DNA from: Candidatus Thorarchaeota archaeon
GTDB taxonomy: Archaea > Asgardarchaeota > Thorarchaeia > Thorarchaeales > Thorarchaeaceae
DNA: 53,676 nucleotides
Reading direction: 5' to 3'
NCBI GenBank assembly: GCA_016840825.1
Contig: JAEORN010000071.1
Location: forward strand, 1 to 53,676
The translations under genes and the position numbers were made by a program. The notes under the pieces are model-generated. The model was not told where the DNA came from. It worked only from the letters and a program-made list of their open reading frames with translations, and ran no database searches. This document shows, piece after piece, positions 1 through 53,676 of the stretch (positions within the stretch are counted from its first letter, which is position 1; each line of letters begins with the position of its first letter).

Positions 1-14
1 GGAGGCGATCTAAA

Positions 15-989
15 ATGGCTGAGATAACCTACAGGGATGCCTTGAATGCGGGCCTTCGGGAAGAAATGGAAAGAGATGAAGCTGTGTTCCTCTTAGGCGA
101 AGACATCGGTATCAATTGGGGAGGCGCCTTCAAAGTTACAAAAGGACTAGCAGAGCAATTTGGAGTTGACCGTGTTCTAGACACGCCAATATCAGAGAAC
201 TCCATCGTAGGCGCAGCAGTGGGTGCAGCCATCACAGGGATGCGTCCTGTCGCAGAGATCATGTTTGGAGACCTCATTGCACTTGCAATGGATCAAGCAT
301 GCAATCAAGCAGCCAAGATGCGATACATGTTTGGAGGACAAACATCAGTACCTCTGGTCATTCGCACAGTATTTGGTGGCGGCAAGAACATTGCTTCACA
401 TCACTCTCAGAGCCTAGAGTCATGGTTCATGCATACACCTGGACTCAAAATCGCAGTTCCAGCATTCGCCTCTGACGCAAAGGGACTCATAAAGACAGCA
501 ATCCGAGACCCAGACCCAGTACTATTTGCAGAACATAAACTCGTCTACGATAAGAAGGAAGAAGTTCCTGACAAGGAATATCTGATTCCTTTTGGGGAAG
601 CAAAGGTTCGGAGAGAAGGTGCTGATGTCACTGTGTGGGGAACTTTCTTCATGCTTCACAAAGCACTTGAAGTTGCAGAGGAACTGGCAAAAGAAGGCAT
701 CAGTGTTGAGGTTATAGACCCGAGAACACTCGTTCCTCTAGATAAGAAGACACTGATAGATTCGGTCAAGAAAACAGGTAGACTTGTTCTTGTAACCGAA
801 GAAACAAGGACTTTGGCAACAACTGCTGAAATTGCAGCTATTGTGCAAGAAGAAGCATTTGATTGGCTGGATGCACCAATCAAACGTGTTAATGCACCTG
901 ACACTCCAGTACCTTTCGCACCAACATTGGAGGACTTCTTCATTCCTGATCATAAACGAATAGCACAAGCAATCAGAGATATTGTATAG
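15..989 (+). CDS. 2-oxoacid (pyruvate/acetoin-type) dehydrogenase E1 component, beta subunit
   Basis: This is the beta half of the thiamine-diphosphate E1 enzyme that decarboxylates a 2-oxoacid and passes the acyl group to the lipoyl arm of E2. At 324 residues it has the usual length. The N-terminal pyrimidine-binding domain (about 1-180) has the family signatures GEDIG near residue 28 and FGDLI near 84. The C-terminal transketolase-like domain follows (about 195-315). A GGAGG at bases 1-5 precedes the ATG. The E2 gene follows after a few bases, so this is an operon whose E1-alpha gene should lie just left of the window. The substrate (pyruvate, acetoin or branched-chain oxoacid) cannot be told from this subunit alone. 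The family call is firm. Confidence 0.95.
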   Translation: MAEITYRDALNAGLREEMERDEAVFLLGEDIGINWGGAFKVTKGLAEQFGVDRVLDTPISENSIVGAAVGAAITGMRPVAEIMFGDLIALAMDQACNQAAKMRYMFGGQTSVPLVIRTVFGGGKNIASHHSQSLESWFMHTPGLKIAVPAFASDAKGLIKTAIRDPDPVLFAEHKLVYDKKEEVPDKEYLIPFGEAKVRREGADVTVWGTFFMLHKALEVAEELAKEGISVEVIDPRTLVPLDKKTLIDSVKKTGRLVLVTEETRTLATTAEIAAIVQEEAFDWLDAPIKRVNAPDTPVPFAPTLEDFFIPDHKRIAQAIRDIV

Positions 990-1003
990 GAGCTTTGAGA
1001 AAG

Positions 1004-2257
1004 ATGGTTACGACCATGATCATGCAACGGATGAGTGTTGCCATGGAATATGGTGTCATCCTCAAATGGTTAAAGAAGGAAGGGGATGAAGTCAAAAAGG
1101 GAGACCCTGTTGTCGAGATTTTTGGAGAGAAGAACGAGTTCGAATTAGAAGCACCTGCAGAAGGGGTTCTCCTCAAGATTCTCTGTGAAGAGAACGACGA
1201 AATCCCAATTAGCGAGCCGATAGCTTTCATCGGTGAGAAAGGCGAAGATGTTCCGGACATAAAACCAAAGAAAATGACTCAAGCAACTGCATCTACTCAA
1301 GTATCAACAGTGTCAGTGGCACCACCAGTAACGAGTCCTACAAAACCTGATTCAAAGACACCTAAACTAACTCAAGCGAGTTCGGGTTCATTGATGGATG
1401 GTGGAAGAATTAGAATTTCTCCTCGTGCAAAGAAGAAAGCGGATGAGCTGGGAGTGAATCTTGCAATTGTAACCGGAACTGGTCCGTTGGGGAGAATTGT
1501 GGAGAAGGATGTCTTAGCAGCACAAGGAGCCACGCCTGAACCAGCGACATTCGCTATAGGAGACCGCAAGATCAAGAGAGTTGAAACTTTGACTCCATTG
1601 CGAAGAACGATTGCACGAAGGATGACACAAAGTGCTCAAAATCCGCATATCACTATGATAACGGAGATTGATATGACAGAGGCTGTTGCGCTACGTAATG
1701 AATTGAATAAGACAGTTGAGAAAGCGCATGGAATCAAGATTTCATTCAATGACATCATCCTAAAAGCTGTTGCGGATGTTCTCGAACGCTTTCCGAAATT
1801 CAATGCCATGTTAACTGGCAATGACCTTCATATGTTTGAAGAAGTCCATCTAGGTGTTGCTATGGCAACGAGTGATGGTTTGATAGTTCCTGTTGTTAGA
1901 AGTGCGAATAACAAATCCATTACAGAAATTGCTCAAGAAACAAAATCTCTTGGTAAGAAAGCGAAGGATAACTCTCTTTCACCCGAGGAGTTGACAGGAA
2001 GCACATTTACCGTATCAAATCTGGGCCCCTTCAAGGTTGACCTTTTCATTCCAGTTATTAACCCACCTGAAACTGCTATTCTTGCACTAGGACAGATTAA
2101 GAAGAAACCTGTGGTAATCGATGATATGATTGCTATTAGACATATGATGATGGCAAGCTGTGCAGTCGACCACCGAGTGCTAGATGGCGCTCCAGCAGGA
2201 GAGTTTCTACAGACTCTGAAGGAAACACTAGAGAATCCCTACATGATGAAATATTAA
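1004..2257 (+). CDS. dihydrolipoamide acyltransferase, E2 component of a 2-oxoacid dehydrogenase complex
   Basis: E2 takes the acyl group from E1 on a swinging lipoyl arm and transfers it to CoA. Three parts are visible. A lipoyl domain (about 1-75) has the acceptor lysine in GEKNE, aligned with the usual TDKA. A peripheral-subunit-binding domain lies at about 135-170 (RISPRAKKKA, GPLGRI). The catalytic CAT-like domain ends with DHRVLDG, whose His and Asp are the active-site residues. An in-frame TTG at 995 could add three residues; I prefer the ATG at 1004 because it matches the family N-terminus. No E3 gene is in view. Lipoate could come from the LplA encoded at 4915. Confidence 0.93.
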   Translation: MVTTMIMQRMSVAMEYGVILKWLKKEGDEVKKGDPVVEIFGEKNEFELEAPAEGVLLKILCEENDEIPISEPIAFIGEKGEDVPDIKPKKMTQATASTQVSTVSVAPPVTSPTKPDSKTPKLTQASSGSLMDGGRIRISPRAKKKADELGVNLAIVTGTGPLGRIVEKDVLAAQGATPEPATFAIGDRKIKRVETLTPLRRTIARRMTQSAQNPHITMITEIDMTEAVALRNELNKTVEKAHGIKISFNDIILKAVADVLERFPKFNAMLTGNDLHMFEEVHLGVAMATSDGLIVPVVRSANNKSITEIAQETKSLGKKAKDNSLSPEELTGSTFTVSNLGPFKVDLFIPVINPPETAILALGQIKKKPVVIDDMIAIRHMMMASCAVDHRVLDGAPAGEFLQTLKETLENPYMMKY

Positions 2258-2258
2258 T

Positions 2259-2286
2259 GTGTGATTGGAAGAGAATCCGATCACAC
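2259..2286. terminator. bidirectional terminator-like hairpin between convergent genes
   Basis: A 10-bp stem with one G-T pair (2259-2268 with 2277-2286) and an 8-base loop starts two bases after the E2 stop codon. It lies between the E2 gene and the convergent regulator gene and is followed by T-rich sequence. Confidence 0.6.
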
Positions 2287-2293
2287 TTCATAC

Positions 2294-2824
2294 CTATTTC
2301 TGTTGAAGGTTAGTGAGTGAGCCAAATGCTGCATCTGCTTCTCTTTTGAACTCTTCAATGGTCTTCAATAGACTTACAGGCTTGTCATTTGGCCGGTCCT
2401 CAATGTTCTTCAAAGCAGTAGATACCTCCTCAAGTTGGCCCATAATCTTACCAATAGCGAATGAGATAGGGGAAGTCACACCTTTCCCAACAGAATAGAG
2501 AATTCTCTTTCTTCCACGACCAGTTTGGGTTTCATCATTCTCACTTTTTACTAAGTTCAGTGCTTCTAGCTGAGACAATACGAGAGATACATTACTACGA
2601 GAATAGCCTGTCACCTTTGCTATATCTTCTGCACTTAGCTTCTCAAATTCAGTACCTTTTGCTACATACAGTGTTGCAAGTGCCATGCCTGCATTGCGTT
2701 GAAGCCCGAGCCACTCAGATAGATTTACGCAGAATGAAACAAAACGAGGGTAGGGCTTTATTGATAACGGTGACACTCTTATTATCTCCGAATAATCTGT
2801 GAATTGACACCTTGGAAAAAACAA
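2294..2824 (-). CDS. MarR/GbsR-type winged-helix transcriptional regulator
   Basis: The 176-residue protein has a winged helix at about residues 45-115 (LSAEDIAKVTGYSRSNVSLV as recognition region, then a basic wing TGRGRKR). A helical C-terminus follows that probably dimerises. This arrangement resembles the GbsR branch of MarR-like regulators. It is convergent with the E2 gene and upstream of nothing obvious, so its targets are unknown. The start is uncertain because the first 40 residues are poorly typical of the family. Confidence 0.75.
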   Translation of the reverse strand: MFFPRCQFTDYSEIIRVSPLSIKPYPRFVSFCVNLSEWLGLQRNAGMALATLYVAKGTEFEKLSAEDIAKVTGYSRSNVSLVLSQLEALNLVKSENDETQTGRGRKRILYSVGKGVTSPISFAIGKIMGQLEEVSTALKNIEDRPNDKPVSLLKTIEEFKREADAAFGSLTNLQQK

Positions 2825-2898
2825 CTCTAATCATAAAGTATTTTCTATATCGCAACCGGGACTCTCATCATATGATCATTCTGAAGAGGGAATCCCCT

Positions 2899-4059
2899 TT
2901 AGTTTCGCTCTTCAATCATCTGAAAGATGTAACCATCTATTTCCGATTTATCCACTAAATGAAGAGGACCAGCAAAGACTCGGATTTGAGCAACTCCTCT
3001 TCGATTTGTGGGGTAGGCTTTATGGGATGCGACTAAATCAAAAGAGTAATTCATTGTAAAATTAATTCTTTCTCCTTTAGTAAGGGCAGTTTTCACGTTC
3101 TCCGATAGGTCCGGATCAGAGAACATGGGGTAATTCCTAATTGATTCAAAGTCATTCAATCCAAACATTCGAATGCATTCCTGATTGATCTCCTGAATAT
3201 TCCCGTTCTTGTCTGCAATTGCAATAGCAATAGGAGATTCGAAGAATATCGAGGAGAATTTTGCTTCACTCTTCAAGTGTTTCGTTTCAGCATCTCTCTG
3301 ATCACTAAGATTTCGAACCCATACCCAAGAACCAATTGGAATACCATCGGCATTATCTCGGCGCCAAGCTGATAGCATCACAGGTATACGAGTTTCATCT
3401 ATAGTCACTAACTGGAATTCGAATATATCCGATTGTCCGGATTGTTGAACCTGTAAACCGACCTGCTGAGCAGTGCTATGGAGATCAGGAGGTACAACCT
3501 TGGTGAATCTCTCACCTATTGCTCCATCAATGTCAATGCCTAGCATTTTCGCAAATGATTCGTTGTATTGTATGATATTTCCATTAAGATCTGTTGCAAT
3601 GATTCCATCCATAGCTGTTTCAAACAAGTTTCGGAACTGAGCTTCGCTCTCAATCACTCGGTCGTGTTGTTTCTTTGACTCAACACGACTCCTAAGATAA
3701 TCCAAAAGCTCATTGAATACATCTTCCGTTTCTTCTAGATCTTTTCTAAGATAAAGGTCCGCACCCAAATTCAAAGCTCTGATTGCAAGTTCTTTTCCTG
3801 GTTCCCTAGTAATCAAAATGAAAGGAATACGACTACCTGAATTCCTAAGCCATTCTAGAAGGTCTATGCCATTCATAGATGAAGCACCCAAATCGCTGCA
3901 ACATAGAACTGCATCGAATTTGGAGGATTCTAGTATCTCTAGCGCTTCAGTAACAGATCTAACGACCGTGATATCGATGTCATCATTCTCCGGGCCTATT
4001 CGAGAACCAACTGTGCTAGCTAAATCTCCACTATCTACGATAAGCAATTTATAGCCCAA
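2899..4059 (-). CDS. receiver-PAS-PAS signalling protein without kinase or DNA-binding output
   Basis: The order is a CheY-like receiver (about 1-125), a PAS domain (about 140-255, with ATDLNGNIIQYNESFAKMLG) and a second PAS (about 265-380, with ADKNGNIQEINQECIRMFG). The likely phospho-acceptor is Asp56 in the SDLG motif, and the conserved lysine is in YLRKD. There is no histidine kinase, HATPase or HTH domain, so the output is probably a protein-protein contact. This kind of free receiver-PAS protein is common in archaea. It is a single gene, with the inverted-repeat-rich region 4060-4351 upstream. Confidence 0.85.
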   Translation of the reverse strand: MGYKLLIVDSGDLASTVGSRIGPENDDIDITVVRSVTEALEILESSKFDAVLCCSDLGASSMNGIDLLEWLRNSGSRIPFILITREPGKELAIRALNLGADLYLRKDLEETEDVFNELLDYLRSRVESKKQHDRVIESEAQFRNLFETAMDGIIATDLNGNIIQYNESFAKMLGIDIDGAIGERFTKVVPPDLHSTAQQVGLQVQQSGQSDIFEFQLVTIDETRIPVMLSAWRRDNADGIPIGSWVWVRNLSDQRDAETKHLKSEAKFSSIFFESPIAIAIADKNGNIQEINQECIRMFGLNDFESIRNYPMFSDPDLSENVKTALTKGERINFTMNYSFDLVASHKAYPTNRRGVAQIRVFAGPLHLVDKSEIDGYIFQMIEERN

Positions 4060-4351
4060 TGGACTCTACTCTCTGTTTTCCTTTGTGTATATAGTGATAA
4101 AGCTAGTAAAATACCCTCATATAGATAAAATGCGTCTAAATGGAAAAAAAGATTATCTCTGTTTTCCGAATTCATCTGAGTTCGAGAGTTATGAAGGGAG
4201 TTCACATGTTAGATGAATTGATGGTTCCCTGTAGTGTAGTATAGTTGATTTGATGAGGTAATAACTCTAGAATGCACTAGTGCTACTAATCATAGAGTTA
4301 TGATGACGTTATTATGTACGTCTATCATCATTCAGCCTGAAGAGTCAACTA
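4060..4351. other. intergenic region rich in inverted repeats
   Basis: No coding region is evident. It holds a 9-bp inverted repeat (4261-4269 with 4293-4301). A perfect 10-bp palindrome, GCACTAGTGC, sits at 4274-4283 inside it. A further imperfect hairpin lies at about 4300-4332, next to the stop codon of the minus-strand zinc-ribbon gene, and may act as its terminator. The rest is AT-rich upstream sequence of the receiver-PAS gene. Confidence 0.5.
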
Positions 4352-4537
4352 CTACTCTCTAAGCATGGATGCAACCGCATCTTTGCTAACATTCTTCCCC
4401 AACTCTTGAAGTGGATAGATAGAACCACACCCCTCACATTTCAGAGCTGAATACACCACAGATTGTCCCATCACTCTCATTTCAAAGATTTTTACCTTCC
4501 AGTTTGCGTTACCGCATGAATCACATTTTATCTCCAT
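4352..4537 (-). CDS. small zinc-ribbon protein
   Basis: A 61-residue protein with two CxxC knuckles: CDSCG at residues 5-9 and CEGCG near residue 34. Between them is a beta-rich stretch, and a short helix follows. This is the layout of a free-standing zinc ribbon, as in small archaeal proteins that bind nucleic acid or act as adaptors. No partner is apparent. The specific function is unknown. Confidence 0.7.
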   Translation of the reverse strand: MEIKCDSCGNANWKVKIFEMRVMGQSVVYSALKCEGCGSIYPLQELGKNVSKDAVASMLRE

Positions 4538-4633
4538 TGCATTTCACACAGGCTCTTTTCTGGATTCGCGTTGGATTGAAGCGCTTTAAACCCTCTTACA
4601 ACGTGAGTTCTAAATACGCATAATTTGTAGGTC

Positions 4634-4642
4634 TTTATATTA
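4634..4642 (+). promoter_or_regulatory. TATA box for the candidate RNA at 4662
   Basis: TTTATATTA lies about 25 bases upstream of the first helix of the structured segment, the usual archaeal TATA-to-start distance. Confidence 0.5.
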
Positions 4643-4661
4643 TCGAACTCGAATCAATAGA

Positions 4662-4805
4662 TGTTGACACACGATCCCCTTCGTGATGTCAAGCCTCGAA
4701 CTATGACATCTGCTCCGAGCCTCTCATGGACCTCTCTCCTCCGGAGGCTCAGTTGCCGGCAGTCGGTCCCTGCTTAACTGCCGGCAATTACCCCAACTCT
4801 TTTCT
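4662..4805 (+). ncRNA. candidate structured non-coding RNA of unknown class
   Basis: This GC-richer block in AT-rich spacer can form three consecutive hairpins. H1 is TTGACA-CACGA pairing with TCGTG-(A)-TGTCAA, 4664-4692, 11 bp with one bulge. H2 is GAGCCTC with GAGGCTC, 4717-4750. H3 is a 13-bp stem, 4751-4763 with 4777-4789. An alternative 7-bp stem (4685-4691 with 4704-4710) excludes H1. A TATA-like box lies 25 bases upstream and a T-rich tract follows H3. It does not resemble 5S rRNA, SRP RNA, RNase P RNA or a tRNA that I can recognise. It is about 110 bases from lplA, so a leader role is possible. Confidence 0.5.
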
Positions 4806-4855
4806 TGGATTGATTATCTTCCTTTAAGATATGATATAAGGAGAATACACGGGTA

Positions 4856-4897
4856 TTACTATTAGAAAATATTATTTAATATTACGATTAATAGTAA
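4856..4897. promoter_or_regulatory. 9-bp inverted repeat upstream of lplA, possible operator
   Basis: TTACTATTA (4856-4864) and TAATAGTAA (4889-4897) are exact reverse complements flanking an AT-rich core that would hold the lplA promoter. A GGAGG ribosome binding site follows at 4907. Confidence 0.35.
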
Positions 4898-4917
4898 CTG
4901 CCGCGCGGAGGAAATTG

Positions 4918-5721
4918 ATGTTGTGGCGTCTGCTCGATGAAGATACTACTGATGTCTTCAGGAATCTAGCGATAGAGGAAGCTATTGCTAGAGTGAATGC
5001 CGAACAACAAGATAAAATCAACACTCTAAGATTTTGGCGAACAGATTGCGCGGTTGTTATTGGTAGATTTCAGTGCGTGCATAAAGAAGTGAATCTGGCG
5101 TTTTGTAGAGAACATGGAGTAGATATAGCGCGAAGGTTTACAGGAGGAGGTACAGTGTTCCATGATGCGCATAATCTGAATTTTGCCATTTGCCTTGATC
5201 AAAATGAGCCTTATGTTAATAGAACATTGAATGAACTCTATTGGAATTTCATCGGAGCGGTGGCATCATCTCTTAGGGAAATCGACATTCCTGCAATATA
5301 TGATAGCTATCGATCATGCTTAAGGGTCAATGGGAAAAAGATCACTGGAACTGCGGGATGGATAAAGCATGGTGTTTCCTTTATCCATGGTACGCTCCTA
5401 ATCAATTCAGATCTTGATGTTCTTGGCAATGTCTTGAGAGTCCCACCCAATCAACCAGTCTACCTGAGAGATAATAGAAGAATCAGATGTCTTGAAAGTA
5501 AGAAGGATGTTGTGACAAGTATCGCTAGAGAGATAGACTCCTGTCCTTCAGATATGGATATCAAGAACTCTATCATTCAGGGACTTGAGAAGCTATCAGG
5601 AGAGTCGATTGGAAAAGGAGAGATCACTTCTGAGGAATCAGCTCGTGCAGAGTCTTTATATCAGACACAGTACAGTCAATCAGAGTGGAATCTGGGCACA
5701 CTAGAGCCAGATGCAAAATGA
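4918..5721 (+). CDS. lplA: lipoate-protein ligase A (catalytic domain)
   Basis: LplA activates lipoate with ATP and attaches it to the lipoyl lysine of proteins such as E2. The ligase signature RRFTGGGTVFHD lies at about residues 72-83, and the nucleotide-contacting lysine is in KKITGTAGW at about 140. GGAGG six bases upstream selects the ATG at 4918; a TTG three bases earlier also fits. At 267 residues it matches archaeal LplA proteins, which lack the C-terminal accessory domain of E. coli LplA and need a separate LplB. I see no lplB in the window. An AhpD-like gene follows after 12 bases, probably in the same operon. Confidence 0.93.
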   Translation: MLWRLLDEDTTDVFRNLAIEEAIARVNAEQQDKINTLRFWRTDCAVVIGRFQCVHKEVNLAFCREHGVDIARRFTGGGTVFHDAHNLNFAICLDQNEPYVNRTLNELYWNFIGAVASSLREIDIPAIYDSYRSCLRVNGKKITGTAGWIKHGVSFIHGTLLINSDLDVLGNVLRVPPNQPVYLRDNRRIRCLESKKDVVTSIAREIDSCPSDMDIKNSIIQGLEKLSGESIGKGEITSEESARAESLYQTQYSQSEWNLGTLEPDAK

Positions 5722-5733
5722 GGAGTAATCTCG

Positions 5734-6084
5734 ATGACTGAACATGATGTTGAGAAAATATTGAAGAGTTTTATGCGACATTTCGGAGCGCTGAATAGAG
5801 ATATCCCGGATACACGAAATGCATTCACTGATCTTCAAAAGACGGTTCATAAGGATGGAGCATTATCAGCAAAGTTCAAGGAAATTATCTGTATCGTTGC
5901 ATCTGTTCTTGCACCATGTGAATCGTGTATAGTCTATCATACAAATCAAGCAATCAAATTGGGAGCTACAAGGGATGAGATAATGGAAGCCTGTGGTGTC
6001 GCTATTGTAATGGGTGGAGGACCAGCAGCATCACATGTCGCTCTTGTGCAGGACGCGCTCGATAAATGGGCTCCAAGGACCTAA
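5734..6084 (+). CDS. AhpD/carboxymuconolactone decarboxylase-family protein
   Basis: This 116-residue all-helical protein carries the AhpD redox signature: Glu50, then Cys62-x2-Cys65-x3-His69 (CESCIVYH). AhpD-type proteins use the Cys pair for peroxide or disulfide reduction. The Mycobacterium tuberculosis AhpD takes electrons from lipoylated E2. It lies 12 bases after lplA, so a lipoyl-linked redox role is a reasonable inference. Family members without known substrates are frequent, so the exact activity is open. Confidence 0.9.
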   Translation: MTEHDVEKILKSFMRHFGALNRDIPDTRNAFTDLQKTVHKDGALSAKFKEIICIVASVLAPCESCIVYHTNQAIKLGATRDEIMEACGVAIVMGGGPAASHVALVQDALDKWAPRT

Positions 6085-6103
6085 GATGTTTCTCTTTGAG
6101 TTA

Positions 6104-7147
6104 TCAATCAAGCTTTGTGAATAGAACCTTGATTGCCTTTTGCGTTTCCATCAGCTCAAACCCTTTTTCCCATTCATCTAATGGGATACGATGAGTGATG
6201 AGTGGTTTCACATCTAACTGTCCTGAAGCCATCATCCTAAGGGTCATGACCCAGGTTGACGGTAGCGTGCCCCAAGAACCTGACATTGTAAGCTCCTTCT
6301 CGACAACATGATCCAAATAGAGGTCTGTGTTCGTACCTTGAGTTCCAAGTAGAGTAACATGCCCAGTGGTCTTAACGAATTCAAGAGCCTGTCTTCTTGC
6401 GGCTGCAGACCCAGATGCCTCGATGACAACATCAGCACCTGCGCAATCAGTTTCACCTCTAACAACATCTACTGCATTCTTCTCAGTGAGTACGTCAATT
6501 GTCAGATCAGCACCAACGGCCTTCGCAATCTCAAAACGCCATTCATCTGTCGTTATGCCAGTTACAATCACCTTTGCGGCGCCCATTGCTTTTGCGACTT
6601 GTGTAGCTATCAGCCCCATCGTTCCGGGACCTTGAACAAGAACAACATCACCTGGTGAGATGGGAGACCTCTCTGCCACACAACGAACGACACATGCCGC
6701 AGGCTCTGCAAGCGCTGCTTCTTCGAGTGACAAACCATCAGGTACCTTATGAAGCACATACTCTGGTACTACAACGTATTTGGCAAATCCACCATTTGCA
6801 TGAGAAACACCAAGGATCCTCTTACCCTCTGCTGTGCACCTATTCATATGTGCGTTCTTGCATTGATAGCATTGACCACAGTATTGAGTGGCTGGTGAAG
6901 TAACATTGTCGCCTACGTGAATGTCCTTTACATTCTCTCCAATTTCTACGACAGTGCCAGCATACTCATGACCTAATACAACAGGAGGGGTATAGAAGGA
7001 ATGATCCTGCCGAATATGCATATCTGTTCCACAGATTCCAGCAGCTACAACTTCGATAAGTGCCTCTCCTCGTTGAGGAGTTGGTTTTTCAATATCAACA
7101 AGTTCGATATTGCCAATCCCACGTGCGGTCTTCATCAACGCTTTCAT
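6104..7147 (-). CDS. zinc-dependent medium-chain alcohol/polyol dehydrogenase
   Basis: A 347-residue member of the MDR superfamily, closest in style to threonine, sorbitol or butanediol dehydrogenases. Catalytic zinc ligands are Cys39 and the His60-Glu61 pair. The structural zinc site is Cys90, Cys93, Cys96 and Cys104. The Rossmann fold begins near residue 165, with VQGPGTMG as the dinucleotide-binding loop. It is a single minus-strand gene. A 7-1-7 palindrome overlaps its likely promoter (7175-7189). The substrate cannot be assigned. Confidence 0.9.
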   Translation of the reverse strand: MKALMKTARGIGNIELVDIEKPTPQRGEALIEVVAAGICGTDMHIRQDHSFYTPPVVLGHEYAGTVVEIGENVKDIHVGDNVTSPATQYCGQCYQCKNAHMNRCTAEGKRILGVSHANGGFAKYVVVPEYVLHKVPDGLSLEEAALAEPAACVVRCVAERSPISPGDVVLVQGPGTMGLIATQVAKAMGAAKVIVTGITTDEWRFEIAKAVGADLTIDVLTEKNAVDVVRGETDCAGADVVIEASGSAAARRQALEFVKTTGHVTLLGTQGTNTDLYLDHVVEKELTMSGSWGTLPSTWVMTLRMMASGQLDVKPLITHRIPLDEWEKGFELMETQKAIKVLFTKLD

Positions 7148-7174
7148 AGGCCGACCTCGACTCGTGGATGACTA

Positions 7175-7189
7175 ATTCTATTATAGAAT
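7175..7189. promoter_or_regulatory. 7-1-7 palindrome in the alcohol dehydrogenase promoter region
   Basis: ATTCTAT-T-ATAGAAT is a perfect inverted repeat 28-42 bases upstream of the start codon at 7147, overlapping a TATA-like sequence. A direct copy of its half-site (TAATTCTAT) recurs at 7209-7217. Confidence 0.35.
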
Positions 7190-7213
7190 GTTGTGGCAAG
7201 ACCATGATTAATT

Positions 7214-7522
7214 CTATAGAGAGCTCAGAAAGTTCGCGCTTTCTTGCCCTTCATCTTCTGGACGGACGCGGAAGCCATTCCCCTGCTCATTGCGAAGAGT
7301 GGATGCAGTTTGAGCACCCACAAATCTCTTTCGCACACCAGAATTCTTGCCCATCCAAACGTAGATATTCTTGTTGGCATCATCAACTATACAATATACG
7401 CACTCGGAAGAAAGCGTTTGGCGCGTCACCTCTACCTGATGTGAAGTGCCATCCTCATGCATTTCGTAGGCTAATGTCATCGGGGGAAATGACTCCTGAT
7501 TACCGTGAGACATATTTCTCAT
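7214..7522 (-). CDS. single gelsolin-like domain protein
   Basis: The 102-residue protein is essentially one gelsolin/villin repeat. The core VYCIVDDANKNIYVWMGKNS is the typical strand-turn-strand (acidic turn, then YVWMGK), followed by an amphipathic helix RKRFVGAQTAS. Gelsolin-family proteins bind, cap or sever actin filaments in a calcium-dependent way, and one- and two-domain forms are a hallmark of Asgard archaea. A TATA-like box at 7545-7552 places the transcript start near the first ATG, so the mRNA may be leaderless. There is no signal peptide or membrane segment. Actin binding is inferred from the family, not seen. Confidence 0.78.
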   Translation of the reverse strand: MRNMSHGNQESFPPMTLAYEMHEDGTSHQVEVTRQTLSSECVYCIVDDANKNIYVWMGKNSGVRKRFVGAQTASTLRNEQGNGFRVRPEDEGQESANFLSSL

Positions 7523-7582
7523 ATTTCCTCTTTATTCTTCCGGATTATATAGATGAATACTCTCGAGGTATTATATAGAGTC

Positions 7583-7930
7583 CTATACATCCTCAAAGCG
7601 AGCCCTGACCGTTCCACCGCAGTATGTACACCTAGCTTCCATAGGGCCTACCCAATCTATTCCCTCATATGAAAGGGCTGCGTTACATGAAGGGCATTTG
7701 TCAGGAAGCCGAACGGTTTTCATCTGAGACCCATCTGATCGTGTTCGTGCATGGGGTACCACAAACGATGGCGCTTCAATCGTCCATCCACCTTGTGAAA
7801 TTGTCTTTCCTGTCTGACAGATCTTTGTTACAACAAAGACGAATATAATAAGGAAGACGATAATCGGGAGGATGAAGAACAACCCGAAGAAACCAAAGAA
7901 GAAATCAAAAAAGTCGAAACTGAATTGCAT
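7583..7930 (-). CDS. membrane-anchored zinc-ribbon protein
   Basis: A 115-residue protein. It starts with a Phe-rich hydrophobic segment (about 5-37) that probably spans the membrane once. A polar linker follows, then a C-terminal zinc ribbon with CPSC at about 80 and CTYC at about 102. It resembles many small archaeal membrane proteins of unknown function. The gelsolin gene follows on the same strand but has its own TATA box, so the two need not be co-transcribed. Confidence 0.7.
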   Translation of the reverse strand: MQFSFDFFDFFFGFFGLFFILPIIVFLIIFVFVVTKICQTGKTISQGGWTIEAPSFVVPHARTRSDGSQMKTVRLPDKCPSCNAALSYEGIDWVGPMEARCTYCGGTVRARFEDV

Positions 7931-8030
7931 AGTATCTCTCCTCGTAACAGCGTGATTCTTAAACGAATCAAGAAATAGAAGGCTTATTATCTTTACCCGT
8001 GAAATCTGAAAAATAGGGCGTTCGCAAGAG

Positions 8031-8038
8031 ATTTATAC
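8031..8038 (+). promoter_or_regulatory. TATA box upstream of the 8085 gene
   Basis: ATTTATAC lies about 50 bases before the start codon; the gene also has a GGTGGAG ribosome binding site, so a short leader of about 25 bases is expected. Confidence 0.45.
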
Positions 8039-8084
8039 GGAGAAAGCATCGAACTGTTGGAACTTACAAGGTGGAGAAATAAAG

Positions 8085-8444
8085 ATGCAAATTCCATCAT
8101 TCTTGTTAAAGAAACTATACGTAAAGGGTAGCCTTGAGAATGTCGACGATGGTTTTCACTTCAAATTGAAGAACTCATTGTCACCAGGTACAGCAATTGG
8201 AATGGATCCAATCAAAGTGAATGGTCATGAATACTCTCTTGCTAATACTATAATCAGCACTGAGGGTGAATCCATGGTTGCTGCAGAGGTCAATGGGGAC
8301 CAAGCGTTCGGAATCAAAGTAGGAGTAGATATTCTGATTCATGTCAAAGCAGAACAACTACCTGCAGGTGAACACAAGATCGACATTTCCTTGACTACCA
8401 AGGAAGCTGGCAAACTAGCTTTTGACGTATCAGATAGTATCTAA
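8085..8444 (+). CDS. conserved hypothetical protein, 119 residues
   Basis: I recognise the N-terminal pattern (PSFLLKKLYVKGSLENVDDG) as that of a widespread small family in archaea and Chloroflexi. Its database names are unreliable and I know of no proven function. The sequence is beta-rich and soluble, with no cysteines, signal peptide or membrane segment. It is monocistronic: a TATA-like box and an AAGGTGGAG ribosome binding site precede it, and a strong terminator hairpin follows. Confidence 0.8.
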   Translation: MQIPSFLLKKLYVKGSLENVDDGFHFKLKNSLSPGTAIGMDPIKVNGHEYSLANTIISTEGESMVAAEVNGDQAFGIKVGVDILIHVKAEQLPAGEHKIDISLTTKEAGKLAFDVSDSI

Positions 8445-8452
8445 AAGTAGAT

Positions 8453-8476
8453 GCAGAGGGTCTAGGGACCCTTTGC
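8453..8476 (+). terminator. strong terminator hairpin after the 8085 gene
   Basis: A 10-bp stem (8453-8462 with 8467-8476, one G-T pair) with a 4-base loop is followed by T-rich sequence including TTTTTC. It also lies at the 3' end of the convergent phosphatase gene. Confidence 0.7.
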
Positions 8477-8503
8477 AATCTATGTTTTTCTTTGATCCTT
8501 TTC

Positions 8504-10078
8504 TTATTTTCTCATTTTCACTACCAATACAATAACAACTATAACTGCCACAACTCCGACAATTCCAAATATTAGTACGATATCAATGCCGCCATCGGGT
8601 ATTGTTGTATCGGTAGTAGTCGTCGTTGTCGTTGATGTTGGTTCTGTGGCATCAGGATCATAGCTTGTGAAGACAAAACGTGCTGTGCTCCAAACACCTT
8701 CAGCATTCTCAGCATAAACATCTAGTATGTGTTCTCCTTCTGGTCCTGGGAGTCCTGTGATCTCAGTTGTGTTTGCACTACCGTCCCATGAGAAATACTT
8801 GGTGACAGGCTTTTCGCTAAATAGAAGGAATGGAACTGTTCCGATGCGTTTCGTGCTGGTGTTTGCGATAACTCTATCCACTATTTCAATCGGACCATCA
8901 TACGGTAGATTGTACTGTTCATATAAGGAACCATCTGGCTTTATGGCAGAGAAATTCACCGCATGTGCATCAACAGTGGAAAGCATATAGTGATACAGAC
9001 CTGTACTCCATGCACTATTGTATAATGGAGCACCTAGACCTCCTGTGATTATATGTACAACACCATTCACAGTCAATCGATTGTAGGTATGGTCGTGTCC
9101 CACGCCAAATAGAGTAACATTGGTTTCTTCGAATAATTTCTGTATCTCATCACGTTCGGTCGTATTCACATCCAACGCACTACCAACGTGGGTGACTGGA
9201 TACAAGGGACGATGAGCAAACACGAATTTCATCTTACCTGTGTTGTTATTCAAATCCTCAACCAACCAATCATATTGAGTGCCAATAATATGACCTTCTT
9301 TTGCTTGCTCCTCCGTGTCTAGAACAGTAAAATGAACACCAGCATAATCAAAGGAGAAGTATGTTTTCCCTTCACCAGTATTCATGAACGCATCAAGATA
9401 GTATTGAATTTGATATGCACCATTTGACACACCTGTATCATGGTTTCCAACAACACCAATGACTGGAGCATAGTGTCCGATATGGTCAGTAATATTCGTC
9501 AAGTATTCCCAAGCAACTAGATTATCGGCATCAGTGGTAGTTACCGTATAGACGAAATCACCGGTCAGGATAACCATGTGTGGCTCTTCTTCAATAATTT
9601 TCTCAGCGAGTTCTGAGAATATCTCAGGCTGAACGGGATGGTCTGTACCATCAGGACGATTATCTCCGGCAATTACCAACCGGAATTCTTCACCATCAGC
9701 AGGGGCAGTGTAAAAGTGATACATTTCACTCTCATCACTTCCTGATTCGACAGTGTAGTAATATTTTGTATCCATTTCCAGAGACTCAAGTGGAATGATA
9801 TGATCAGTAACCAAGGTAGCATTAGTGACAGACTCAAGTAAACTGGAATTCTCACCATAATGTACGATAGAGTTCTCTGAAGATTCAGTTCTCCAGAATA
9901 TGGTTGCTGTATCATTCGATACAAGATTTACAGTTGGTCCTCTTTCGAATACCAACGCGTGAGATTCTATAAAGGAATTCTTTGGTCCCATCACTGTACT
10001 AGCAGTGCTAGAAATCAGTGGAAAGCAAAGAAATAGTAACAGTATAAATGATGAAATCCTCTTTTCCATATAGGGCAC
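8504..10078 (-). CDS. cell-surface purple acid phosphatase-like metallophosphoesterase
   Basis: The 524-residue protein has a signal peptide (about 8-28) and a fibronectin-like N-terminal domain (about 45-125) as in purple acid phosphatases. A calcineurin-like metallophosphoesterase domain follows. Its metal-binding motifs are GDN at 138-140, GD in GDFVYT at 173, GNHD at 211-214, AHRP and GHDH further on. After about residue 475 there is a Thr-rich stalk and a C-terminal membrane helix ending in a basic KMRK. It should act outside the cell, anchored to the membrane, hydrolysing phosphate esters. The same stalk-and-helix anchor recurs in the protein at 36077. Confidence 0.9.
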   Translation of the reverse strand: MPYMEKRISSFILLLFLCFPLISSTASTVMGPKNSFIESHALVFERGPTVNLVSNDTATIFWRTESSENSIVHYGENSSLLESVTNATLVTDHIIPLESLEMDTKYYYTVESGSDESEMYHFYTAPADGEEFRLVIAGDNRPDGTDHPVQPEIFSELAEKIIEEEPHMVILTGDFVYTVTTTDADNLVAWEYLTNITDHIGHYAPVIGVVGNHDTGVSNGAYQIQYYLDAFMNTGEGKTYFSFDYAGVHFTVLDTEEQAKEGHIIGTQYDWLVEDLNNNTGKMKFVFAHRPLYPVTHVGSALDVNTTERDEIQKLFEETNVTLFGVGHDHTYNRLTVNGVVHIITGGLGAPLYNSAWSTGLYHYMLSTVDAHAVNFSAIKPDGSLYEQYNLPYDGPIEIVDRVIANTSTKRIGTVPFLLFSEKPVTKYFSWDGSANTTEITGLPGPEGEHILDVYAENAEGVWSTARFVFTSYDPDATEPTSTTTTTTTDTTIPDGGIDIVLIFGIVGVVAVIVVIVLVVKMRK

Positions 10079-10177
10079 ATCCTTGCAGGTCTGGTGTCAA
10101 TAGGCAAATTAGAATAAAAAATTGATGGCCGTAATAGTTTTGTGCAATGGATGTAGATTTTCGAGTGGTGGTTTGAT

Positions 10178-11086
10178 GTGTACGTAAAGATAAGGAGAGA
10201 TGGAGCCATCGGGTTAGGTCGAGGAACTGAAGGAGCTGAAGAGATCACCATTGGCTATGGAGAAGCCCATATGATCGCTGCTGCTTTGGATAAATTAGCT
10301 CAAACAGCAAGGAGCTATAAACAGACCTACAAGAAGACTACAAATACGGGTAAAGGCAATAAAATAGATTTTGAGCGCGCCGAAGATGGTTCAATTCTAA
10401 TTGCTGGAGATGGACAGAGCTATCTCTGTACCGAGAAGCAAATAAAAGAATTATCAGAAGTGCTCAAGCATCTACCGCCGGTCGAAGTCGCCCCACCTTC
10501 GGATTATGTCAACAAAATATCTCCGAATCAAGGAATATGTCTTGTTGTACAAAATGGGGGGAACAGCATCCCACTCAAACTCCATGAAGGTGCTTTGCTT
10601 AAGACAGCAATCGAGTCAAGTATAGATAGCAGATACTACAATGAAAGGATTCAGATTGGTGGTCGTAATCTTGAAGTATTAAGAAGCAGTGATCTCAAGT
10701 GGAAACTAACTTCTTCTGAACGGGAAGTGAGATTCACAGCTTTTGAGATTGAAGGACTGGCTCAAGGACTTCACAATGGGGTCTTAGATGTGCTCATGGA
10801 TCTTGTCAAATCCTTTGGCAGTGATTCGTTAGCAGATATTCGAGTGAAAAGTCACATTCAAAGAGTTGAACAAGAAACAGCAAAGCTTTTCGAGGAGGAT
10901 AAGAGTGGAAAGGGTCTCGTAAGGAATATCGCCAAATCGGCGAGGAAAATCCTTGGCACTGGGGAAGATGCAGAATCCAGAACTCTGGAGTTCATTGGCC
11001 TCTGTAACTATGTCCATGCCAGTGTGAATCCGATGCACCATGAACCCATATTCAATTTGTTTGCCTCAGTATTTGTTCCAGAATAG
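10178..11086 (+). CDS. unknown protein with internal beta-strand/helix repeats
   Basis: I do not recognise this 302-residue protein. Its first two thirds look like four degenerate modules of about 40 residues: strands, a polar turn, then a helix with an L-x-x-L-like pattern. They lie at about 1-42, 62-98, 115-145 and 156-195. Compare ITIGYGEAHMIAAALDKL, LCTEKQIKELSEVLKHL and RFTAFEIEGLAQGLHNGV. A helical, partly coiled C-terminal third follows. There is no signal peptide or membrane span. The start codon is GTG. It converges with the helicase-like gene. Confidence 0.7.
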   Translation: MYVKIRRDGAIGLGRGTEGAEEITIGYGEAHMIAAALDKLAQTARSYKQTYKKTTNTGKGNKIDFERAEDGSILIAGDGQSYLCTEKQIKELSEVLKHLPPVEVAPPSDYVNKISPNQGICLVVQNGGNSIPLKLHEGALLKTAIESSIDSRYYNERIQIGGRNLEVLRSSDLKWKLTSSEREVRFTAFEIEGLAQGLHNGVLDVLMDLVKSFGSDSLADIRVKSHIQRVEQETAKLFEEDKSGKGLVRNIAKSARKILGTGEDAESRTLEFIGLCNYVHASVNPMHHEPIFNLFASVFVPE

Positions 11087-11100
11087 ATTCGATAGAGCGA

Positions 11101-12534
11101 TTATTCAAGGTCAAGAGTCGGTGACATAACGGCTGTCGACCATGGATATCGCTCCAATATTCTTTGCATGAGTCGATTCACCTTTGCTTCTTCAGAGGTG
11201 CCTGAATATGCAAGTAGAATGACCATACCTCCACGGGTCCTTTTCATCTTTTGATACATAGTTTTGCTTGTATTGATGGTATCACATATCACCATGACAT
11301 CTGCCTGAGGGATATCCAAGTCACGTTCCCCAACCGGAGACATCACAAGAGCAGAAACTGCATCGTCTTCTCTGAATTGTCGAAGAACCTGCCCCTTATC
11401 TCGAGTCTGACCAGTTATGGTTAGAACAGAATGCCCAGCCTTTTCGAGAACATCTTGAATTTGCGATACCATCTCAAGATAGGAGGTAAGAACTAGGGTC
11501 TTCTTGTTCTTCTGAACAACCTTGAGAACTCGAATTGTCTTCGCTGAGATTTCTGGAAGTACTCGTCTCAAATCGGAAACGTTGAAGAATCGCTTCACAT
11601 GAGGTCCATAGAACATTCGAATGAATTGCTTTGGAGGCATAGCGTAGACATATTTTCTCAGCATCAACAGACTTGAATATCTCCCCTTCAGTTCATCATC
11701 TATAGGGAGCCTCTCAAGCAGCAGGTGTATTCGTCTTGTATCACCTTCAATTAGATCTAGATTATCTTGCTCCTTCAGATCCTTTGCGATCTCACTCCGT
11801 GCATCCCGAATCAATTCATCCAAAACGATAGATATGGATCGAATTCGTTGATCAAAGACGGTACTCATTGTAAGAAAGGTAGGCTCTAGATAATCTTCCA
11901 CATCAGTGTCAAAAAGGTCGTCCATAGCGATTAACTCTACATTGGGAATGTGGTTCTTCAGAGTGTGTAGCTCCTTTCGAATCTCAAGCTGTTCTTTGGA
12001 GAATACAGCATGATCATCACGTAATGTGCCACTCATTCCGATGATCCATTTATGTTTGAAAAGAAGCAATAGAGTAGGCCACGGAAATACCAAGTTCGTC
12101 TTACCTGCTGTACGTCGAATAAGTGTGTCTACTTCATTGATTAGAATGACCTCAAAAGAATCAAACAGACTGATATCCTTTCTAGCCATTGACGCCAATA
12201 CCTGAGGTGTTGCTACAACTACTCTTTTCTCCTTCAGAACATATGGTCTACGACCTGACGGAACTCGAGATGACAACTCTCCAAGGTCGTCCTCAAGCCC
12301 CTCGTATTCACTTCGGAGGTAGTCTACTGTTTCAGCTAAAGATGATGATGAATGGACAACTATGATGAAATGCTTGTCAGGAAATCGCTCTTGTACAAGC
12401 TGATGAGTGATGAATCGTTTCCCCAAACCGCAATCCAACTCAAGAAGCAGATTCGTGTCCTTCATCTCATTTACCTTATCTAAGATGAAAGATTGGTATC
12501 CCCTTGGTGTGTATTTCGGCTTCGGAGTAGACAT
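11101..12534 (-). CDS. Hef/XPF-like superfamily 2 helicase with degenerate motifs
   Basis: The 477-residue protein has the two-RecA layout of SF2 helicases. Motif I (Walker A) reads CGLGKR at residues 35-40, with Arg where Thr or Ser should contact magnesium. Motif II reads NEVD (133-136) instead of DEAH or DECH. Motif III is SGT, and motif VI survives as KMKRTRGG. The middle insert and motif VI pattern resemble Hef/FANCM-type enzymes, but there is no nuclease domain. The altered motifs suggest weak or no ATP hydrolysis, perhaps a structural role. An editing-domain gene lies directly upstream on the same strand. Confidence 0.75.
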   Translation of the reverse strand: MSTPKPKYTPRGYQSFILDKVNEMKDTNLLLELDCGLGKRFITHQLVQERFPDKHFIIVVHSSSSLAETVDYLRSEYEGLEDDLGELSSRVPSGRRPYVLKEKRVVVATPQVLASMARKDISLFDSFEVILINEVDTLIRRTAGKTNLVFPWPTLLLLFKHKWIIGMSGTLRDDHAVFSKEQLEIRKELHTLKNHIPNVELIAMDDLFDTDVEDYLEPTFLTMSTVFDQRIRSISIVLDELIRDARSEIAKDLKEQDNLDLIEGDTRRIHLLLERLPIDDELKGRYSSLLMLRKYVYAMPPKQFIRMFYGPHVKRFFNVSDLRRVLPEISAKTIRVLKVVQKNKKTLVLTSYLEMVSQIQDVLEKAGHSVLTITGQTRDKGQVLRQFREDDAVSALVMSPVGERDLDIPQADVMVICDTINTSKTMYQKMKRTRGGMVILLAYSGTSEEAKVNRLMQRILERYPWSTAVMSPTLDLE

Positions 12535-12572
12535 CCTATCAGCTCATATCGACGTTGGCTTATGAATCCATA

Positions 12573-12968
12573 TCAAAATTGCTTGAAAACCTTCGCTAAG
12601 GAGGGTCCTTTGACGTGTGACTTGAATTCTGTGAAGACGCCGTATTCTACGATATGAACTGCGAAATCGCGCTCACGTAATTTCTGTGCAGTTTCGTCTA
12701 TAAGCGCTTCAGCGAACTTAGGGTCGGATTTAGTATCTTCAAGGTGAGCAAAGGGGTGAAGTATTATCGATGTAGTTTCGTTCTTTTGTGCTAACCAACG
12801 GATATTCTTGACCATCTTCCGAAGCACACTAATTCGGTCGTGCTCATCTTTCTCCTCTGAATGGATCCAGACCAGAAGGGAATCATCAAATCCGACACCA
12901 GGGTCAGATTCATCAGACTCATTCACTCTATACCAAAAACTCTCTACATGGAACATTAGCATTCGCAT
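12573..12968 (-). CDS. stand-alone archaeal threonyl-tRNA synthetase-type editing domain
   Basis: The 131-residue protein matches in pattern the N-terminal editing domain of archaeal ThrRS, which has the D-Tyr-tRNA deacylase fold and removes wrongly attached serine. It begins MRMLMFHVESFWYRV, has the core HPFAHL with His75, and ends with a strand TEFKSHVKG containing Lys116. The usual cysteine in the SCKGHP segment is replaced (HVKGPS). There is no synthetase catalytic domain here, so it is either a trans-editing factor or has a new role. It is followed by the helicase-like gene on the same strand. Confidence 0.72.
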   Translation of the reverse strand: MRMLMFHVESFWYRVNESDESDPGVGFDDSLLVWIHSEEKDEHDRISVLRKMVKNIRWLAQKNETTSIILHPFAHLEDTKSDPKFAEALIDETAQKLRERDFAVHIVEYGVFTEFKSHVKGPSLAKVFKQF

Positions 12969-12988
12969 GGGAATAACATCCAGATTGG

Positions 12989-13837
12989 CTAGACCCTTTC
13001 TCCTTCCGAAGGTGTATAGTCCTTTGAGCCATTAATCATAGACTTAGAATCACGGATTGTTAAATCTTGCACCATGCTACGCGGAAGGGCTTTTCCACGG
13101 ACCCAAATTGTATTTGGAGGGATCACCTTATCCTTAGGGACCACAGTATTTGCACCGATAAGGACATTATCTCCAATATTAGCCCCAGGTAGAATGACAG
13201 CGTTGGCACCAACGGTCACGTTGTTACCAAGTCGTACTGTCTGCAAGTACAATTGATCACCTTCATAGACATGACCACTTAGAATAGCATCGTATCCAAA
13301 GAAACAATTGTCCCCAATAATCGTCCTCTCAGGATTGAATAGACGTCCGTTCCCTATGATCGTTGACCGTCCAATCTGCGCACCAAATGCCATGTGACGC
13401 GGCTTAGTGTCTAGGAATACCGAGAAGAACCATGCAAAATACGGGAATATTACGTAGTAGATCTCATAGTATTCATAGATGAGCATACTATCCTCGATTG
13501 AATGATACCCGTCCTCAAGAAATGGAATTCCTCTTCTGGAGAGGAGAAACATTCCTAGTAGGATGCCTAGAAATAATGAGTAACAAATGAATGTGATTGG
13601 TATCAAGAAGAATAGAAACCAGAACTTCTCAACCGCAATAATCGGCATATATGGACCAAAGACATTGATGAACCAAGTGTGAATGTCATTGAAGGGCCAA
13701 CCGAATCCGCAAAGGAAAGTATCAAGATTCTCGAATAAGTAGAGGAAGAAGAATATGACTGGGATTGATGCAGCAGTCAAGCTGAATAGAATTGAAAGTA
13801 CCATATACGCGGAGTACGCAATAATTCTTGGTTTCAT
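12989..13837 (-). CDS. membrane-bound left-handed beta-helix (hexapeptide) acyltransferase-like protein
   Basis: The N-terminal half has two long hydrophobic hairpins (about 8-35 and 62-95) and an aromatic-rich segment. The C-terminal half is a left-handed beta-helix with hexapeptide repeats such as IIGDNC, TVGANAVILPGANIGDNVLIGA. Related proteins acylate small molecules or peptides at the membrane. I chose the ATG at 13837; an upstream in-frame ATG at 13912 would add 25 atypical residues. No acceptor substrate can be named. Confidence 0.8.
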   Translation of the reverse strand: MKPRIIAYSAYMVLSILFSLTAASIPVIFFFLYLFENLDTFLCGFGWPFNDIHTWFINVFGPYMPIIAVEKFWFLFFLIPITFICYSLFLGILLGMFLLSRRGIPFLEDGYHSIEDSMLIYEYYEIYYVIFPYFAWFFSVFLDTKPRHMAFGAQIGRSTIIGNGRLFNPERTIIGDNCFFGYDAILSGHVYEGDQLYLQTVRLGNNVTVGANAVILPGANIGDNVLIGANTVVPKDKVIPPNTIWVRGKALPRSMVQDLTIRDSKSMINGSKDYTPSEGERV

Positions 13838-14049
13838 TAAGAACACAACATAATTTGGGGTATCGCATATTGTGACAAACAAGAATTTGAACGTTGCTGC
13901 GTGACAATTCATTCTGTAAGCGAAAAAGGTGCTACAGATTCAAAGTGTCAAAGGGATTTTTCTTGAGATTCTCTGTAGGGGAAACAGATATGAAGGGTAC
14001 AAAGATTCGAAGCGGGACCACGTTGGACTTCTAATGGAGCGTCAGGAAT

Positions 14050-15288
14050 ATGACATTCGATGCGGACATTGTGATTGCAGGAACTGGACCTGCAGGACTC
14101 ATGACAGCAGAACAAGCAGCAGCTCGAGGTCTAAAGACTATTGTACTTGAGAAACGCGAGAAGGTTACGGACTCCCTAATGGGAGAGCTTGTTACAGATA
14201 AGGCCTTGAGATTTCTACGGGTCAGACCGGATTCTGAGTATATCGGGAATAAATATACACGAATCGTGGGCGAAAGCCTCGATACTGGCGCAAATATCGT
14301 CGTGGATAGGACTCATCTTGGAAACTCGTATCTCTTTGATGAGGATAAGTGTCAAGAACTAATGAGAGACCGAGCAATCTCTCATGGTGCTGAGTTCCGC
14401 TATAAAGCAAGAGTGTCAACGGTCATCAGAGAAGATAACCAAGTAGTTGGTTTGAAGTATAACAAAGGCGATGAGGTTCGAGCACCTCTTAGCGTTGGCG
14501 CAGACGGGTCTTTTAGTAGAGTTTCCGAAACTGCAGGATTCACTCACCCAAAGTGGCTTCTATCCTATGGATATAGATTCAAGCTTGAGAATTGTAAGGA
14601 TATCGATCCTAATACCGCATACTTCTACGTTGGAAAAGATGTCGGACTAGGTTACCTATGGCTATACCCGAGATCAGAAACAGAGATCAATCTTGGAATC
14701 GGACGAGTGCCTTCTTCAAAGCATAACTGGGAACGACTCCCACCCATGCAGGATGTCCTTCGCAAGTATATGAAGACTCACCCAGAAACTCAGAACGCTC
14801 GTGTGGCATCTGTCAACGGTGGCGTAGTACCCTGTGCTGGGATAATTCCTCGATTCACTGACGCAGGAGTATCTCTCTGTGGAAATGCAGCAGGTCAGGT
14901 CTCATCGATTGTCGGAGGCGGTGTTACTACATGCTTCCATGCGGGGATACTACTCGCAAAGCATGCAAAACGGATGGCAGACGAGAATGACTACTCAGCC
15001 AAAAGTGTTGGAAAATACGAGAAGGAGTATCGTTCCACAAAGCTAGCAAGCAATATCACAAATACGGGGAAGGGGATGTGGGCCGTATCCAAATTCTCCA
15101 TGCATAATGATCCAATTGCAGCAGCTGAGTTAGTCCTTGGAGGTAAGTTGGATGCCAAGGTACTCAACGAGTTGATACAGGGACACGCAGGAGTAAGCAC
15201 AGTCATGACTCTTCTTTCAGAGTTCCTTCCGATGGTGATGAAAATCGGAATAGGCTATATGAAAAGCGTGGCAATCAGCGGTCTTTAG
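14050..15288 (+). CDS. geranylgeranyl reductase-family flavoprotein
   Basis: This FAD-dependent enzyme family saturates the isoprenoid chains of archaeal membrane lipids or of quinones. The N-terminal dinucleotide fold reads GTGPAGLMTAEQAA (about 11-24) followed by the acidic VLEKRE. A GADGSFSRV segment near 153 is the family's second FAD contact, and CGNAAGQVSSIVGGG near 276 is the third. At 412 residues it has family length. The first regulator of the TrmB-like group follows 86 bases later on the same strand. Confidence 0.9.
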   Translation: MTFDADIVIAGTGPAGLMTAEQAAARGLKTIVLEKREKVTDSLMGELVTDKALRFLRVRPDSEYIGNKYTRIVGESLDTGANIVVDRTHLGNSYLFDEDKCQELMRDRAISHGAEFRYKARVSTVIREDNQVVGLKYNKGDEVRAPLSVGADGSFSRVSETAGFTHPKWLLSYGYRFKLENCKDIDPNTAYFYVGKDVGLGYLWLYPRSETEINLGIGRVPSSKHNWERLPPMQDVLRKYMKTHPETQNARVASVNGGVVPCAGIIPRFTDAGVSLCGNAAGQVSSIVGGGVTTCFHAGILLAKHAKRMADENDYSAKSVGKYEKEYRSTKLASNITNTGKGMWAVSKFSMHNDPIAAAELVLGGKLDAKVLNELIQGHAGVSTVMTLLSEFLPMVMKIGIGYMKSVAISGL

Positions 15289-15374
15289 TTGCTAAATCAA
15301 AATCCTTTACTGCTGGGAAGATAGGGAAATCAACATCCACTGATAGTGAAGAGCAATATGATAGAGAGATAGCG

Positions 15375-16358
15375 ATGAAAGAAATCGATGAGATGAGTCT
15401 AGAACTCATAGGATTCCTACAAACTCAAAAACCAGAATCCAAGGCATTCATGTTACTGCAAGCCATACTCAAAAATCAAGGAGAAGAATCTCACCTCACC
15501 TACTCAGAGATTTATGATTCGTTCAGAAAAGCGATGCATGATACTGAAGTCAGTAAAGCTTGGGTCCATAGACTTCTAAAATCGCTCATCGATAATAAAA
15601 TCGTAGAAACTGAAGGTAAGAATAGGTACACCTGCAATATCGGTACTCTAACAGCAGGATTGAGTTTTCTCAAGGAAAAGAAGCTTGAAGATATTGAACG
15701 AGAATTCGCCGCTCTTTCTTCTGAGAAAAAAGCTGTAGAAGCTGTGAATACTTCTGAACTCGCTAAAAGTCTCTTCGAATCAGCGACAGGAATAGCGAAA
15801 ATCCCTGCCTCTCGATTCCTGAAGGGACTGGAAGAATTTCAACGGGTGACCAATGAAACAATCTACAGCGTAGCAAAAAAGGGGGATATCATTCGAACCT
15901 CGCTTACTGGCACAGAACGGTTCGCTTCAGTACCTTTCATAGATAGCTCAGCTGCACGTGTGCAGCGCATCGTTGTAGCAGCAAAAAAAGGAGTGGATGT
16001 CCGCTATTCTATCCCTCCCGTTGATCTAGGAAACTTGGATGAGCTTTGGAAACGCAAGGAAAATATCGAACTTTTTTCCAATATGTTGGAACTCCTGGCA
16101 GAAGATGAAGGTGATGGACCAGGTCTTCATCTCCGATTCAATCCAGCGGGTCAGAAAGGGCATCAGTTTGTCAGTCTGAACAGTGATGTTATCACTATGT
16201 GGATTTCTGAATACCCTCCAACCGCAGCGTGGATCACTAGAGAGTTCAATGCAGATCTGATTGATGATATCATCAATACATTCGATGAACAATGGAAAAG
16301 GGCAACTTCTATTCGTGATCATCTTAAGCAGGTCATGGCAAAGATGGAACAAAAGTAA
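15375..16358 (+). CDS. TrmB-like winged-helix regulator, paralogue A
   Basis: First of four related genes. The 327-residue protein has an N-terminal winged helix (about 20-85; SKAWVHRLLKSLIDNKIV as recognition helix and wing), a coiled-coil linker (about 95-125), and a C-terminal domain. The latter ends with the pattern AAWITREFNADLIDDI...FDEQW, like the ligand domain of TrmB regulators (a final F-x-x-x-W helix). TrmB proteins bind sugars or other effectors and repress or activate transcription. Paralogue B at 17110 shares long identical stretches such as SRFLKGL and EFQRVTNETIY. The ligand is unknown. Confidence 0.72.
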   Translation: MKEIDEMSLELIGFLQTQKPESKAFMLLQAILKNQGEESHLTYSEIYDSFRKAMHDTEVSKAWVHRLLKSLIDNKIVETEGKNRYTCNIGTLTAGLSFLKEKKLEDIEREFAALSSEKKAVEAVNTSELAKSLFESATGIAKIPASRFLKGLEEFQRVTNETIYSVAKKGDIIRTSLTGTERFASVPFIDSSAARVQRIVVAAKKGVDVRYSIPPVDLGNLDELWKRKENIELFSNMLELLAEDEGDGPGLHLRFNPAGQKGHQFVSLNSDVITMWISEYPPTAAWITREFNADLIDDIINTFDEQWKRATSIRDHLKQVMAKMEQK

Positions 16359-16414
16359 CGGATTAATGATGGAAATAAGGCACTCTTAGTTCGCGAATTG
16401 CTTTGTGGTGATAT

Positions 16415-16546
16415 GGAGAAGGTTGTGACAGGACAATCTGAGAGGTAGAGCAGGAAGTGGGGGCGAAGAAAGTACGGAAATTGCAACCAACTCGTAGAAA
16501 GTGAAGCAAGGTCTCACCCCCGAAGACCCTGCTTCGAGTATTCTCC
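16415..16546. ncRNA. candidate structured RNA (three nested or adjacent helices)
   Basis: GGAGAA (16415-16420) pairs with TTCTCC (16541-16546), enclosing two further helices. GGTTG (16421-16425) pairs with CAACC (16484-16488). A hairpin at 16503-16535 has 11 bp (GAAGCA and GGTCT arms), one mismatch and a 9-base loop. Together they make a closed multi-branch structure in a region without coding potential. The strand is unclear: a strong TATA-like element on the minus strand (about 16655-16665) points leftward through it. No known class was recognised. Confidence 0.4.
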
Positions 16547-16821
16547 AGGTCTGAACATGCCCAATCTAGCACCCCGCTACACCGTTGGAGTTTTTACCGT
16601 CATAGCGAAGTGATTACTTCTGACCAAGAGGTATGGTATGTATACTCTCCATAATATATATGTTAACTCTTTCAATATTCATAAAGTTACTAGGAACAAT
16701 TTCGTTGTTTTCGGATATATGTCAACAATTAGCAAAGCTTTCAGGACATGATGAACTATATCAACTATAGTGAAGCTATTATGTAGAGAAGTACACTTAA
16801 TGAGATAGAATCAAAATATAG
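16547..16821. other. AT-rich non-coding spacer
   Basis: I see no gene here. The stretch around 16640-16680 is very AT-rich, with a TATATATG-type element that could serve as a minus-strand TATA box. The rest shows no clear repeats. Confidence 0.4.
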
Positions 16822-16925
16822 ATTGGGCGGAGATGGGTCCCCCCGCCCTCACCAGCCTTTTTCCGCAGCATGCCAGTTAGGCTTTGAACGTTGGTTCAAT
16901 CCCGACCTGATTTTACCCAGCCGTT
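16822..16925 (+). ncRNA. candidate structured RNA with a tRNA T-arm-like hairpin
   Basis: A GC-rich island in AT-rich DNA. It has GGGCGG pairing with CCGCCC near its 5' end, then AGCCT pairing with AGGCT across about 20 bases. Next comes GTTGG-TTCAATC-CCGAC, which looks like a tRNA T-arm, although TTGAAC-GTTG-GTTCAA is an alternative hairpin over the same bases. No matching acceptor stem or anticodon arm could be built, so I do not call a tRNA. It may be a tRNA relic or an unrelated RNA. Confidence 0.3.
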
Positions 16926-17076
16926 CGATGTAATTACGTCGAAAGTACTTTAAAGGTGTAAGTTTTTCAATGTATATCTAGCTATCTAAAGCTACATTCG
17001 AAGGAATTTACTAGAAGTATTAACAAATAGATGTTTTTCAGCAGTTAGGAGCATTTTTTAGGATGGTTCTCGAAAT

Positions 17077-17091
17077 TGATAATGATTATCA
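17077..17091. promoter_or_regulatory. perfect 7-1-7 palindrome of Fur-box type upstream of paralogue B
   Basis: TGATAATGATTATCA is an exact match to the 7-1-7 consensus known for bacterial Fur (TGATAAT-N-ATTATCA). It sits 19-33 bases before the start codon of the three-gene regulator operon, a fitting position for a repressor site. The binding protein could be a Fur or DtxR family member elsewhere in the genome, or one of the adjacent regulators. Confidence 0.55.
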
Positions 17092-17109
17092 TCGGGGGAT
17101 GAATGTGGC

Positions 17110-18111
17110 ATGATGGATGATAGCCTAAAGGATGAGTTCGGTCTCATCGGGTTCTTCTTTCAAAATGGACTGGATTCAAGGTCCACTCTTCTAATCCAAT
17201 CAATCCTAAAGACCCAAGTTGACAAAGGAAGCTCACTCTCATTCTCTGAGATATACAATGCATTTACTAAAGAGAATCATGGTGAAAAGACAAGTAAGGC
17301 ATGGGTTCATAGATTGCTCAAATCGCTTATTGATATGAAGATCGTTGATGTCGAGAGCGGTAATGCAACTAGGAAGAAATACGTATGTGATATCAACACT
17401 CTGTCATCCGGTCTTGCACATATGAAAGAACAGGCACTGAATGAAGTGACAAACGAGATTACAGACCTCGAGGGAAAAAAACATCATCTACAGGATGTCG
17501 ATACGAGTAAGTTAGCAGAGAGGCTCCATGAGGTCCTTACAGGTGAGAAAAGATTACCTACATCCAGATTCTTGAAGGGGCTTGATGAATTTCAGAGGGT
17601 AACGAACGAAACGATATATAATCCAGCAGTTCCAGGAGATGTGATCAGGAACTCAGTTGGAAACGTGAAACCATTCATTGAGGGATATGATGACAGGACA
17701 CGTAGAATGTTCTTCATGGCAGCAAAGGGGGTAGAAGTAAGATACTTAGCTCCTCCAGAGGCATTAAGGGAAGAAGGTATCTTCGGCCCGAACATCAATA
17801 TAGATTTCATGGAACAAGCTCTCAAAGTATTGAAAGGAAAGGGAGATGAGGGAGAACCCGGGTTGCATGCACGCATAAATCCGGCAGCTGCAAAAAGCCA
17901 TCAATTCGCATGCTTGAACAATGAAGTTATGGCACTATGGATATCTGAAAATCCCCCAACAGCAGCATGGATTACTCGCGATTTCAATGCAGACTTGATT
18001 GATGATATTATCAATACATTTGAGGAGCAATGGGAAAAAGCACAACCAGTTAATGAAACCCTAAAAGAGATAGTAGAACGAAGTAAGAAACGACCTGAGA
18101 AGGGTGCATAA
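17110..18111 (+). CDS. TrmB-like winged-helix regulator, paralogue B
   Basis: The 333-residue protein is closest to paralogue A: the same winged helix (SKAWVHRLLKSLIDMKIV), coiled linker, SRFLKGLDEFQRVTNETIY block and terminal ITRDFNADLIDDI...FEEQW. The likeliest difference from A lies in the effector domain (about 200-290), which is more diverged. It is the first gene of an apparent operon with paralogues C and D, with a Fur-box-like palindrome just upstream. The ATG at 17113 is an equally possible start. Its role as a DNA-binding regulator is inferred from the fold pattern. Confidence 0.72.
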   Translation: MMDDSLKDEFGLIGFFFQNGLDSRSTLLIQSILKTQVDKGSSLSFSEIYNAFTKENHGEKTSKAWVHRLLKSLIDMKIVDVESGNATRKKYVCDINTLSSGLAHMKEQALNEVTNEITDLEGKKHHLQDVDTSKLAERLHEVLTGEKRLPTSRFLKGLDEFQRVTNETIYNPAVPGDVIRNSVGNVKPFIEGYDDRTRRMFFMAAKGVEVRYLAPPEALREEGIFGPNINIDFMEQALKVLKGKGDEGEPGLHARINPAAAKSHQFACLNNEVMALWISENPPTAAWITRDFNADLIDDIINTFEEQWEKAQPVNETLKEIVERSKKRPEKGA

Positions 18112-18113
18112 GC

Positions 18114-19043
18114 TTGAGCTCAAGACGTGATGCCATTCTTGCGAATTTGGGTTTTGATTTATCTGGTAGCCAAACAAGAGTGCTCAAAGCGATTCTGATG
18201 ACACAAGAAGAGATGGGGGCAGGTGTTAGATTTGAAACCCTTGAAGATAAGTTGCGTGAGTTGTTGGGAGGAAAGAAGATGTCACGTCCTCTCATATACA
18301 GATATCTAAAAGCCTTGGAAGAATCGTCTATCCTAAAAGTAAATCGTGATGTAAATCCGAATCTATACATGGTCAGCTTCGAGTCTATAATACAGGCAAT
18401 TGATAGAAGTCGGACAAACGGACTTGCTGAATTGGAGTCTTCTCTTAAACAGATAGAAACTGAGGAAATCTCTCTCAGGAATCTGGATCGTTCATGGCTA
18501 GCAAGAAGACTTCTTCTTCGTTTATCAGGCAAACCAGAAAGAGTTGGAACTAAAACCGCCAGAGGCCTAATGGAGGCACATTTCCTTATTGATAATGAAA
18601 TCTATTCCCGAGCAATGGAAGGAGATACAATCAGAGTGACACTGGATTGGTTCACCCTTTCAGAAAGAGCAGAGATTGAAAGACAAGCCGCTGGATTAAG
18701 ATTGGCAGTCAAGGGAGTCCTTATCAAATCGCTTCAGTACTTTCCTGAAAGAGTATCAAAAGATGTCGTTCGTTTACGATACAATCGGTTGAAAGATCTT
18801 CGAGATAAGGGAATAGAAGCTGATTATCGAATAGCAAATCGAAGTGCTAGGACATACCAAGGAGTAGCACTGAATAAAGACAGTATTGCTCTTGTTGTTG
18901 CTGAGGAACCTCTTACTCTTGTTTGGATACCAAGAGTTAGTAATGCAGCTCTGATAGATGAAGCTGTTTCCAGCTATGATCGAGATTTCGAAAATGGAAT
19001 CGATTTCTTGGAGTATTATAAGGAGGAATTCGATGAGCAGTAA
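18114..19043 (+). CDS. TrmB-like winged-helix regulator, paralogue C (diverged)
   Basis: The 309-residue protein has the same order of parts as A and B but lower similarity. The winged helix is at about 15-85 (MSRPLIYRYLKALEESSIL). A helical linker follows, then a GDTIRVTLD block and a C-terminal ending VWIPRVSNAALIDEAVSSYD. It starts with TTG two bases after the stop of paralogue B, preceded by AAGGGTG, so translation is probably coupled. The aromatic F-x-x-x-W end of A and B is reduced to YDRDF here. Confidence 0.68.
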   Translation: MSSRRDAILANLGFDLSGSQTRVLKAILMTQEEMGAGVRFETLEDKLRELLGGKKMSRPLIYRYLKALEESSILKVNRDVNPNLYMVSFESIIQAIDRSRTNGLAELESSLKQIETEEISLRNLDRSWLARRLLLRLSGKPERVGTKTARGLMEAHFLIDNEIYSRAMEGDTIRVTLDWFTLSERAEIERQAAGLRLAVKGVLIKSLQYFPERVSKDVVRLRYNRLKDLRDKGIEADYRIANRSARTYQGVALNKDSIALVVAEEPLTLVWIPRVSNAALIDEAVSSYDRDFENGIDFLEYYKEEFDEQ

Positions 19044-19995
19044 TGAGGAAGAGTATTTCGACATTTTGGGGATAAGCCTCATTTCTAGAAACTACGAGAT
19101 TCTAAAGACGATTCAGAGCTTTACAGAGGAACAAGGCATACCTCCGACCTTCAATGATATCGAGAATAGAGTAAATGCAACAAGAAACGAATCTTTCAGT
19201 AAGCAATGGATATACAAATGCCTGTCAGACCTTGAAGAAGAGGGAATGATATCAATTGATAGAATAAATAAGCCTACAACCTACGCAATTAGTCTACTTA
19301 GCTTAAGGGCAGGATTGGATCGCCTCGTTCTTCAGAAGCTAAAAGAACTAGAAGAATCGAAAAAGGAAATTATTGCGAGGAAAGAGGAGATTCTTAGCGA
19401 AAGTACATACAATTTGGCCTTCCATCTGGTGGATACGCTTTCAGGAAAACGTATTGAGAAACCGACAGGCGTAATTGAGGGAGTAGACAATATCCGACGT
19501 TTCATACTTCTAGAGATATGTGAACTATCAAAGCCAGGAGATATCGTCAGGGCAAACAAAAGACTCGAATTTATAGAATCAAAGCATGATGAAACTATAG
19601 TCTCTATTGAACGGTCGATTCTAGAAACAATCACAAAGGGTGTGAAGATCAAAGCCCTTCTAGCTCACCATTCACTTGAGGAAGCATACCAAATGGCAAA
19701 CCTACGGGACCTTTTTGAAAGGGAAGCAACACTCTTCCAGCAAGCAATTTCTAGCGAATTAATTGACATTCGGTCCCCAACAGAGGATCTCATGCCGTAT
19801 CGGATAATTGCTCTTAACAATGACAAGATGTTCATGTTTCTTTCAGATTCAGGAGATCCTGACACAGTGGCATTGATATTTAGAGAGGACAACCCAGCTC
19901 TTGTTGACGACGCAATTGAAAGATTCGATGCTATCTTCAATTCAGGAACGAAGATAAATGAAGATGTAATTTCTGACATCAATGAAACGCTATGA
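19033..19995 (+). CDS. TrmB-like winged-helix regulator, paralogue D (diverged)
   Basis: The start is the ATG at 19033, since a strong AAGGAGG lies seven bases before it; earlier in-frame ATGs would run far into paralogue C. The gene overlaps C by 11 bases. The 320-residue product again has a winged helix (FSKQWIYKCLSDLEEEGMI), a Glu/Lys-rich coiled coil (about 95-125), a GDIVRAN block matching GDIIRTS of A, and a C-terminal ALVDDAIERFDAIF helix. Downstream it converges with the DHH phosphoesterase gene. Confidence 0.7.
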   Translation: MSSNEEEYFDILGISLISRNYEILKTIQSFTEEQGIPPTFNDIENRVNATRNESFSKQWIYKCLSDLEEEGMISIDRINKPTTYAISLLSLRAGLDRLVLQKLKELEESKKEIIARKEEILSESTYNLAFHLVDTLSGKRIEKPTGVIEGVDNIRRFILLEICELSKPGDIVRANKRLEFIESKHDETIVSIERSILETITKGVKIKALLAHHSLEEAYQMANLRDLFEREATLFQQAISSELIDIRSPTEDLMPYRIIALNNDKMFMFLSDSGDPDTVALIFREDNPALVDDAIERFDAIFNSGTKINEDVISDINETL

Positions 19996-21048
19996 TATCA
20001 CCCATTCCTTGTTCTCTGATAGGGCATTGAAAATGTCGTTACACACAGCCTGTATATCTTCGTACATACCCCATTCACCTCCAGCAGCAAATGGATGACC
20101 ACCACCATTGAACATCTTGGCGGCCGCATTGCACAACACCGTTTCTGAACCTCTTCTGAACCCAAGCATCCCACCCGGACTTACAGTAATCAGCAAATCA
20201 GCTACAGCTAGTTCAACACCATCATCCTTCAGATTCTCAGCCTCTGCCATATAAGTACCCAAATCGGTTGTTGTAACACCAGAAGGAAGTTCAACAATTC
20301 TCACAAGCTTTCCATGAATTTCCATGTCATTGTGACCAGCTATTGCTTTCTTCATCTTCTTCTGTCGTTCCTTTCTATAATGAGCTACCTGCTTGGAGGT
20401 GAGTGCATCTTTGAAGTCCTGAGCACCTCTATTCCAAATTCCATCAATTCCTTCTTTTGCGAGACTCTTTAGGATCGGTAAAATCGCAAGAGTTAGGTCT
20501 TCTCTTTTATCAAGTGCACTGAATCTAATAACAGAAAGGGCGTCAGTTAATGCACTAGCAACCTGAATTTCACGTTCATTAAAATCCGTATCATGGGCAA
20601 TCCTAGCTAGTTCCTCTGATAACTTATCCCTTGGCATCAATACCTTATAGGATATCTCCGCAGCGCAATAATCATGGTTGATTTTCAAAACGGGTTTATT
20701 CTGTAGCGATGTGATAGCTTTGATAGAACGTTCAGACCACTGATGGTGATCCAGCCAAACTACCCGGCAGCCCTGTGAAACCGCCTTTACCAATGAACTG
20801 CTTATCACTTCTAATTCTGTTTCATCCATACCAAGGTCAGTCACTATTATGAGCGCATTGCGAAATAGAGCGACTTTAGAAAAGACTTGATTGAATCCGC
20901 CATAATCAGTTAGCATAACTTCATGCTTCAAATTCTTAGAATCAGCATACCTCCATACTATGGCAGCTGAAGCCAATCCATCTACATCTTTATCGTGTGA
21001 GATGGATAGCACTGATGAAATCTTGCTTGAGGGGTCTTCAGCACTCAT
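19990..21048 (-). CDS. DHH-family phosphoesterase
   Basis: The 352-residue protein belongs to the DHH superfamily (oligoribonuclease/NrnA-like or RecJ-like). Motif I is SHDKDVDGLASA (about 13-24), motif II includes VTDLG, and the DHH motif itself is LDHH. The C-terminal DHHA1 domain ends with GGGHPFAAGG. Members hydrolyse short oligonucleotides, cyclic dinucleotides or pyrophosphate-type substrates with manganese. Its start lies about 100 bases from the divergent iorA gene. The substrate is not decided by sequence. Confidence 0.88.
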   Translation of the reverse strand: MSAEDPSSKISSVLSISHDKDVDGLASAAIVWRYADSKNLKHEVMLTDYGGFNQVFSKVALFRNALIIVTDLGMDETELEVISSSLVKAVSQGCRVVWLDHHQWSERSIKAITSLQNKPVLKINHDYCAAEISYKVLMPRDKLSEELARIAHDTDFNEREIQVASALTDALSVIRFSALDKREDLTLAILPILKSLAKEGIDGIWNRGAQDFKDALTSKQVAHYRKERQKKMKKAIAGHNDMEIHGKLVRIVELPSGVTTTDLGTYMAEAENLKDDGVELAVADLLITVSPGGMLGFRRGSETVLCNAAAKMFNGGGHPFAAGGEWGMYEDIQAVCNDIFNALSENKEWVIS

Positions 21049-21163
21049 TCTCTATCCTCTTTTGGATATACAAAATTGCTTTTCATTCTTACCAAAGCTG
21101 AATTTTTCGTTTCTCGAAAGGGTTTTCAAGAGGCGATTATTCTGAGCAATCGGGTTGCAATTC

Positions 21164-23038
21164 ATGAGAGATGAGGATTCCAAAGTTTTGCTAAGTGGCA
21201 ATGAAGCATTCGCAAGAGGGGCGCTTGAAGCCGGAATTCGTTTTTGTGCCTCGTATCCTGGAACACCATCAACCGAGATTGCAACTGAGTTATTTAACTA
21301 TGCGAAAGAATATGACATATATGTCGAATGGAGTGTAAATGAGAAAGTTGCACTTGAAGCATCTGCTGGGGCAAGTTGGGCAGGGATACCAGCGTTGTGT
21401 TCTATGAAATCTTTAGGACTAAATGTTTCTGCGGATTTTCTTCTAAATCTCAACTTGTCAGGTAGTGGGCCCGGTGGATTGGTTATTGTGGTTTGTGATG
21501 ATCCCAGAGGACATAGCTCTAGTAATGAGCAAGACTCACGATTCTATGCAAAGGCATCATATCTCCCACTGTTCGAGCCGGCCACCAATCAAGAAGCAAA
21601 GGATATCATGATACTTGCCGTAGATCTATCTCAAACATATCAGATTCCTATTCTTGTTAGAAGTACAACTCGCCTTAGTCATTCCAAGGCATTGGTTGAA
21701 ACAAAGAAGGTTCGCCAAAAGAAGATACAAACAGCTAAATCTATGCCAGACCGACTTTACAATGTACCAAATCCACATCTAAGACATAGGGACTTGGATG
21801 ATAAGACCAGTAAAATTGGTGAATCACTTGATGAATCAGAAGTCAATACCATTCACAATCCTGATGCAGAAACATTGATCATCGGAACAGGAGTGGGATA
21901 TCGATATGGAGAAGAGGCCGCTGAAATTGTTGGCTCTGATGTGGTCGGTGCAGCAAAGCTAGTCGCTTCATATCCTCTTCCCTTGCACACCATTCTACGA
22001 TGGCTTAAAGGAAAGAAGCGTGTCTTATTCCTAGAAGAGGTGGATCCCTTTGTAGAGGAACAGATCCTCTCGCTCTATACAGAACTAAATCTGTATGAAA
22101 CTTATGGACCAATCGAGTTCTTTGGCAAACAAAATGGATACATCCCTTTCTATGGAGAACTGAACACGGATATTGCAGTGGATGCTCTTGAAAGGATTCT
22201 GAATATAGAACAACAAGTCAGTGATGAGCGAAGACAGGAGGATATCAAACTGGCAAGGGATCTGCTCATTCCAAGACCCCTTACCTTCTGTGCTGGTTGT
22301 ACTCATCGTAATGTCTACTGGGCAATAAGGAAACTTCGCAAGCAATTAAAGGAAAAGCTAGTAGTTGCAGGAGACATTGGCTGCTACTCACTAGGTGTGT
22401 TCTATGATGAAGCGATGAATACAATGCAAGCAATGGGATCTGGGATTGGAACAGCAACAGGTCTGGGGCAGCTTTATAGATTCGGATTCGACAAGAAAGT
22501 GATTGCTGTCGCTGGAGATTCGACATTCTTCCACGCCTGTATTCCGGGATTGATCAATGCAAGACATAAGAATGCAGAACTAACTTTCCTTATTCTCGAC
22601 AACAGAACGACAGCTATGACAGGATTTCAAGCACATCCTGGGAGTGGTATTGCGCAGCAAGACTTGACAAATGTCAGTATAGAGAAGATTGTCAGAGCTA
22701 TTGAGCCAGATTTATTCGAGGTGGTTGATGCTACAGATATCGATGATATCCTAGATCGGATACATCATGCTGTGAGTCATCAAGGCTTGAAGGTGCTCTT
22801 AGTAAGAAGCATATGTCGCCTAGAAGAGAAGAAAGACCCTAAGATGAAAGCGCGTGTATTTGTTGATACAGATGCGTGTCGAGGAGAGAATTGTAGGATT
22901 TGTGTGAGTGAGTTTGCATGTCCAGCATTGGAATGGAACAATGATTCTGGAGTAGCTGGTATTATCAAATATGCCTGCACCCGCTGTGGTTCGTGCATTA
23001 TGGTATGTCCTCATGATGCAATCAGAAGGGAGGAATGA
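21164..23038 (+). CDS. iorA: indolepyruvate:ferredoxin oxidoreductase, alpha subunit
   Basis: IorA with IorB oxidatively decarboxylates arylpyruvates from aromatic amino acids to aryl-acetyl-CoA, reducing ferredoxin. The 624-residue chain has the N-terminal pyrimidine-type domain (ASYPGTPSTEIA near 25), the TPP-binding domain (GDIGCYSLG and AGDSTFFH), and a C-terminal ferredoxin domain. There, a first cysteine group (CRGENCRIC...CP) and a second (CTRCGSCIMVCP) bind the clusters. I prefer the ATG at 21164 over a TTG at 21155. It overlaps iorB by a few bases. Confidence 0.93.
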   Translation: MRDEDSKVLLSGNEAFARGALEAGIRFCASYPGTPSTEIATELFNYAKEYDIYVEWSVNEKVALEASAGASWAGIPALCSMKSLGLNVSADFLLNLNLSGSGPGGLVIVVCDDPRGHSSSNEQDSRFYAKASYLPLFEPATNQEAKDIMILAVDLSQTYQIPILVRSTTRLSHSKALVETKKVRQKKIQTAKSMPDRLYNVPNPHLRHRDLDDKTSKIGESLDESEVNTIHNPDAETLIIGTGVGYRYGEEAAEIVGSDVVGAAKLVASYPLPLHTILRWLKGKKRVLFLEEVDPFVEEQILSLYTELNLYETYGPIEFFGKQNGYIPFYGELNTDIAVDALERILNIEQQVSDERRQEDIKLARDLLIPRPLTFCAGCTHRNVYWAIRKLRKQLKEKLVVAGDIGCYSLGVFYDEAMNTMQAMGSGIGTATGLGQLYRFGFDKKVIAVAGDSTFFHACIPGLINARHKNAELTFLILDNRTTAMTGFQAHPGSGIAQQDLTNVSIEKIVRAIEPDLFEVVDATDIDDILDRIHHAVSHQGLKVLLVRSICRLEEKKDPKMKARVFVDTDACRGENCRICVSEFACPALEWNNDSGVAGIIKYACTRCGSCIMVCPHDAIRREE

Positions 23039-23646
23039 AGATGGAGTCATCATTCAATATCCTCATTGCTGGTGTTGGAGGTCAAGGCAATTTAGTATGC
23101 GGGAGAGCATTGGCTCAAGCAGCTATCCTTCATGGAAAGAGACCAGTATTGGGAGACACATTTGGAGCCTCAAGGAGAGGAGGAAGTGTACTCTCTCATC
23201 TTAGGATCTCCGATGGTGATATGGGCCCACTAGTACCTCGAGGACATGCAGACGTAATTGTTGGAATGGAACCGGTGGAAGGACTCCGCGCAGCCACTCA
23301 ATTTGCTTCGCAGAAAACGATCGCAGTCATCAGTACCGCGCCTGTGCATAGTCCAGCTACACGCTCAGGAGAGTATGAGTATCCGCAAATCGAGCGTATT
23401 GAAGGAGCCCTAAAGAATCTATGTTCGGCAATCTATTCATTCGACCCAAAATCAGCACTGGATAGGATTGGTACCTATAGGGTTCTCAATGTCTTCATGC
23501 TAGGAGTCCTTGTAGGTCTTAATGTCACTCCTCTTTCTAGGGAAGAAATCGAATCGGGCATTCAGAAGGTCGTTGGATTCGATGACGTGAGCAATGACGC
23601 ATTCACTACAGGAATAGATGAGGGATACCAGGCTCTAAAGGAATAG
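23035..23646 (+). CDS. iorB: indolepyruvate:ferredoxin oxidoreductase, beta subunit
   Basis: A 203-residue gamma-type domain of the 2-oxoacid:ferredoxin oxidoreductase superfamily. It begins NILIAGVGGQGNLVCGRALA (residues 7-26), the CoA-domain glycine-rich loop, and contains the GASRRGGSVLSH motif. It overlaps the end of iorA and is translationally coupled. An ATG at 23041 after GGGAGG is an alternative start. It converges with the propeller-GTPase gene, with two bases between the stops. Confidence 0.92.
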   Translation: MKMESSFNILIAGVGGQGNLVCGRALAQAAILHGKRPVLGDTFGASRRGGSVLSHLRISDGDMGPLVPRGHADVIVGMEPVEGLRAATQFASQKTIAVISTAPVHSPATRSGEYEYPQIERIEGALKNLCSAIYSFDPKSALDRIGTYRVLNVFMLGVLVGLNVTPLSREEIESGIQKVVGFDDVSNDAFTTGIDEGYQALKE

Positions 23647-23647
23647 G

Positions 23648-25960
23648 TTACTTGTTACTCCTCTTTTTCGCCTCTGCAGCCTCTCGAGCTTCTCTCCACA
23701 TGAGCTCTGACAGAACTGTGAACATATCAGCGACACCTTCACCAGTCTTTGCTGAACTCTCCATGTAAAAGAAGCCTTGACTCTCAGCCCATTCCTTCGC
23801 TTCATCCGATGGTACTGCTCTATCAGGAAGGTCGATCTTGTTCCCGACACAGATCATTGGGACTCGCATTCCTATAGACTCATCCGCTTCCTCAACCCAT
23901 TTCACAAGTTCTTGGTAGGACCTACGTCTTGTGACGTCAAAGACTAGGATCACACCTGCTGCTCCGCTGTAGTACATCTTACGAACAGCCTTGAAACGCG
24001 CCTGACCAGCAACGTCCCACGCTTGCACCTTGATACCAATGGAAAAGGATTCCTCTGGAGGTGAGATGTGTGTGAGCTTCACAGCGAATTGAGAACCAAT
24101 GGTCGTCTTGTAGTCGGTCTCAAATGCTCCTGTTGTATAACGATTCACTAGCGCAGTCTTACCGACCGCACCCTCTCCGATAATCATGGTCTTGAAGAGA
24201 TAGCTGTACCCATCTAAATCCGCTCCAGGACGAATGGGCTTTATTGCTCGGGATCGTATCTCTGTTATCAATGCACTCTCGACCTCAAAGACTTCAGTGG
24301 AAACTGCAGTTGTATCGAGTGAAACAGCGTCTTCTACAACGGGTGATTCCATTGTAGGAGATACGAAATCATCTGTGGACTCACTAGACGATTCTCCAAA
24401 TAGCTGATCTAGAAGCTCTTCTGCAGCCTTGAGAGATTCGGTCGATCCACTTGAGGTCTTAATTTGGATCTTCTCAGCACCAGAAGAGGTCAGGACTGAT
24501 CCAAATCCAGTTCCTTCAACTTCAATGCTATCAATCGGAGTGTCATCCTCTATGACCGTTTCATCCACGTGGATAGTCACTGGCGCCGTCGCAGCAGGAG
24601 CAGCTTGTACCATGCCTTCATCTACGAGAATTGCAGTCTCTGGAGTCGTCACCTGTTTTACCTTGCCATCATCTCCTGTCCACATCAGTACGATGGGGCG
24701 AACAATGACGCTTCCTTGTTCTCGAGGTACTAACTTGATCTCCATTGTCCTTGTTTCTCGAGGGCCAATATCAAAATTGATTTGTTGAGGCTCGACATCC
24801 ATATTTGCCTTGGGGAACCAGTAAATCTTGCCGGTAATCCCCTGAACTGGTTCATCTGTTACGTTCATAATACTGAGCTTAGCAATCATTTCATCCTCTG
24901 TTGTGGGAGGAGGAATGACTTTGAATTTTGGAATAACGTGATAGAGACCTTGAATAATCTTAAGAGGTCCATCTGATACTCCAGCAAGGATTTCCTTCCG
25001 GTCATCACCACTGGTATCGCCAACAGCGATAGATAGAATCTTTGAACCGATATTTATCTCAGAGATCTTCTGCAACTCAGCCATGTAAAGGTTGTAAAAA
25101 GCTATCTTGTAGTCAGAAGTCGCAACGACGACCTCGTCCATGTGATCAGCATTCAGCTCAGCGATTCGTATTGATAATGCTTTGACATTGGGAAGCTCTG
25201 AAAATAGTTCCAGCTTGCTTTCTTCATTTCGGTATACCCTAATAGAGCCATCATGAGTCACGACACCTAGCTCCATCTTTCGGTCACCCAATAGATCTCC
25301 AGATGCTATAGAGATGACTGGACTTGGTAGCTCAAGAGCTTCAATCTGATCAAGTCTACTATCCGTGAGCTTGAAGACACGAAGCGTTCCGTCACGATTT
25401 CCGGTGACTATCTCATCGATCTCATCACCAATGACATCACACACTCCGATGGCAATAGGCATGTCTTCGAGTACTTTCTTGGCGATTTCTTTTATCGTAT
25501 TGTCAGGATCCATTCTTAGAACTCTGAGGGTCATGTCACTTGCTCCAGCGACAATCTCATTCTTATTGTCACCAGTGACATCTGTAACAACAACAGTGGT
25601 CACAAACCTATCAATTGGATATTCACTCAGAAGTTCTAGATTACCACTTGGTGCATATCGATAGACTTGAACAGTACCTGCAACTCCCGGGGATTCACCA
25701 GGACCAACACTTCGACCGACGACTATCTCCATCATCCCGTCATTATTCGCATCCGCGATCTTGATGGAAAGAATAGCCCCAGTAACATCATGTTGAGCTA
25801 GAAGTACTGTTTCCGAGTTATTTGAATCATACAGCCTTATTACTCCATCACGACCACCTGTCAGGAGTTCTGATGCACCAGATCCAGATACATCACCAAC
25901 AGCTATCGCGCTTGTGCTTAGTTCGTCTTCGATTTCAAAGAGTATACGTGGAGAAACCAC
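23648..25960 (-). CDS. seven-bladed beta-propeller / Ig-like domain / Rab-type GTPase fusion
   Basis: The 770-residue product has three parts. The first 330 residues hold seven FG-GAP-like repeats (for example DVSGSG...GGRDG, DANNDG, DVTGDN, DVIGDE, DLLGDR, ELNADH, DTSGDD), enough for one complete propeller. An Ig-like beta-sandwich (about 335-440) and a Ser/Thr/Glu-rich linker follow. The last 180 residues are a Ras/Rab-type GTPase: GEGAVGKT, the threonine of TIGSQF, WDVAGQ, NKID and SSAK are all intact. There is no prenylation cysteine. I prefer the GTG at 25960 because the 18 residues before it are atypical; an ATG at 26014 exists. The arrangement suggests a soluble GTP-controlled scaffold, but no function is proven. 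Confidence 0.88.
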   Translation of the reverse strand: MVSPRILFEIEDELSTSAIAVGDVSGSGASELLTGGRDGVIRLYDSNNSETVLLAQHDVTGAILSIKIADANNDGMMEIVVGRSVGPGESPGVAGTVQVYRYAPSGNLELLSEYPIDRFVTTVVVTDVTGDNKNEIVAGASDMTLRVLRMDPDNTIKEIAKKVLEDMPIAIGVCDVIGDEIDEIVTGNRDGTLRVFKLTDSRLDQIEALELPSPVISIASGDLLGDRKMELGVVTHDGSIRVYRNEESKLELFSELPNVKALSIRIAELNADHMDEVVVATSDYKIAFYNLYMAELQKISEINIGSKILSIAVGDTSGDDRKEILAGVSDGPLKIIQGLYHVIPKFKVIPPPTTEDEMIAKLSIMNVTDEPVQGITGKIYWFPKANMDVEPQQINFDIGPRETRTMEIKLVPREQGSVIVRPIVLMWTGDDGKVKQVTTPETAILVDEGMVQAAPAATAPVTIHVDETVIEDDTPIDSIEVEGTGFGSVLTSSGAEKIQIKTSSGSTESLKAAEELLDQLFGESSSESTDDFVSPTMESPVVEDAVSLDTTAVSTEVFEVESALITEIRSRAIKPIRPGADLDGYSYLFKTMIIGEGAVGKTALVNRYTTGAFETDYKTTIGSQFAVKLTHISPPEESFSIGIKVQAWDVAGQARFKAVRKMYYSGAAGVILVFDVTRRRSYQELVKWVEEADESIGMRVPMICVGNKIDLPDRAVPSDEAKEWAESQGFFYMESSAKTGEGVADMFTVLSELMWREAREAAEAKKRSNK

Positions 25961-26100
25961 TTCTATACAGCTCCATGTCAGTAGGATGAGTTCGGAAATA
26001 TGGAAACATATCATCTTTTAGGTCTAGTCTGTATCCGAACCTCATAACAGCTTCAATATCCACCCTTTTTTACTTTCCTCGCTTGTCACAGAAAGTACAT

Positions 26101-26107
26101 TATATAA
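26101..26107 (+). promoter_or_regulatory. TATA box of the ABC transporter ATPase gene
   Basis: TATATAA lies about 28 bases before the GTG start at 26132, so the transcript is probably leaderless; no Shine-Dalgarno sequence is present. Confidence 0.5.
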
Positions 26108-26131
26108 CGGAGAACAGTAGGCCTTTGATAG

Positions 26132-26914
26132 GTGCACAGTGTGTCAAAGCTCTCTGTTCGTAATATCACTAAGTCATATGAGGATGGTGAGAATGAGCAA
26201 GAGCTTGTACTTGACAACATTAGCTTTGATGTTCAGGAGCGCGAATTCCTAAGTATCCTTGGTCCGTCAGGATGCGGTAAGACCACATTGCTGAAGATTA
26301 TTGCAGGCCTCATGAAACCAGATACAGGTCAGATTCTCATAGATGGAAAGGAAGAGGAACTAGGACATAATCGTGTTTCACTTATCTTTCAACAAGAATC
26401 CCTTTTCCCTTGGCTAAATGTCAGAAAGAATATCGAGTTTGGACTTGAGCTTCACGGAATCGACCCGAAGATGCGAAGAGCATTATCTGATGAGATGGTC
26501 AATCTCGTAGGAATCAAAGGGCTAGAGGACCATTATCCTCATGAGATCTCAGGAGGACAAGCAAGAAAGACCGAGATGGCGCGAAGTCTTATCACAAGTC
26601 CAGATGTGCTTGCTTCTGATGAAGGATTCTCAAATCTCGATGCACAAACAAGGAACTATCTGCAGGAGGAGTTCTTGCGCGTTTGGGAAAAGACTGGATC
26701 AACTATTCTTTTTGTCACCCATAACGTAGATGAAGCAGTATTCATGTCAGACAGGATTCTTGTAATGAGTAACATCCCATCACGCATCATTGCTGAATTT
26801 GTGATCGATCTACCTAGGCCCAGGATACGAGCGAGTAATGAGAGTCGTGAATTCAGAGCGAAGATACTTGACATTCTAAAGGCAGAACAAGAGAAGGCTC
26901 TCAAACTTCAGTGA
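26132..26914 (+). CDS. ABC transporter ATP-binding protein, nitrate/sulfonate/taurine type
   Basis: The 260-residue ATPase has Walker A GPSGCGKTT, Q-loop FQQES, signature SGGQARK, Walker B region LASDEGFSNLD and switch histidine in THNVDEA. The VDEAVFMSDRILVMS ending is typical of the NitT/TauT family. In Walker B the usual DEPF is DEGF. The signature lacks the common leading Leu (ISGGQ). The permease and binding protein of the same system are encoded next to it on the opposite strand, an unusual convergent layout. A second GTG at 26141 is possible. Confidence 0.92.
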   Translation: MHSVSKLSVRNITKSYEDGENEQELVLDNISFDVQEREFLSILGPSGCGKTTLLKIIAGLMKPDTGQILIDGKEEELGHNRVSLIFQQESLFPWLNVRKNIEFGLELHGIDPKMRRALSDEMVNLVGIKGLEDHYPHEISGGQARKTEMARSLITSPDVLASDEGFSNLDAQTRNYLQEEFLRVWEKTGSTILFVTHNVDEAVFMSDRILVMSNIPSRIIAEFVIDLPRPRIRASNESREFRAKILDILKAEQEKALKLQ

Positions 26915-27733
26915 CTAAACAGAAACCTCTTGCCGGTATCTTAGAAGATAGTGTTCGGCTTTCAGGAAGATGTAACTAAATAGAAATCCAATCACACCAA
27001 TAACAACCATTGCAGAAACTGTCTGTCCTATCAATCCAAGTTGCTCTGTCTGAATTACAAGGTAGCCTAAGCCTAATCCACCACCTATAATCTCTGCTGC
27101 AACCAAACACATCCAGCCTATACCAAAACCAATCCGCAGCCCAGCGAATATCTCTGGTGCAGCTGATGGTAAGATAATCTTTGATAGGATTTGGGATTCA
27201 GTAGCACCAAAAGTACTTGCTACATCAAGATGAACGGGCTTCGTTCGTTTCACTCCAGCAGTTGTATTGATGAGAATTGGAAAGAAAGCCCCAATCCAGA
27301 TAATGAATACTTGGGCTCCTGTAAAATTGAATTGGAAGAGTAAAATGGAAATCGGAATCCATGCGATTGGTGGAATCGGACGCATGGCTTCGATGACAGG
27401 CCCAAGAATCACGTCTGCAATACGGTATCTTCCTATCACAATGCCAAGAGGACATGCTGTGAGAAAGGCGATAATGAATCCTAATGATACACGATAGAGA
27501 CTCAATGCAGTATGCTCTACCAACGTATGTCCTTCTGCATCTCCTTCAACTACTAGCTTAACAAAGGAAGCATATACATCGCCTAAACCCAATGGAGAGG
27601 AGAGATTCCTTGTAGCGACCATCATGATAATTTGCCACAGAACCAGAAGGATCGCTATAGGAAGAACGCCCTTAAGTAGAATATTAACTATGTTTGGAAA
27701 TCGCCGTTTCTTTGAAGAGGATTTGCTTGACAT
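26915..27733 (-). CDS. ABC transporter permease, nitrate/sulfonate/taurine type
   Basis: A binding-protein-dependent permease with about six membrane helices. The EAA-type coupling loop reads DVASTFGATESQILSKIILP, followed by SAAPEIFAGLRIG. I use the ATG at 27733 because the longer frame begins with TTG and adds 24 polar residues overlapping the preceding gene. It follows the substrate-binding protein gene on the minus strand and should pair with the ATPase at 26132. Confidence 0.9.
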   Translation of the reverse strand: MSSKSSSKKRRFPNIVNILLKGVLPIAILLVLWQIIMMVATRNLSSPLGLGDVYASFVKLVVEGDAEGHTLVEHTALSLYRVSLGFIIAFLTACPLGIVIGRYRIADVILGPVIEAMRPIPPIAWIPISILLFQFNFTGAQVFIIWIGAFFPILINTTAGVKRTKPVHLDVASTFGATESQILSKIILPSAAPEIFAGLRIGFGIGWMCLVAAEIIGGGLGLGYLVIQTEQLGLIGQTVSAMVVIGVIGFLFSYIFLKAEHYLLRYRQEVSV

Positions 27734-27782
27734 AGCATTCAATGAACTGCCTCTTCTGTTACTTTTGTGTCTGTCGCTTTGT

Positions 27783-28757
27783 TCATGCAATATACGATAG
27801 ATCAATGAATGAATCTAGGAAATCCGAAATTTGTGTTGGGTTCATTGAAACCTGATCTGCATTAATGAGAAACTCGAGGTATGACTGAACAGCACCGATA
27901 TCAAGAGTGTAGTTGTAGATGATTCTATTAAATGCAATAGACACTGGGGATTCGTCAATTCCTAGCCAGTCAACTGCTATTGCAAGTGCTTCAGCGGGAT
28001 GATCTAGAATCCACTGTTCAGCTCTAGTATGGATCTCTATGACCTTTTGTACTATATCAGGATGCAATTCTGCAAATACGGAATCTGTAGCTACAACACA
28101 ACACGGATGATTGGGCCATATTTCTCCTGACAGCACAAGAGGAACAGTTATTCCCTCATAATAGGATAATGATGGAAATGGTTCCCAAGCCATATATGCT
28201 GGTGAATCAGGAGTAAGAGAATCAGCCATGAGAGAGACCTGAGTAGTAAGTAATTCCACCTCATTGACCCCTATTCCTGATTGATTCAGTAATTTGCGGA
28301 TAAGGAAGTTCTGAACTGTAGGGGATCCGGGTTGATATATTCCCTTGCCGATTAGATCTTCAACAGCTGTTACATGTCCAGCATCATATTCTGTCTTCAG
28401 TACTTCAAGGGAGGATCCTTCAGCATTTGCTTGAGCCAATACTGTGATGTTTATCCCTGCGTTAATGCTTTTTGTAAGCGCAGGCGCAATTCCAAGATAA
28501 CCCATGTCAATCTGCCCAGATAAGAAACCATCCATTTCGTATCCGCCGTTTTGATACACAAGGAGCTGTACCTTGAGATCTGCCTCTTCAAACCAGCCAT
28601 TTTCTATAGCAACCTGCAACGCAAGTTGATGAAGGTCCTGAGATAAGTATCCGATACGAACATCGGGCACAGTCGTTGGGTACCAGAGTGCTATTATGAC
28701 TCCTGATGTAACAACCACGATTGCTACCGCAAGCGCTCCTGCTTTTCTCTTATCCAT
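27783..28757 (-). CDS. ABC transporter substrate-binding protein, SsuA/THI5-like
   Basis: The product has an N-terminal hydrophobic anchor or signal segment (about 5-25) and then a periplasmic-binding fold of the NMT1/SsuA type (VRIGYLSQDLHQLALQVAIE; ENGWFEEADLKVQL). It should capture a nitrate-, sulfonate- or pyrimidine-like ligand and deliver it to the permease encoded downstream. The ATG at 28757 gives a normal signal sequence; the longer frame from 28802 adds 15 residues. The ligand is not predictable here. Confidence 0.88.
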   Translation of the reverse strand: MDKRKAGALAVAIVVVTSGVIIALWYPTTVPDVRIGYLSQDLHQLALQVAIENGWFEEADLKVQLLVYQNGGYEMDGFLSGQIDMGYLGIAPALTKSINAGINITVLAQANAEGSSLEVLKTEYDAGHVTAVEDLIGKGIYQPGSPTVQNFLIRKLLNQSGIGVNEVELLTTQVSLMADSLTPDSPAYMAWEPFPSLSYYEGITVPLVLSGEIWPNHPCCVVATDSVFAELHPDIVQKVIEIHTRAEQWILDHPAEALAIAVDWLGIDESPVSIAFNRIIYNYTLDIGAVQSYLEFLINADQVSMNPTQISDFLDSFIDLSYIA

Positions 28758-28867
28758 CTGAATCAAACGACTCCTCTGGTAGAAATCGTGAAAAATCCAC
28801 ATATGAGGGTTCGGATATGGGTCATAGACAATGAAGTTTTTAGGTGAATTGAGACTAACTTTGACTC

Positions 28868-29242
28868 ATGAGCCTCCACGATAGAATACCTGAACAACTC
28901 AAATTGGCCGATGCCTTGGTCGTAATCACTCTAGAGGATGATGTCGGAGTATTTGATACAGGCGACTATGTCCTCATCGAGGTCTCTCAAAATGCAGGCC
29001 GCATCAATGTTCCCAAGATAGCAGAAACCGTCACTAGTCTTGTAAAGGCAGAGAAGAAGATGGTTGCGATTAGAGGGTTTGGCTTCAAAGGAATCGGACT
29101 TGGTGTTAGGATTGCGCATGAGATAAAACGTTTAGAGGATAGATTCCAGTATCAAATGGCATTCGATACATTCGAAGCGGCAGAAAATCTTGAAGGACAG
29201 CCGCTCACTAGCGTTCAGATCGTTATTATGCCACCAGAATAG
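28868..29242 (+). CDS. small Alba-like protein (tentative)
   Basis: A soluble 124-residue protein. The order of elements recalls Alba, the archaeal chromatin/RNA-binding fold: a strand, helix NVPKIAETVTSLVKAE, strand KMVAIRGFGFKG, helix LGVRIAHEIKRLE, a strand pair and a final VQIVIMPPE. The IRGFGFKG loop takes the place of Alba's KARGRAIS. The similarity is my reading by eye and is weak. The next gene starts 25 bases later on the same strand. Confidence 0.5.
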   Translation: MSLHDRIPEQLKLADALVVITLEDDVGVFDTGDYVLIEVSQNAGRINVPKIAETVTSLVKAEKKMVAIRGFGFKGIGLGVRIAHEIKRLEDRFQYQMAFDTFEAAENLEGQPLTSVQIVIMPPE

Positions 29243-29266
29243 AACGATTCCTCGGAGTCTCCCAAA

Positions 29267-29890
29267 ATGAACGAGAGGGAGTATCAAAAAAAGCGATCCG
29301 CATTGGTCAAAGCAAAGATTTCCAAATTTCAATTCCCTGAAAGATGTCCAGTTTGTATGGAAGAAGCAGAGGACCTAGTAGCTCTTACTGTTTTTGAAGC
29401 TAAAATAGATCATTGGACTGAAAGACGAGGACTTGTCAGTGGATGGGAAAAACAGCAAGATAGTGCAGACATTGCAATGTCTCAGGCTAGAGGTGGAAGC
29501 ATATTCTGGGTACCAACATGTCTAGCCCATGGTAGTGATACAATCTCTACGCCAAAGAAGAAGGTAATCTCCATTCTTGGATTCATGTTGCTTTTTTACC
29601 CGACCTTGTACTTCGTTCTTGGATTGATAGCTGCTGTTGAATACGATCGGCCAGCATTCGACTTTGCTATTCCAATCCTGCTACTAATCATTGCTATAGC
29701 AATCGATATTCTGTATGGCTTCTATCCTAGAGCTCTCGAGAAGCATGTAAAATTCATTGAGCTGAACTACTCGAAAGATGAAGTAATAATTGTCCTGAAG
29801 AATGAGTCATACAGAGCACTATTTCTCAAAGAGAATGAAATGGCGGCAGAATCGCTTCAAGGAGAAAGTACAAAAACTGAGGAGCTATGA
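29267..29890 (+). CDS. membrane protein with an N-terminal CxxC segment
   Basis: The 207-residue protein begins with a charged helix, a CPVC pair near residue 34 and a further cysteine near 86. Two membrane helices follow (about 103-124 and 132-154), then a soluble C-terminus. It overlaps the beta-helix gene downstream by four bases (ATGA), so they are co-translated. I do not recognise the family. Confidence 0.7.
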   Translation: MNEREYQKKRSALVKAKISKFQFPERCPVCMEEAEDLVALTVFEAKIDHWTERRGLVSGWEKQQDSADIAMSQARGGSIFWVPTCLAHGSDTISTPKKKVISILGFMLLFYPTLYFVLGLIAAVEYDRPAFDFAIPILLLIIAIAIDILYGFYPRALEKHVKFIELNYSKDEVIIVLKNESYRALFLKENEMAAESLQGESTKTEEL

Positions 29891-31101
29891 GAATTCTGGA
29901 GGGACTTGAGATTCGAAGAAGAACACTGATCACAATAATTGCGACTATTATGATAATTTCCTTAAATTTCGCAGATGTATTCACTTCCAACCTTGTAATT
30001 GAATCTGGTACACGAAAGACAACTAAGTTTTCCTTGTCGCAGTACACAAATCATCCACGAATTCGTGTCGATAATGATTCAGAATTCTTAAGCGCAGGAT
30101 TTGAGGGAGCAGGTACACCAGAGAATCCGTATGTAATCTCAAATATCAATATCACCAGTCAATCAGACCCGATAATCATCTCAGATACGAATGCGCATTT
30201 TATAATTCGTAATTCTTGGTTTTCCTCAATGGGGCATGGTATCTATCTCTTTCAAGTTGGCAATGCTACACTTGAGAACTGCATTATCACTGCAGAGAAT
30301 TTTGGAATATATCTCCTTAATTGCAGGAACATCTCCATTGACAGGATGGAAATGCGGAGTGGATCAGCAGGAATCTATGCAGGAGGACTAGACAATTCCA
30401 TTATCGAGAACAGCACAATGCACCATAATGATAATGGAATACAAATTGCTGAGGGAGAATTCATCGAGATCTCTGAATGCAAAGTGTATTCAAATCGTGA
30501 TTCAGGCATACGTCTAGAACAACTTGCCGCAAATGTAAGTGTTGAAGGATGTAGGGTTGGATGGAATAGAGCACGGACTAATGGCATATTCGGTCCAGAA
30601 AACAATGCTGATGATGAAGGCGAAGATAATCTGTGGAATGGCAATCGGTGGAGTGATTATGATGGGGAAAGACCTTCTTATGCTATAAGTCTAGTATCCG
30701 AAGACCAGAATCCTATTCTCCTTCTTGATGGATACTTACCAACCGTTTCAGGTCTAGATGATATACGTTATAATGAAGGAGAAACAGGGTACAGTATTCA
30801 CTGGAATTCATCGGATGAATACATGTCATACTTTGAAGTATGGTTAGATGGAGAGATACTAAGAAGCGGAGATTGGTATGGAGGAAAACTATTCGTCGAT
30901 TTGAATGAAACTCCAATTGGATCGCATAACTACACAGCTGTCTTCATAGATGCATCAGGAAACAGAGTAGCAGACGAAACATGGGTATCAGTTCTACTGA
31001 GTATCTTTGGTGGAGAAGGTACCATCTTGGTCCTTTATGCGTCAGTACTTAGTGTAGGTCTAGTAGTATTGATGTTGCTGATCTTAAAACGGATGCGTTG
31101 A
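29887..31101 (+). CDS. surface right-handed beta-helix (NosD-like) protein
   Basis: The 404-residue product has an N-terminal membrane segment (about 12-32), then parallel beta-helix repeats (GAGTPENPYVISNINI, the typical entry motif, then INITSQSDP, TLENCIITAENFGIYLL and so on). An Ig-like domain (about 275-365) and a C-terminal membrane helix ending KRMR follow. It should be displayed outside the cell. Such proteins bind or process polysaccharide, or serve as adhesins. It is followed after 33 bases by a second NosD-like gene. Confidence 0.82.
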   Translation: MRILEGLEIRRRTLITIIATIMIISLNFADVFTSNLVIESGTRKTTKFSLSQYTNHPRIRVDNDSEFLSAGFEGAGTPENPYVISNINITSQSDPIIISDTNAHFIIRNSWFSSMGHGIYLFQVGNATLENCIITAENFGIYLLNCRNISIDRMEMRSGSAGIYAGGLDNSIIENSTMHHNDNGIQIAEGEFIEISECKVYSNRDSGIRLEQLAANVSVEGCRVGWNRARTNGIFGPENNADDEGEDNLWNGNRWSDYDGERPSYAISLVSEDQNPILLLDGYLPTVSGLDDIRYNEGETGYSIHWNSSDEYMSYFEVWLDGEILRSGDWYGGKLFVDLNETPIGSHNYTAVFIDASGNRVADETWVSVLLSIFGGEGTILVLYASVLSVGLVVLMLLILKRMR

Positions 31102-31134
31102 ATAGAATCCTTTTAGATAGAATCTGATATCAAA

Positions 31135-32475
31135 ATGAATCATATAGGAGAGATAGATTTGCCCAGAGAACAAAGAAAACGGATAGCAGTCGTCCTTTTC
31201 CTTCTTGTTCTCCTATTCTTTGCTTTGTCTACATTGAGTGACTTAATCTCTCACGAGTTCACGAAATATCCCACAAGGAAACATGTAGAATCCCAAACTT
31301 ATACTGACCATGAGTTCATAGCGATTCTGGGCAATGAAGACTTGTTATCGCAAGCTGCTTCTGAGGGTTGGGACGGAACAGGCTCATCAGAAGATCCGAT
31401 TATTATCTCAGGATACCGGATTGTTGATAGTCGTCACTTGTTCAGAATTGTCAACACGGATCTCCACTTCATCTTCCAAAACAACTACCTCGATGGTATC
31501 AACGGTGAATGGTGCGGTCTCTATCTTGCCAATGTGACCAATGGAAAGGTATGGAATAACATCGTCATGAACACGGCTATAGGGTTCCATATGCTTCAGA
31601 TCTATAATTGCAGTCTGGCAAACAATGAGATTTACGATAACTATGTCGATGGCATTGTATTGGAGTTACCCTGCTTAGGGAATAATGTCACGGATAATCA
31701 CATCTATGATAACTCAGAGTGTGGAATCATTCTTGACTATGGTTGTACAAATAATCTCATAGCAAATAATGAGATTCATGACAACAATGGGAATGGCATA
31801 TATCTCTGGCAATATTATTTTGAACCACTAATCGCAAACAACACTATCGAAAACAACCTAATCACACGACAACCTGTTGGTATCTCAATACAGGGAAGTA
31901 GTAACCTCATCAGCAACAATACCATAAGAGAAGCAGGCAGGAATGGGATTCTGTGCAATGGAATCAATAATACCATCGAGGGTAACACGATCGAACACGG
32001 AAATCGTGACGGTATCAGTCTCTATTCCTATGCTAGGAACAATACTATAATCTTCAACACAATCGGCAACAACTCACAGGCAGGTCTTGAGATTGATGTG
32101 AGATCTAGTGGCAACTATGTTTCGAGAAATGATTTTCTAAAGAATAACTACTCTCTGCAAGTTTGCGATGATGGAGAGGACAATGTATTCCTCAAGAACT
32201 ACTACAGTAATTGGAACTCACCAGATGGAGATACAGATGGCTACGTGGATTATGCATATCCGGTGTTTGGAGATGCGAATAATACCGATGAGTTTCCAAC
32301 CCTAACGCCTAACAGCAATTATGTTCCTGATTGGTATTCATATGAGGAAGTGACTGCAACGGCAGTATTCAATCCAAATTGGGACATTGTGATTCCATTC
32401 ATTCTTCCAATCACTGGAATTCTCCTACTAATGGTAGTGGGAATTCTCCTTCCTAAGAGAAGGACTGGGGTCTAA
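31135..32475 (+). CDS. surface right-handed beta-helix (NosD-like) protein with C-terminal anchor
   Basis: The 446-residue product has an N-terminal hydrophobic segment (about 18-38), the entry motif GWDGTGSSEDPIIISGYRI, and a long run of Asn-rich coils (NNTI, NDHIYDN, GNGIYLW) as in NosD/periplasmic copper-binding families. It ends with a membrane helix and a basic tail PKRR. The many N-x-T/S sites suggest a glycosylated surface protein. It is in tandem with the related gene at 29887. Confidence 0.85.
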   Translation: MNHIGEIDLPREQRKRIAVVLFLLVLLFFALSTLSDLISHEFTKYPTRKHVESQTYTDHEFIAILGNEDLLSQAASEGWDGTGSSEDPIIISGYRIVDSRHLFRIVNTDLHFIFQNNYLDGINGEWCGLYLANVTNGKVWNNIVMNTAIGFHMLQIYNCSLANNEIYDNYVDGIVLELPCLGNNVTDNHIYDNSECGIILDYGCTNNLIANNEIHDNNGNGIYLWQYYFEPLIANNTIENNLITRQPVGISIQGSSNLISNNTIREAGRNGILCNGINNTIEGNTIEHGNRDGISLYSYARNNTIIFNTIGNNSQAGLEIDVRSSGNYVSRNDFLKNNYSLQVCDDGEDNVFLKNYYSNWNSPDGDTDGYVDYAYPVFGDANNTDEFPTLTPNSNYVPDWYSYEEVTATAVFNPNWDIVIPFILPITGILLLMVVGILLPKRRTGV

Positions 32476-32633
32476 AGTTCTCATGTCCACGATGAATCAA
32501 TGCCAATTTCTGAATACAGGCTTATACATTCTGTTTGGTCGACAGATGGATAACTGCCTAGAACTTGTGTTGTAAGTTGGCCCATTAACTTTAACAGTCA
32601 TTATTCATATGAAGCAGATTGTGGTGAGAGGAG

Positions 32634-32846
32634 TTGCCGCACATTACATGGAGAACAGTGATGATTGGAGCAATGTTGATAGTATTGCTCATTTGGGCTT
32701 ACTTTACAATGGATCTGTTCTCATTCTTGCTTTTACTTGGTGGAGCTATAGTGGGAGTATTCTGCGAAGCATGTCTTTTTGGCATGAAAAAGCCGCCTGA
32801 GGAGAAGGTCGATGTGTACATGACCCCTATCGGAAGCCTTGATTGA
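32634..32846 (+). CDS. small membrane protein, 60-70 residues
   Basis: One or two hydrophobic helices (about 9-27 and 29-49) with a polar C-terminal tail EEKVDVYMTP. A TTG start preceded by GAGAGGAG is possible. A GTG at 32658 or ATG at 32661 would still keep the membrane part. Judged only by composition and hydropathy; no family is recognised. Confidence 0.45.
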   Translation: MPHITWRTVMIGAMLIVLLIWAYFTMDLFSFLLLLGGAIVGVFCEACLFGMKKPPEEKVDVYMTPIGSLD

Positions 32847-32872
32847 ATTCAATCTTGTCAATTCTCATTCGT

Positions 32873-32880
32873 CTTTATAT
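32873..32880 (+). promoter_or_regulatory. TATA box of the por operon
   Basis: CTTTATAT lies about 80 bases before porC, implying a leader of some 55-60 bases ending in the GGTGA ribosome binding site. Confidence 0.5.
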
Positions 32881-32961
32881 CCCATTGTACATGCCAGTAA
32901 ATACATAAGCAGCCTTCCTCGCGCCTCCTCGTGAAGCTTCTCCCTATAGGTGAGATACATT

Positions 32962-33537
32962 ATGACGCTGGACTTTAGTAAAGGCATTACGGAGTTCCGG
33001 TGGCATGGAAGAGGCGGCCAAGGTGTCGTGACTTCCAACCAGATGCTCGGAAAGGCTGCGCTCGCAGAGGGCAACTACATCCAGGCATTCCCCGAATTCG
33101 GACCGGAGAGAACAGGAGCCCCAGTCAGGGCGTTCCTCAGAATTAGTAAGAAGCCCATCCAGCTCTATGCTCAGGTCTACGCACCAGATGTCGTCGTCTG
33201 TATCGACCCGACACTCTTGGACGTAGTTAACCCAGCCGAGGGTCTCAAGCCCGAAGGCACACTTGTTGTGAACACTGTCAAGGACCCAGTCGATATCAGA
33301 AAGAAGTTTGGATTTGATACTGGCAAGGTCGTAACCATCGATGCAAGCAAGATCGCGATGGAGGTCATGGGTAGACCATTCTACAACATGCCAACCATGG
33401 CAGCAGCTGTGAAGTTCACAGGCATCGTTGAACCTGACACTGTGATCAACGAGGTCCTTGGTCGATATCCCGGCAAGGTCGGTGACCTGAACAAGACTGC
33501 GATGGAGCGAGCAATGACGGAGGCAAAGGTCGGATGA
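32962..33537 (+). CDS. porC: pyruvate:ferredoxin oxidoreductase, gamma subunit
   Basis: Por converts pyruvate and CoA to acetyl-CoA, CO2 and reduced ferredoxin; the gamma subunit contributes to CoA binding. Motifs are WHGRGGQGVVTSNQMLGKAA (about 10-29) and the FGPERTGAPVRAFLR segment. The ATG at 32962 is preferred over a GTG at 32950 because a GGTGA lies nine bases before it. It overlaps porD by four bases. The codon choice in this operon is richer in C and G third positions than in its neighbours, as expected of highly expressed genes. Confidence 0.95.
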   Translation: MTLDFSKGITEFRWHGRGGQGVVTSNQMLGKAALAEGNYIQAFPEFGPERTGAPVRAFLRISKKPIQLYAQVYAPDVVVCIDPTLLDVVNPAEGLKPEGTLVVNTVKDPVDIRKKFGFDTGKVVTIDASKIAMEVMGRPFYNMPTMAAAVKFTGIVEPDTVINEVLGRYPGKVGDLNKTAMERAMTEAKVG

Positions 33538-33830
33538 GCGAGAAATACAACGAGATCCCGATAGCGGGTAATATCATCGTGCCAGGTAATTCGAAGAAAT
33601 ATTTGACCGGTGGCTGGCGCGCGCAGAAGCCAATCCACAATGACGATACTTGCTCCTGGGTAAAGAACGGTACTTGTGGTCTCTGTTGGATATACTGCCC
33701 CGATAATGCAGTGAAGCTCATTGAGAAGGACGGCAAGTATTCCTATGAGTATGACCTTAATTACTGCAAAGGTTGCGGGATTTGTGCGAACGAATGCCCA
33801 ACCAACAGCATTCACATGGAGGACGAGTAA
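33534..33830 (+). CDS. porD: pyruvate:ferredoxin oxidoreductase, delta (ferredoxin) subunit
   Basis: A 98-residue two-cluster ferredoxin that carries electrons out of the enzyme. The second cluster motif is standard (CKGCGICANECP). In the first, the leading Cys is separated from the rest by seven residues (C-x7-CGLCWIYCP) instead of the usual two, a small insertion. It overlaps porC by four bases and is followed immediately by porA. Confidence 0.94.
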   Translation: MSEKYNEIPIAGNIIVPGNSKKYLTGGWRAQKPIHNDDTCSWVKNGTCGLCWIYCPDNAVKLIEKDGKYSYEYDLNYCKGCGICANECPTNSIHMEDE

Positions 33831-33831
33831 G

Positions 33832-35037
33832 ATGACAAGCGTTGAACGAGTTCCCCAGGATAAGATCACTGTCGAGGGACTGACCGGTGATGCTGCCATC
33901 GCATACGCTCTCAAGCAATGTGACTTAGACGTCCTTGCAGCATATCCTATCACGCCTCAGACCATCATCGTCGAGGACTTCCAGAAGTTCGCAGCCGATG
34001 GAGAGGTCAATACAGCAGTTATCCCAGTAGAGTCTGAGCACAGTGCGATGTCAGCTTGTGTCGGTGCATCTGCAGTCGGCGGTAGAGTCGCAACTGCTTC
34101 AGCATCAGCAGGATTAGCTCTAATGTGGGAGATCCTTTACTGTGCATCAGGCATGCGAATGCCCATTGTATTCACTGTTGCCAATCGTGCCTTGTCTGCT
34201 CCTATCAATATCCATAATGACTGGAGCGATACATATGGAGCACGTGATAGTGGATTCATTCAGATCTACTGCCAGAGTGGTCAAGAAGCATATGATACAA
34301 CAATCATGGCATTCAAGATCGCTGAGGACCACGGAGTTCTGCTCCCAATCATTGTAGCCATCGACGGGTTCATCCTGAGCCACAATGTCGAGCGTGTCGA
34401 GATGCTTCCAACGGAGGCAATCCACAAGTTCCTAGGCAAGAGAAAGCCATTCATCGCACTTGATCCCTCAAAGCCCATGACCATGGGGCCCCTTGCCTTG
34501 ACGGACTACTATTACGAATTCAAACAACAACAGGTCGATGCTATGGATGCTGTGCCAGAGGTCTTCAAGAAGGTCGAAGCTGAGTTCGAGAAGATGACTG
34601 GTCGCAAGTACGGCATGTTCGAGACCTACAAGACTGAAGATGCGGATATCATACTCTTGACTCATAGCAGCCCCGGCGGTACCTCAAAGGCAGTCGTCGA
34701 TGCACTTCGCGAGCAAGGTGAAAAGGTCGGAGTACTGCGACTTAGGATGTTCAGACCATTCCCAGCTAAGGAACTGGCTGAAGCACTCAAGCATACAAAG
34801 GCAGTCGCAGTCTTTGAGAAATGTCTCTCCTTCGGAGCACCAGCTAATCCACTGGCATTGGAAGTCAGAACAGCACTATATGACTTGGAGAAGCGACCAA
34901 TGGTGACTGACTTCGTTATCGGTCTAGGAGGCAGAGATGTCCCACCTGATACCATCGTTGAAGGATATGAGAAGACCAAGGAATACCTGAAGAAAGGACA
35001 AGCTCCATTCTTCGAAACTCTGGGGGTGCGCAAATAA
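33832..35037 (+). CDS. porA: pyruvate:ferredoxin oxidoreductase, alpha subunit
   Basis: The 401-residue alpha subunit carries the pyrimidine-binding domain (AAYPITPQTIIVEDFQKF near 38) and the transketolase C-terminal-like domain. The true start is the ATG at 33832, one base after the porD stop; a longer in-frame reading from 33721 only runs over porD. It overlaps porB by one base. The substrate could also be a related oxoacid, but pyruvate is the default for this four-subunit form. Confidence 0.95.
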   Translation: MTSVERVPQDKITVEGLTGDAAIAYALKQCDLDVLAAYPITPQTIIVEDFQKFAADGEVNTAVIPVESEHSAMSACVGASAVGGRVATASASAGLALMWEILYCASGMRMPIVFTVANRALSAPINIHNDWSDTYGARDSGFIQIYCQSGQEAYDTTIMAFKIAEDHGVLLPIIVAIDGFILSHNVERVEMLPTEAIHKFLGKRKPFIALDPSKPMTMGPLALTDYYYEFKQQQVDAMDAVPEVFKKVEAEFEKMTGRKYGMFETYKTEDADIILLTHSSPGGTSKAVVDALREQGEKVGVLRLRMFRPFPAKELAEALKHTKAVAVFEKCLSFGAPANPLALEVRTALYDLEKRPMVTDFVIGLGGRDVPPDTIVEGYEKTKEYLKKGQAPFFETLGVRK

Positions 35038-35996
35038 TGGTAGAATATGACAAGCCAGCAGTGGCTCTCAAAGACATGCTAAAGCGAGATCCAATTCTTG
35101 CTTCAGGACACCGAATGTGTGCAGGATGTGCAGCACCAACGGTCGTGAAGCTTATGGGAATGGCCCTGAGGGGTCCAACCATCGTCTGTGAAGCGACTGG
35201 TTGTCTTGAGGTCGCTACGACCATCTATCCCTATACCGCGTGGGAGATTCCATGGATTCACGTAGCCTTCGAGAATGCAGCAGCAGTCGCATCAGGCGTC
35301 ATTGAGGCGACCAAGGTCATGCACAGTAAAGGCACCTATGAGCACGAGCATGTAGATGTTATCGCTATTGGCGGTGATGGAGGTACATTCGATATCGGCT
35401 TTGGTGCTATCAGCGGAATGCTTGAACGCGGTCATGATCTAGTCTATATGGTATACGACAACGGCGCCTACCAGAACACAGGTATCCAGAGGTCTGGTGG
35501 TACGCTCCCCGGACAGGAAACCACTACATCGTGGGCAGGCAAGGTCGAGCCAGGAAAGAGGCAACGAAAGAAGCCATTGACTGAGATCGTTGCAGCCCAT
35601 AAGATTCCCTATGTGGCAACCGTTTCCCCAGGCTACCAGCGTGACTTTGTCACCAAATTCCGAAAGGCCCTCGAAGTAGAAGGACCAGCCTTCATTCATG
35701 CCTACTCTCCATGCCCAAGAGGCTGGAGATCAGAGACTGGTAAGAGCATTGAGCTCTCAAGGCTTGCAGTCGAAACTGGCATACATCCCCTCTACGAGGT
35801 CATTGATGGAGAGGAGTACATCATGTCAGGTCCCAGCAAGCGCTTGGAAGAGCTAAAGCCAATTGAGGAATACTGGAAGACCCAGGGTCAATTCAAGCAC
35901 CTCTTCAAACCCGAGTGGGAGGACTTCAGGAAGAAGATCCAAGAAGACATCAACCACGACTGGGAACTCTTGAAGAAGAAGTGCGGTGTTGAGTAA
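35037..35996 (+). CDS. porB: pyruvate:ferredoxin oxidoreductase, beta subunit
   Basis: The 319-residue beta subunit binds thiamine diphosphate and a cluster. Visible are CAGCAAP near 28, IGGDGGTFDIGFGAI (TPP motif, about 113-127) and YMVYDNGAYQNTGIQRSG. It is the last gene of the porCDAB operon and ends before a strong terminator at 36007. A 126-base relic nearly identical to its 3' end lies about 1 kb downstream (37061-37186). Confidence 0.95.
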   Translation: MVEYDKPAVALKDMLKRDPILASGHRMCAGCAAPTVVKLMGMALRGPTIVCEATGCLEVATTIYPYTAWEIPWIHVAFENAAAVASGVIEATKVMHSKGTYEHEHVDVIAIGGDGGTFDIGFGAISGMLERGHDLVYMVYDNGAYQNTGIQRSGGTLPGQETTTSWAGKVEPGKRQRKKPLTEIVAAHKIPYVATVSPGYQRDFVTKFRKALEVEGPAFIHAYSPCPRGWRSETGKSIELSRLAVETGIHPLYEVIDGEEYIMSGPSKRLEELKPIEEYWKTQGQFKHLFKPEWEDFRKKIQEDINHDWELLKKKCGVE

Positions 35997-36006
35997 GTTT
36001 CACTAT

Positions 36007-36026
36007 ACTGGGGCAGTAGCCCCAGT
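36007..36026 (+). terminator. terminator of the por operon
   Basis: ACTGGGGC-AGTA-GCCCCAGT is a perfect 8-bp stem with a 4-base loop, 10 bases after the porB stop and followed by a pyrimidine tract with five Ts. Confidence 0.75.
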
Positions 36027-36076
36027 CTTCTTCTCTTTTTCAATCCGAAACACATAGAATAATTGCATAACTTCTA

Positions 36077-36883
36077 CTAAGAACGTCGCATTCTTATTCC
36101 GACAATTACAATGACAAGCACAACTGGCACTGCAATTCCTGCCGCTAGTAACTCAATGGGGATCATGTCATCAATAGTAGTATTGGTGTTGGTGTCCGTA
36201 GTGGTAGTTGTAGTGGTAGTGGTAGTTGTAGTTGCGTTTGGTTGGAAATCTACGGTATCACTTACTACTACGTTATCGATACCTTCACCGATAGTCCCGA
36301 ACATAACACCAAAACCTTCAGGTGTAGATGTGGGTGCAAATGCATATTCATTGTGAATACGATGTGTACCATCAATGAATATGTCAAATACGAAAGGTTC
36401 TGATACCGTGATATCCATATGATACCAAGTTCCTCTAAGATCAATTGGAGATGACCAGGTTCCTCTAATCTCGCCTGGCCACTGTACAAATCTATAGAAA
36501 GTGATTAGCCAAGGTTCAAAGTCAATGTTGTAGGATGTAGTGTCATCACTCCAGAATGTCACTCTCATACCATTAAAATAGACACTATCGTTGTTTTCAC
36601 CTAATACATAAAAATCAAAACTCCATGTTCCGTGAGTCACATTGTTCTCATAGTGAATCCAAGGTCTACTAGACAGAGGTGTAGTGTCATCAATACTTTC
36701 AAGAAATCCATTTGAGGCACTAAAGGAATCTGGTTCATTAGTGGTCCATCCTTCGTAATTTCCATCATCAAAATTGTCAGACCATACTGTGCCTGCCACT
36801 ACGGGTATCGGTGATATAGCCAACATCAAGAGATTGAAAATCACAAATATGCCAATACCCATAACATCTAACCTTCTTTTCAT
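36077..36883 (-). CDS. surface-anchored LamG/concanavalin-like protein
   Basis: The 268-residue protein has a signal peptide (about 8-31), a beta-sandwich domain of the laminin-G/concanavalin type (about 33-205; begins WSDNFDDGNYEGWTTN, typical of such domains), a run of 12 Thr followed by DTNTNT, and a C-terminal helix ending RMRRS. It is likely an extracellular glycan-binding protein. The stalk-and-helix anchor matches the phosphatase at 8504. It lies between porB and the porB relic. Confidence 0.8.
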   Translation of the reverse strand: MKRRLDVMGIGIFVIFNLLMLAISPIPVVAGTVWSDNFDDGNYEGWTTNEPDSFSASNGFLESIDDTTPLSSRPWIHYENNVTHGTWSFDFYVLGENNDSVYFNGMRVTFWSDDTTSYNIDFEPWLITFYRFVQWPGEIRGTWSSPIDLRGTWYHMDITVSEPFVFDIFIDGTHRIHNEYAFAPTSTPEGFGVMFGTIGEGIDNVVVSDTVDFQPNATTTTTTTTTTTTDTNTNTTIDDMIPIELLAAGIAVPVVLVIVIVGIRMRRS

Positions 36884-37060
36884 CCACTCTCCCTCTATAT
36901 GATTGATACCTGACGATTATTACTATCACAGAGCTTTTATATAAAACTTAGTTAAATAAAATTATGTTCATTTTTTCTTCGTAAAATCAATATAAAGTGA
37001 AATGGGCAAGTTCCTGAGGTTTATTGGATTGACCTTGCAAGAATTATCTGACTCAATGAC

Positions 37061-37186
37061 GAGGGCTGGAATACCCAACGTCAGTTCAAGCACCTCTTCA
37101 AGCCAGAGTGGAATGACTTCAGGAAGAAGATCCAAGACGACATCAATCACGACTGGGAACTCCTGAAGAAGAAGTGTGGTGTATAG
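37061..37186 (+). pseudogene. 3' relic of a second porB gene
   Basis: The bases encode 41 residues then a stop, aligning without gaps to the last 42 residues of PorB (35037). Over the final 34 codons there are about 10 base differences from porB, seven of them at synonymous sites. There is no start codon, and the upstream frame hits a stop within a few codons. The pattern implies a paralogue that diverged under selection before most of it was lost. Confidence 0.8.
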
Positions 37187-37252
37187 CAATATTGAGTGAA
37201 CTTGAGCGATGGATTGCTCCAGTATCTTCTATTTTTTGCATTTTCCAAAAAG

Positions 37253-37924
37253 CTACGATTCGATCATGACATCTCCTAGGAATGGAGGAACAAGTTTCGC
37301 TTTAGCAACCACATTCAACTTCATTGGCCTGCAAACCTTTGTTCCTGAGGCGTTTTGGAACACACCGAAAGAAACCCAACTAGAAAGGGAATTCTCAATC
37401 GGTGTGTTAGTGCTATAGTTCTTACACCGAGAGCCTGTGCAATCCAAGATGAGATCTTCACTAGTTTTGAAGTATTCAAACTCATCAAGATACAATACTG
37501 GATATTCACTTTCCGAATCGCCTAAACGGATGCAATCGGGAATTTTCGTTTTTTCTCCATTGATGCCAATAACAGTAGTAGGAGGGTTTTTGTCACTCCA
37601 GTCAATCAGGCTTGGATCAGGAACTCCCCATTTCCAATCATCTATATCATCCTGAATGGGTACGAAATAGATATCAATACTTGAGAATTTGTCATTCATC
37701 TTCTTTAGAACAGATCTTGTATTTGTTGTCAGAAGATAAGGATAGAATGCAAAGCCCATTGATTTTGCTTGCTTTAATTCTTCAAATATCCTAACCATGA
37801 TATGAAGAAATGTTGGTTTACAACCAACGGGCAAATTCCACAATTCTACTTCTCCCTCATATCTTCCTATGCCTACTTTCGCTATCGCAAAAGGCTCTAC
37901 AAACTTCTTGACAGAAACCTCCAT
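37253..37924 (-). CDS. unknown protein, 223 residues
   Basis: I do not recognise this protein. The ATG at 37924 is preferred because an AGAGGTG lies just before it; an in-frame ATG at 37993 would add 23 residues. The sequence is soluble with mixed alpha/beta composition. A segment GEVELWNLPVGCKPTF is followed by a helix and a strand YLLTTNT, and a strand VIGINGEKTKIPDCIRLG follows later. It stands alone between the porB relic and the CrtI-like gene. Confidence 0.6.
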   Translation of the reverse strand: MEVSVKKFVEPFAIAKVGIGRYEGEVELWNLPVGCKPTFLHIMVRIFEELKQAKSMGFAFYPYLLTTNTRSVLKKMNDKFSSIDIYFVPIQDDIDDWKWGVPDPSLIDWSDKNPPTTVIGINGEKTKIPDCIRLGDSESEYPVLYLDEFEYFKTSEDLILDCTGSRCKNYSTNTPIENSLSSWVSFGVFQNASGTKVCRPMKLNVVAKAKLVPPFLGDVMIES

Positions 37925-38053
37925 ACACGCACCTCTTGAGTGTTCGATATTGTCAAAATCTACACTTGGTTTAAAAAATGTGCTGATGCTCAAAAAGAGA
38001 TTTATTGATATTCTTCAGTAGTAAATTCAAGGGCGATCGTGATTGAAAAGAGA

Positions 38054-39649
38054 TCATTCCTTTGCCTTCAACACTTTCTGGGCAGCATGCCAGCCTGTAA
38101 GGATTGCAGTGGGTATGCCTGCGGGAGTATAAGCCCATTGCCCTGCTTGGTATACATTTGGAATAGGGGTTTTGACTGAGCTAGGCATCTTTCGAAGTTC
38201 ATGCACAACGGGAACCTCTGACAGATACGACCAGCCCACGACTGCACCTTCTGAAGTCCCTACTGCTGATGTGATACTAAGCGGGCTTGATGATGAATGG
38301 AAAATCACCTTGTCTATCAAGCCAGGATAGATAGAGCTCGAAATGACATTCAACATCCTGTTCTCGACCTCAGTTCGGAACTCATCATACCATCCTGCAT
38401 CCTTGACCTTCTTGATCAGATCATATTCAAAGAGCATGCTTATTTCTAGACCCGTCTTCCCATCAGGACTCAAACTAGGGTCTCTCAGCGAAGGAATTGA
38501 GATTTCATATGTCGTTAGCTGACAGTATTCATCAACCCACTGTAGAATTTCATCCTTTGATAGCGTATCGAAATTCCCAATCAGTGAATCGAGCTTGGAC
38601 CAATGTACTTCACCCAATCCTGTTTTCGATGGTGTATAGAAGAAATGTCCCTTTGATTTGGATTGAAATTCCTCCAAGGGTATGTCTACGCCAACGAATA
38701 ATGAATAGATCGAATCGCACCCGCGACTTGCAAGGATCTGCTTCTTCATATCAAGGATACTGTGAATATCTTCTTCGTCCAAACCATCAGTATCTATAAT
38801 TCGATACAGAGTCTTCAAATCAGCGCTCCAGATGAGAGTATCGTATGGGTACGATTTGCCATATCTATCTTTCACTGTTCTTTCAGATAGATTGACTTCA
38901 ATGATTTCAGTATCATTCTGAATCTTCCCGCCCCATTCCTTGATTTTTTGGACCATTGCCTTTGGCAACACACCTGTCCCGCCTTTTGGATACATGTAAT
39001 CAGTATATACGTAGAAGTAACCCAAGGCGAACGATGTGGGAGTCTTCTTGAAGAAATGCTGTGCTATGATATCGATGAGAGATTGATTTGAAGTTAGGTG
39101 TTCCAAGTAGGATTCAACAGGTTCATTGTTTTTGCTCATCCGACGTAATGCAAACATGAACTTACCAAACCAGGGAAGGAGCTCTTTAAACACATAGCCT
39201 GCTTTCATATCTCTGAAATAGGGATTGTCAATGCCATAGAGAATACCCATATCTTTCATTATTCTCTCGATCTTCAAGGCGATCTTTTCGATGTCACCGA
39301 CGCTTTCAGGATATAGTCTCTCCAGCAGCCCTTTATAATCATCCAAGCCATTTTCCGCAGAAAGATGGATAATGTCATCCTCGATTCCTATGGACACAGG
39401 GCTATCCAGCAGTTCTATTTCAATTCCAAGTTGTTTTAACATAGGCCGAATGATTCCAGCATTTAGAATTGATCTTGCTCCTGCATCAAATGTGAATCCA
39501 TCTCGATAAAATGAATAAAGCAATCCACCGCATTCTTTATTCTTCTCTAGCAGAAGAACATCCTGTCCCCCTCTTGACAAATACGCAGCTGAAGTCAACC
39601 CGGACATGCCGCCGCCAACAACAATTGTACGATGCTTGTATTCACTCAT
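38054..39649 (-). CDS. phytoene desaturase/carotenoid oxidoreductase-like flavoprotein
   Basis: The 531-residue protein starts with a dinucleotide-binding fold VVGGGMSGLTSAAYLSRGG and GGLLYSF, as in CrtI, carotene isomerases and retinol saturases. Near the C-terminus, YQAGQWAYTPAGIPTAILTG is the second FAD contact. The family oxidises or saturates polyenes. It overlaps the SDR gene upstream by four bases (ATGA), so both are translated from one transcript. Substrate and direction are not clear; archaeal lipid or carotenoid metabolism is possible. Confidence 0.88.
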   Translation of the reverse strand: MSEYKHRTIVVGGGMSGLTSAAYLSRGGQDVLLLEKNKECGGLLYSFYRDGFTFDAGARSILNAGIIRPMLKQLGIEIELLDSPVSIGIEDDIIHLSAENGLDDYKGLLERLYPESVGDIEKIALKIERIMKDMGILYGIDNPYFRDMKAGYVFKELLPWFGKFMFALRRMSKNNEPVESYLEHLTSNQSLIDIIAQHFFKKTPTSFALGYFYVYTDYMYPKGGTGVLPKAMVQKIKEWGGKIQNDTEIIEVNLSERTVKDRYGKSYPYDTLIWSADLKTLYRIIDTDGLDEEDIHSILDMKKQILASRGCDSIYSLFVGVDIPLEEFQSKSKGHFFYTPSKTGLGEVHWSKLDSLIGNFDTLSKDEILQWVDEYCQLTTYEISIPSLRDPSLSPDGKTGLEISMLFEYDLIKKVKDAGWYDEFRTEVENRMLNVISSSIYPGLIDKVIFHSSSSPLSITSAVGTSEGAVVGWSYLSEVPVVHELRKMPSSVKTPIPNVYQAGQWAYTPAGIPTAILTGWHAAQKVLKAKE

Positions 39650-40659
39650 TTGAGGCCCACCATTTCAATTGATTTTGGCCAAAGATCCTCAGCCACTTCT
39701 CGGTCCACCGCTGGAGGTGCAGGATCTTCCTCGGTCGTGAGGTTGAAGAATTTTCCACTCACTCCCTCCATGTCCCTTGATACTCCGAGATAATATAGTG
39801 CTGTTGCAGAAATTTGGGGGTCTTTCGCAGAACGATCGATTAGATTTCTCTTATACCACCGATATATTCTGCCATTCTGCGAACCACTATTAGTCTTGAC
39901 ATTTCCCGGGTGCATGGCATTGATGGTAACACCGCTACCCTCGAAATATTCTGCGAATTTAATCATTGAAAGAAGTTGGGCTGTTTTGGCGACACCATAG
40001 CTTCCCAAACCAGAGTGACGACGCTTTTCATATGTGGGGTCATGTAGCCCTATACCAAAAACAGCAAAGCGATGACCTTCTGAATTGACAAAGATAATGC
40101 GTGCTTTGCCTTGTGCCTTCAATTTGTCCTTGAGTATGTAATTCAGAGCAAAGGACGCTAGATAGTCTACTTGAAACACCAACTCATTACCATCTTCAGT
40201 GATTATCTTCGCCGTTGAATAGATGCCAGCATTATGAATTAGAACATCGATATCTAGGTCTGACTCTAGAAGATCATATCCAACTTTGCGTACCTCTGAC
40301 AATCGTGAAAAATCTGCGATCTTATAGTCACATGCCACTTGAAATTCCTGGCGTATCTCTTCGCAGAGAGCAATTGATTTCTCTTCATTTCTATTGATGA
40401 GAAGAAGGTTCGCACCATGTGAAGCATACTCTCTTGCAGTCACATATCCGATTCCTGAAGTTGCACCTGTGATAACAACGAAACGTCCTTCGAAATCATC
40501 AGTACATTCCTTTAGATCCTTTGATCCGCCTCGCATCATTGCCATGATGTTTGACCATCTATATTGTTTCAGGTATTTTCTCTTACTCATATCCGCCACC
40601 CTATGACTTCCACTGAATCTTTCAAGCCATTTCTCATCATCGCGAGATAGTTTGACCAT
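39646..40659 (-). CDS. short-chain dehydrogenase/reductase, retinol dehydrogenase-like
   Basis: The 337-residue protein has the SDR glycine motif TGATSGIG (near 57), HNAGIYS, and the catalytic Tyr-x3-Lys in SYGVAKTAQLL. The length and pattern resemble the retinol dehydrogenase/WW-domain oxidoreductase subgroup. It is upstream of and coupled to the CrtI-like gene, so the pair probably acts on one isoprenoid-type substrate. This is an inference from order only. Confidence 0.88.
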   Translation of the reverse strand: MVKLSRDDEKWLERFSGSHRVADMSKRKYLKQYRWSNIMAMMRGGSKDLKECTDDFEGRFVVITGATSGIGYVTAREYASHGANLLLINRNEEKSIALCEEIRQEFQVACDYKIADFSRLSEVRKVGYDLLESDLDIDVLIHNAGIYSTAKIITEDGNELVFQVDYLASFALNYILKDKLKAQGKARIIFVNSEGHRFAVFGIGLHDPTYEKRRHSGLGSYGVAKTAQLLSMIKFAEYFEGSGVTINAMHPGNVKTNSGSQNGRIYRWYKRNLIDRSAKDPQISATALYYLGVSRDMEGVSGKFFNLTTEEDPAPPAVDREVAEDLWPKSIEMVGLK

Positions 40660-40795
40660 ATAGACCGTCTATACTTCCTCGCGTTATTCACCAAAGCGGT
40701 TATTTTCCTATACCGATAGGAAAAATCAATTGGATTTACCTTTATTTAACATTACTAAATGACCCTAAATCAATTGAATGAGATTAGATCTCTTC

Positions 40796-41227
40796 CTACA
40801 GTTTCTTCAGTGATCTGTAGTAGTAGCTATCCAGTAACAGGAGAAAGAAGCCCTGAATAATCACTCCTATACCATTACCCATCATGTACAGGTCTTGAAG
40901 GAATATCACGATGACGATTAGTCCAACTATTTGATAGATAATGTCCAGATAGAGATTGATGTAGACAGTACGTGCTATTTCCTTCACTGATTTCTCTACC
41001 TGCTTCTTGAGAACGAAAGCTATAATGACTAGATCAATGACTGCCCAAATGATCGCCTGAAGACCAATTCCAGCAAGAATTGTTCCTGGCGAGCCAACCA
41101 TCAAGACAATGCCAACTATAAGACTAGCAATGCTCCACGTCAATAATAGTTTTTCAATACGTCGTGATAGCTCATTCAATTCTGTCAAATTGATCTCTCC
41201 ATTGAGAGTTTGATTAGACAACATCAC
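40796..41227 (-). CDS. small four-helix membrane protein
   Basis: A 143-residue protein with about four hydrophobic helices (about 28-48, 50-73, 91-110 and 117-136) and a short cytosolic N-terminus containing NLTELNELSRRIEKLL. It resembles DUF-type membrane families in archaea and bacteria of no known function. It stands alone. Confidence 0.7.
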   Translation of the reverse strand: MMLSNQTLNGEINLTELNELSRRIEKLLLTWSIASLIVGIVLMVGSPGTILAGIGLQAIIWAVIDLVIIAFVLKKQVEKSVKEIARTVYINLYLDIIYQIVGLIVIVIFLQDLYMMGNGIGVIIQGFFLLLLDSYYYRSLKKL

Positions 41228-41349
41228 TCATAAAGAACTCGGAGGACACCTCTAGTAGTTAGGCAAGATATACAGACGATAAAAGGATGAAACATCCGTC
41301 CAAGGATTTCTAGAGGAGTTTGATCAATCTATAGAAACCGTGGAAGGGA

Positions 41350-42231
41350 TCAAGGCGTATGGTCTGTGAGATATGAGGAAACGAGTTCTGCAATAATCTG
41401 AGCACCCATTGAATTCAGATGTATATGGTCGATATGAAGAGTATGACCTGCGCCCTCAGCAATGGCATCCCACTCCTTTCCAAAGACGAAGTGACGTATC
41501 ATGGCAAGAATCATTTGAATTAGCGAATCTCGAATCGGATATTTTGGAGTAGATGGATGCTCAAGAAGATACTCATTCATTTTCTCATTGACTGGAAGAT
41601 AAGTCAAACCTCTTTGAGTTGCGAATTCCTGAATGTATTGGTTAAATCGATTGACAACACTATTTGCTGTTGATTCTACATTCTCACCTATAGGAGGTAT
41701 CGACATCAAGACGATTCTCGCCTCAGTTTCTGCGGCAAGCCTATCTAGCAATATCTTCATGTTTTCCTTGAACCAATCATCATCAGGGTTTTGTGGCAAG
41801 CTCTTTCGTTTTTGTGCGATTCCAAGAATCTTAATAGGCAAATGAGACATTGCATCATTCGTACCAATTAGAATGAAAATGACTGATGGTTTACAGGCAA
41901 TGATAGCATCTAGTCTTTGAGCTAGATTCCAACACAGGTCACCATTGATACCAGCATTCACAATGTCAGATTGAGATTCCTGATGGATATTATTGAGAAG
42001 ATTCACATATCCAATACCAATGTTTCCATGCGTGAGGCTATCTCCTGCAAAGAGGATGACAGGATATCTTGTCTTTCCAGCTTTCAAATCCTTAAGATAG
42101 GATGCTGGACTGGAACATGGTAGCTTATCAGCTCTCGAAAAGGTGTATAGAATTAGAAGAAGGGGTATAGAGCCAATCAATGTAACTAGCAGAAAGATAA
42201 GCCACATCAAGACCACAGCATTTCTTTGCAT
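41350..42231 (-). CDS. membrane-anchored SGNH/GDSL-type hydrolase
   Basis: After a membrane helix (about 8-30) the protein has SGNH hallmarks. The serine block is GDSLTHGN. Glycine is in NAGINGDL, asparagine in GTNDAM, and the catalytic Asp/His in DHIHLNSMG. Such enzymes are esterases or acetylhydrolases on lipids or glycans. I chose the ATG at 42231, since the longer frame from 42264 adds a Cys-rich stretch unlike a membrane N-terminus. It is divergent from the alcohol dehydrogenase at 42277. Confidence 0.88.
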   Translation of the reverse strand: MQRNAVVLMWLIFLLVTLIGSIPLLLILYTFSRADKLPCSSPASYLKDLKAGKTRYPVILFAGDSLTHGNIGIGYVNLLNNIHQESQSDIVNAGINGDLCWNLAQRLDAIIACKPSVIFILIGTNDAMSHLPIKILGIAQKRKSLPQNPDDDWFKENMKILLDRLAAETEARIVLMSIPPIGENVESTANSVVNRFNQYIQEFATQRGLTYLPVNEKMNEYLLEHPSTPKYPIRDSLIQMILAMIRHFVFGKEWDAIAEGAGHTLHIDHIHLNSMGAQIIAELVSSYLTDHTP

Positions 42232-42276
42232 ACAATAGCACTTAAGATTGCAGGCTAACACCATAGCATAATTCTG

Positions 42277-43530
42277 GTGAAGACAATGAAGGGTATATAC
42301 TATGACCTCAAACTATCAAAAGTGGTCCGAAAAAAGATAGGACTTGCACGCAAATTCTCGATGATAAAATATAGAGATGATTGGCCAGAGCCAGAGATCA
42401 AGTTCCCAAGACAAGTAAAGATTCGAACAATAATGAGTGGAATATGCGCATCAGACCTCCATCAAATCAACGTACGTCTTCCCTATGCAGCTTCTATTTT
42501 GGCAAGAAAAGAGAATCCATTTCAGATGGGGCATGAGGTCATAGGGACAGTAACTGAGATTGGTTCCGAAGTGATGAATCTGAAGGTTGGAGATAGGGTC
42601 GTCTTCTCACCCATCACGAATTGCGAAGCGTTTGGTTTTGAGGAATGCTCAAGTTGTAGAGAGGGCGATTATCAGACCTGTCTATCCCTGGTGGGAGTTG
42701 GGGATGGGTCTAACCTCGAAGATGAGTATGGGGGCAGAGGTAAGTTTGGAGGTTTTGCTGGAGGAGGTTTCAGTGAACGTTTTATTGCATTTGAAGGCCA
42801 ACTATCAAAAGTACCAGAAGGTCTGCCAAGCGAATTGGCGGTTCTTGCTGAACCATTCTGTGTATCTCTGCATGCAGTTCTGAAGAGCTTTCCAAATGAT
42901 GATGAAACTGTAGTTGTAATCGGTGCGGGTATCATCGGATTGATGATGATTGCGGGGATTCGAACCTTGGGTTCAAAATGCAAGATAATTACTTTGGCAA
43001 GATATCCAGCTCAGATTCGTGCTGCAGAGATCTTTGGTGCAGATGTTGTTGTTACTGAAAGAGATCAGGAAGAGTTGTATGAGAAGATAGCTTCCTTGAC
43101 CGGAGGGATGCTCTTCAAGCCTGCTTTGGGTTCAAAGATCCTCTATGGCAATACAGGACCTGATATCATCTTTGATAGTGTGGGAACAGGGCCTACAATC
43201 GATGATGCGTTCCATCTAGTTAGAACAAATGGCAAAATCGTGATTGTTGGTGTCCCGTATGAGAAACTAAAGAAGGTCTCTTGGAGTCTACAAGTCTACA
43301 AGGAATTAGATGTATCAGGTTCAATGATGCATGGACGTGAAGAGATTCACAGTGAGAAAATGGATACTATCGAACTCGCGGTGAAACTGCTAAATGAGAA
43401 CCAATCATTATTTCAAAATCTCGTGACTCATAGATTTCCCATTTCAGAATATAAAGAGGCTTTAAAGATCGCATCAAACAAAGGGAAATATAATGCAATC
43501 AAAGTTGCATTCGATTACTCTATACTATAA
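42277..43530 (+). CDS. zinc-binding medium-chain dehydrogenase
   Basis: A 417-residue MDR-superfamily protein, longer than usual. Motifs are SGICASDLH (Cys), GHEVIG (His-Glu), and a modified structural-zinc loop with ECSSCREGDYQTC. The Rossmann loop reads VVIGAGIIGLMM (near 210). It lacks the standard four-Cys spacing of the shorter enzyme at 6104 and has insertions around residues 130-170. An ATG at 42286 is an alternative start. The substrate is unknown. Confidence 0.86.
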   Translation: MKTMKGIYYDLKLSKVVRKKIGLARKFSMIKYRDDWPEPEIKFPRQVKIRTIMSGICASDLHQINVRLPYAASILARKENPFQMGHEVIGTVTEIGSEVMNLKVGDRVVFSPITNCEAFGFEECSSCREGDYQTCLSLVGVGDGSNLEDEYGGRGKFGGFAGGGFSERFIAFEGQLSKVPEGLPSELAVLAEPFCVSLHAVLKSFPNDDETVVVIGAGIIGLMMIAGIRTLGSKCKIITLARYPAQIRAAEIFGADVVVTERDQEELYEKIASLTGGMLFKPALGSKILYGNTGPDIIFDSVGTGPTIDDAFHLVRTNGKIVIVGVPYEKLKKVSWSLQVYKELDVSGSMMHGREEIHSEKMDTIELAVKLLNENQSLFQNLVTHRFPISEYKEALKIASNKGKYNAIKVAFDYSIL

Positions 43531-44001
43531 GGAAGCCTTCAGTACTTCTGCAAGTGCTTCCCTGCTCTTTCTGTACTGCTTTGCTATATCACGTTCCATA
43601 TACTCATCAACATCTGACAGATTATCTTGAATATCCAGTAGCTTAATTCGACGTGCTTCAATGGGACCTGATAATAGCTGTTCTTGGTATACTCTAGACC
43701 GGTCTGGAAATCCCCTAGGAGGTTTGGTGAGGGCCTTTACCATCATTCCGACATTCTCTCCAAACTTGCCAACGATCTGAGCCAAAGGAACCTCTGTATC
43801 CTCTACGACATCATGTAACACAGCGGCAATTACTGCATCAGAGGACATACCTAAGGATAGTGCATGAAGAGATATTCGAATTGGGTGACTTACATATGGA
43901 ACACCATCACCCCGGTAGCTTCCCTCATGGGCTGCAATAGCTTGGATAAATGCTTCAGAAATCTGATTGAGCTCGTCCTGAGTTAATTCACGCACTGTCA
44001 T
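43525..44001 (-). CDS. HD-domain hydrolase, MESH1/RelA-hydrolase-like
   Basis: The protein shows the HD pattern of the ppGpp-hydrolase family: YVSHPIRISLHALSLG, then VLHDVVEDTEV, then a final KLLDIQDNLSD. Members with this layout (MESH1) hydrolyse ppGpp or NADPH phosphate. No synthetase domain is fused. I use the ATG at 44001, so the gene does not overlap the divergent glycerophosphodiesterase; an in-frame ATG at 44094 exists. Confidence 0.8.
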   Translation of the reverse strand: MTVRELTQDELNQISEAFIQAIAAHEGSYRGDGVPYVSHPIRISLHALSLGMSSDAVIAAVLHDVVEDTEVPLAQIVGKFGENVGMMVKALTKPPRGFPDRSRVYQEQLLSGPIEARRIKLLDIQDNLSDVDEYMERDIAKQYRKSREALAEVLKASL

Positions 44002-44066
44002 GTTCTTGAGAACATCGTGCGAGAACTTAAGGGTAAGTGTGCACATCTTTTTTTTCGAAGTGGAAG

Positions 44067-44870
44067 ATGAAGCTTGTAGGTAATGAGAGACCATTAATCA
44101 TGGCTCATAGAGGGGATTCAGCAGCAGCTCCTGAGAATACACTTCTAAGTCTGAGAAGAGCAGTGGAGATAGGTGTTGACTTCATTGAAACAGATGTGAG
44201 ATTATCTAAGGATGATGTACCAATCCTATTCCATGATGACACTCTTGAAAGAACTACAGGAGAAGGCGGGACAATAAGAGACAAAACCATAGAGGAACTA
44301 TATCAAATCGATCTTGGGTATAATTTTTCTCCGGATGATGGAAAGACATTTCCTTTTCGAGATAGAGCGCTAACAATTGTAACGCTAAGGGAAGCATTCG
44401 AAGCTTTCCCTAATATCATGTTCAATTTGGATATTAAAGATGAAGACGTTCACGCTCCGGATATCCTTGCTTCAGTAATCCAAGAGTACAATAGAGAGAA
44501 GAGTGTGATAGTCGGATCCTTTCATGATACACAACTCTATCGTTTTAGAAAGATTATGCCTGAAGTCGTTACGTGTGCCTGTCCTTCTGAAGTGACACGA
44601 TTCGTTTTTGCATTGAAAATGAGAGTGCTACGACTGTTTAGTAAGGGATGCCCCTATGAGGTGTTCCAAGTTCCAATGAAGTATGGCAGGATCACAGTGG
44701 TCGATGAGAGGTTTGTCAGAGCTGCACATGATCGAGAGACTGCTGTGCATGTATGGACAGTGAATGACAGAGAAGAGATGGATTATCTAATCAATTTAGG
44801 AATTGATGGGATATTCACTGATCGGCCTGCACTATTCAAAGATGCTCTTACTGAACACAAGTTGCTTTGA
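44067..44870 (+). CDS. glycerophosphodiester phosphodiesterase
   Basis: The protein has the GDPD-family TIM-barrel signatures AHRGDSAAAPENTL near the start, ETDVRLSKDD, PILFHDDTLERTT, and VHVWTVND near the end. It hydrolyses glycerophosphodiesters, releasing glycerol phosphate. The ATG at 44067 is preferred because a GTGGAAG lies in front of it; an upstream ATG at 44037 would overlap the HD gene's upstream region. No secretion signal is seen. Confidence 0.92.
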   Translation: MKLVGNERPLIMAHRGDSAAAPENTLLSLRRAVEIGVDFIETDVRLSKDDVPILFHDDTLERTTGEGGTIRDKTIEELYQIDLGYNFSPDDGKTFPFRDRALTIVTLREAFEAFPNIMFNLDIKDEDVHAPDILASVIQEYNREKSVIVGSFHDTQLYRFRKIMPEVVTCACPSEVTRFVFALKMRVLRLFSKGCPYEVFQVPMKYGRITVVDERFVRAAHDRETAVHVWTVNDREEMDYLINLGIDGIFTDRPALFKDALTEHKLL

Positions 44871-45000
44871 TGGTGATTTTTTGAAGATTTAACTAAGCCG
44901 AAATAGCTTAATATGTGACTTCCGAGCATGCCTTTTTGTGAGCGTGTCCACTCATATGGGCGGTACATGCATACAAACAGACCAATGCGGTGTAAAATAA

Positions 45001-45138
45001 ATGACATGTCCAGAATATAACGCGGCCGAAAAGAAATGCGGTGTTGACGGATTCAAATTCTACGAGGGCATGAACAAGCCCTGTGAAACCCCTGGAATAA
45101 GCAAGGACAAATGTCCTAGATTTGCCATGCAGGGATAG
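45001..45138 (+). CDS. 45-residue four-cysteine microprotein
   Basis: A short frame encodes M-T-C-P-E-Y...G with cysteines at 3, 13, 28 and 38, a spacing that suits one metal site. It ends 30 bases before a strong hairpin terminator. Upstream, GGTG and a TATA-like TTAATATG (about 44908) are present. The codon choice is like that of highly expressed neighbours. The residue content (CPEYN, KCGVDGF, KDKCPRF) is not random. No known family is recognised. Confidence 0.6.
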   Translation: MTCPEYNAAEKKCGVDGFKFYEGMNKPCETPGISKDKCPRFAMQG

Positions 45139-45168
45139 AATCCCAAACCTTGTGTTTGTAGTACCTAT

Positions 45169-45189
45169 GGTGCAGCTTCTTGCTGCACC
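45169..45189 (+). terminator. terminator after the microprotein gene
   Basis: GGTGCAGC-TTCTT-GCTGCACC is a perfect 8-bp stem with a 5-base loop, followed by a T-rich tract (TTAATCGGTTTTCTTTT). Confidence 0.7.
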
Positions 45190-45289
45190 TTAATCGGTTT
45201 TCTTTTGATGTTCTTTCTAATACATAGATTCAGCTGAACAGAGGAATTAATTCTCTATTCTGAAATAGAAAATGATGAAGGTAGTTCAT

Positions 45290-45820
45290 CTACAACCTTC
45301 CAAGATGCTTTTCTAGCAGACCCTTAGTGACGACCTGAAAGAGCTCTTCAACACCTTCACCAGTCTTAGCAGAAACCTCTACGCAAGGAGCATTGTATTG
45401 AGATGCGAATTCACGAGCATCTTCAAGAGAGATACCCGAGCCCTCTTCACGTTCATCAATCTTATTTCCTACAAAGATAAGACCGCATTCAGGTGCGTTC
45501 GCCTTCAATCTTTCAATCCAATCCTTTAGACGCTCAAGGGTGAAGTACCTAGTTGAGTCATACACAGCTAAAGCAATTCTTGATCCTCTGAAATACTCAG
45601 AAACGACATCTCTGAATCGTGGCTGCCCACCTAGATCCCACAACATCAGTGTTGCACCACTACCTCCGACTTCAACCTTCTTTGTCGCAAGATTTACACC
45701 GATTGTGATCTTCATGTCCTCATCGAATCGATTCTCGGTATATCTTAGAGTGATACTGGTCTTTCCAACACCACCTTCGCCTATGAGCACAGTTTTGAAT
45801 ACAGGGGGTCTTGAAGACAT
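45290..45820 (-). CDS. Rab/Arf-like small GTPase
   Basis: The 176-residue Ras-superfamily GTPase has all G motifs: GEGGVGKTS (14-22), the Thr of ITIGVN, WDLGGQ (Asp-x2-Gly-Gln), GNKID and SAKTG. There is no C-terminal prenylation cysteine. The WDLGGQ form is closer to Arf/Rab types. AGGTGA five bases before the ATG at 45820 selects that start; a GTG at 45829 is less good. It is the last gene of the operon with the membrane, longin and zinc-ribbon genes. Confidence 0.93.
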   Translation of the reverse strand: MSSRPPVFKTVLIGEGGVGKTSITLRYTENRFDEDMKITIGVNLATKKVEVGGSGATLMLWDLGGQPRFRDVVSEYFRGSRIALAVYDSTRYFTLERLKDWIERLKANAPECGLIFVGNKIDEREEGSGISLEDAREFASQYNAPCVEVSAKTGEGVEELFQVVTKGLLEKHLGRL

Positions 45821-45833
45821 GTCTTTCACCTAA

Positions 45834-47192
45834 TTATGCAGTACCTAAGTACCTATCTGCTCTTCCGGTTACTCCAAGCCACCAAAGCAAGAACGCTAGG
45901 AATAGCGGAATAGCGCTTTGAATTGTCGCAGTTTCACCACTATATGATCCTAAGATTAGGAAGATGATACCGACTCCCAACAGCAGAGGTCGTAGATAAC
46001 CTTTCCCACCTGCACTTCGAATTCTATACCCAAGACGCAGGTAAAGTATCAACGGGATAATTGTCTGGATTGCGAGAGTGATTCCCATGATCATGCCACG
46101 ACCGGGAATAGCATCTGGATCAATTGGATAGAATAGAAATGTATAGACAAATGCTGGCAAACCTATAATGACTGGAGCTAGAGACCAGCTCTTCCAATCT
46201 AAGGCCAAAAATGCACCAATATTCAGAAGCATCATCGTGATCATGCCAATTGACAGATAGAGATAGTGGAAGTTGACATCAGTGACAGGAGCAATCTCAT
46301 CTATTGTTGGTAGCAAGAAACCTAAGGATGCAAAAATGAAGAACACTGAGAGCAGAAGTGTAGCTCTATTCTTGCTCTTGGAATATCGACCATACGTATA
46401 TGCGGCGGTGCCAAAACCTATCGCTGTTCCTATTGCGATGAGAGTTAGCGATACGAGGTACAGCGAAATTACATGAGTTCCTGTGCTCACAAGGTATGAA
46501 ACCCATAGAGACATGATAGATAGTGAAGCGCCGTATCCCCAATATTCCCCAGAGATGCCAATCTCAGGAAGATAGAATGCTACTATTAATAGAGCAGGAC
46601 CATACAATCGGATGGCGATGAGCAAGAACGTTATCAAGAAACTACCTTGAAAGATTAGGAAAAGGGGATAGAGTGGATAAATCGTAAGCACGGCTGCAAA
46701 CGAAAGACTGGTTACTCTGCGAGTTGTGTAAGTCAGGTACAAGAAGAGAGCCGCCGGAGTAAAGTAGAGTATTTCAACTATTATCCCGGGTATGGCATAA
46801 AGAAGGAAGGAGGGCAGATCAAAAAATATGACACCAAACGCTACCACCCAGCCAATGAGTAATATGATAGTAGGAACTATGTAATACTTCGATCTTCCCA
46901 ATATCATGAGGGCAGCTATTGTCAAGATGAACGCACCAAACATGGCAGAGGCATAGTAGAAAGCGAGTATCTCAATGGCGGGATTATAGTTCAAATTAAC
47001 ATGCAATAAGAGGGAGGCAATTCCGAGAAAGAAAATACCAACTGAAGAAATGTATAGAGGCCTTCCTGCACCTCGTTCTTCTTCAGGAAGTTGCGCAACT
47101 CTCTTTCGAGTATAGTTGATCAAAACAAATGTGGCAGCAATCAGTAGAAGACCAAGAAAGCCTTCAGATATCCAATAGATAGGTACTTGCAT
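45834..47192 (-). CDS. polytopic membrane protein of unknown family
   Basis: A 452-residue, very hydrophobic protein with about 13-14 membrane helices, short loops and no large soluble domain. The ATG at 47192 is preceded by GAGGTGAAAAA; a longer frame from 47267 would overlap the longin gene and add polar residues. It lies in the operon directly before the GTPase gene and 10 bases after the longin gene. I do not recognise the family. Its place suggests that the GTPase and longin proteins act at this membrane protein. Confidence 0.82.
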   Translation of the reverse strand: MQVPIYWISEGFLGLLLIAATFVLINYTRKRVAQLPEEERGAGRPLYISSVGIFFLGIASLLLHVNLNYNPAIEILAFYYASAMFGAFILTIAALMILGRSKYYIVPTIILLIGWVVAFGVIFFDLPSFLLYAIPGIIVEILYFTPAALFLYLTYTTRRVTSLSFAAVLTIYPLYPLFLIFQGSFLITFLLIAIRLYGPALLIVAFYLPEIGISGEYWGYGASLSIMSLWVSYLVSTGTHVISLYLVSLTLIAIGTAIGFGTAAYTYGRYSKSKNRATLLLSVFFIFASLGFLLPTIDEIAPVTDVNFHYLYLSIGMITMMLLNIGAFLALDWKSWSLAPVIIGLPAFVYTFLFYPIDPDAIPGRGMIMGITLAIQTIIPLILYLRLGYRIRSAGGKGYLRPLLLGVGIIFLILGSYSGETATIQSAIPLFLAFLLWWLGVTGRADRYLGTA

Positions 47193-47202
47193 TTTTTCAC
47201 CT

Positions 47203-47592
47203 CTATAACATCTTGGATGCCCAGTCTGTGGCAGTTCCAGTTTTTCCGTCAGCCTTGTCAGCGGCATTCTTCAGAAGTTCGATTGTGTCATCAGTGACGA
47301 TTTCTATATTCATATCAGAAAGGATGTTTCTCAGTGCGGCGTTTGCAGCAATAGAATCCTTGTCTTGAGAATCATGAATAGTAACTACGAAGAGCTTACT
47401 TGTATCTGAAATGACGAGACGATATTCATCTAATGAAAGCTCTTTGACGTTTTTCCCAGATACTTTTTGGCTATACATTTGAATGGCAGAGAGGAATCCT
47501 CCAAAGAGATTCTCATCCATCTGAAATTGCCCACGATTTATTGCAGCCAATGTCTCACCGCTTTGATTGATGATGTAGATACTATGAATCAT
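47203..47592 (-). CDS. longin-like domain protein
   Basis: The 129-residue protein opens HSIYIINQSGETLAAI, the first beta-hairpin of longin domains. It continues with a helix FGGFLSAIQMYSQKV and a strand EYRLVI, in the order of the longin/adaptin-small-chain fold. Longin domains in eukaryotes regulate SNAREs and GTPases and are frequent in Asgard archaea. Its tail ends TDWASKML, resembling the zinc-ribbon protein's KWMSDF. It lies two bases after the zinc-ribbon gene. Confidence 0.75.
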   Translation of the reverse strand: MIHSIYIINQSGETLAAINRGQFQMDENLFGGFLSAIQMYSQKVSGKNVKELSLDEYRLVISDTSKLFVVTIHDSQDKDSIAANAALRNILSDMNIEIVTDDTIELLKNAADKADGKTGTATDWASKML

Positions 47593-47594
47593 TG

Positions 47595-47855
47595 CTAGAA
47601 GTCACTCATCCATTTCTGGGCTTTATCAACCGAGCTTCCTTCACCATCTTGTACGACCTCACTCGCAGCTTCAACGTCACGGATTGTGAGAGTTCGGTCG
47701 ACGAAGAGGATGCATGAATGCCCATTGGAGCATTTTGCAGTAACTAGTACGGGAACCCGTGAAGCATTTGTAATCGAGTCCTCGTCCACCTTTACATTCT
47801 CTACTGGAGCATTGCATTTGGGACAAGGGACAGATTTCAAAGTCGTCATTCCCAC
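47595..47855 (-). CDS. zinc-ribbon protein of the GTPase/longin operon
   Basis: The 86-residue protein has CPKC near residue 11 and a second ligand group KCSNGHSC near 47, then a strand LFVDRTLTIRDVE. Its last residues, DKAQKWMSDF, resemble the end of the longin protein. A GAGGT seven bases upstream selects the GTG at 47855; an ATG at 47849 is possible. It is the first gene of the four-gene operon. Confidence 0.75.
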   Translation of the reverse strand: MGMTTLKSVPCPKCNAPVENVKVDEDSITNASRVPVLVTAKCSNGHSCILFVDRTLTIRDVEAASEVVQDGEGSSVDKAQKWMSDF

Positions 47856-48114
47856 TATAGTGACCTCAATTTGCGCCTATTACTGAAGTAGACCAAATTC
47901 CACCTCAATTAATCAAAAAAAATGCGTAGCTTTACTATATTAAGATTCTCACTACATATAATTTGGTGACTTGAAGAGTTCGCAAATACCATAGGTATAG
48001 AATTGAGGTTTTCGCAATAAAGTGAAGCGTAATTTGGTTTCTAGATTAGGGTCTGATTTTTGAGTAAGAGTTATCAATGCAGAATATTAGGGCCAGATTA
48101 GTTGGTGCAATGGA

Positions 48115-48381
48115 ATGGTAAAGGCATATGTTCTAATCAAGACAGAAAGCGGGAAGGAAGATAGTGTGTTGCGTCAACTACTCGAACTCTCTTTCACCGA
48201 AGAAGCACACAAGGTATTCGGGCCGTATGATATAATTGCTGAGGTCAGGGGTCGTGATATGGAAACCCTTGTCGAGATTATAACTCAGAAGATTAGAGTA
48301 ATACCTGGTACAATTGATACTCAATCACTAATGGCAATTGACATTGAGATTGATATGGCTTCTACTAGCCTCGCAAACTAA
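48115..48381 (+). CDS. stand-alone RAM (Lrp/AsnC effector) domain protein
   Basis: An 88-residue protein consisting of the ligand-binding and oligomerisation domain of Lrp/AsnC regulators (VKAYVLIKTESGKEDSVLRQ; VFGPYDIIAEVRGRD; IPGTIDTQSLMAI) without the HTH. Such SARD-type proteins may bind amino acids and modulate full-length Lrp. It is a single gene. Confidence 0.88.
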   Translation: MVKAYVLIKTESGKEDSVLRQLLELSFTEEAHKVFGPYDIIAEVRGRDMETLVEIITQKIRVIPGTIDTQSLMAIDIEIDMASTSLAN

Positions 48382-48514
48382 ATGGCATCATCTAATACAT
48401 GCGGATACGAGACTTTCACTTCGGAACTATGTGATATTTAGTTCATCTAAAATTTAGTTAAAAAGGAGTTGTAGGTAGTCAAATCGGGACCATTTATTGT
48501 TGGAGGTAACCCGG

Positions 48515-49306
48515 ATGAAACCACTTTCAAGAAAACCCTTTGTTCTAATGCTACAAGATGATGCTGGTGAGCTTTCACATCTCAAGCTTGATCCAGGGAA
48601 GGTGAATAGTAACACGGCTGTTATCGTTCTCGATGAATATAGCGATACGTGCTGGGTATGGATTGGTAGAGATGTCAATATGCCAACTCGGATGCACGCA
48701 TTAAGGATGAGTAAAAGTGTACAGAAATCCGGCTATACGGTAGGAGCAACCACAATTGGTATGTCAGTTTCAAATCTAATTGAAATGATGGAGAAGGACG
48801 ACGGAGACCCAGAAGTTGCATCAAATATAACATCATTCAGAGAGATGCTTAGTCGAAAATGGGGTTTTGATGATGGTGTTCTTGCATATGATCCAAATCG
48901 TGCAAAATCCTTTGAAGCTAGACCACCTGAGATTGTTGAAACAGCAACTCCATCAATCACAACTCATGTCGCGCCTAGAAAGAAGGAAATGCTCGAAGTT
49001 GAAGCTGAAACAGTTGAGCCAGAACCACAACCCGTTATTGCAGGATCAATACCAAGTATCACTGCCGAGAAGAAAGCAGCATTTCTACTATATGCGGCAG
49101 TCAAAAACTCCGATGTGGTATACGTTGAGAAAATTGAACGTGATGGAGTATCAGGTCTAAAGCTTGAGGTTCCAGGTAGTCCACCTCTAATTTTAGAGGC
49201 TCTTCTTGACGGGAGTCACATATCAATCTCGCCAGAAGACTTCGGTTCTCATGAGCAATCGTCGGAGATAAAGAAGACCTATGAAGATTGGTTGAATAAA
49301 CTATAA
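48515..49306 (+). CDS. gelsolin-like domain protein with a C-terminal unknown domain
   Basis: The N-terminal segment (about 12-85) has the gelsolin strand-turn-strand VIVLDEYSDTCWVWIGRDV and a following helix RMHALRMSKSV. A charged linker with Glu/Pro (about 140-185) follows. A second small domain (about 190-263) ends TYEDWLNKL. The start is the ATG at 48515, because a GGAGGTAA lies before it and an upstream TTG would fall inside that site. The gelsolin reading is by pattern and is weaker than for the 7214 gene. Confidence 0.65.
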   Translation: MKPLSRKPFVLMLQDDAGELSHLKLDPGKVNSNTAVIVLDEYSDTCWVWIGRDVNMPTRMHALRMSKSVQKSGYTVGATTIGMSVSNLIEMMEKDDGDPEVASNITSFREMLSRKWGFDDGVLAYDPNRAKSFEARPPEIVETATPSITTHVAPRKKEMLEVEAETVEPEPQPVIAGSIPSITAEKKAAFLLYAAVKNSDVVYVEKIERDGVSGLKLEVPGSPPLILEALLDGSHISISPEDFGSHEQSSEIKKTYEDWLNKL

Positions 49307-49312
49307 TCATTT

Positions 49313-49334
49313 CTTGGCGGAGAACTCCGCCAAG
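49313..49334. terminator. bidirectional terminator between gelsolin-like and GNAT genes
   Basis: CTTGGCGGA-GAAC-TCCGCCAAG, a 9-bp perfect stem with a 4-base loop, lies between two convergent stop codons and is followed by TATTTTTCT. Confidence 0.75.
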
Positions 49335-49340
49335 GGAATT

Positions 49341-50096
49341 CTATTTTTCTAAAGAGCGATACCAGTAGGTATAGCAGTTCTCAAATCCTAGTTTTTCGTA
49401 CATTTTCATAGCAGACTCATTATCGGTTTCTACTTGGAGGAATGCATGTCTTGCGCCATTTACTTTGAAACCCCATTCTAACAAAGCATCACTAAGAGAC
49501 GATGCCATGCCTTTTCGTCGAAAATCAGGATGAGTTCCAAGACGAAATAGTCCAATCCACCCGCTGTGAACCATGCCAACTCCAACACAGGAAACTACCG
49601 AATTGGTCCGGATTTGAGCGAATTTCTTCGGAATTTTTGATCGTATCATTAGATCAATTCTTGCTTGAGCAGTTTCTCGTTCACGATGAGAATTTTGGAA
49701 GAAACACTCCATCCAAGAAGCATCAGGATAATCTAGAAGCTCCACCTCATAATCAAAGTACCTTCGATTATAATCAATAATACTCATGGTTTGCGTTTCA
49801 ACCTCAATGCCCATTTTCCAACCTCGATTCTTTAGATCTTCATCCAATTCAGGTGGATAGCTGTATTTGGTTAGCTGGAATCTCGCAGGGTGCCCTCTCT
49901 TCTGGTAGTGATTAATCACGAATGTAATAGCAGCATCTAAATCAAGACCTGGCGATGAAATTGGAAGAACGCTATTCGCCCGATATGTGATACCACCATT
50001 GAATCTTAGCTGCCATCCTCCAAGATGCTCGACCTCATGTGCAAGCCACATCTCTGAGCTGATTAGCTCCAAATTAGTTACATCGTTGCTGTTCAT
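49341..50096 (-). CDS. GNAT-family N-acetyltransferase
   Basis: The C-terminal half shows the GNAT acetyl-CoA motif (RRKGMASSLSDALL) and the final VETDNESAMKMYEKLGFENC. The N-terminal half resembles the domain of GNAT proteins that act on small molecules or peptides. The ATG at 50096 is preferred; the longer frame from 50186 runs toward galT and adds a Cys-rich tail-less segment. The acceptor is unknown. Confidence 0.88.
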   Translation of the reverse strand: MNSNDVTNLELISSEMWLAHEVEHLGGWQLRFNGGITYRANSVLPISSPGLDLDAAITFVINHYQKRGHPARFQLTKYSYPPELDEDLKNRGWKMGIEVETQTMSIIDYNRRYFDYEVELLDYPDASWMECFFQNSHRERETAQARIDLMIRSKIPKKFAQIRTNSVVSCVGVGMVHSGWIGLFRLGTHPDFRRKGMASSLSDALLEWGFKVNGARHAFLQVETDNESAMKMYEKLGFENCYTYWYRSLEK

Positions 50097-50196
50097 ATGA
50101 GCTCTTCCTACCAAACAAAGGATTTTCAAGTTAGAAGGACAATGCGTCACCTTAATCAACCTACTTCCAATGCACAGAACAGACATGGTGGATTAG

Positions 50197-51135
50197 ATGG
50201 CAGAACTTCGTTGGAATAGTATGCTTGGCGAATGGGTCATTGTCACTCCACAACGCGCGAGAAGACCATTTCAAGATATAGAACAAGAGTGCCCTTTTTG
50301 TCCAGAACGAGAGGAAACTACAGGCGATTGGAAAGTATTGACTTTGGACAACAAATTTGCAGCTCTTCAACCTGACGACTATCCAGTCAATCTAGATTCA
50401 CCTCTAGTGATCGGAACGAATGCACACGGATACTGTAAGGTGATAATTGAATCAAGAGATCACGAAATGCAAATTGAGAGAATGGATGACTCGCAACTGA
50501 CACGTGTTTTCCAAGAATACCTTAGAATCTACAAAGAACTTGAAGCAAAGGAGGGGATTGAGTATATCCTTGAGTTTGAGAACAGAGGAAAAGCCATCGG
50601 AGTGAGTCTGAATCATCCACATGCCCAGGTGTACGCATTTCCATTCATTCCTCCAAGAATCCTGAGAGAGATTCATCAATTCAAGAAATATGAAGAGGAA
50701 AATGATGTCTGTCTTGTATGCGATGCTATCGTGAATGAGAAGAAGTCAGGAGAAAGAATAATCAGAGAGACAGAGAACTTCATCTCTCTCATTCCATATG
50801 GTGCACGACTACCATATGAGGTCCACATCTATCCTAAAGAGCATGTACAAGACCTATCGGGTATCGAGAAGAATCTAGCAGAATTCGGAAGCGTAGTTGC
50901 AGACACTATCAAACGGTATAGTCAGGTGTTTGACGAAATTGCCTACACAATGGTCTTCCATACAAGTCCCTTGAAAGGAAATCATAGCAACTGGCATTTT
51001 CATGTGGAATTCTATCCTCCGTGGCGTGATCGTTCACGAATTAAATATCTAGCAGGTGTTGAGTCAGGAGGTTGGACATATACTAATGACTCATCTCCGG
51101 AAGATAAGGCAAAAGAACTCCGTGAGGCACTCTAA
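50197..51135 (+). CDS. galT: galactose-1-phosphate uridylyltransferase
   Basis: The 312-residue GalT exchanges UDP from UDP-glucose to galactose-1-phosphate. The active-site motif HPH (140-142) is in LNHPHAQ, where the second His is the nucleophile. A CPFCPE zinc site near 32 and WHFHVEFYPP further on are also typical. It is two bases from galK, in one operation with it. The Leloir epimerase is not in view. Confidence 0.95.
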   Translation: MAELRWNSMLGEWVIVTPQRARRPFQDIEQECPFCPEREETTGDWKVLTLDNKFAALQPDDYPVNLDSPLVIGTNAHGYCKVIIESRDHEMQIERMDDSQLTRVFQEYLRIYKELEAKEGIEYILEFENRGKAIGVSLNHPHAQVYAFPFIPPRILREIHQFKKYEEENDVCLVCDAIVNEKKSGERIIRETENFISLIPYGARLPYEVHIYPKEHVQDLSGIEKNLAEFGSVVADTIKRYSQVFDEIAYTMVFHTSPLKGNHSNWHFHVEFYPPWRDRSRIKYLAGVESGGWTYTNDSSPEDKAKELREAL

Positions 51136-51137
51136 AG

Positions 51138-52295
51138 ATGATTATACCTGATGGTATGCTAGAAGAACTTCAAAAACACATTACTACAAAAGATGCGAGC
51201 TCCTTCATTGCTAGAGCACCAGGCAGAATCGAGGTGTTGGGAAACCATACCGATTACAACTCAGGACTCGTTCTTGCAGCCACAATTGACAGATACATAT
51301 GGTCGCTTGGTGTGAAAAGTGATAATGTACATCTTGTTGCTATGGACCTAGGAGAAGAAATCGAGTTTTCACCTACTGGGAACCTCCCGAATTTTGAGAA
51401 CAAATGGACAGATTACGCCAAAGGAATTTACTGGGCCCATGAAAGAAGAAAGCACAAGGTTACTGGTGTTACTGCGGTCATCCACGGAGATGTTCCAAGA
51501 GGAGGGGGGTTGAGCTCATCAGCCGCTCTTGAGATCTCTCTAGCAAGCCTGATCCAAAAGATTAGTGGAATTCAGCTGGGTCCGAAACCAGCTGCAATAA
51601 TCGCATTCGAAGCAGAGAGATTGTTCTGCGGCGTTTCTTGTGGCATAATGGATCAATTTACCTCTCAGATGGGGCAACCAAATTCACTACTCAGTGTTAA
51701 CTGCAGGAATTTCATGACGAGTAACTATGTGCTTCCCTCCGGAGCATCATTCATAGTTGTAGATTCTATGATTTCAAGATCTGCAGAAGACGCACTCGGA
51801 ACGAGAAGACAAGAGTGCATTTCCGCCCTCAAGGAGCTACAAGAGGCAGAGTGGACAATACAGAGCTTGAGCGACCTTTTGCCTTCACACCTCGGCAAGG
51901 TCAGAGGTATACTAGAAGATCGACTAGCTGATAGGGTCACTCATGTTGTAGAGGAAAATGAGCGAGTTCGTCAGGGGATTAGGGCAATTGAGGATAATGA
52001 CTTACATGCTTTTGGAGAGATCATGGTTCAGTCTCACACTAGCTCACGAAACCTATACAAGGTATCTCATCCCAACCTTGACTTTCTGGTAGAATCAGCC
52101 ATAGAACAAGAGGGAGTTCTTGGTGCACGTCTTTCAGGAGCAGGATTCGGAGGAGCTGTATTGGCACTTGTGAAAGATAGTAAAATCCCTACATTCATGG
52201 AATCCATCTCAAAGATTTATGAATCTGGAATGAGAAAAATACCGAACGTCCTACAAATATCGATTCCCGGGGGAGTTATAGTCAATTCAGTCTGA
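51138..52295 (+). CDS. galK: galactokinase
   Basis: The 385-residue GHMP kinase phosphorylates galactose at C1. Motif 1 is GRIEVLGNHTDYNSG (29-43), with Asn where Glu is more usual. Motif 2 is the phosphate loop RGGGLSSSAALE, and the C-terminal motif 3 is GARLSGAGFGGAV. It is placed directly after galT, supporting the galactose reading over other GHMP substrates. Confidence 0.93.
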   Translation: MIIPDGMLEELQKHITTKDASSFIARAPGRIEVLGNHTDYNSGLVLAATIDRYIWSLGVKSDNVHLVAMDLGEEIEFSPTGNLPNFENKWTDYAKGIYWAHERRKHKVTGVTAVIHGDVPRGGGLSSSAALEISLASLIQKISGIQLGPKPAAIIAFEAERLFCGVSCGIMDQFTSQMGQPNSLLSVNCRNFMTSNYVLPSGASFIVVDSMISRSAEDALGTRRQECISALKELQEAEWTIQSLSDLLPSHLGKVRGILEDRLADRVTHVVEENERVRQGIRAIEDNDLHAFGEIMVQSHTSSRNLYKVSHPNLDFLVESAIEQEGVLGARLSGAGFGGAVLALVKDSKIPTFMESISKIYESGMRKIPNVLQISIPGGVIVNSV

Positions 52296-52346
52296 ATTTC
52301 CATGTCTAAGACAGTTTTAATAGTGAGAACTCTGCCATGTAGTCAA

Positions 52347-52790
52347 ATGAGTCTAGTTGTGATTATACTCGGCATATTTCTGATATTAGAATTCTCCAAT
52401 GTTCTAGCGCTCTACTTTGCCCCAGGAACGACTAAGGCTAATGCTGTAGGTGTTTTCACAGCTTGGGAAAAGTCGAAACAGGATCCAGAGATACATAATT
52501 TCGTCAAGTATCTAGTATGGTGGGTCGCTGGTACAAAGTTGATCTTCATATCATTGATGGTTGTAATTCTCATTTTCGGGGATGTAATAACACAATCATT
52601 TGCGATTTTAGCTTTGATAATTACTACAGCTACATTCTATTGGAAACTATTCCCATTGATTCGCACTATAGATGCAGAGTCCCAACTGGTAACAAAGGGA
52701 TACTCCAGAACCTTAGGAGGTATGATAATAATCATCATCATTATGTTTCTGGTGGCATACCTCGTTTCAGCAGGATACATCATCATCTAA
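52347..52790 (+). CDS. small four-helix membrane protein
   Basis: About four membrane helices make up most of the 147 residues, with a soluble loop TTKANAVGVFTAWEKSKQD after the first. An ATG at 52302 in frame would add 15 residues. I prefer 52347, because the TATA-like TTTAATAG at about 52316-52323 would put the transcript start next to it (leaderless). No family is recognised. Confidence 0.65.
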   Translation: MSLVVIILGIFLILEFSNVLALYFAPGTTKANAVGVFTAWEKSKQDPEIHNFVKYLVWWVAGTKLIFISLMVVILIFGDVITQSFAILALIITTATFYWKLFPLIRTIDAESQLVTKGYSRTLGGMIIIIIIMFLVAYLVSAGYIII

Positions 52791-52875
52791 ATATATTCGA
52801 TGTCCAATCAATTGAATTCGATGCAATTAATTACGTGTTGCCAATGTATGCTAAGCGATGTCAAAGGTGAAGATA

Positions 52876-53676
52876 ATGCGAGAAGACGAATTCAACTCCA
52901 TCATCATCAGTGAAACCCACTGGGATAGAGCATGGTATCAAACATTTCAGCAATTCAGACTCCGATTAGTGAGACTAGTAGATAAACTACTACATATCCT
53001 AGAAAATGATCGTTCGTTTACGCATTATACCTTTGACGGCCAGACTGTCGTCTTGGAGGATTACTTGGAAGTTAAACCAGAACAGAAAGAAAGACTCTCT
53101 AAGCTGATTCAGGATGGCCGCATCGATATCGGACCATGGTATATTCTGCCAGATGTATACCTGGTTTCAGGGGAGAGCTTGATTCGAAACTTCTTGAGAG
53201 GTAAGATGATAGCAGCAGAATTTGGTAGATGGATGAATGTAGGATATATACCAGATCCATTCGGACATGTGAGTCAAATGCCCCAGATTCTATCACAATT
53301 CTTGATCGATTCCATTATCTTCGCTAGAGGAACAGGAGAGGAATCGGAGGAGCTGGGATCGGAGTTCATTTGGGAAGCCTCCGACGGCAGCGAAGTACTT
53401 GCTCATTGGTTACCAGGGTCATATGGCAATGCAGCCAATCTTCCAGAGGATATACAGGATGCCATCTACGTCCTCGAGGATGTTATCGGGAGGATGAAGC
53501 CATGGTCACGCATAGGAACCTACCTGTTGATGAATGGTTCAGATCATCTTGAACCCCACGAGCATCTCCCAGAGGTGGTTAGAAGATTCAATGAAACACA
53601 TGAGGATAGAATCATTATCGGGACTTTACCCATGTTCGTTGAGAGAATAAGGCAAAAGCAAGGAGAGCTTAAGCGA
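52876..53676 (+). CDS. glycoside hydrolase family 38 alpha-mannosidase, 5' part
   Basis: The frame is open from the ATG at 52876 (AGGTGA eight bases upstream) to the end of the window, 267 codons with no stop, so the gene is cut. The product starts with the GH38 metal motif ETHWDRAWY (His15, Asp17) and has PDPFGHVSQMP, where Asp127 matches the family nucleophile, and GPWYILPDVY. GH38 enzymes release mannose from glycans and should work with galT-galK in sugar use. About 600-700 further residues are expected beyond the edge. Confidence 0.92.
   Translation, partial: MREDEFNSIIISETHWDRAWYQTFQQFRLRLVRLVDKLLHILENDRSFTHYTFDGQTVVLEDYLEVKPEQKERLSKLIQDGRIDIGPWYILPDVYLVSGESLIRNFLRGKMIAAEFGRWMNVGYIPDPFGHVSQMPQILSQFLIDSIIFARGTGEESEELGSEFIWEASDGSEVLAHWLPGSYGNAANLPEDIQDAIYVLEDVIGRMKPWSRIGTYLLMNGSDHLEPHEHLPEVVRRFNETHEDRIIIGTLPMFVERIRQKQGELKR

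What the first reader, a model, noticed from the sequence alone, without database searches (positions are those of the whole stretch)
45290..47855. Four-gene operon of zinc ribbon, longin, polytopic membrane protein and Rab/Arf-like GTPase
All four genes lie on one strand with gaps of about 2, 10 and 13 bases and their own Shine-Dalgarno sites. In eukaryotes longin proteins and Rab/Arf GTPases meet on membranes to control vesicle tethering and fusion. An archaeal operon pairing both with a 13-14-helix membrane protein, which I cannot assign to a family, would be a defined system for placing a GTPase on a membrane without prenylation. What is seen: the genes, the motifs and the order. The system-level role is inferred.
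Basis: partly seen in the sequence, partly recalled or inferred. Interest (0 to 1): 0.75.

Follow-up and report, generated by a model that had tools for sequence, protein, structure and literature searches.

The report
Conserved archaeal Rab–longin–membrane protein operon
In Thorarchaea and some other Asgard archaea, four neighbouring genes that have stayed together through deep divergence encode a Rab-like molecular switch, a longin protein of the kind that controls such switches in our own cells, a small zinc protein and a membrane protein built from two receptor-like seven-helix halves, so together they look like a ready-made membrane signalling unit.

The parts
47595..47855 (-). Zinc-ribbon protein, 86 aa; Cys-Pro-x-Cys ... 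Cys-x3-His; first gene
   Evidence: (three Cys and one His invariant in 26 of 26 rows)
47598..47621 (-). C-terminal tail of the zinc ribbon, A-Q-K-W-M-S-D-F
   Evidence: motif in 24 of 26 alignment rows
47203..47592 (-). Longin-fold protein, 129 aa; second gene
47206..47232 (-). C-terminal tail of the longin, A-T-D-W-A-S-K-M-L; low confidence in the monomer model
   Evidence: motif in 25 of 28 rows; pLDDT below 50 at residues 118-123 and 125-129
45834..47192 (-). Polytopic membrane protein, 452 aa, 15 predicted helices, N-out/C-in; third gene; no Pfam family
46572..47180 (-). N-terminal seven-helix unit (residues 5-207)
46485..46550 (-). Linker helix 8 (residues 215-236)
45867..46463 (-). C-terminal seven-helix unit (residues 244-442)
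45290..45820 (-). Rab-like GTPase, 176 aa, no C-terminal cysteine; fourth gene
45755..45781 (-). P-loop GEGGVGKTS of the GTPase
   Evidence: sequence

Best explanation
The operon encodes one membrane-attached small-GTPase control unit. The 15-helix protein (two fused seven-helix units in the same orientation) sits in the cell membrane as receptor or scaffold and presents a conserved basic cytoplasmic face. The longin and the zinc ribbon dock there, probably through their shared C-terminal A-x-x-W-x-x-x-hydrophobic tails; the longin, likely as a dimer, binds the Rab-like GTPase and promotes (or otherwise controls) nucleotide exchange, so that a signal or lipid state at the membrane sets where and when the GTPase is loaded. 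Shown by computation: the genes, their co-inheritance, the predicted longin fold, the predicted membrane topology, the internal duplication, the shared tail, the missing prenylation cysteine. Inferred: docking, dimerisation, exchange activity, sensing. Output unknown.
Confidence: 0.55

Rival explanations
1. A GTPase-gated transporter or lipid scramblase: the 15-helix protein moves a solute or lipid and the longin and GTPase gate it.
For: Many helices and a two-fold repeat are usual in transporters (general knowledge); Foldseek lists MATE and other carriers among its weak matches.
Against: Almost no charged residues mid-membrane and strongest conservation at the cytoplasmic ends; the two halves have the same predicted orientation with a linking helix, not the inverted repeat of many carriers; no transporter family in Pfam.
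Confidence: 0.15
2. A trafficking-type unit: the longin and Rab-like GTPase act as a tether or coat-like adaptor on membrane protrusions or vesicles, with the membrane protein as cargo or anchor.
For: Fold neighbours of the longin include TRAPP, AP and COPI subunits and longin SNAREs; the GTPase is closest to Rab21, Rab35, Rab14 and Rab11 in sequence.
Against: None of the four genes is a coat, SNARE or tether by the searches made; the longin fold is shared by different functions; nothing tested here links it to vesicles.
Confidence: 0.2
3. Gene-order inertia: the four genes are co-transcribed but work separately.
For: 5 of 14 loci also keep the flanking GDPD, AsnC-like and gelsolin-like genes, so local order is conserved there anyway.
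Against: In the other 9 of 14 loci those neighbours were not matched in the fetched flanks, some of them short; two gene orders exist; membrane proteins are down to 22% identical to the window's; strong matches to three families occur in the same 23 genomes.
Confidence: 0.1

Closest known systems
Actinobacterial conservon (CvnA-D; actinobacterial G protein system)
   Same: Four syntenic genes: a membrane protein, a protein of the roadblock/longin superfold, a small protein and a Ras-superfamily GTPase, proposed as a membrane complex resembling G-protein-coupled regulation (PMC8510531 and PMC13343842, passages).
   Different: The membrane protein is not a histidine kinase, a longin stands in place of the roadblock, a zinc ribbon in place of the DUF742 protein, and the GTPase is Rab/Ras-like by Pfam; CvnD is MglA-like according to the paper.
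TRAPP longin subunits (Trs23/Bet5) with Rab1/Ypt1
   Different: No TRAPPC3-type gene is among the four; GTPase without prenylation cysteine; dedicated membrane protein.
MglA-MglB
   Different: MglB is a roadblock (shorter alignment, residues 1-98 of the model); no membrane partner of this kind is part of the pair (general knowledge).
GPCR 7TM bundle (class B, adhesion, Frizzled)

Membership tests
Longin domain | beta-beta-alpha-beta-beta-beta-alpha-alpha order with longin fold neighbours | tested here: met
   predicted model
Longin domain | Match to a Pfam longin family | tested here: not met
   window protein none; PF19036 Fuz_longin_1 in 3 of 28 rows only, best E 0.0015
Rab GTPase | Ras-family G domain with P-loop, switch II Gln, NKxD, SAK | tested here: met
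Rab GTPase | C-terminal prenylation cysteines | tested here: not met
   absent in the window protein; 23 of 24 rows have no Cys in the last six residues, one of them cut at a contig end
Conservon | Histidine-kinase-like membrane protein (CvnA) | tested here: not met
   no Pfam kinase domain in 35 rows
Conservon | MglB-type roadblock (CvnB) | tested here: not met
Conservon | DUF742 protein (CvnC) | tested here: not met
   no DUF742 match for the zinc ribbon
Conservon | MglA-family GTPase (CvnD) | not tested
   only Pfam and PDB sequence comparisons were made
GPCR | 7TM bundle, N-out and C-in | tested here: inconclusive
GPCR | Sequence match to a GPCR family | tested here: not met
   none in Pfam or PDB sequence searches
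Zinc ribbon | Conserved metal ligands in two knuckles | tested here: met
   CPxC and Cx3H invariant in 26 of 26 rows; metal binding itself not testable here
Zinc ribbon | Match to a known zinc-ribbon family | tested here: not met
   only weak hits to various zinc families in single rows, best E 0.0053; no PDB sequence match below E 0.28

The most novel reading that the evidence does not exclude
A GPCR-like control of a Rab-like GTPase in Asgard archaea: the membrane protein is a single-chain dimer of two seven-helix receptors, and the C-terminal helices of the longin and of the zinc ribbon each insert into the cytoplasmic cavity of one half, much as the last helix of G-alpha does in GPCRs, so that receptor state drives exchange on the GTPase.
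Probability: 0.12. Interest if true: 0.95.

Novelty: new variant of a known kind. Interest (0 to 1): 0.74.

Why it matters
How Asgard archaea attach and control their many Rab-like GTPases without prenylation is open. PMC10933270 (passages) found that MK-D1 GTPases generally do not lie in operons with longin or roadblock genes, so partners are hard to match from the genome, and its introduction names longins for Loki and Odin but not for Thor. Here is a Thorarchaeal longin tied to one GTPase clade, with a dedicated membrane protein. That gives a defined set of four proteins to reconstitute, and a testable case of a membrane receptor acting on a small GTPase outside eukaryotes. None of the listings and passages that I saw reports this operon or its membrane protein (searches: on Asgard or archaeal GTPases, longins, roadblocks and seven-helix receptors, and 83 on conservons). 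The library holds only open-licence PMC papers, so print elsewhere is not excluded.

Tried and rejected
Naming the membrane protein by family: no Pfam family and only a chance-level NCBIfam hit (E 0.29) for the window protein; among its 35 aligned rows only p53-inducible11 (6 rows, best E 0.00025) and DUF3568 (2 rows), which I judge chance. Foldseek alone gave no match below E 0.19. The GPCR similarity comes only from VIA-align, which re-aligned 987 of the 1000 chains that Foldseek ranks highest, so the absence of other 7TM folds from its rows means nothing.

Single-bundle relatives: weak profile hits of 241-277 aa (L062-L067, seven proteins) align to the C-terminal half with hhalign probability 17-95%, less to the N-terminal half (at most 26%), with reversed controls at most 1.8%; a lead, not proof. 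Two of the seven are below 35%.

GTPase tree labels: I labelled L046, L054, L068-L072 and L076 'other' although they lie in operon loci (L073 is the mini-cluster GTPase), and L163:418-930 'B' although it is outside the operon; I therefore use only the clade, not the group statistics. The clade of 42 rows also holds L106 (G166), L116:1444 (G070) and L110 (G201), not seen in an operon, and two remnant loci (L091, L092). L020 (G184, convergent) is in it on a long branch. Paralogs in the tree are the best-scoring ones of six genomes plus three others, not all.

Thresholds (membrane protein at least 60 bits, longin and zinc ribbon at least 100 bits) were set after seeing gaps in the score lists. 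Below them: membrane-protein hits of at most 37 bits in 7 further genomes; zinc-ribbon remnants of 69.6-87.1 bits in G208, G066, G071, G072, and zinc-ribbon matches at E 0.001 in 135 of 227 genomes in all; longins of 93 bits and less, matches at E 1e-12 in 65 of 227 genomes in all. In the longin search at most 18 candidates per genome were scored. The chance figure 1/C(227,23) = 5e-32 ignores kinship and is not used.

Full report
WHAT IS THERE. Four minus-strand genes, in transcription order zinc ribbon (47595-47855), longin (47203-47592), membrane protein (45834-47192) and GTPase (45290-45820), are separated by 2, 10 and 13 bases. Sites such as GAGGT, GAGGTG and AGGTGA precede three of the four starts; the longin start has only a weak one. 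The window belongs to a Thorarchaeote by its nearest named relatives (membrane protein 76% identical to a Candidatus Thorarchaeota MAG; zinc ribbon 87%). No whole genome is held for the window.

CONSERVATION. I searched 227 Asgard genomes (the phylum of a Helarchaeota genome reached through L001). The membrane protein profile (A1, 35 rows) gives matches of at least 60 bits in 23 genomes; 7 more have weak hits of at most 37 bits. The longin profile gives at least 100 bits in exactly those 23 genomes, next best 93 bits; the zinc-ribbon profile gives at least 100 bits in the same 23, next best 87 bits. Weaker relatives of longin and zinc ribbon are widespread (65 genomes at E 1e-12; 135 genomes at E 0.001). 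The 23 genomes hold 30 membrane-protein pieces. In 26 pieces enough upstream sequence is visible, and in all 26 a longin and before it a zinc ribbon lie directly upstream on the same strand. The other 4 lie at or near a contig start (G189:C89, G203:C15, G070:C326, G190:C103); before the last of them the end of a longin is still visible. In 13 of the 26 the GTPase follows the membrane protein, as in the window (one cut after its P-loop region by the contig end); in 11 it precedes the zinc ribbon; 2 have none adjoining on the same strand: G184:C18 (one copy, GTPase convergent) and G191:C91 (none found in 1.7 kb upstream or 2 kb downstream). G200 and G201 hold one copy of each order; G184 and G191 hold two copies.

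INDEPENDENCE FROM FLANKS. With larger flanks from 14 loci, 5 (G207, G201, G191, G218, G200) share the window's neighbours GDPD, AsnC-like and gelsolin-like genes; in the other 9 these were not matched in the fetched flanks (some short because of contig ends), while the four genes, or the visible part of them, are there. Membrane proteins in the block are down to 22% identical to the window's. A G208 locus has the same neighbours by eye but only zinc ribbon and GTPase, and G066, G071 and G072 hold worn or lone zinc ribbons: losses, or assembly faults.

GTPASE. Pfam Ras E 3e-40; nearest solved sequences are Rab21, Rab35, Rab14 and Rab11, and the Thorarchaeota Rab 7ezb at only 114 bits, so 7ezb is probably not the ortholog. 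The G motifs are conserved; 23 of 24 rows have no cysteine in the last six residues, one row being cut at a contig end. In a tree of 65 rows the operon GTPases lie in one clade of 42 rows with 98/98 support (midpoint root), apart from the closest paralogs of six genomes; a few members of the clade were not seen in an operon (label errors are told in Tried and rejected).

THE SHARED TAIL. Longin and zinc ribbon end alike: A-x-x-W-x-x-x-hydrophobic at the C-terminus (for example zinc ribbon KAKGWLGNI and longin KAKIWAEYGL in G068). The pattern (A, S or T at the first place) is in 25 of 28 longin and 24 of 26 zinc-ribbon rows. Among 351 largely non-overlapping ORFs of at least 60 aa in the window and 15 loci (many of them not genes), 30 end in it, and all 30 are members of these two families: 27 in the operons themselves and 3 in extra copies beside them (L177, L184). 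The pattern was made after inspection; the ORF count is a check of its specificity. The longin tail has low confidence in the monomer model, as expected of a docking peptide or of a membrane-binding helix.

PHYSICAL LINK. In G203:C15 the membrane protein runs in frame into the GTPase, where G203:C110 has a stop codon followed closely by the GTPase start. This is a single MAG contig and could be an error, but it fits a GTPase held at the cytoplasmic C-terminus.

MECHANISM. The parts match a receptor or scaffold, a longin platform, a small adaptor and a GTPase. Komatsu et al. (known to me only as described in PMC8510531) proposed such a logic for the conservon: CvnA binds CvnB and CvnC, which bind CvnD-GDP, and activation leads to exchange. 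The Thor operon resembles it part for part in supposed role but not in homology; it may work like a conservon, but it is not one.

LITERATURE. PMC10933270 (passages) names Rab, Rag and roadblock homologs for Thor and longins for Loki and Odin, and states that MK-D1 GTPases are generally not in operons with longins. PMC4316618 (passages) surveys prokaryotic GTPase neighbourhoods; the word longin does not occur in its main text. PMC13343842 and PMC8510531 were seen as passages. Other papers were seen only in search listings.

Noticed in passing
window 23648-26014 (-): A 788-aa protein fuses a beta-propeller with Pfam similarity to BBSome subunits (BBS7 propeller E 6e-19, BBS2_Mid E 8e-16, PTHB1_N E 7e-7; FG-GAP_3 scores higher, E 1e-20) to a C-terminal Rab-like GTPase (Ras E 2e-45); related GTPase matches in long frames (770-785 aa) occur in G214 and G201. 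A possible lead on BBSome origins.
   Followed up: partly
L167:476-2318 and L168:661-2472: A second Thorarchaeal longin family (89-92 bits to A2 in these two loci) lies in another gene row: a gelsolin-like protein (named by eye; no Pfam hit in L167), a roadblock (Pfam Robl_LC7 E 3e-10 in L167) and the longin.
   Followed up: partly
L067:486-2674: A single seven-helix-type protein related to the C-terminal half stands divergently beside a roadblock-like protein (by eye; no Pfam hit) and an Arf/Ras-like GTPase.
   Followed up: partly
L096, L113, L117: Other GTPase plus zinc-ribbon gene pairs (GTPase 114-167 bits, zinc ribbon 28-47 bits) in G195, G002 and G166; the pairing may be a wider Asgard theme.
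   Followed up: no
L001:641-1400: In a Helarchaeota contig a longin-like frame is followed by an Arf/Rab-like GTPase frame that lacks its P-loop part in the ORF seen.
   Followed up: no
window 48497-49306 (+) and 7214-7522 (-): Gelsolin-like genes; the second has Pfam Gelsolin E 4e-5, the first is named by eye (no Pfam hit). The first lies just upstream of the operon, divergent, beside an AsnC-type ligand-binding domain protein (48115-48381, Pfam E 6e-13), and this neighbourhood is kept in 5 of 14 loci.
   Followed up: partly
L164:1221-2676 (G191:C194): A mini-cluster zinc ribbon-longin-GTPase without the membrane protein lies just upstream of a complete operon.
   Followed up: no
window 15375-19995 (+): Four similar-looking, near-consecutive ORFs of 309-345 aa that look like TrmB-type regulators by eye (label recalled, not tested).
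   Followed up: no
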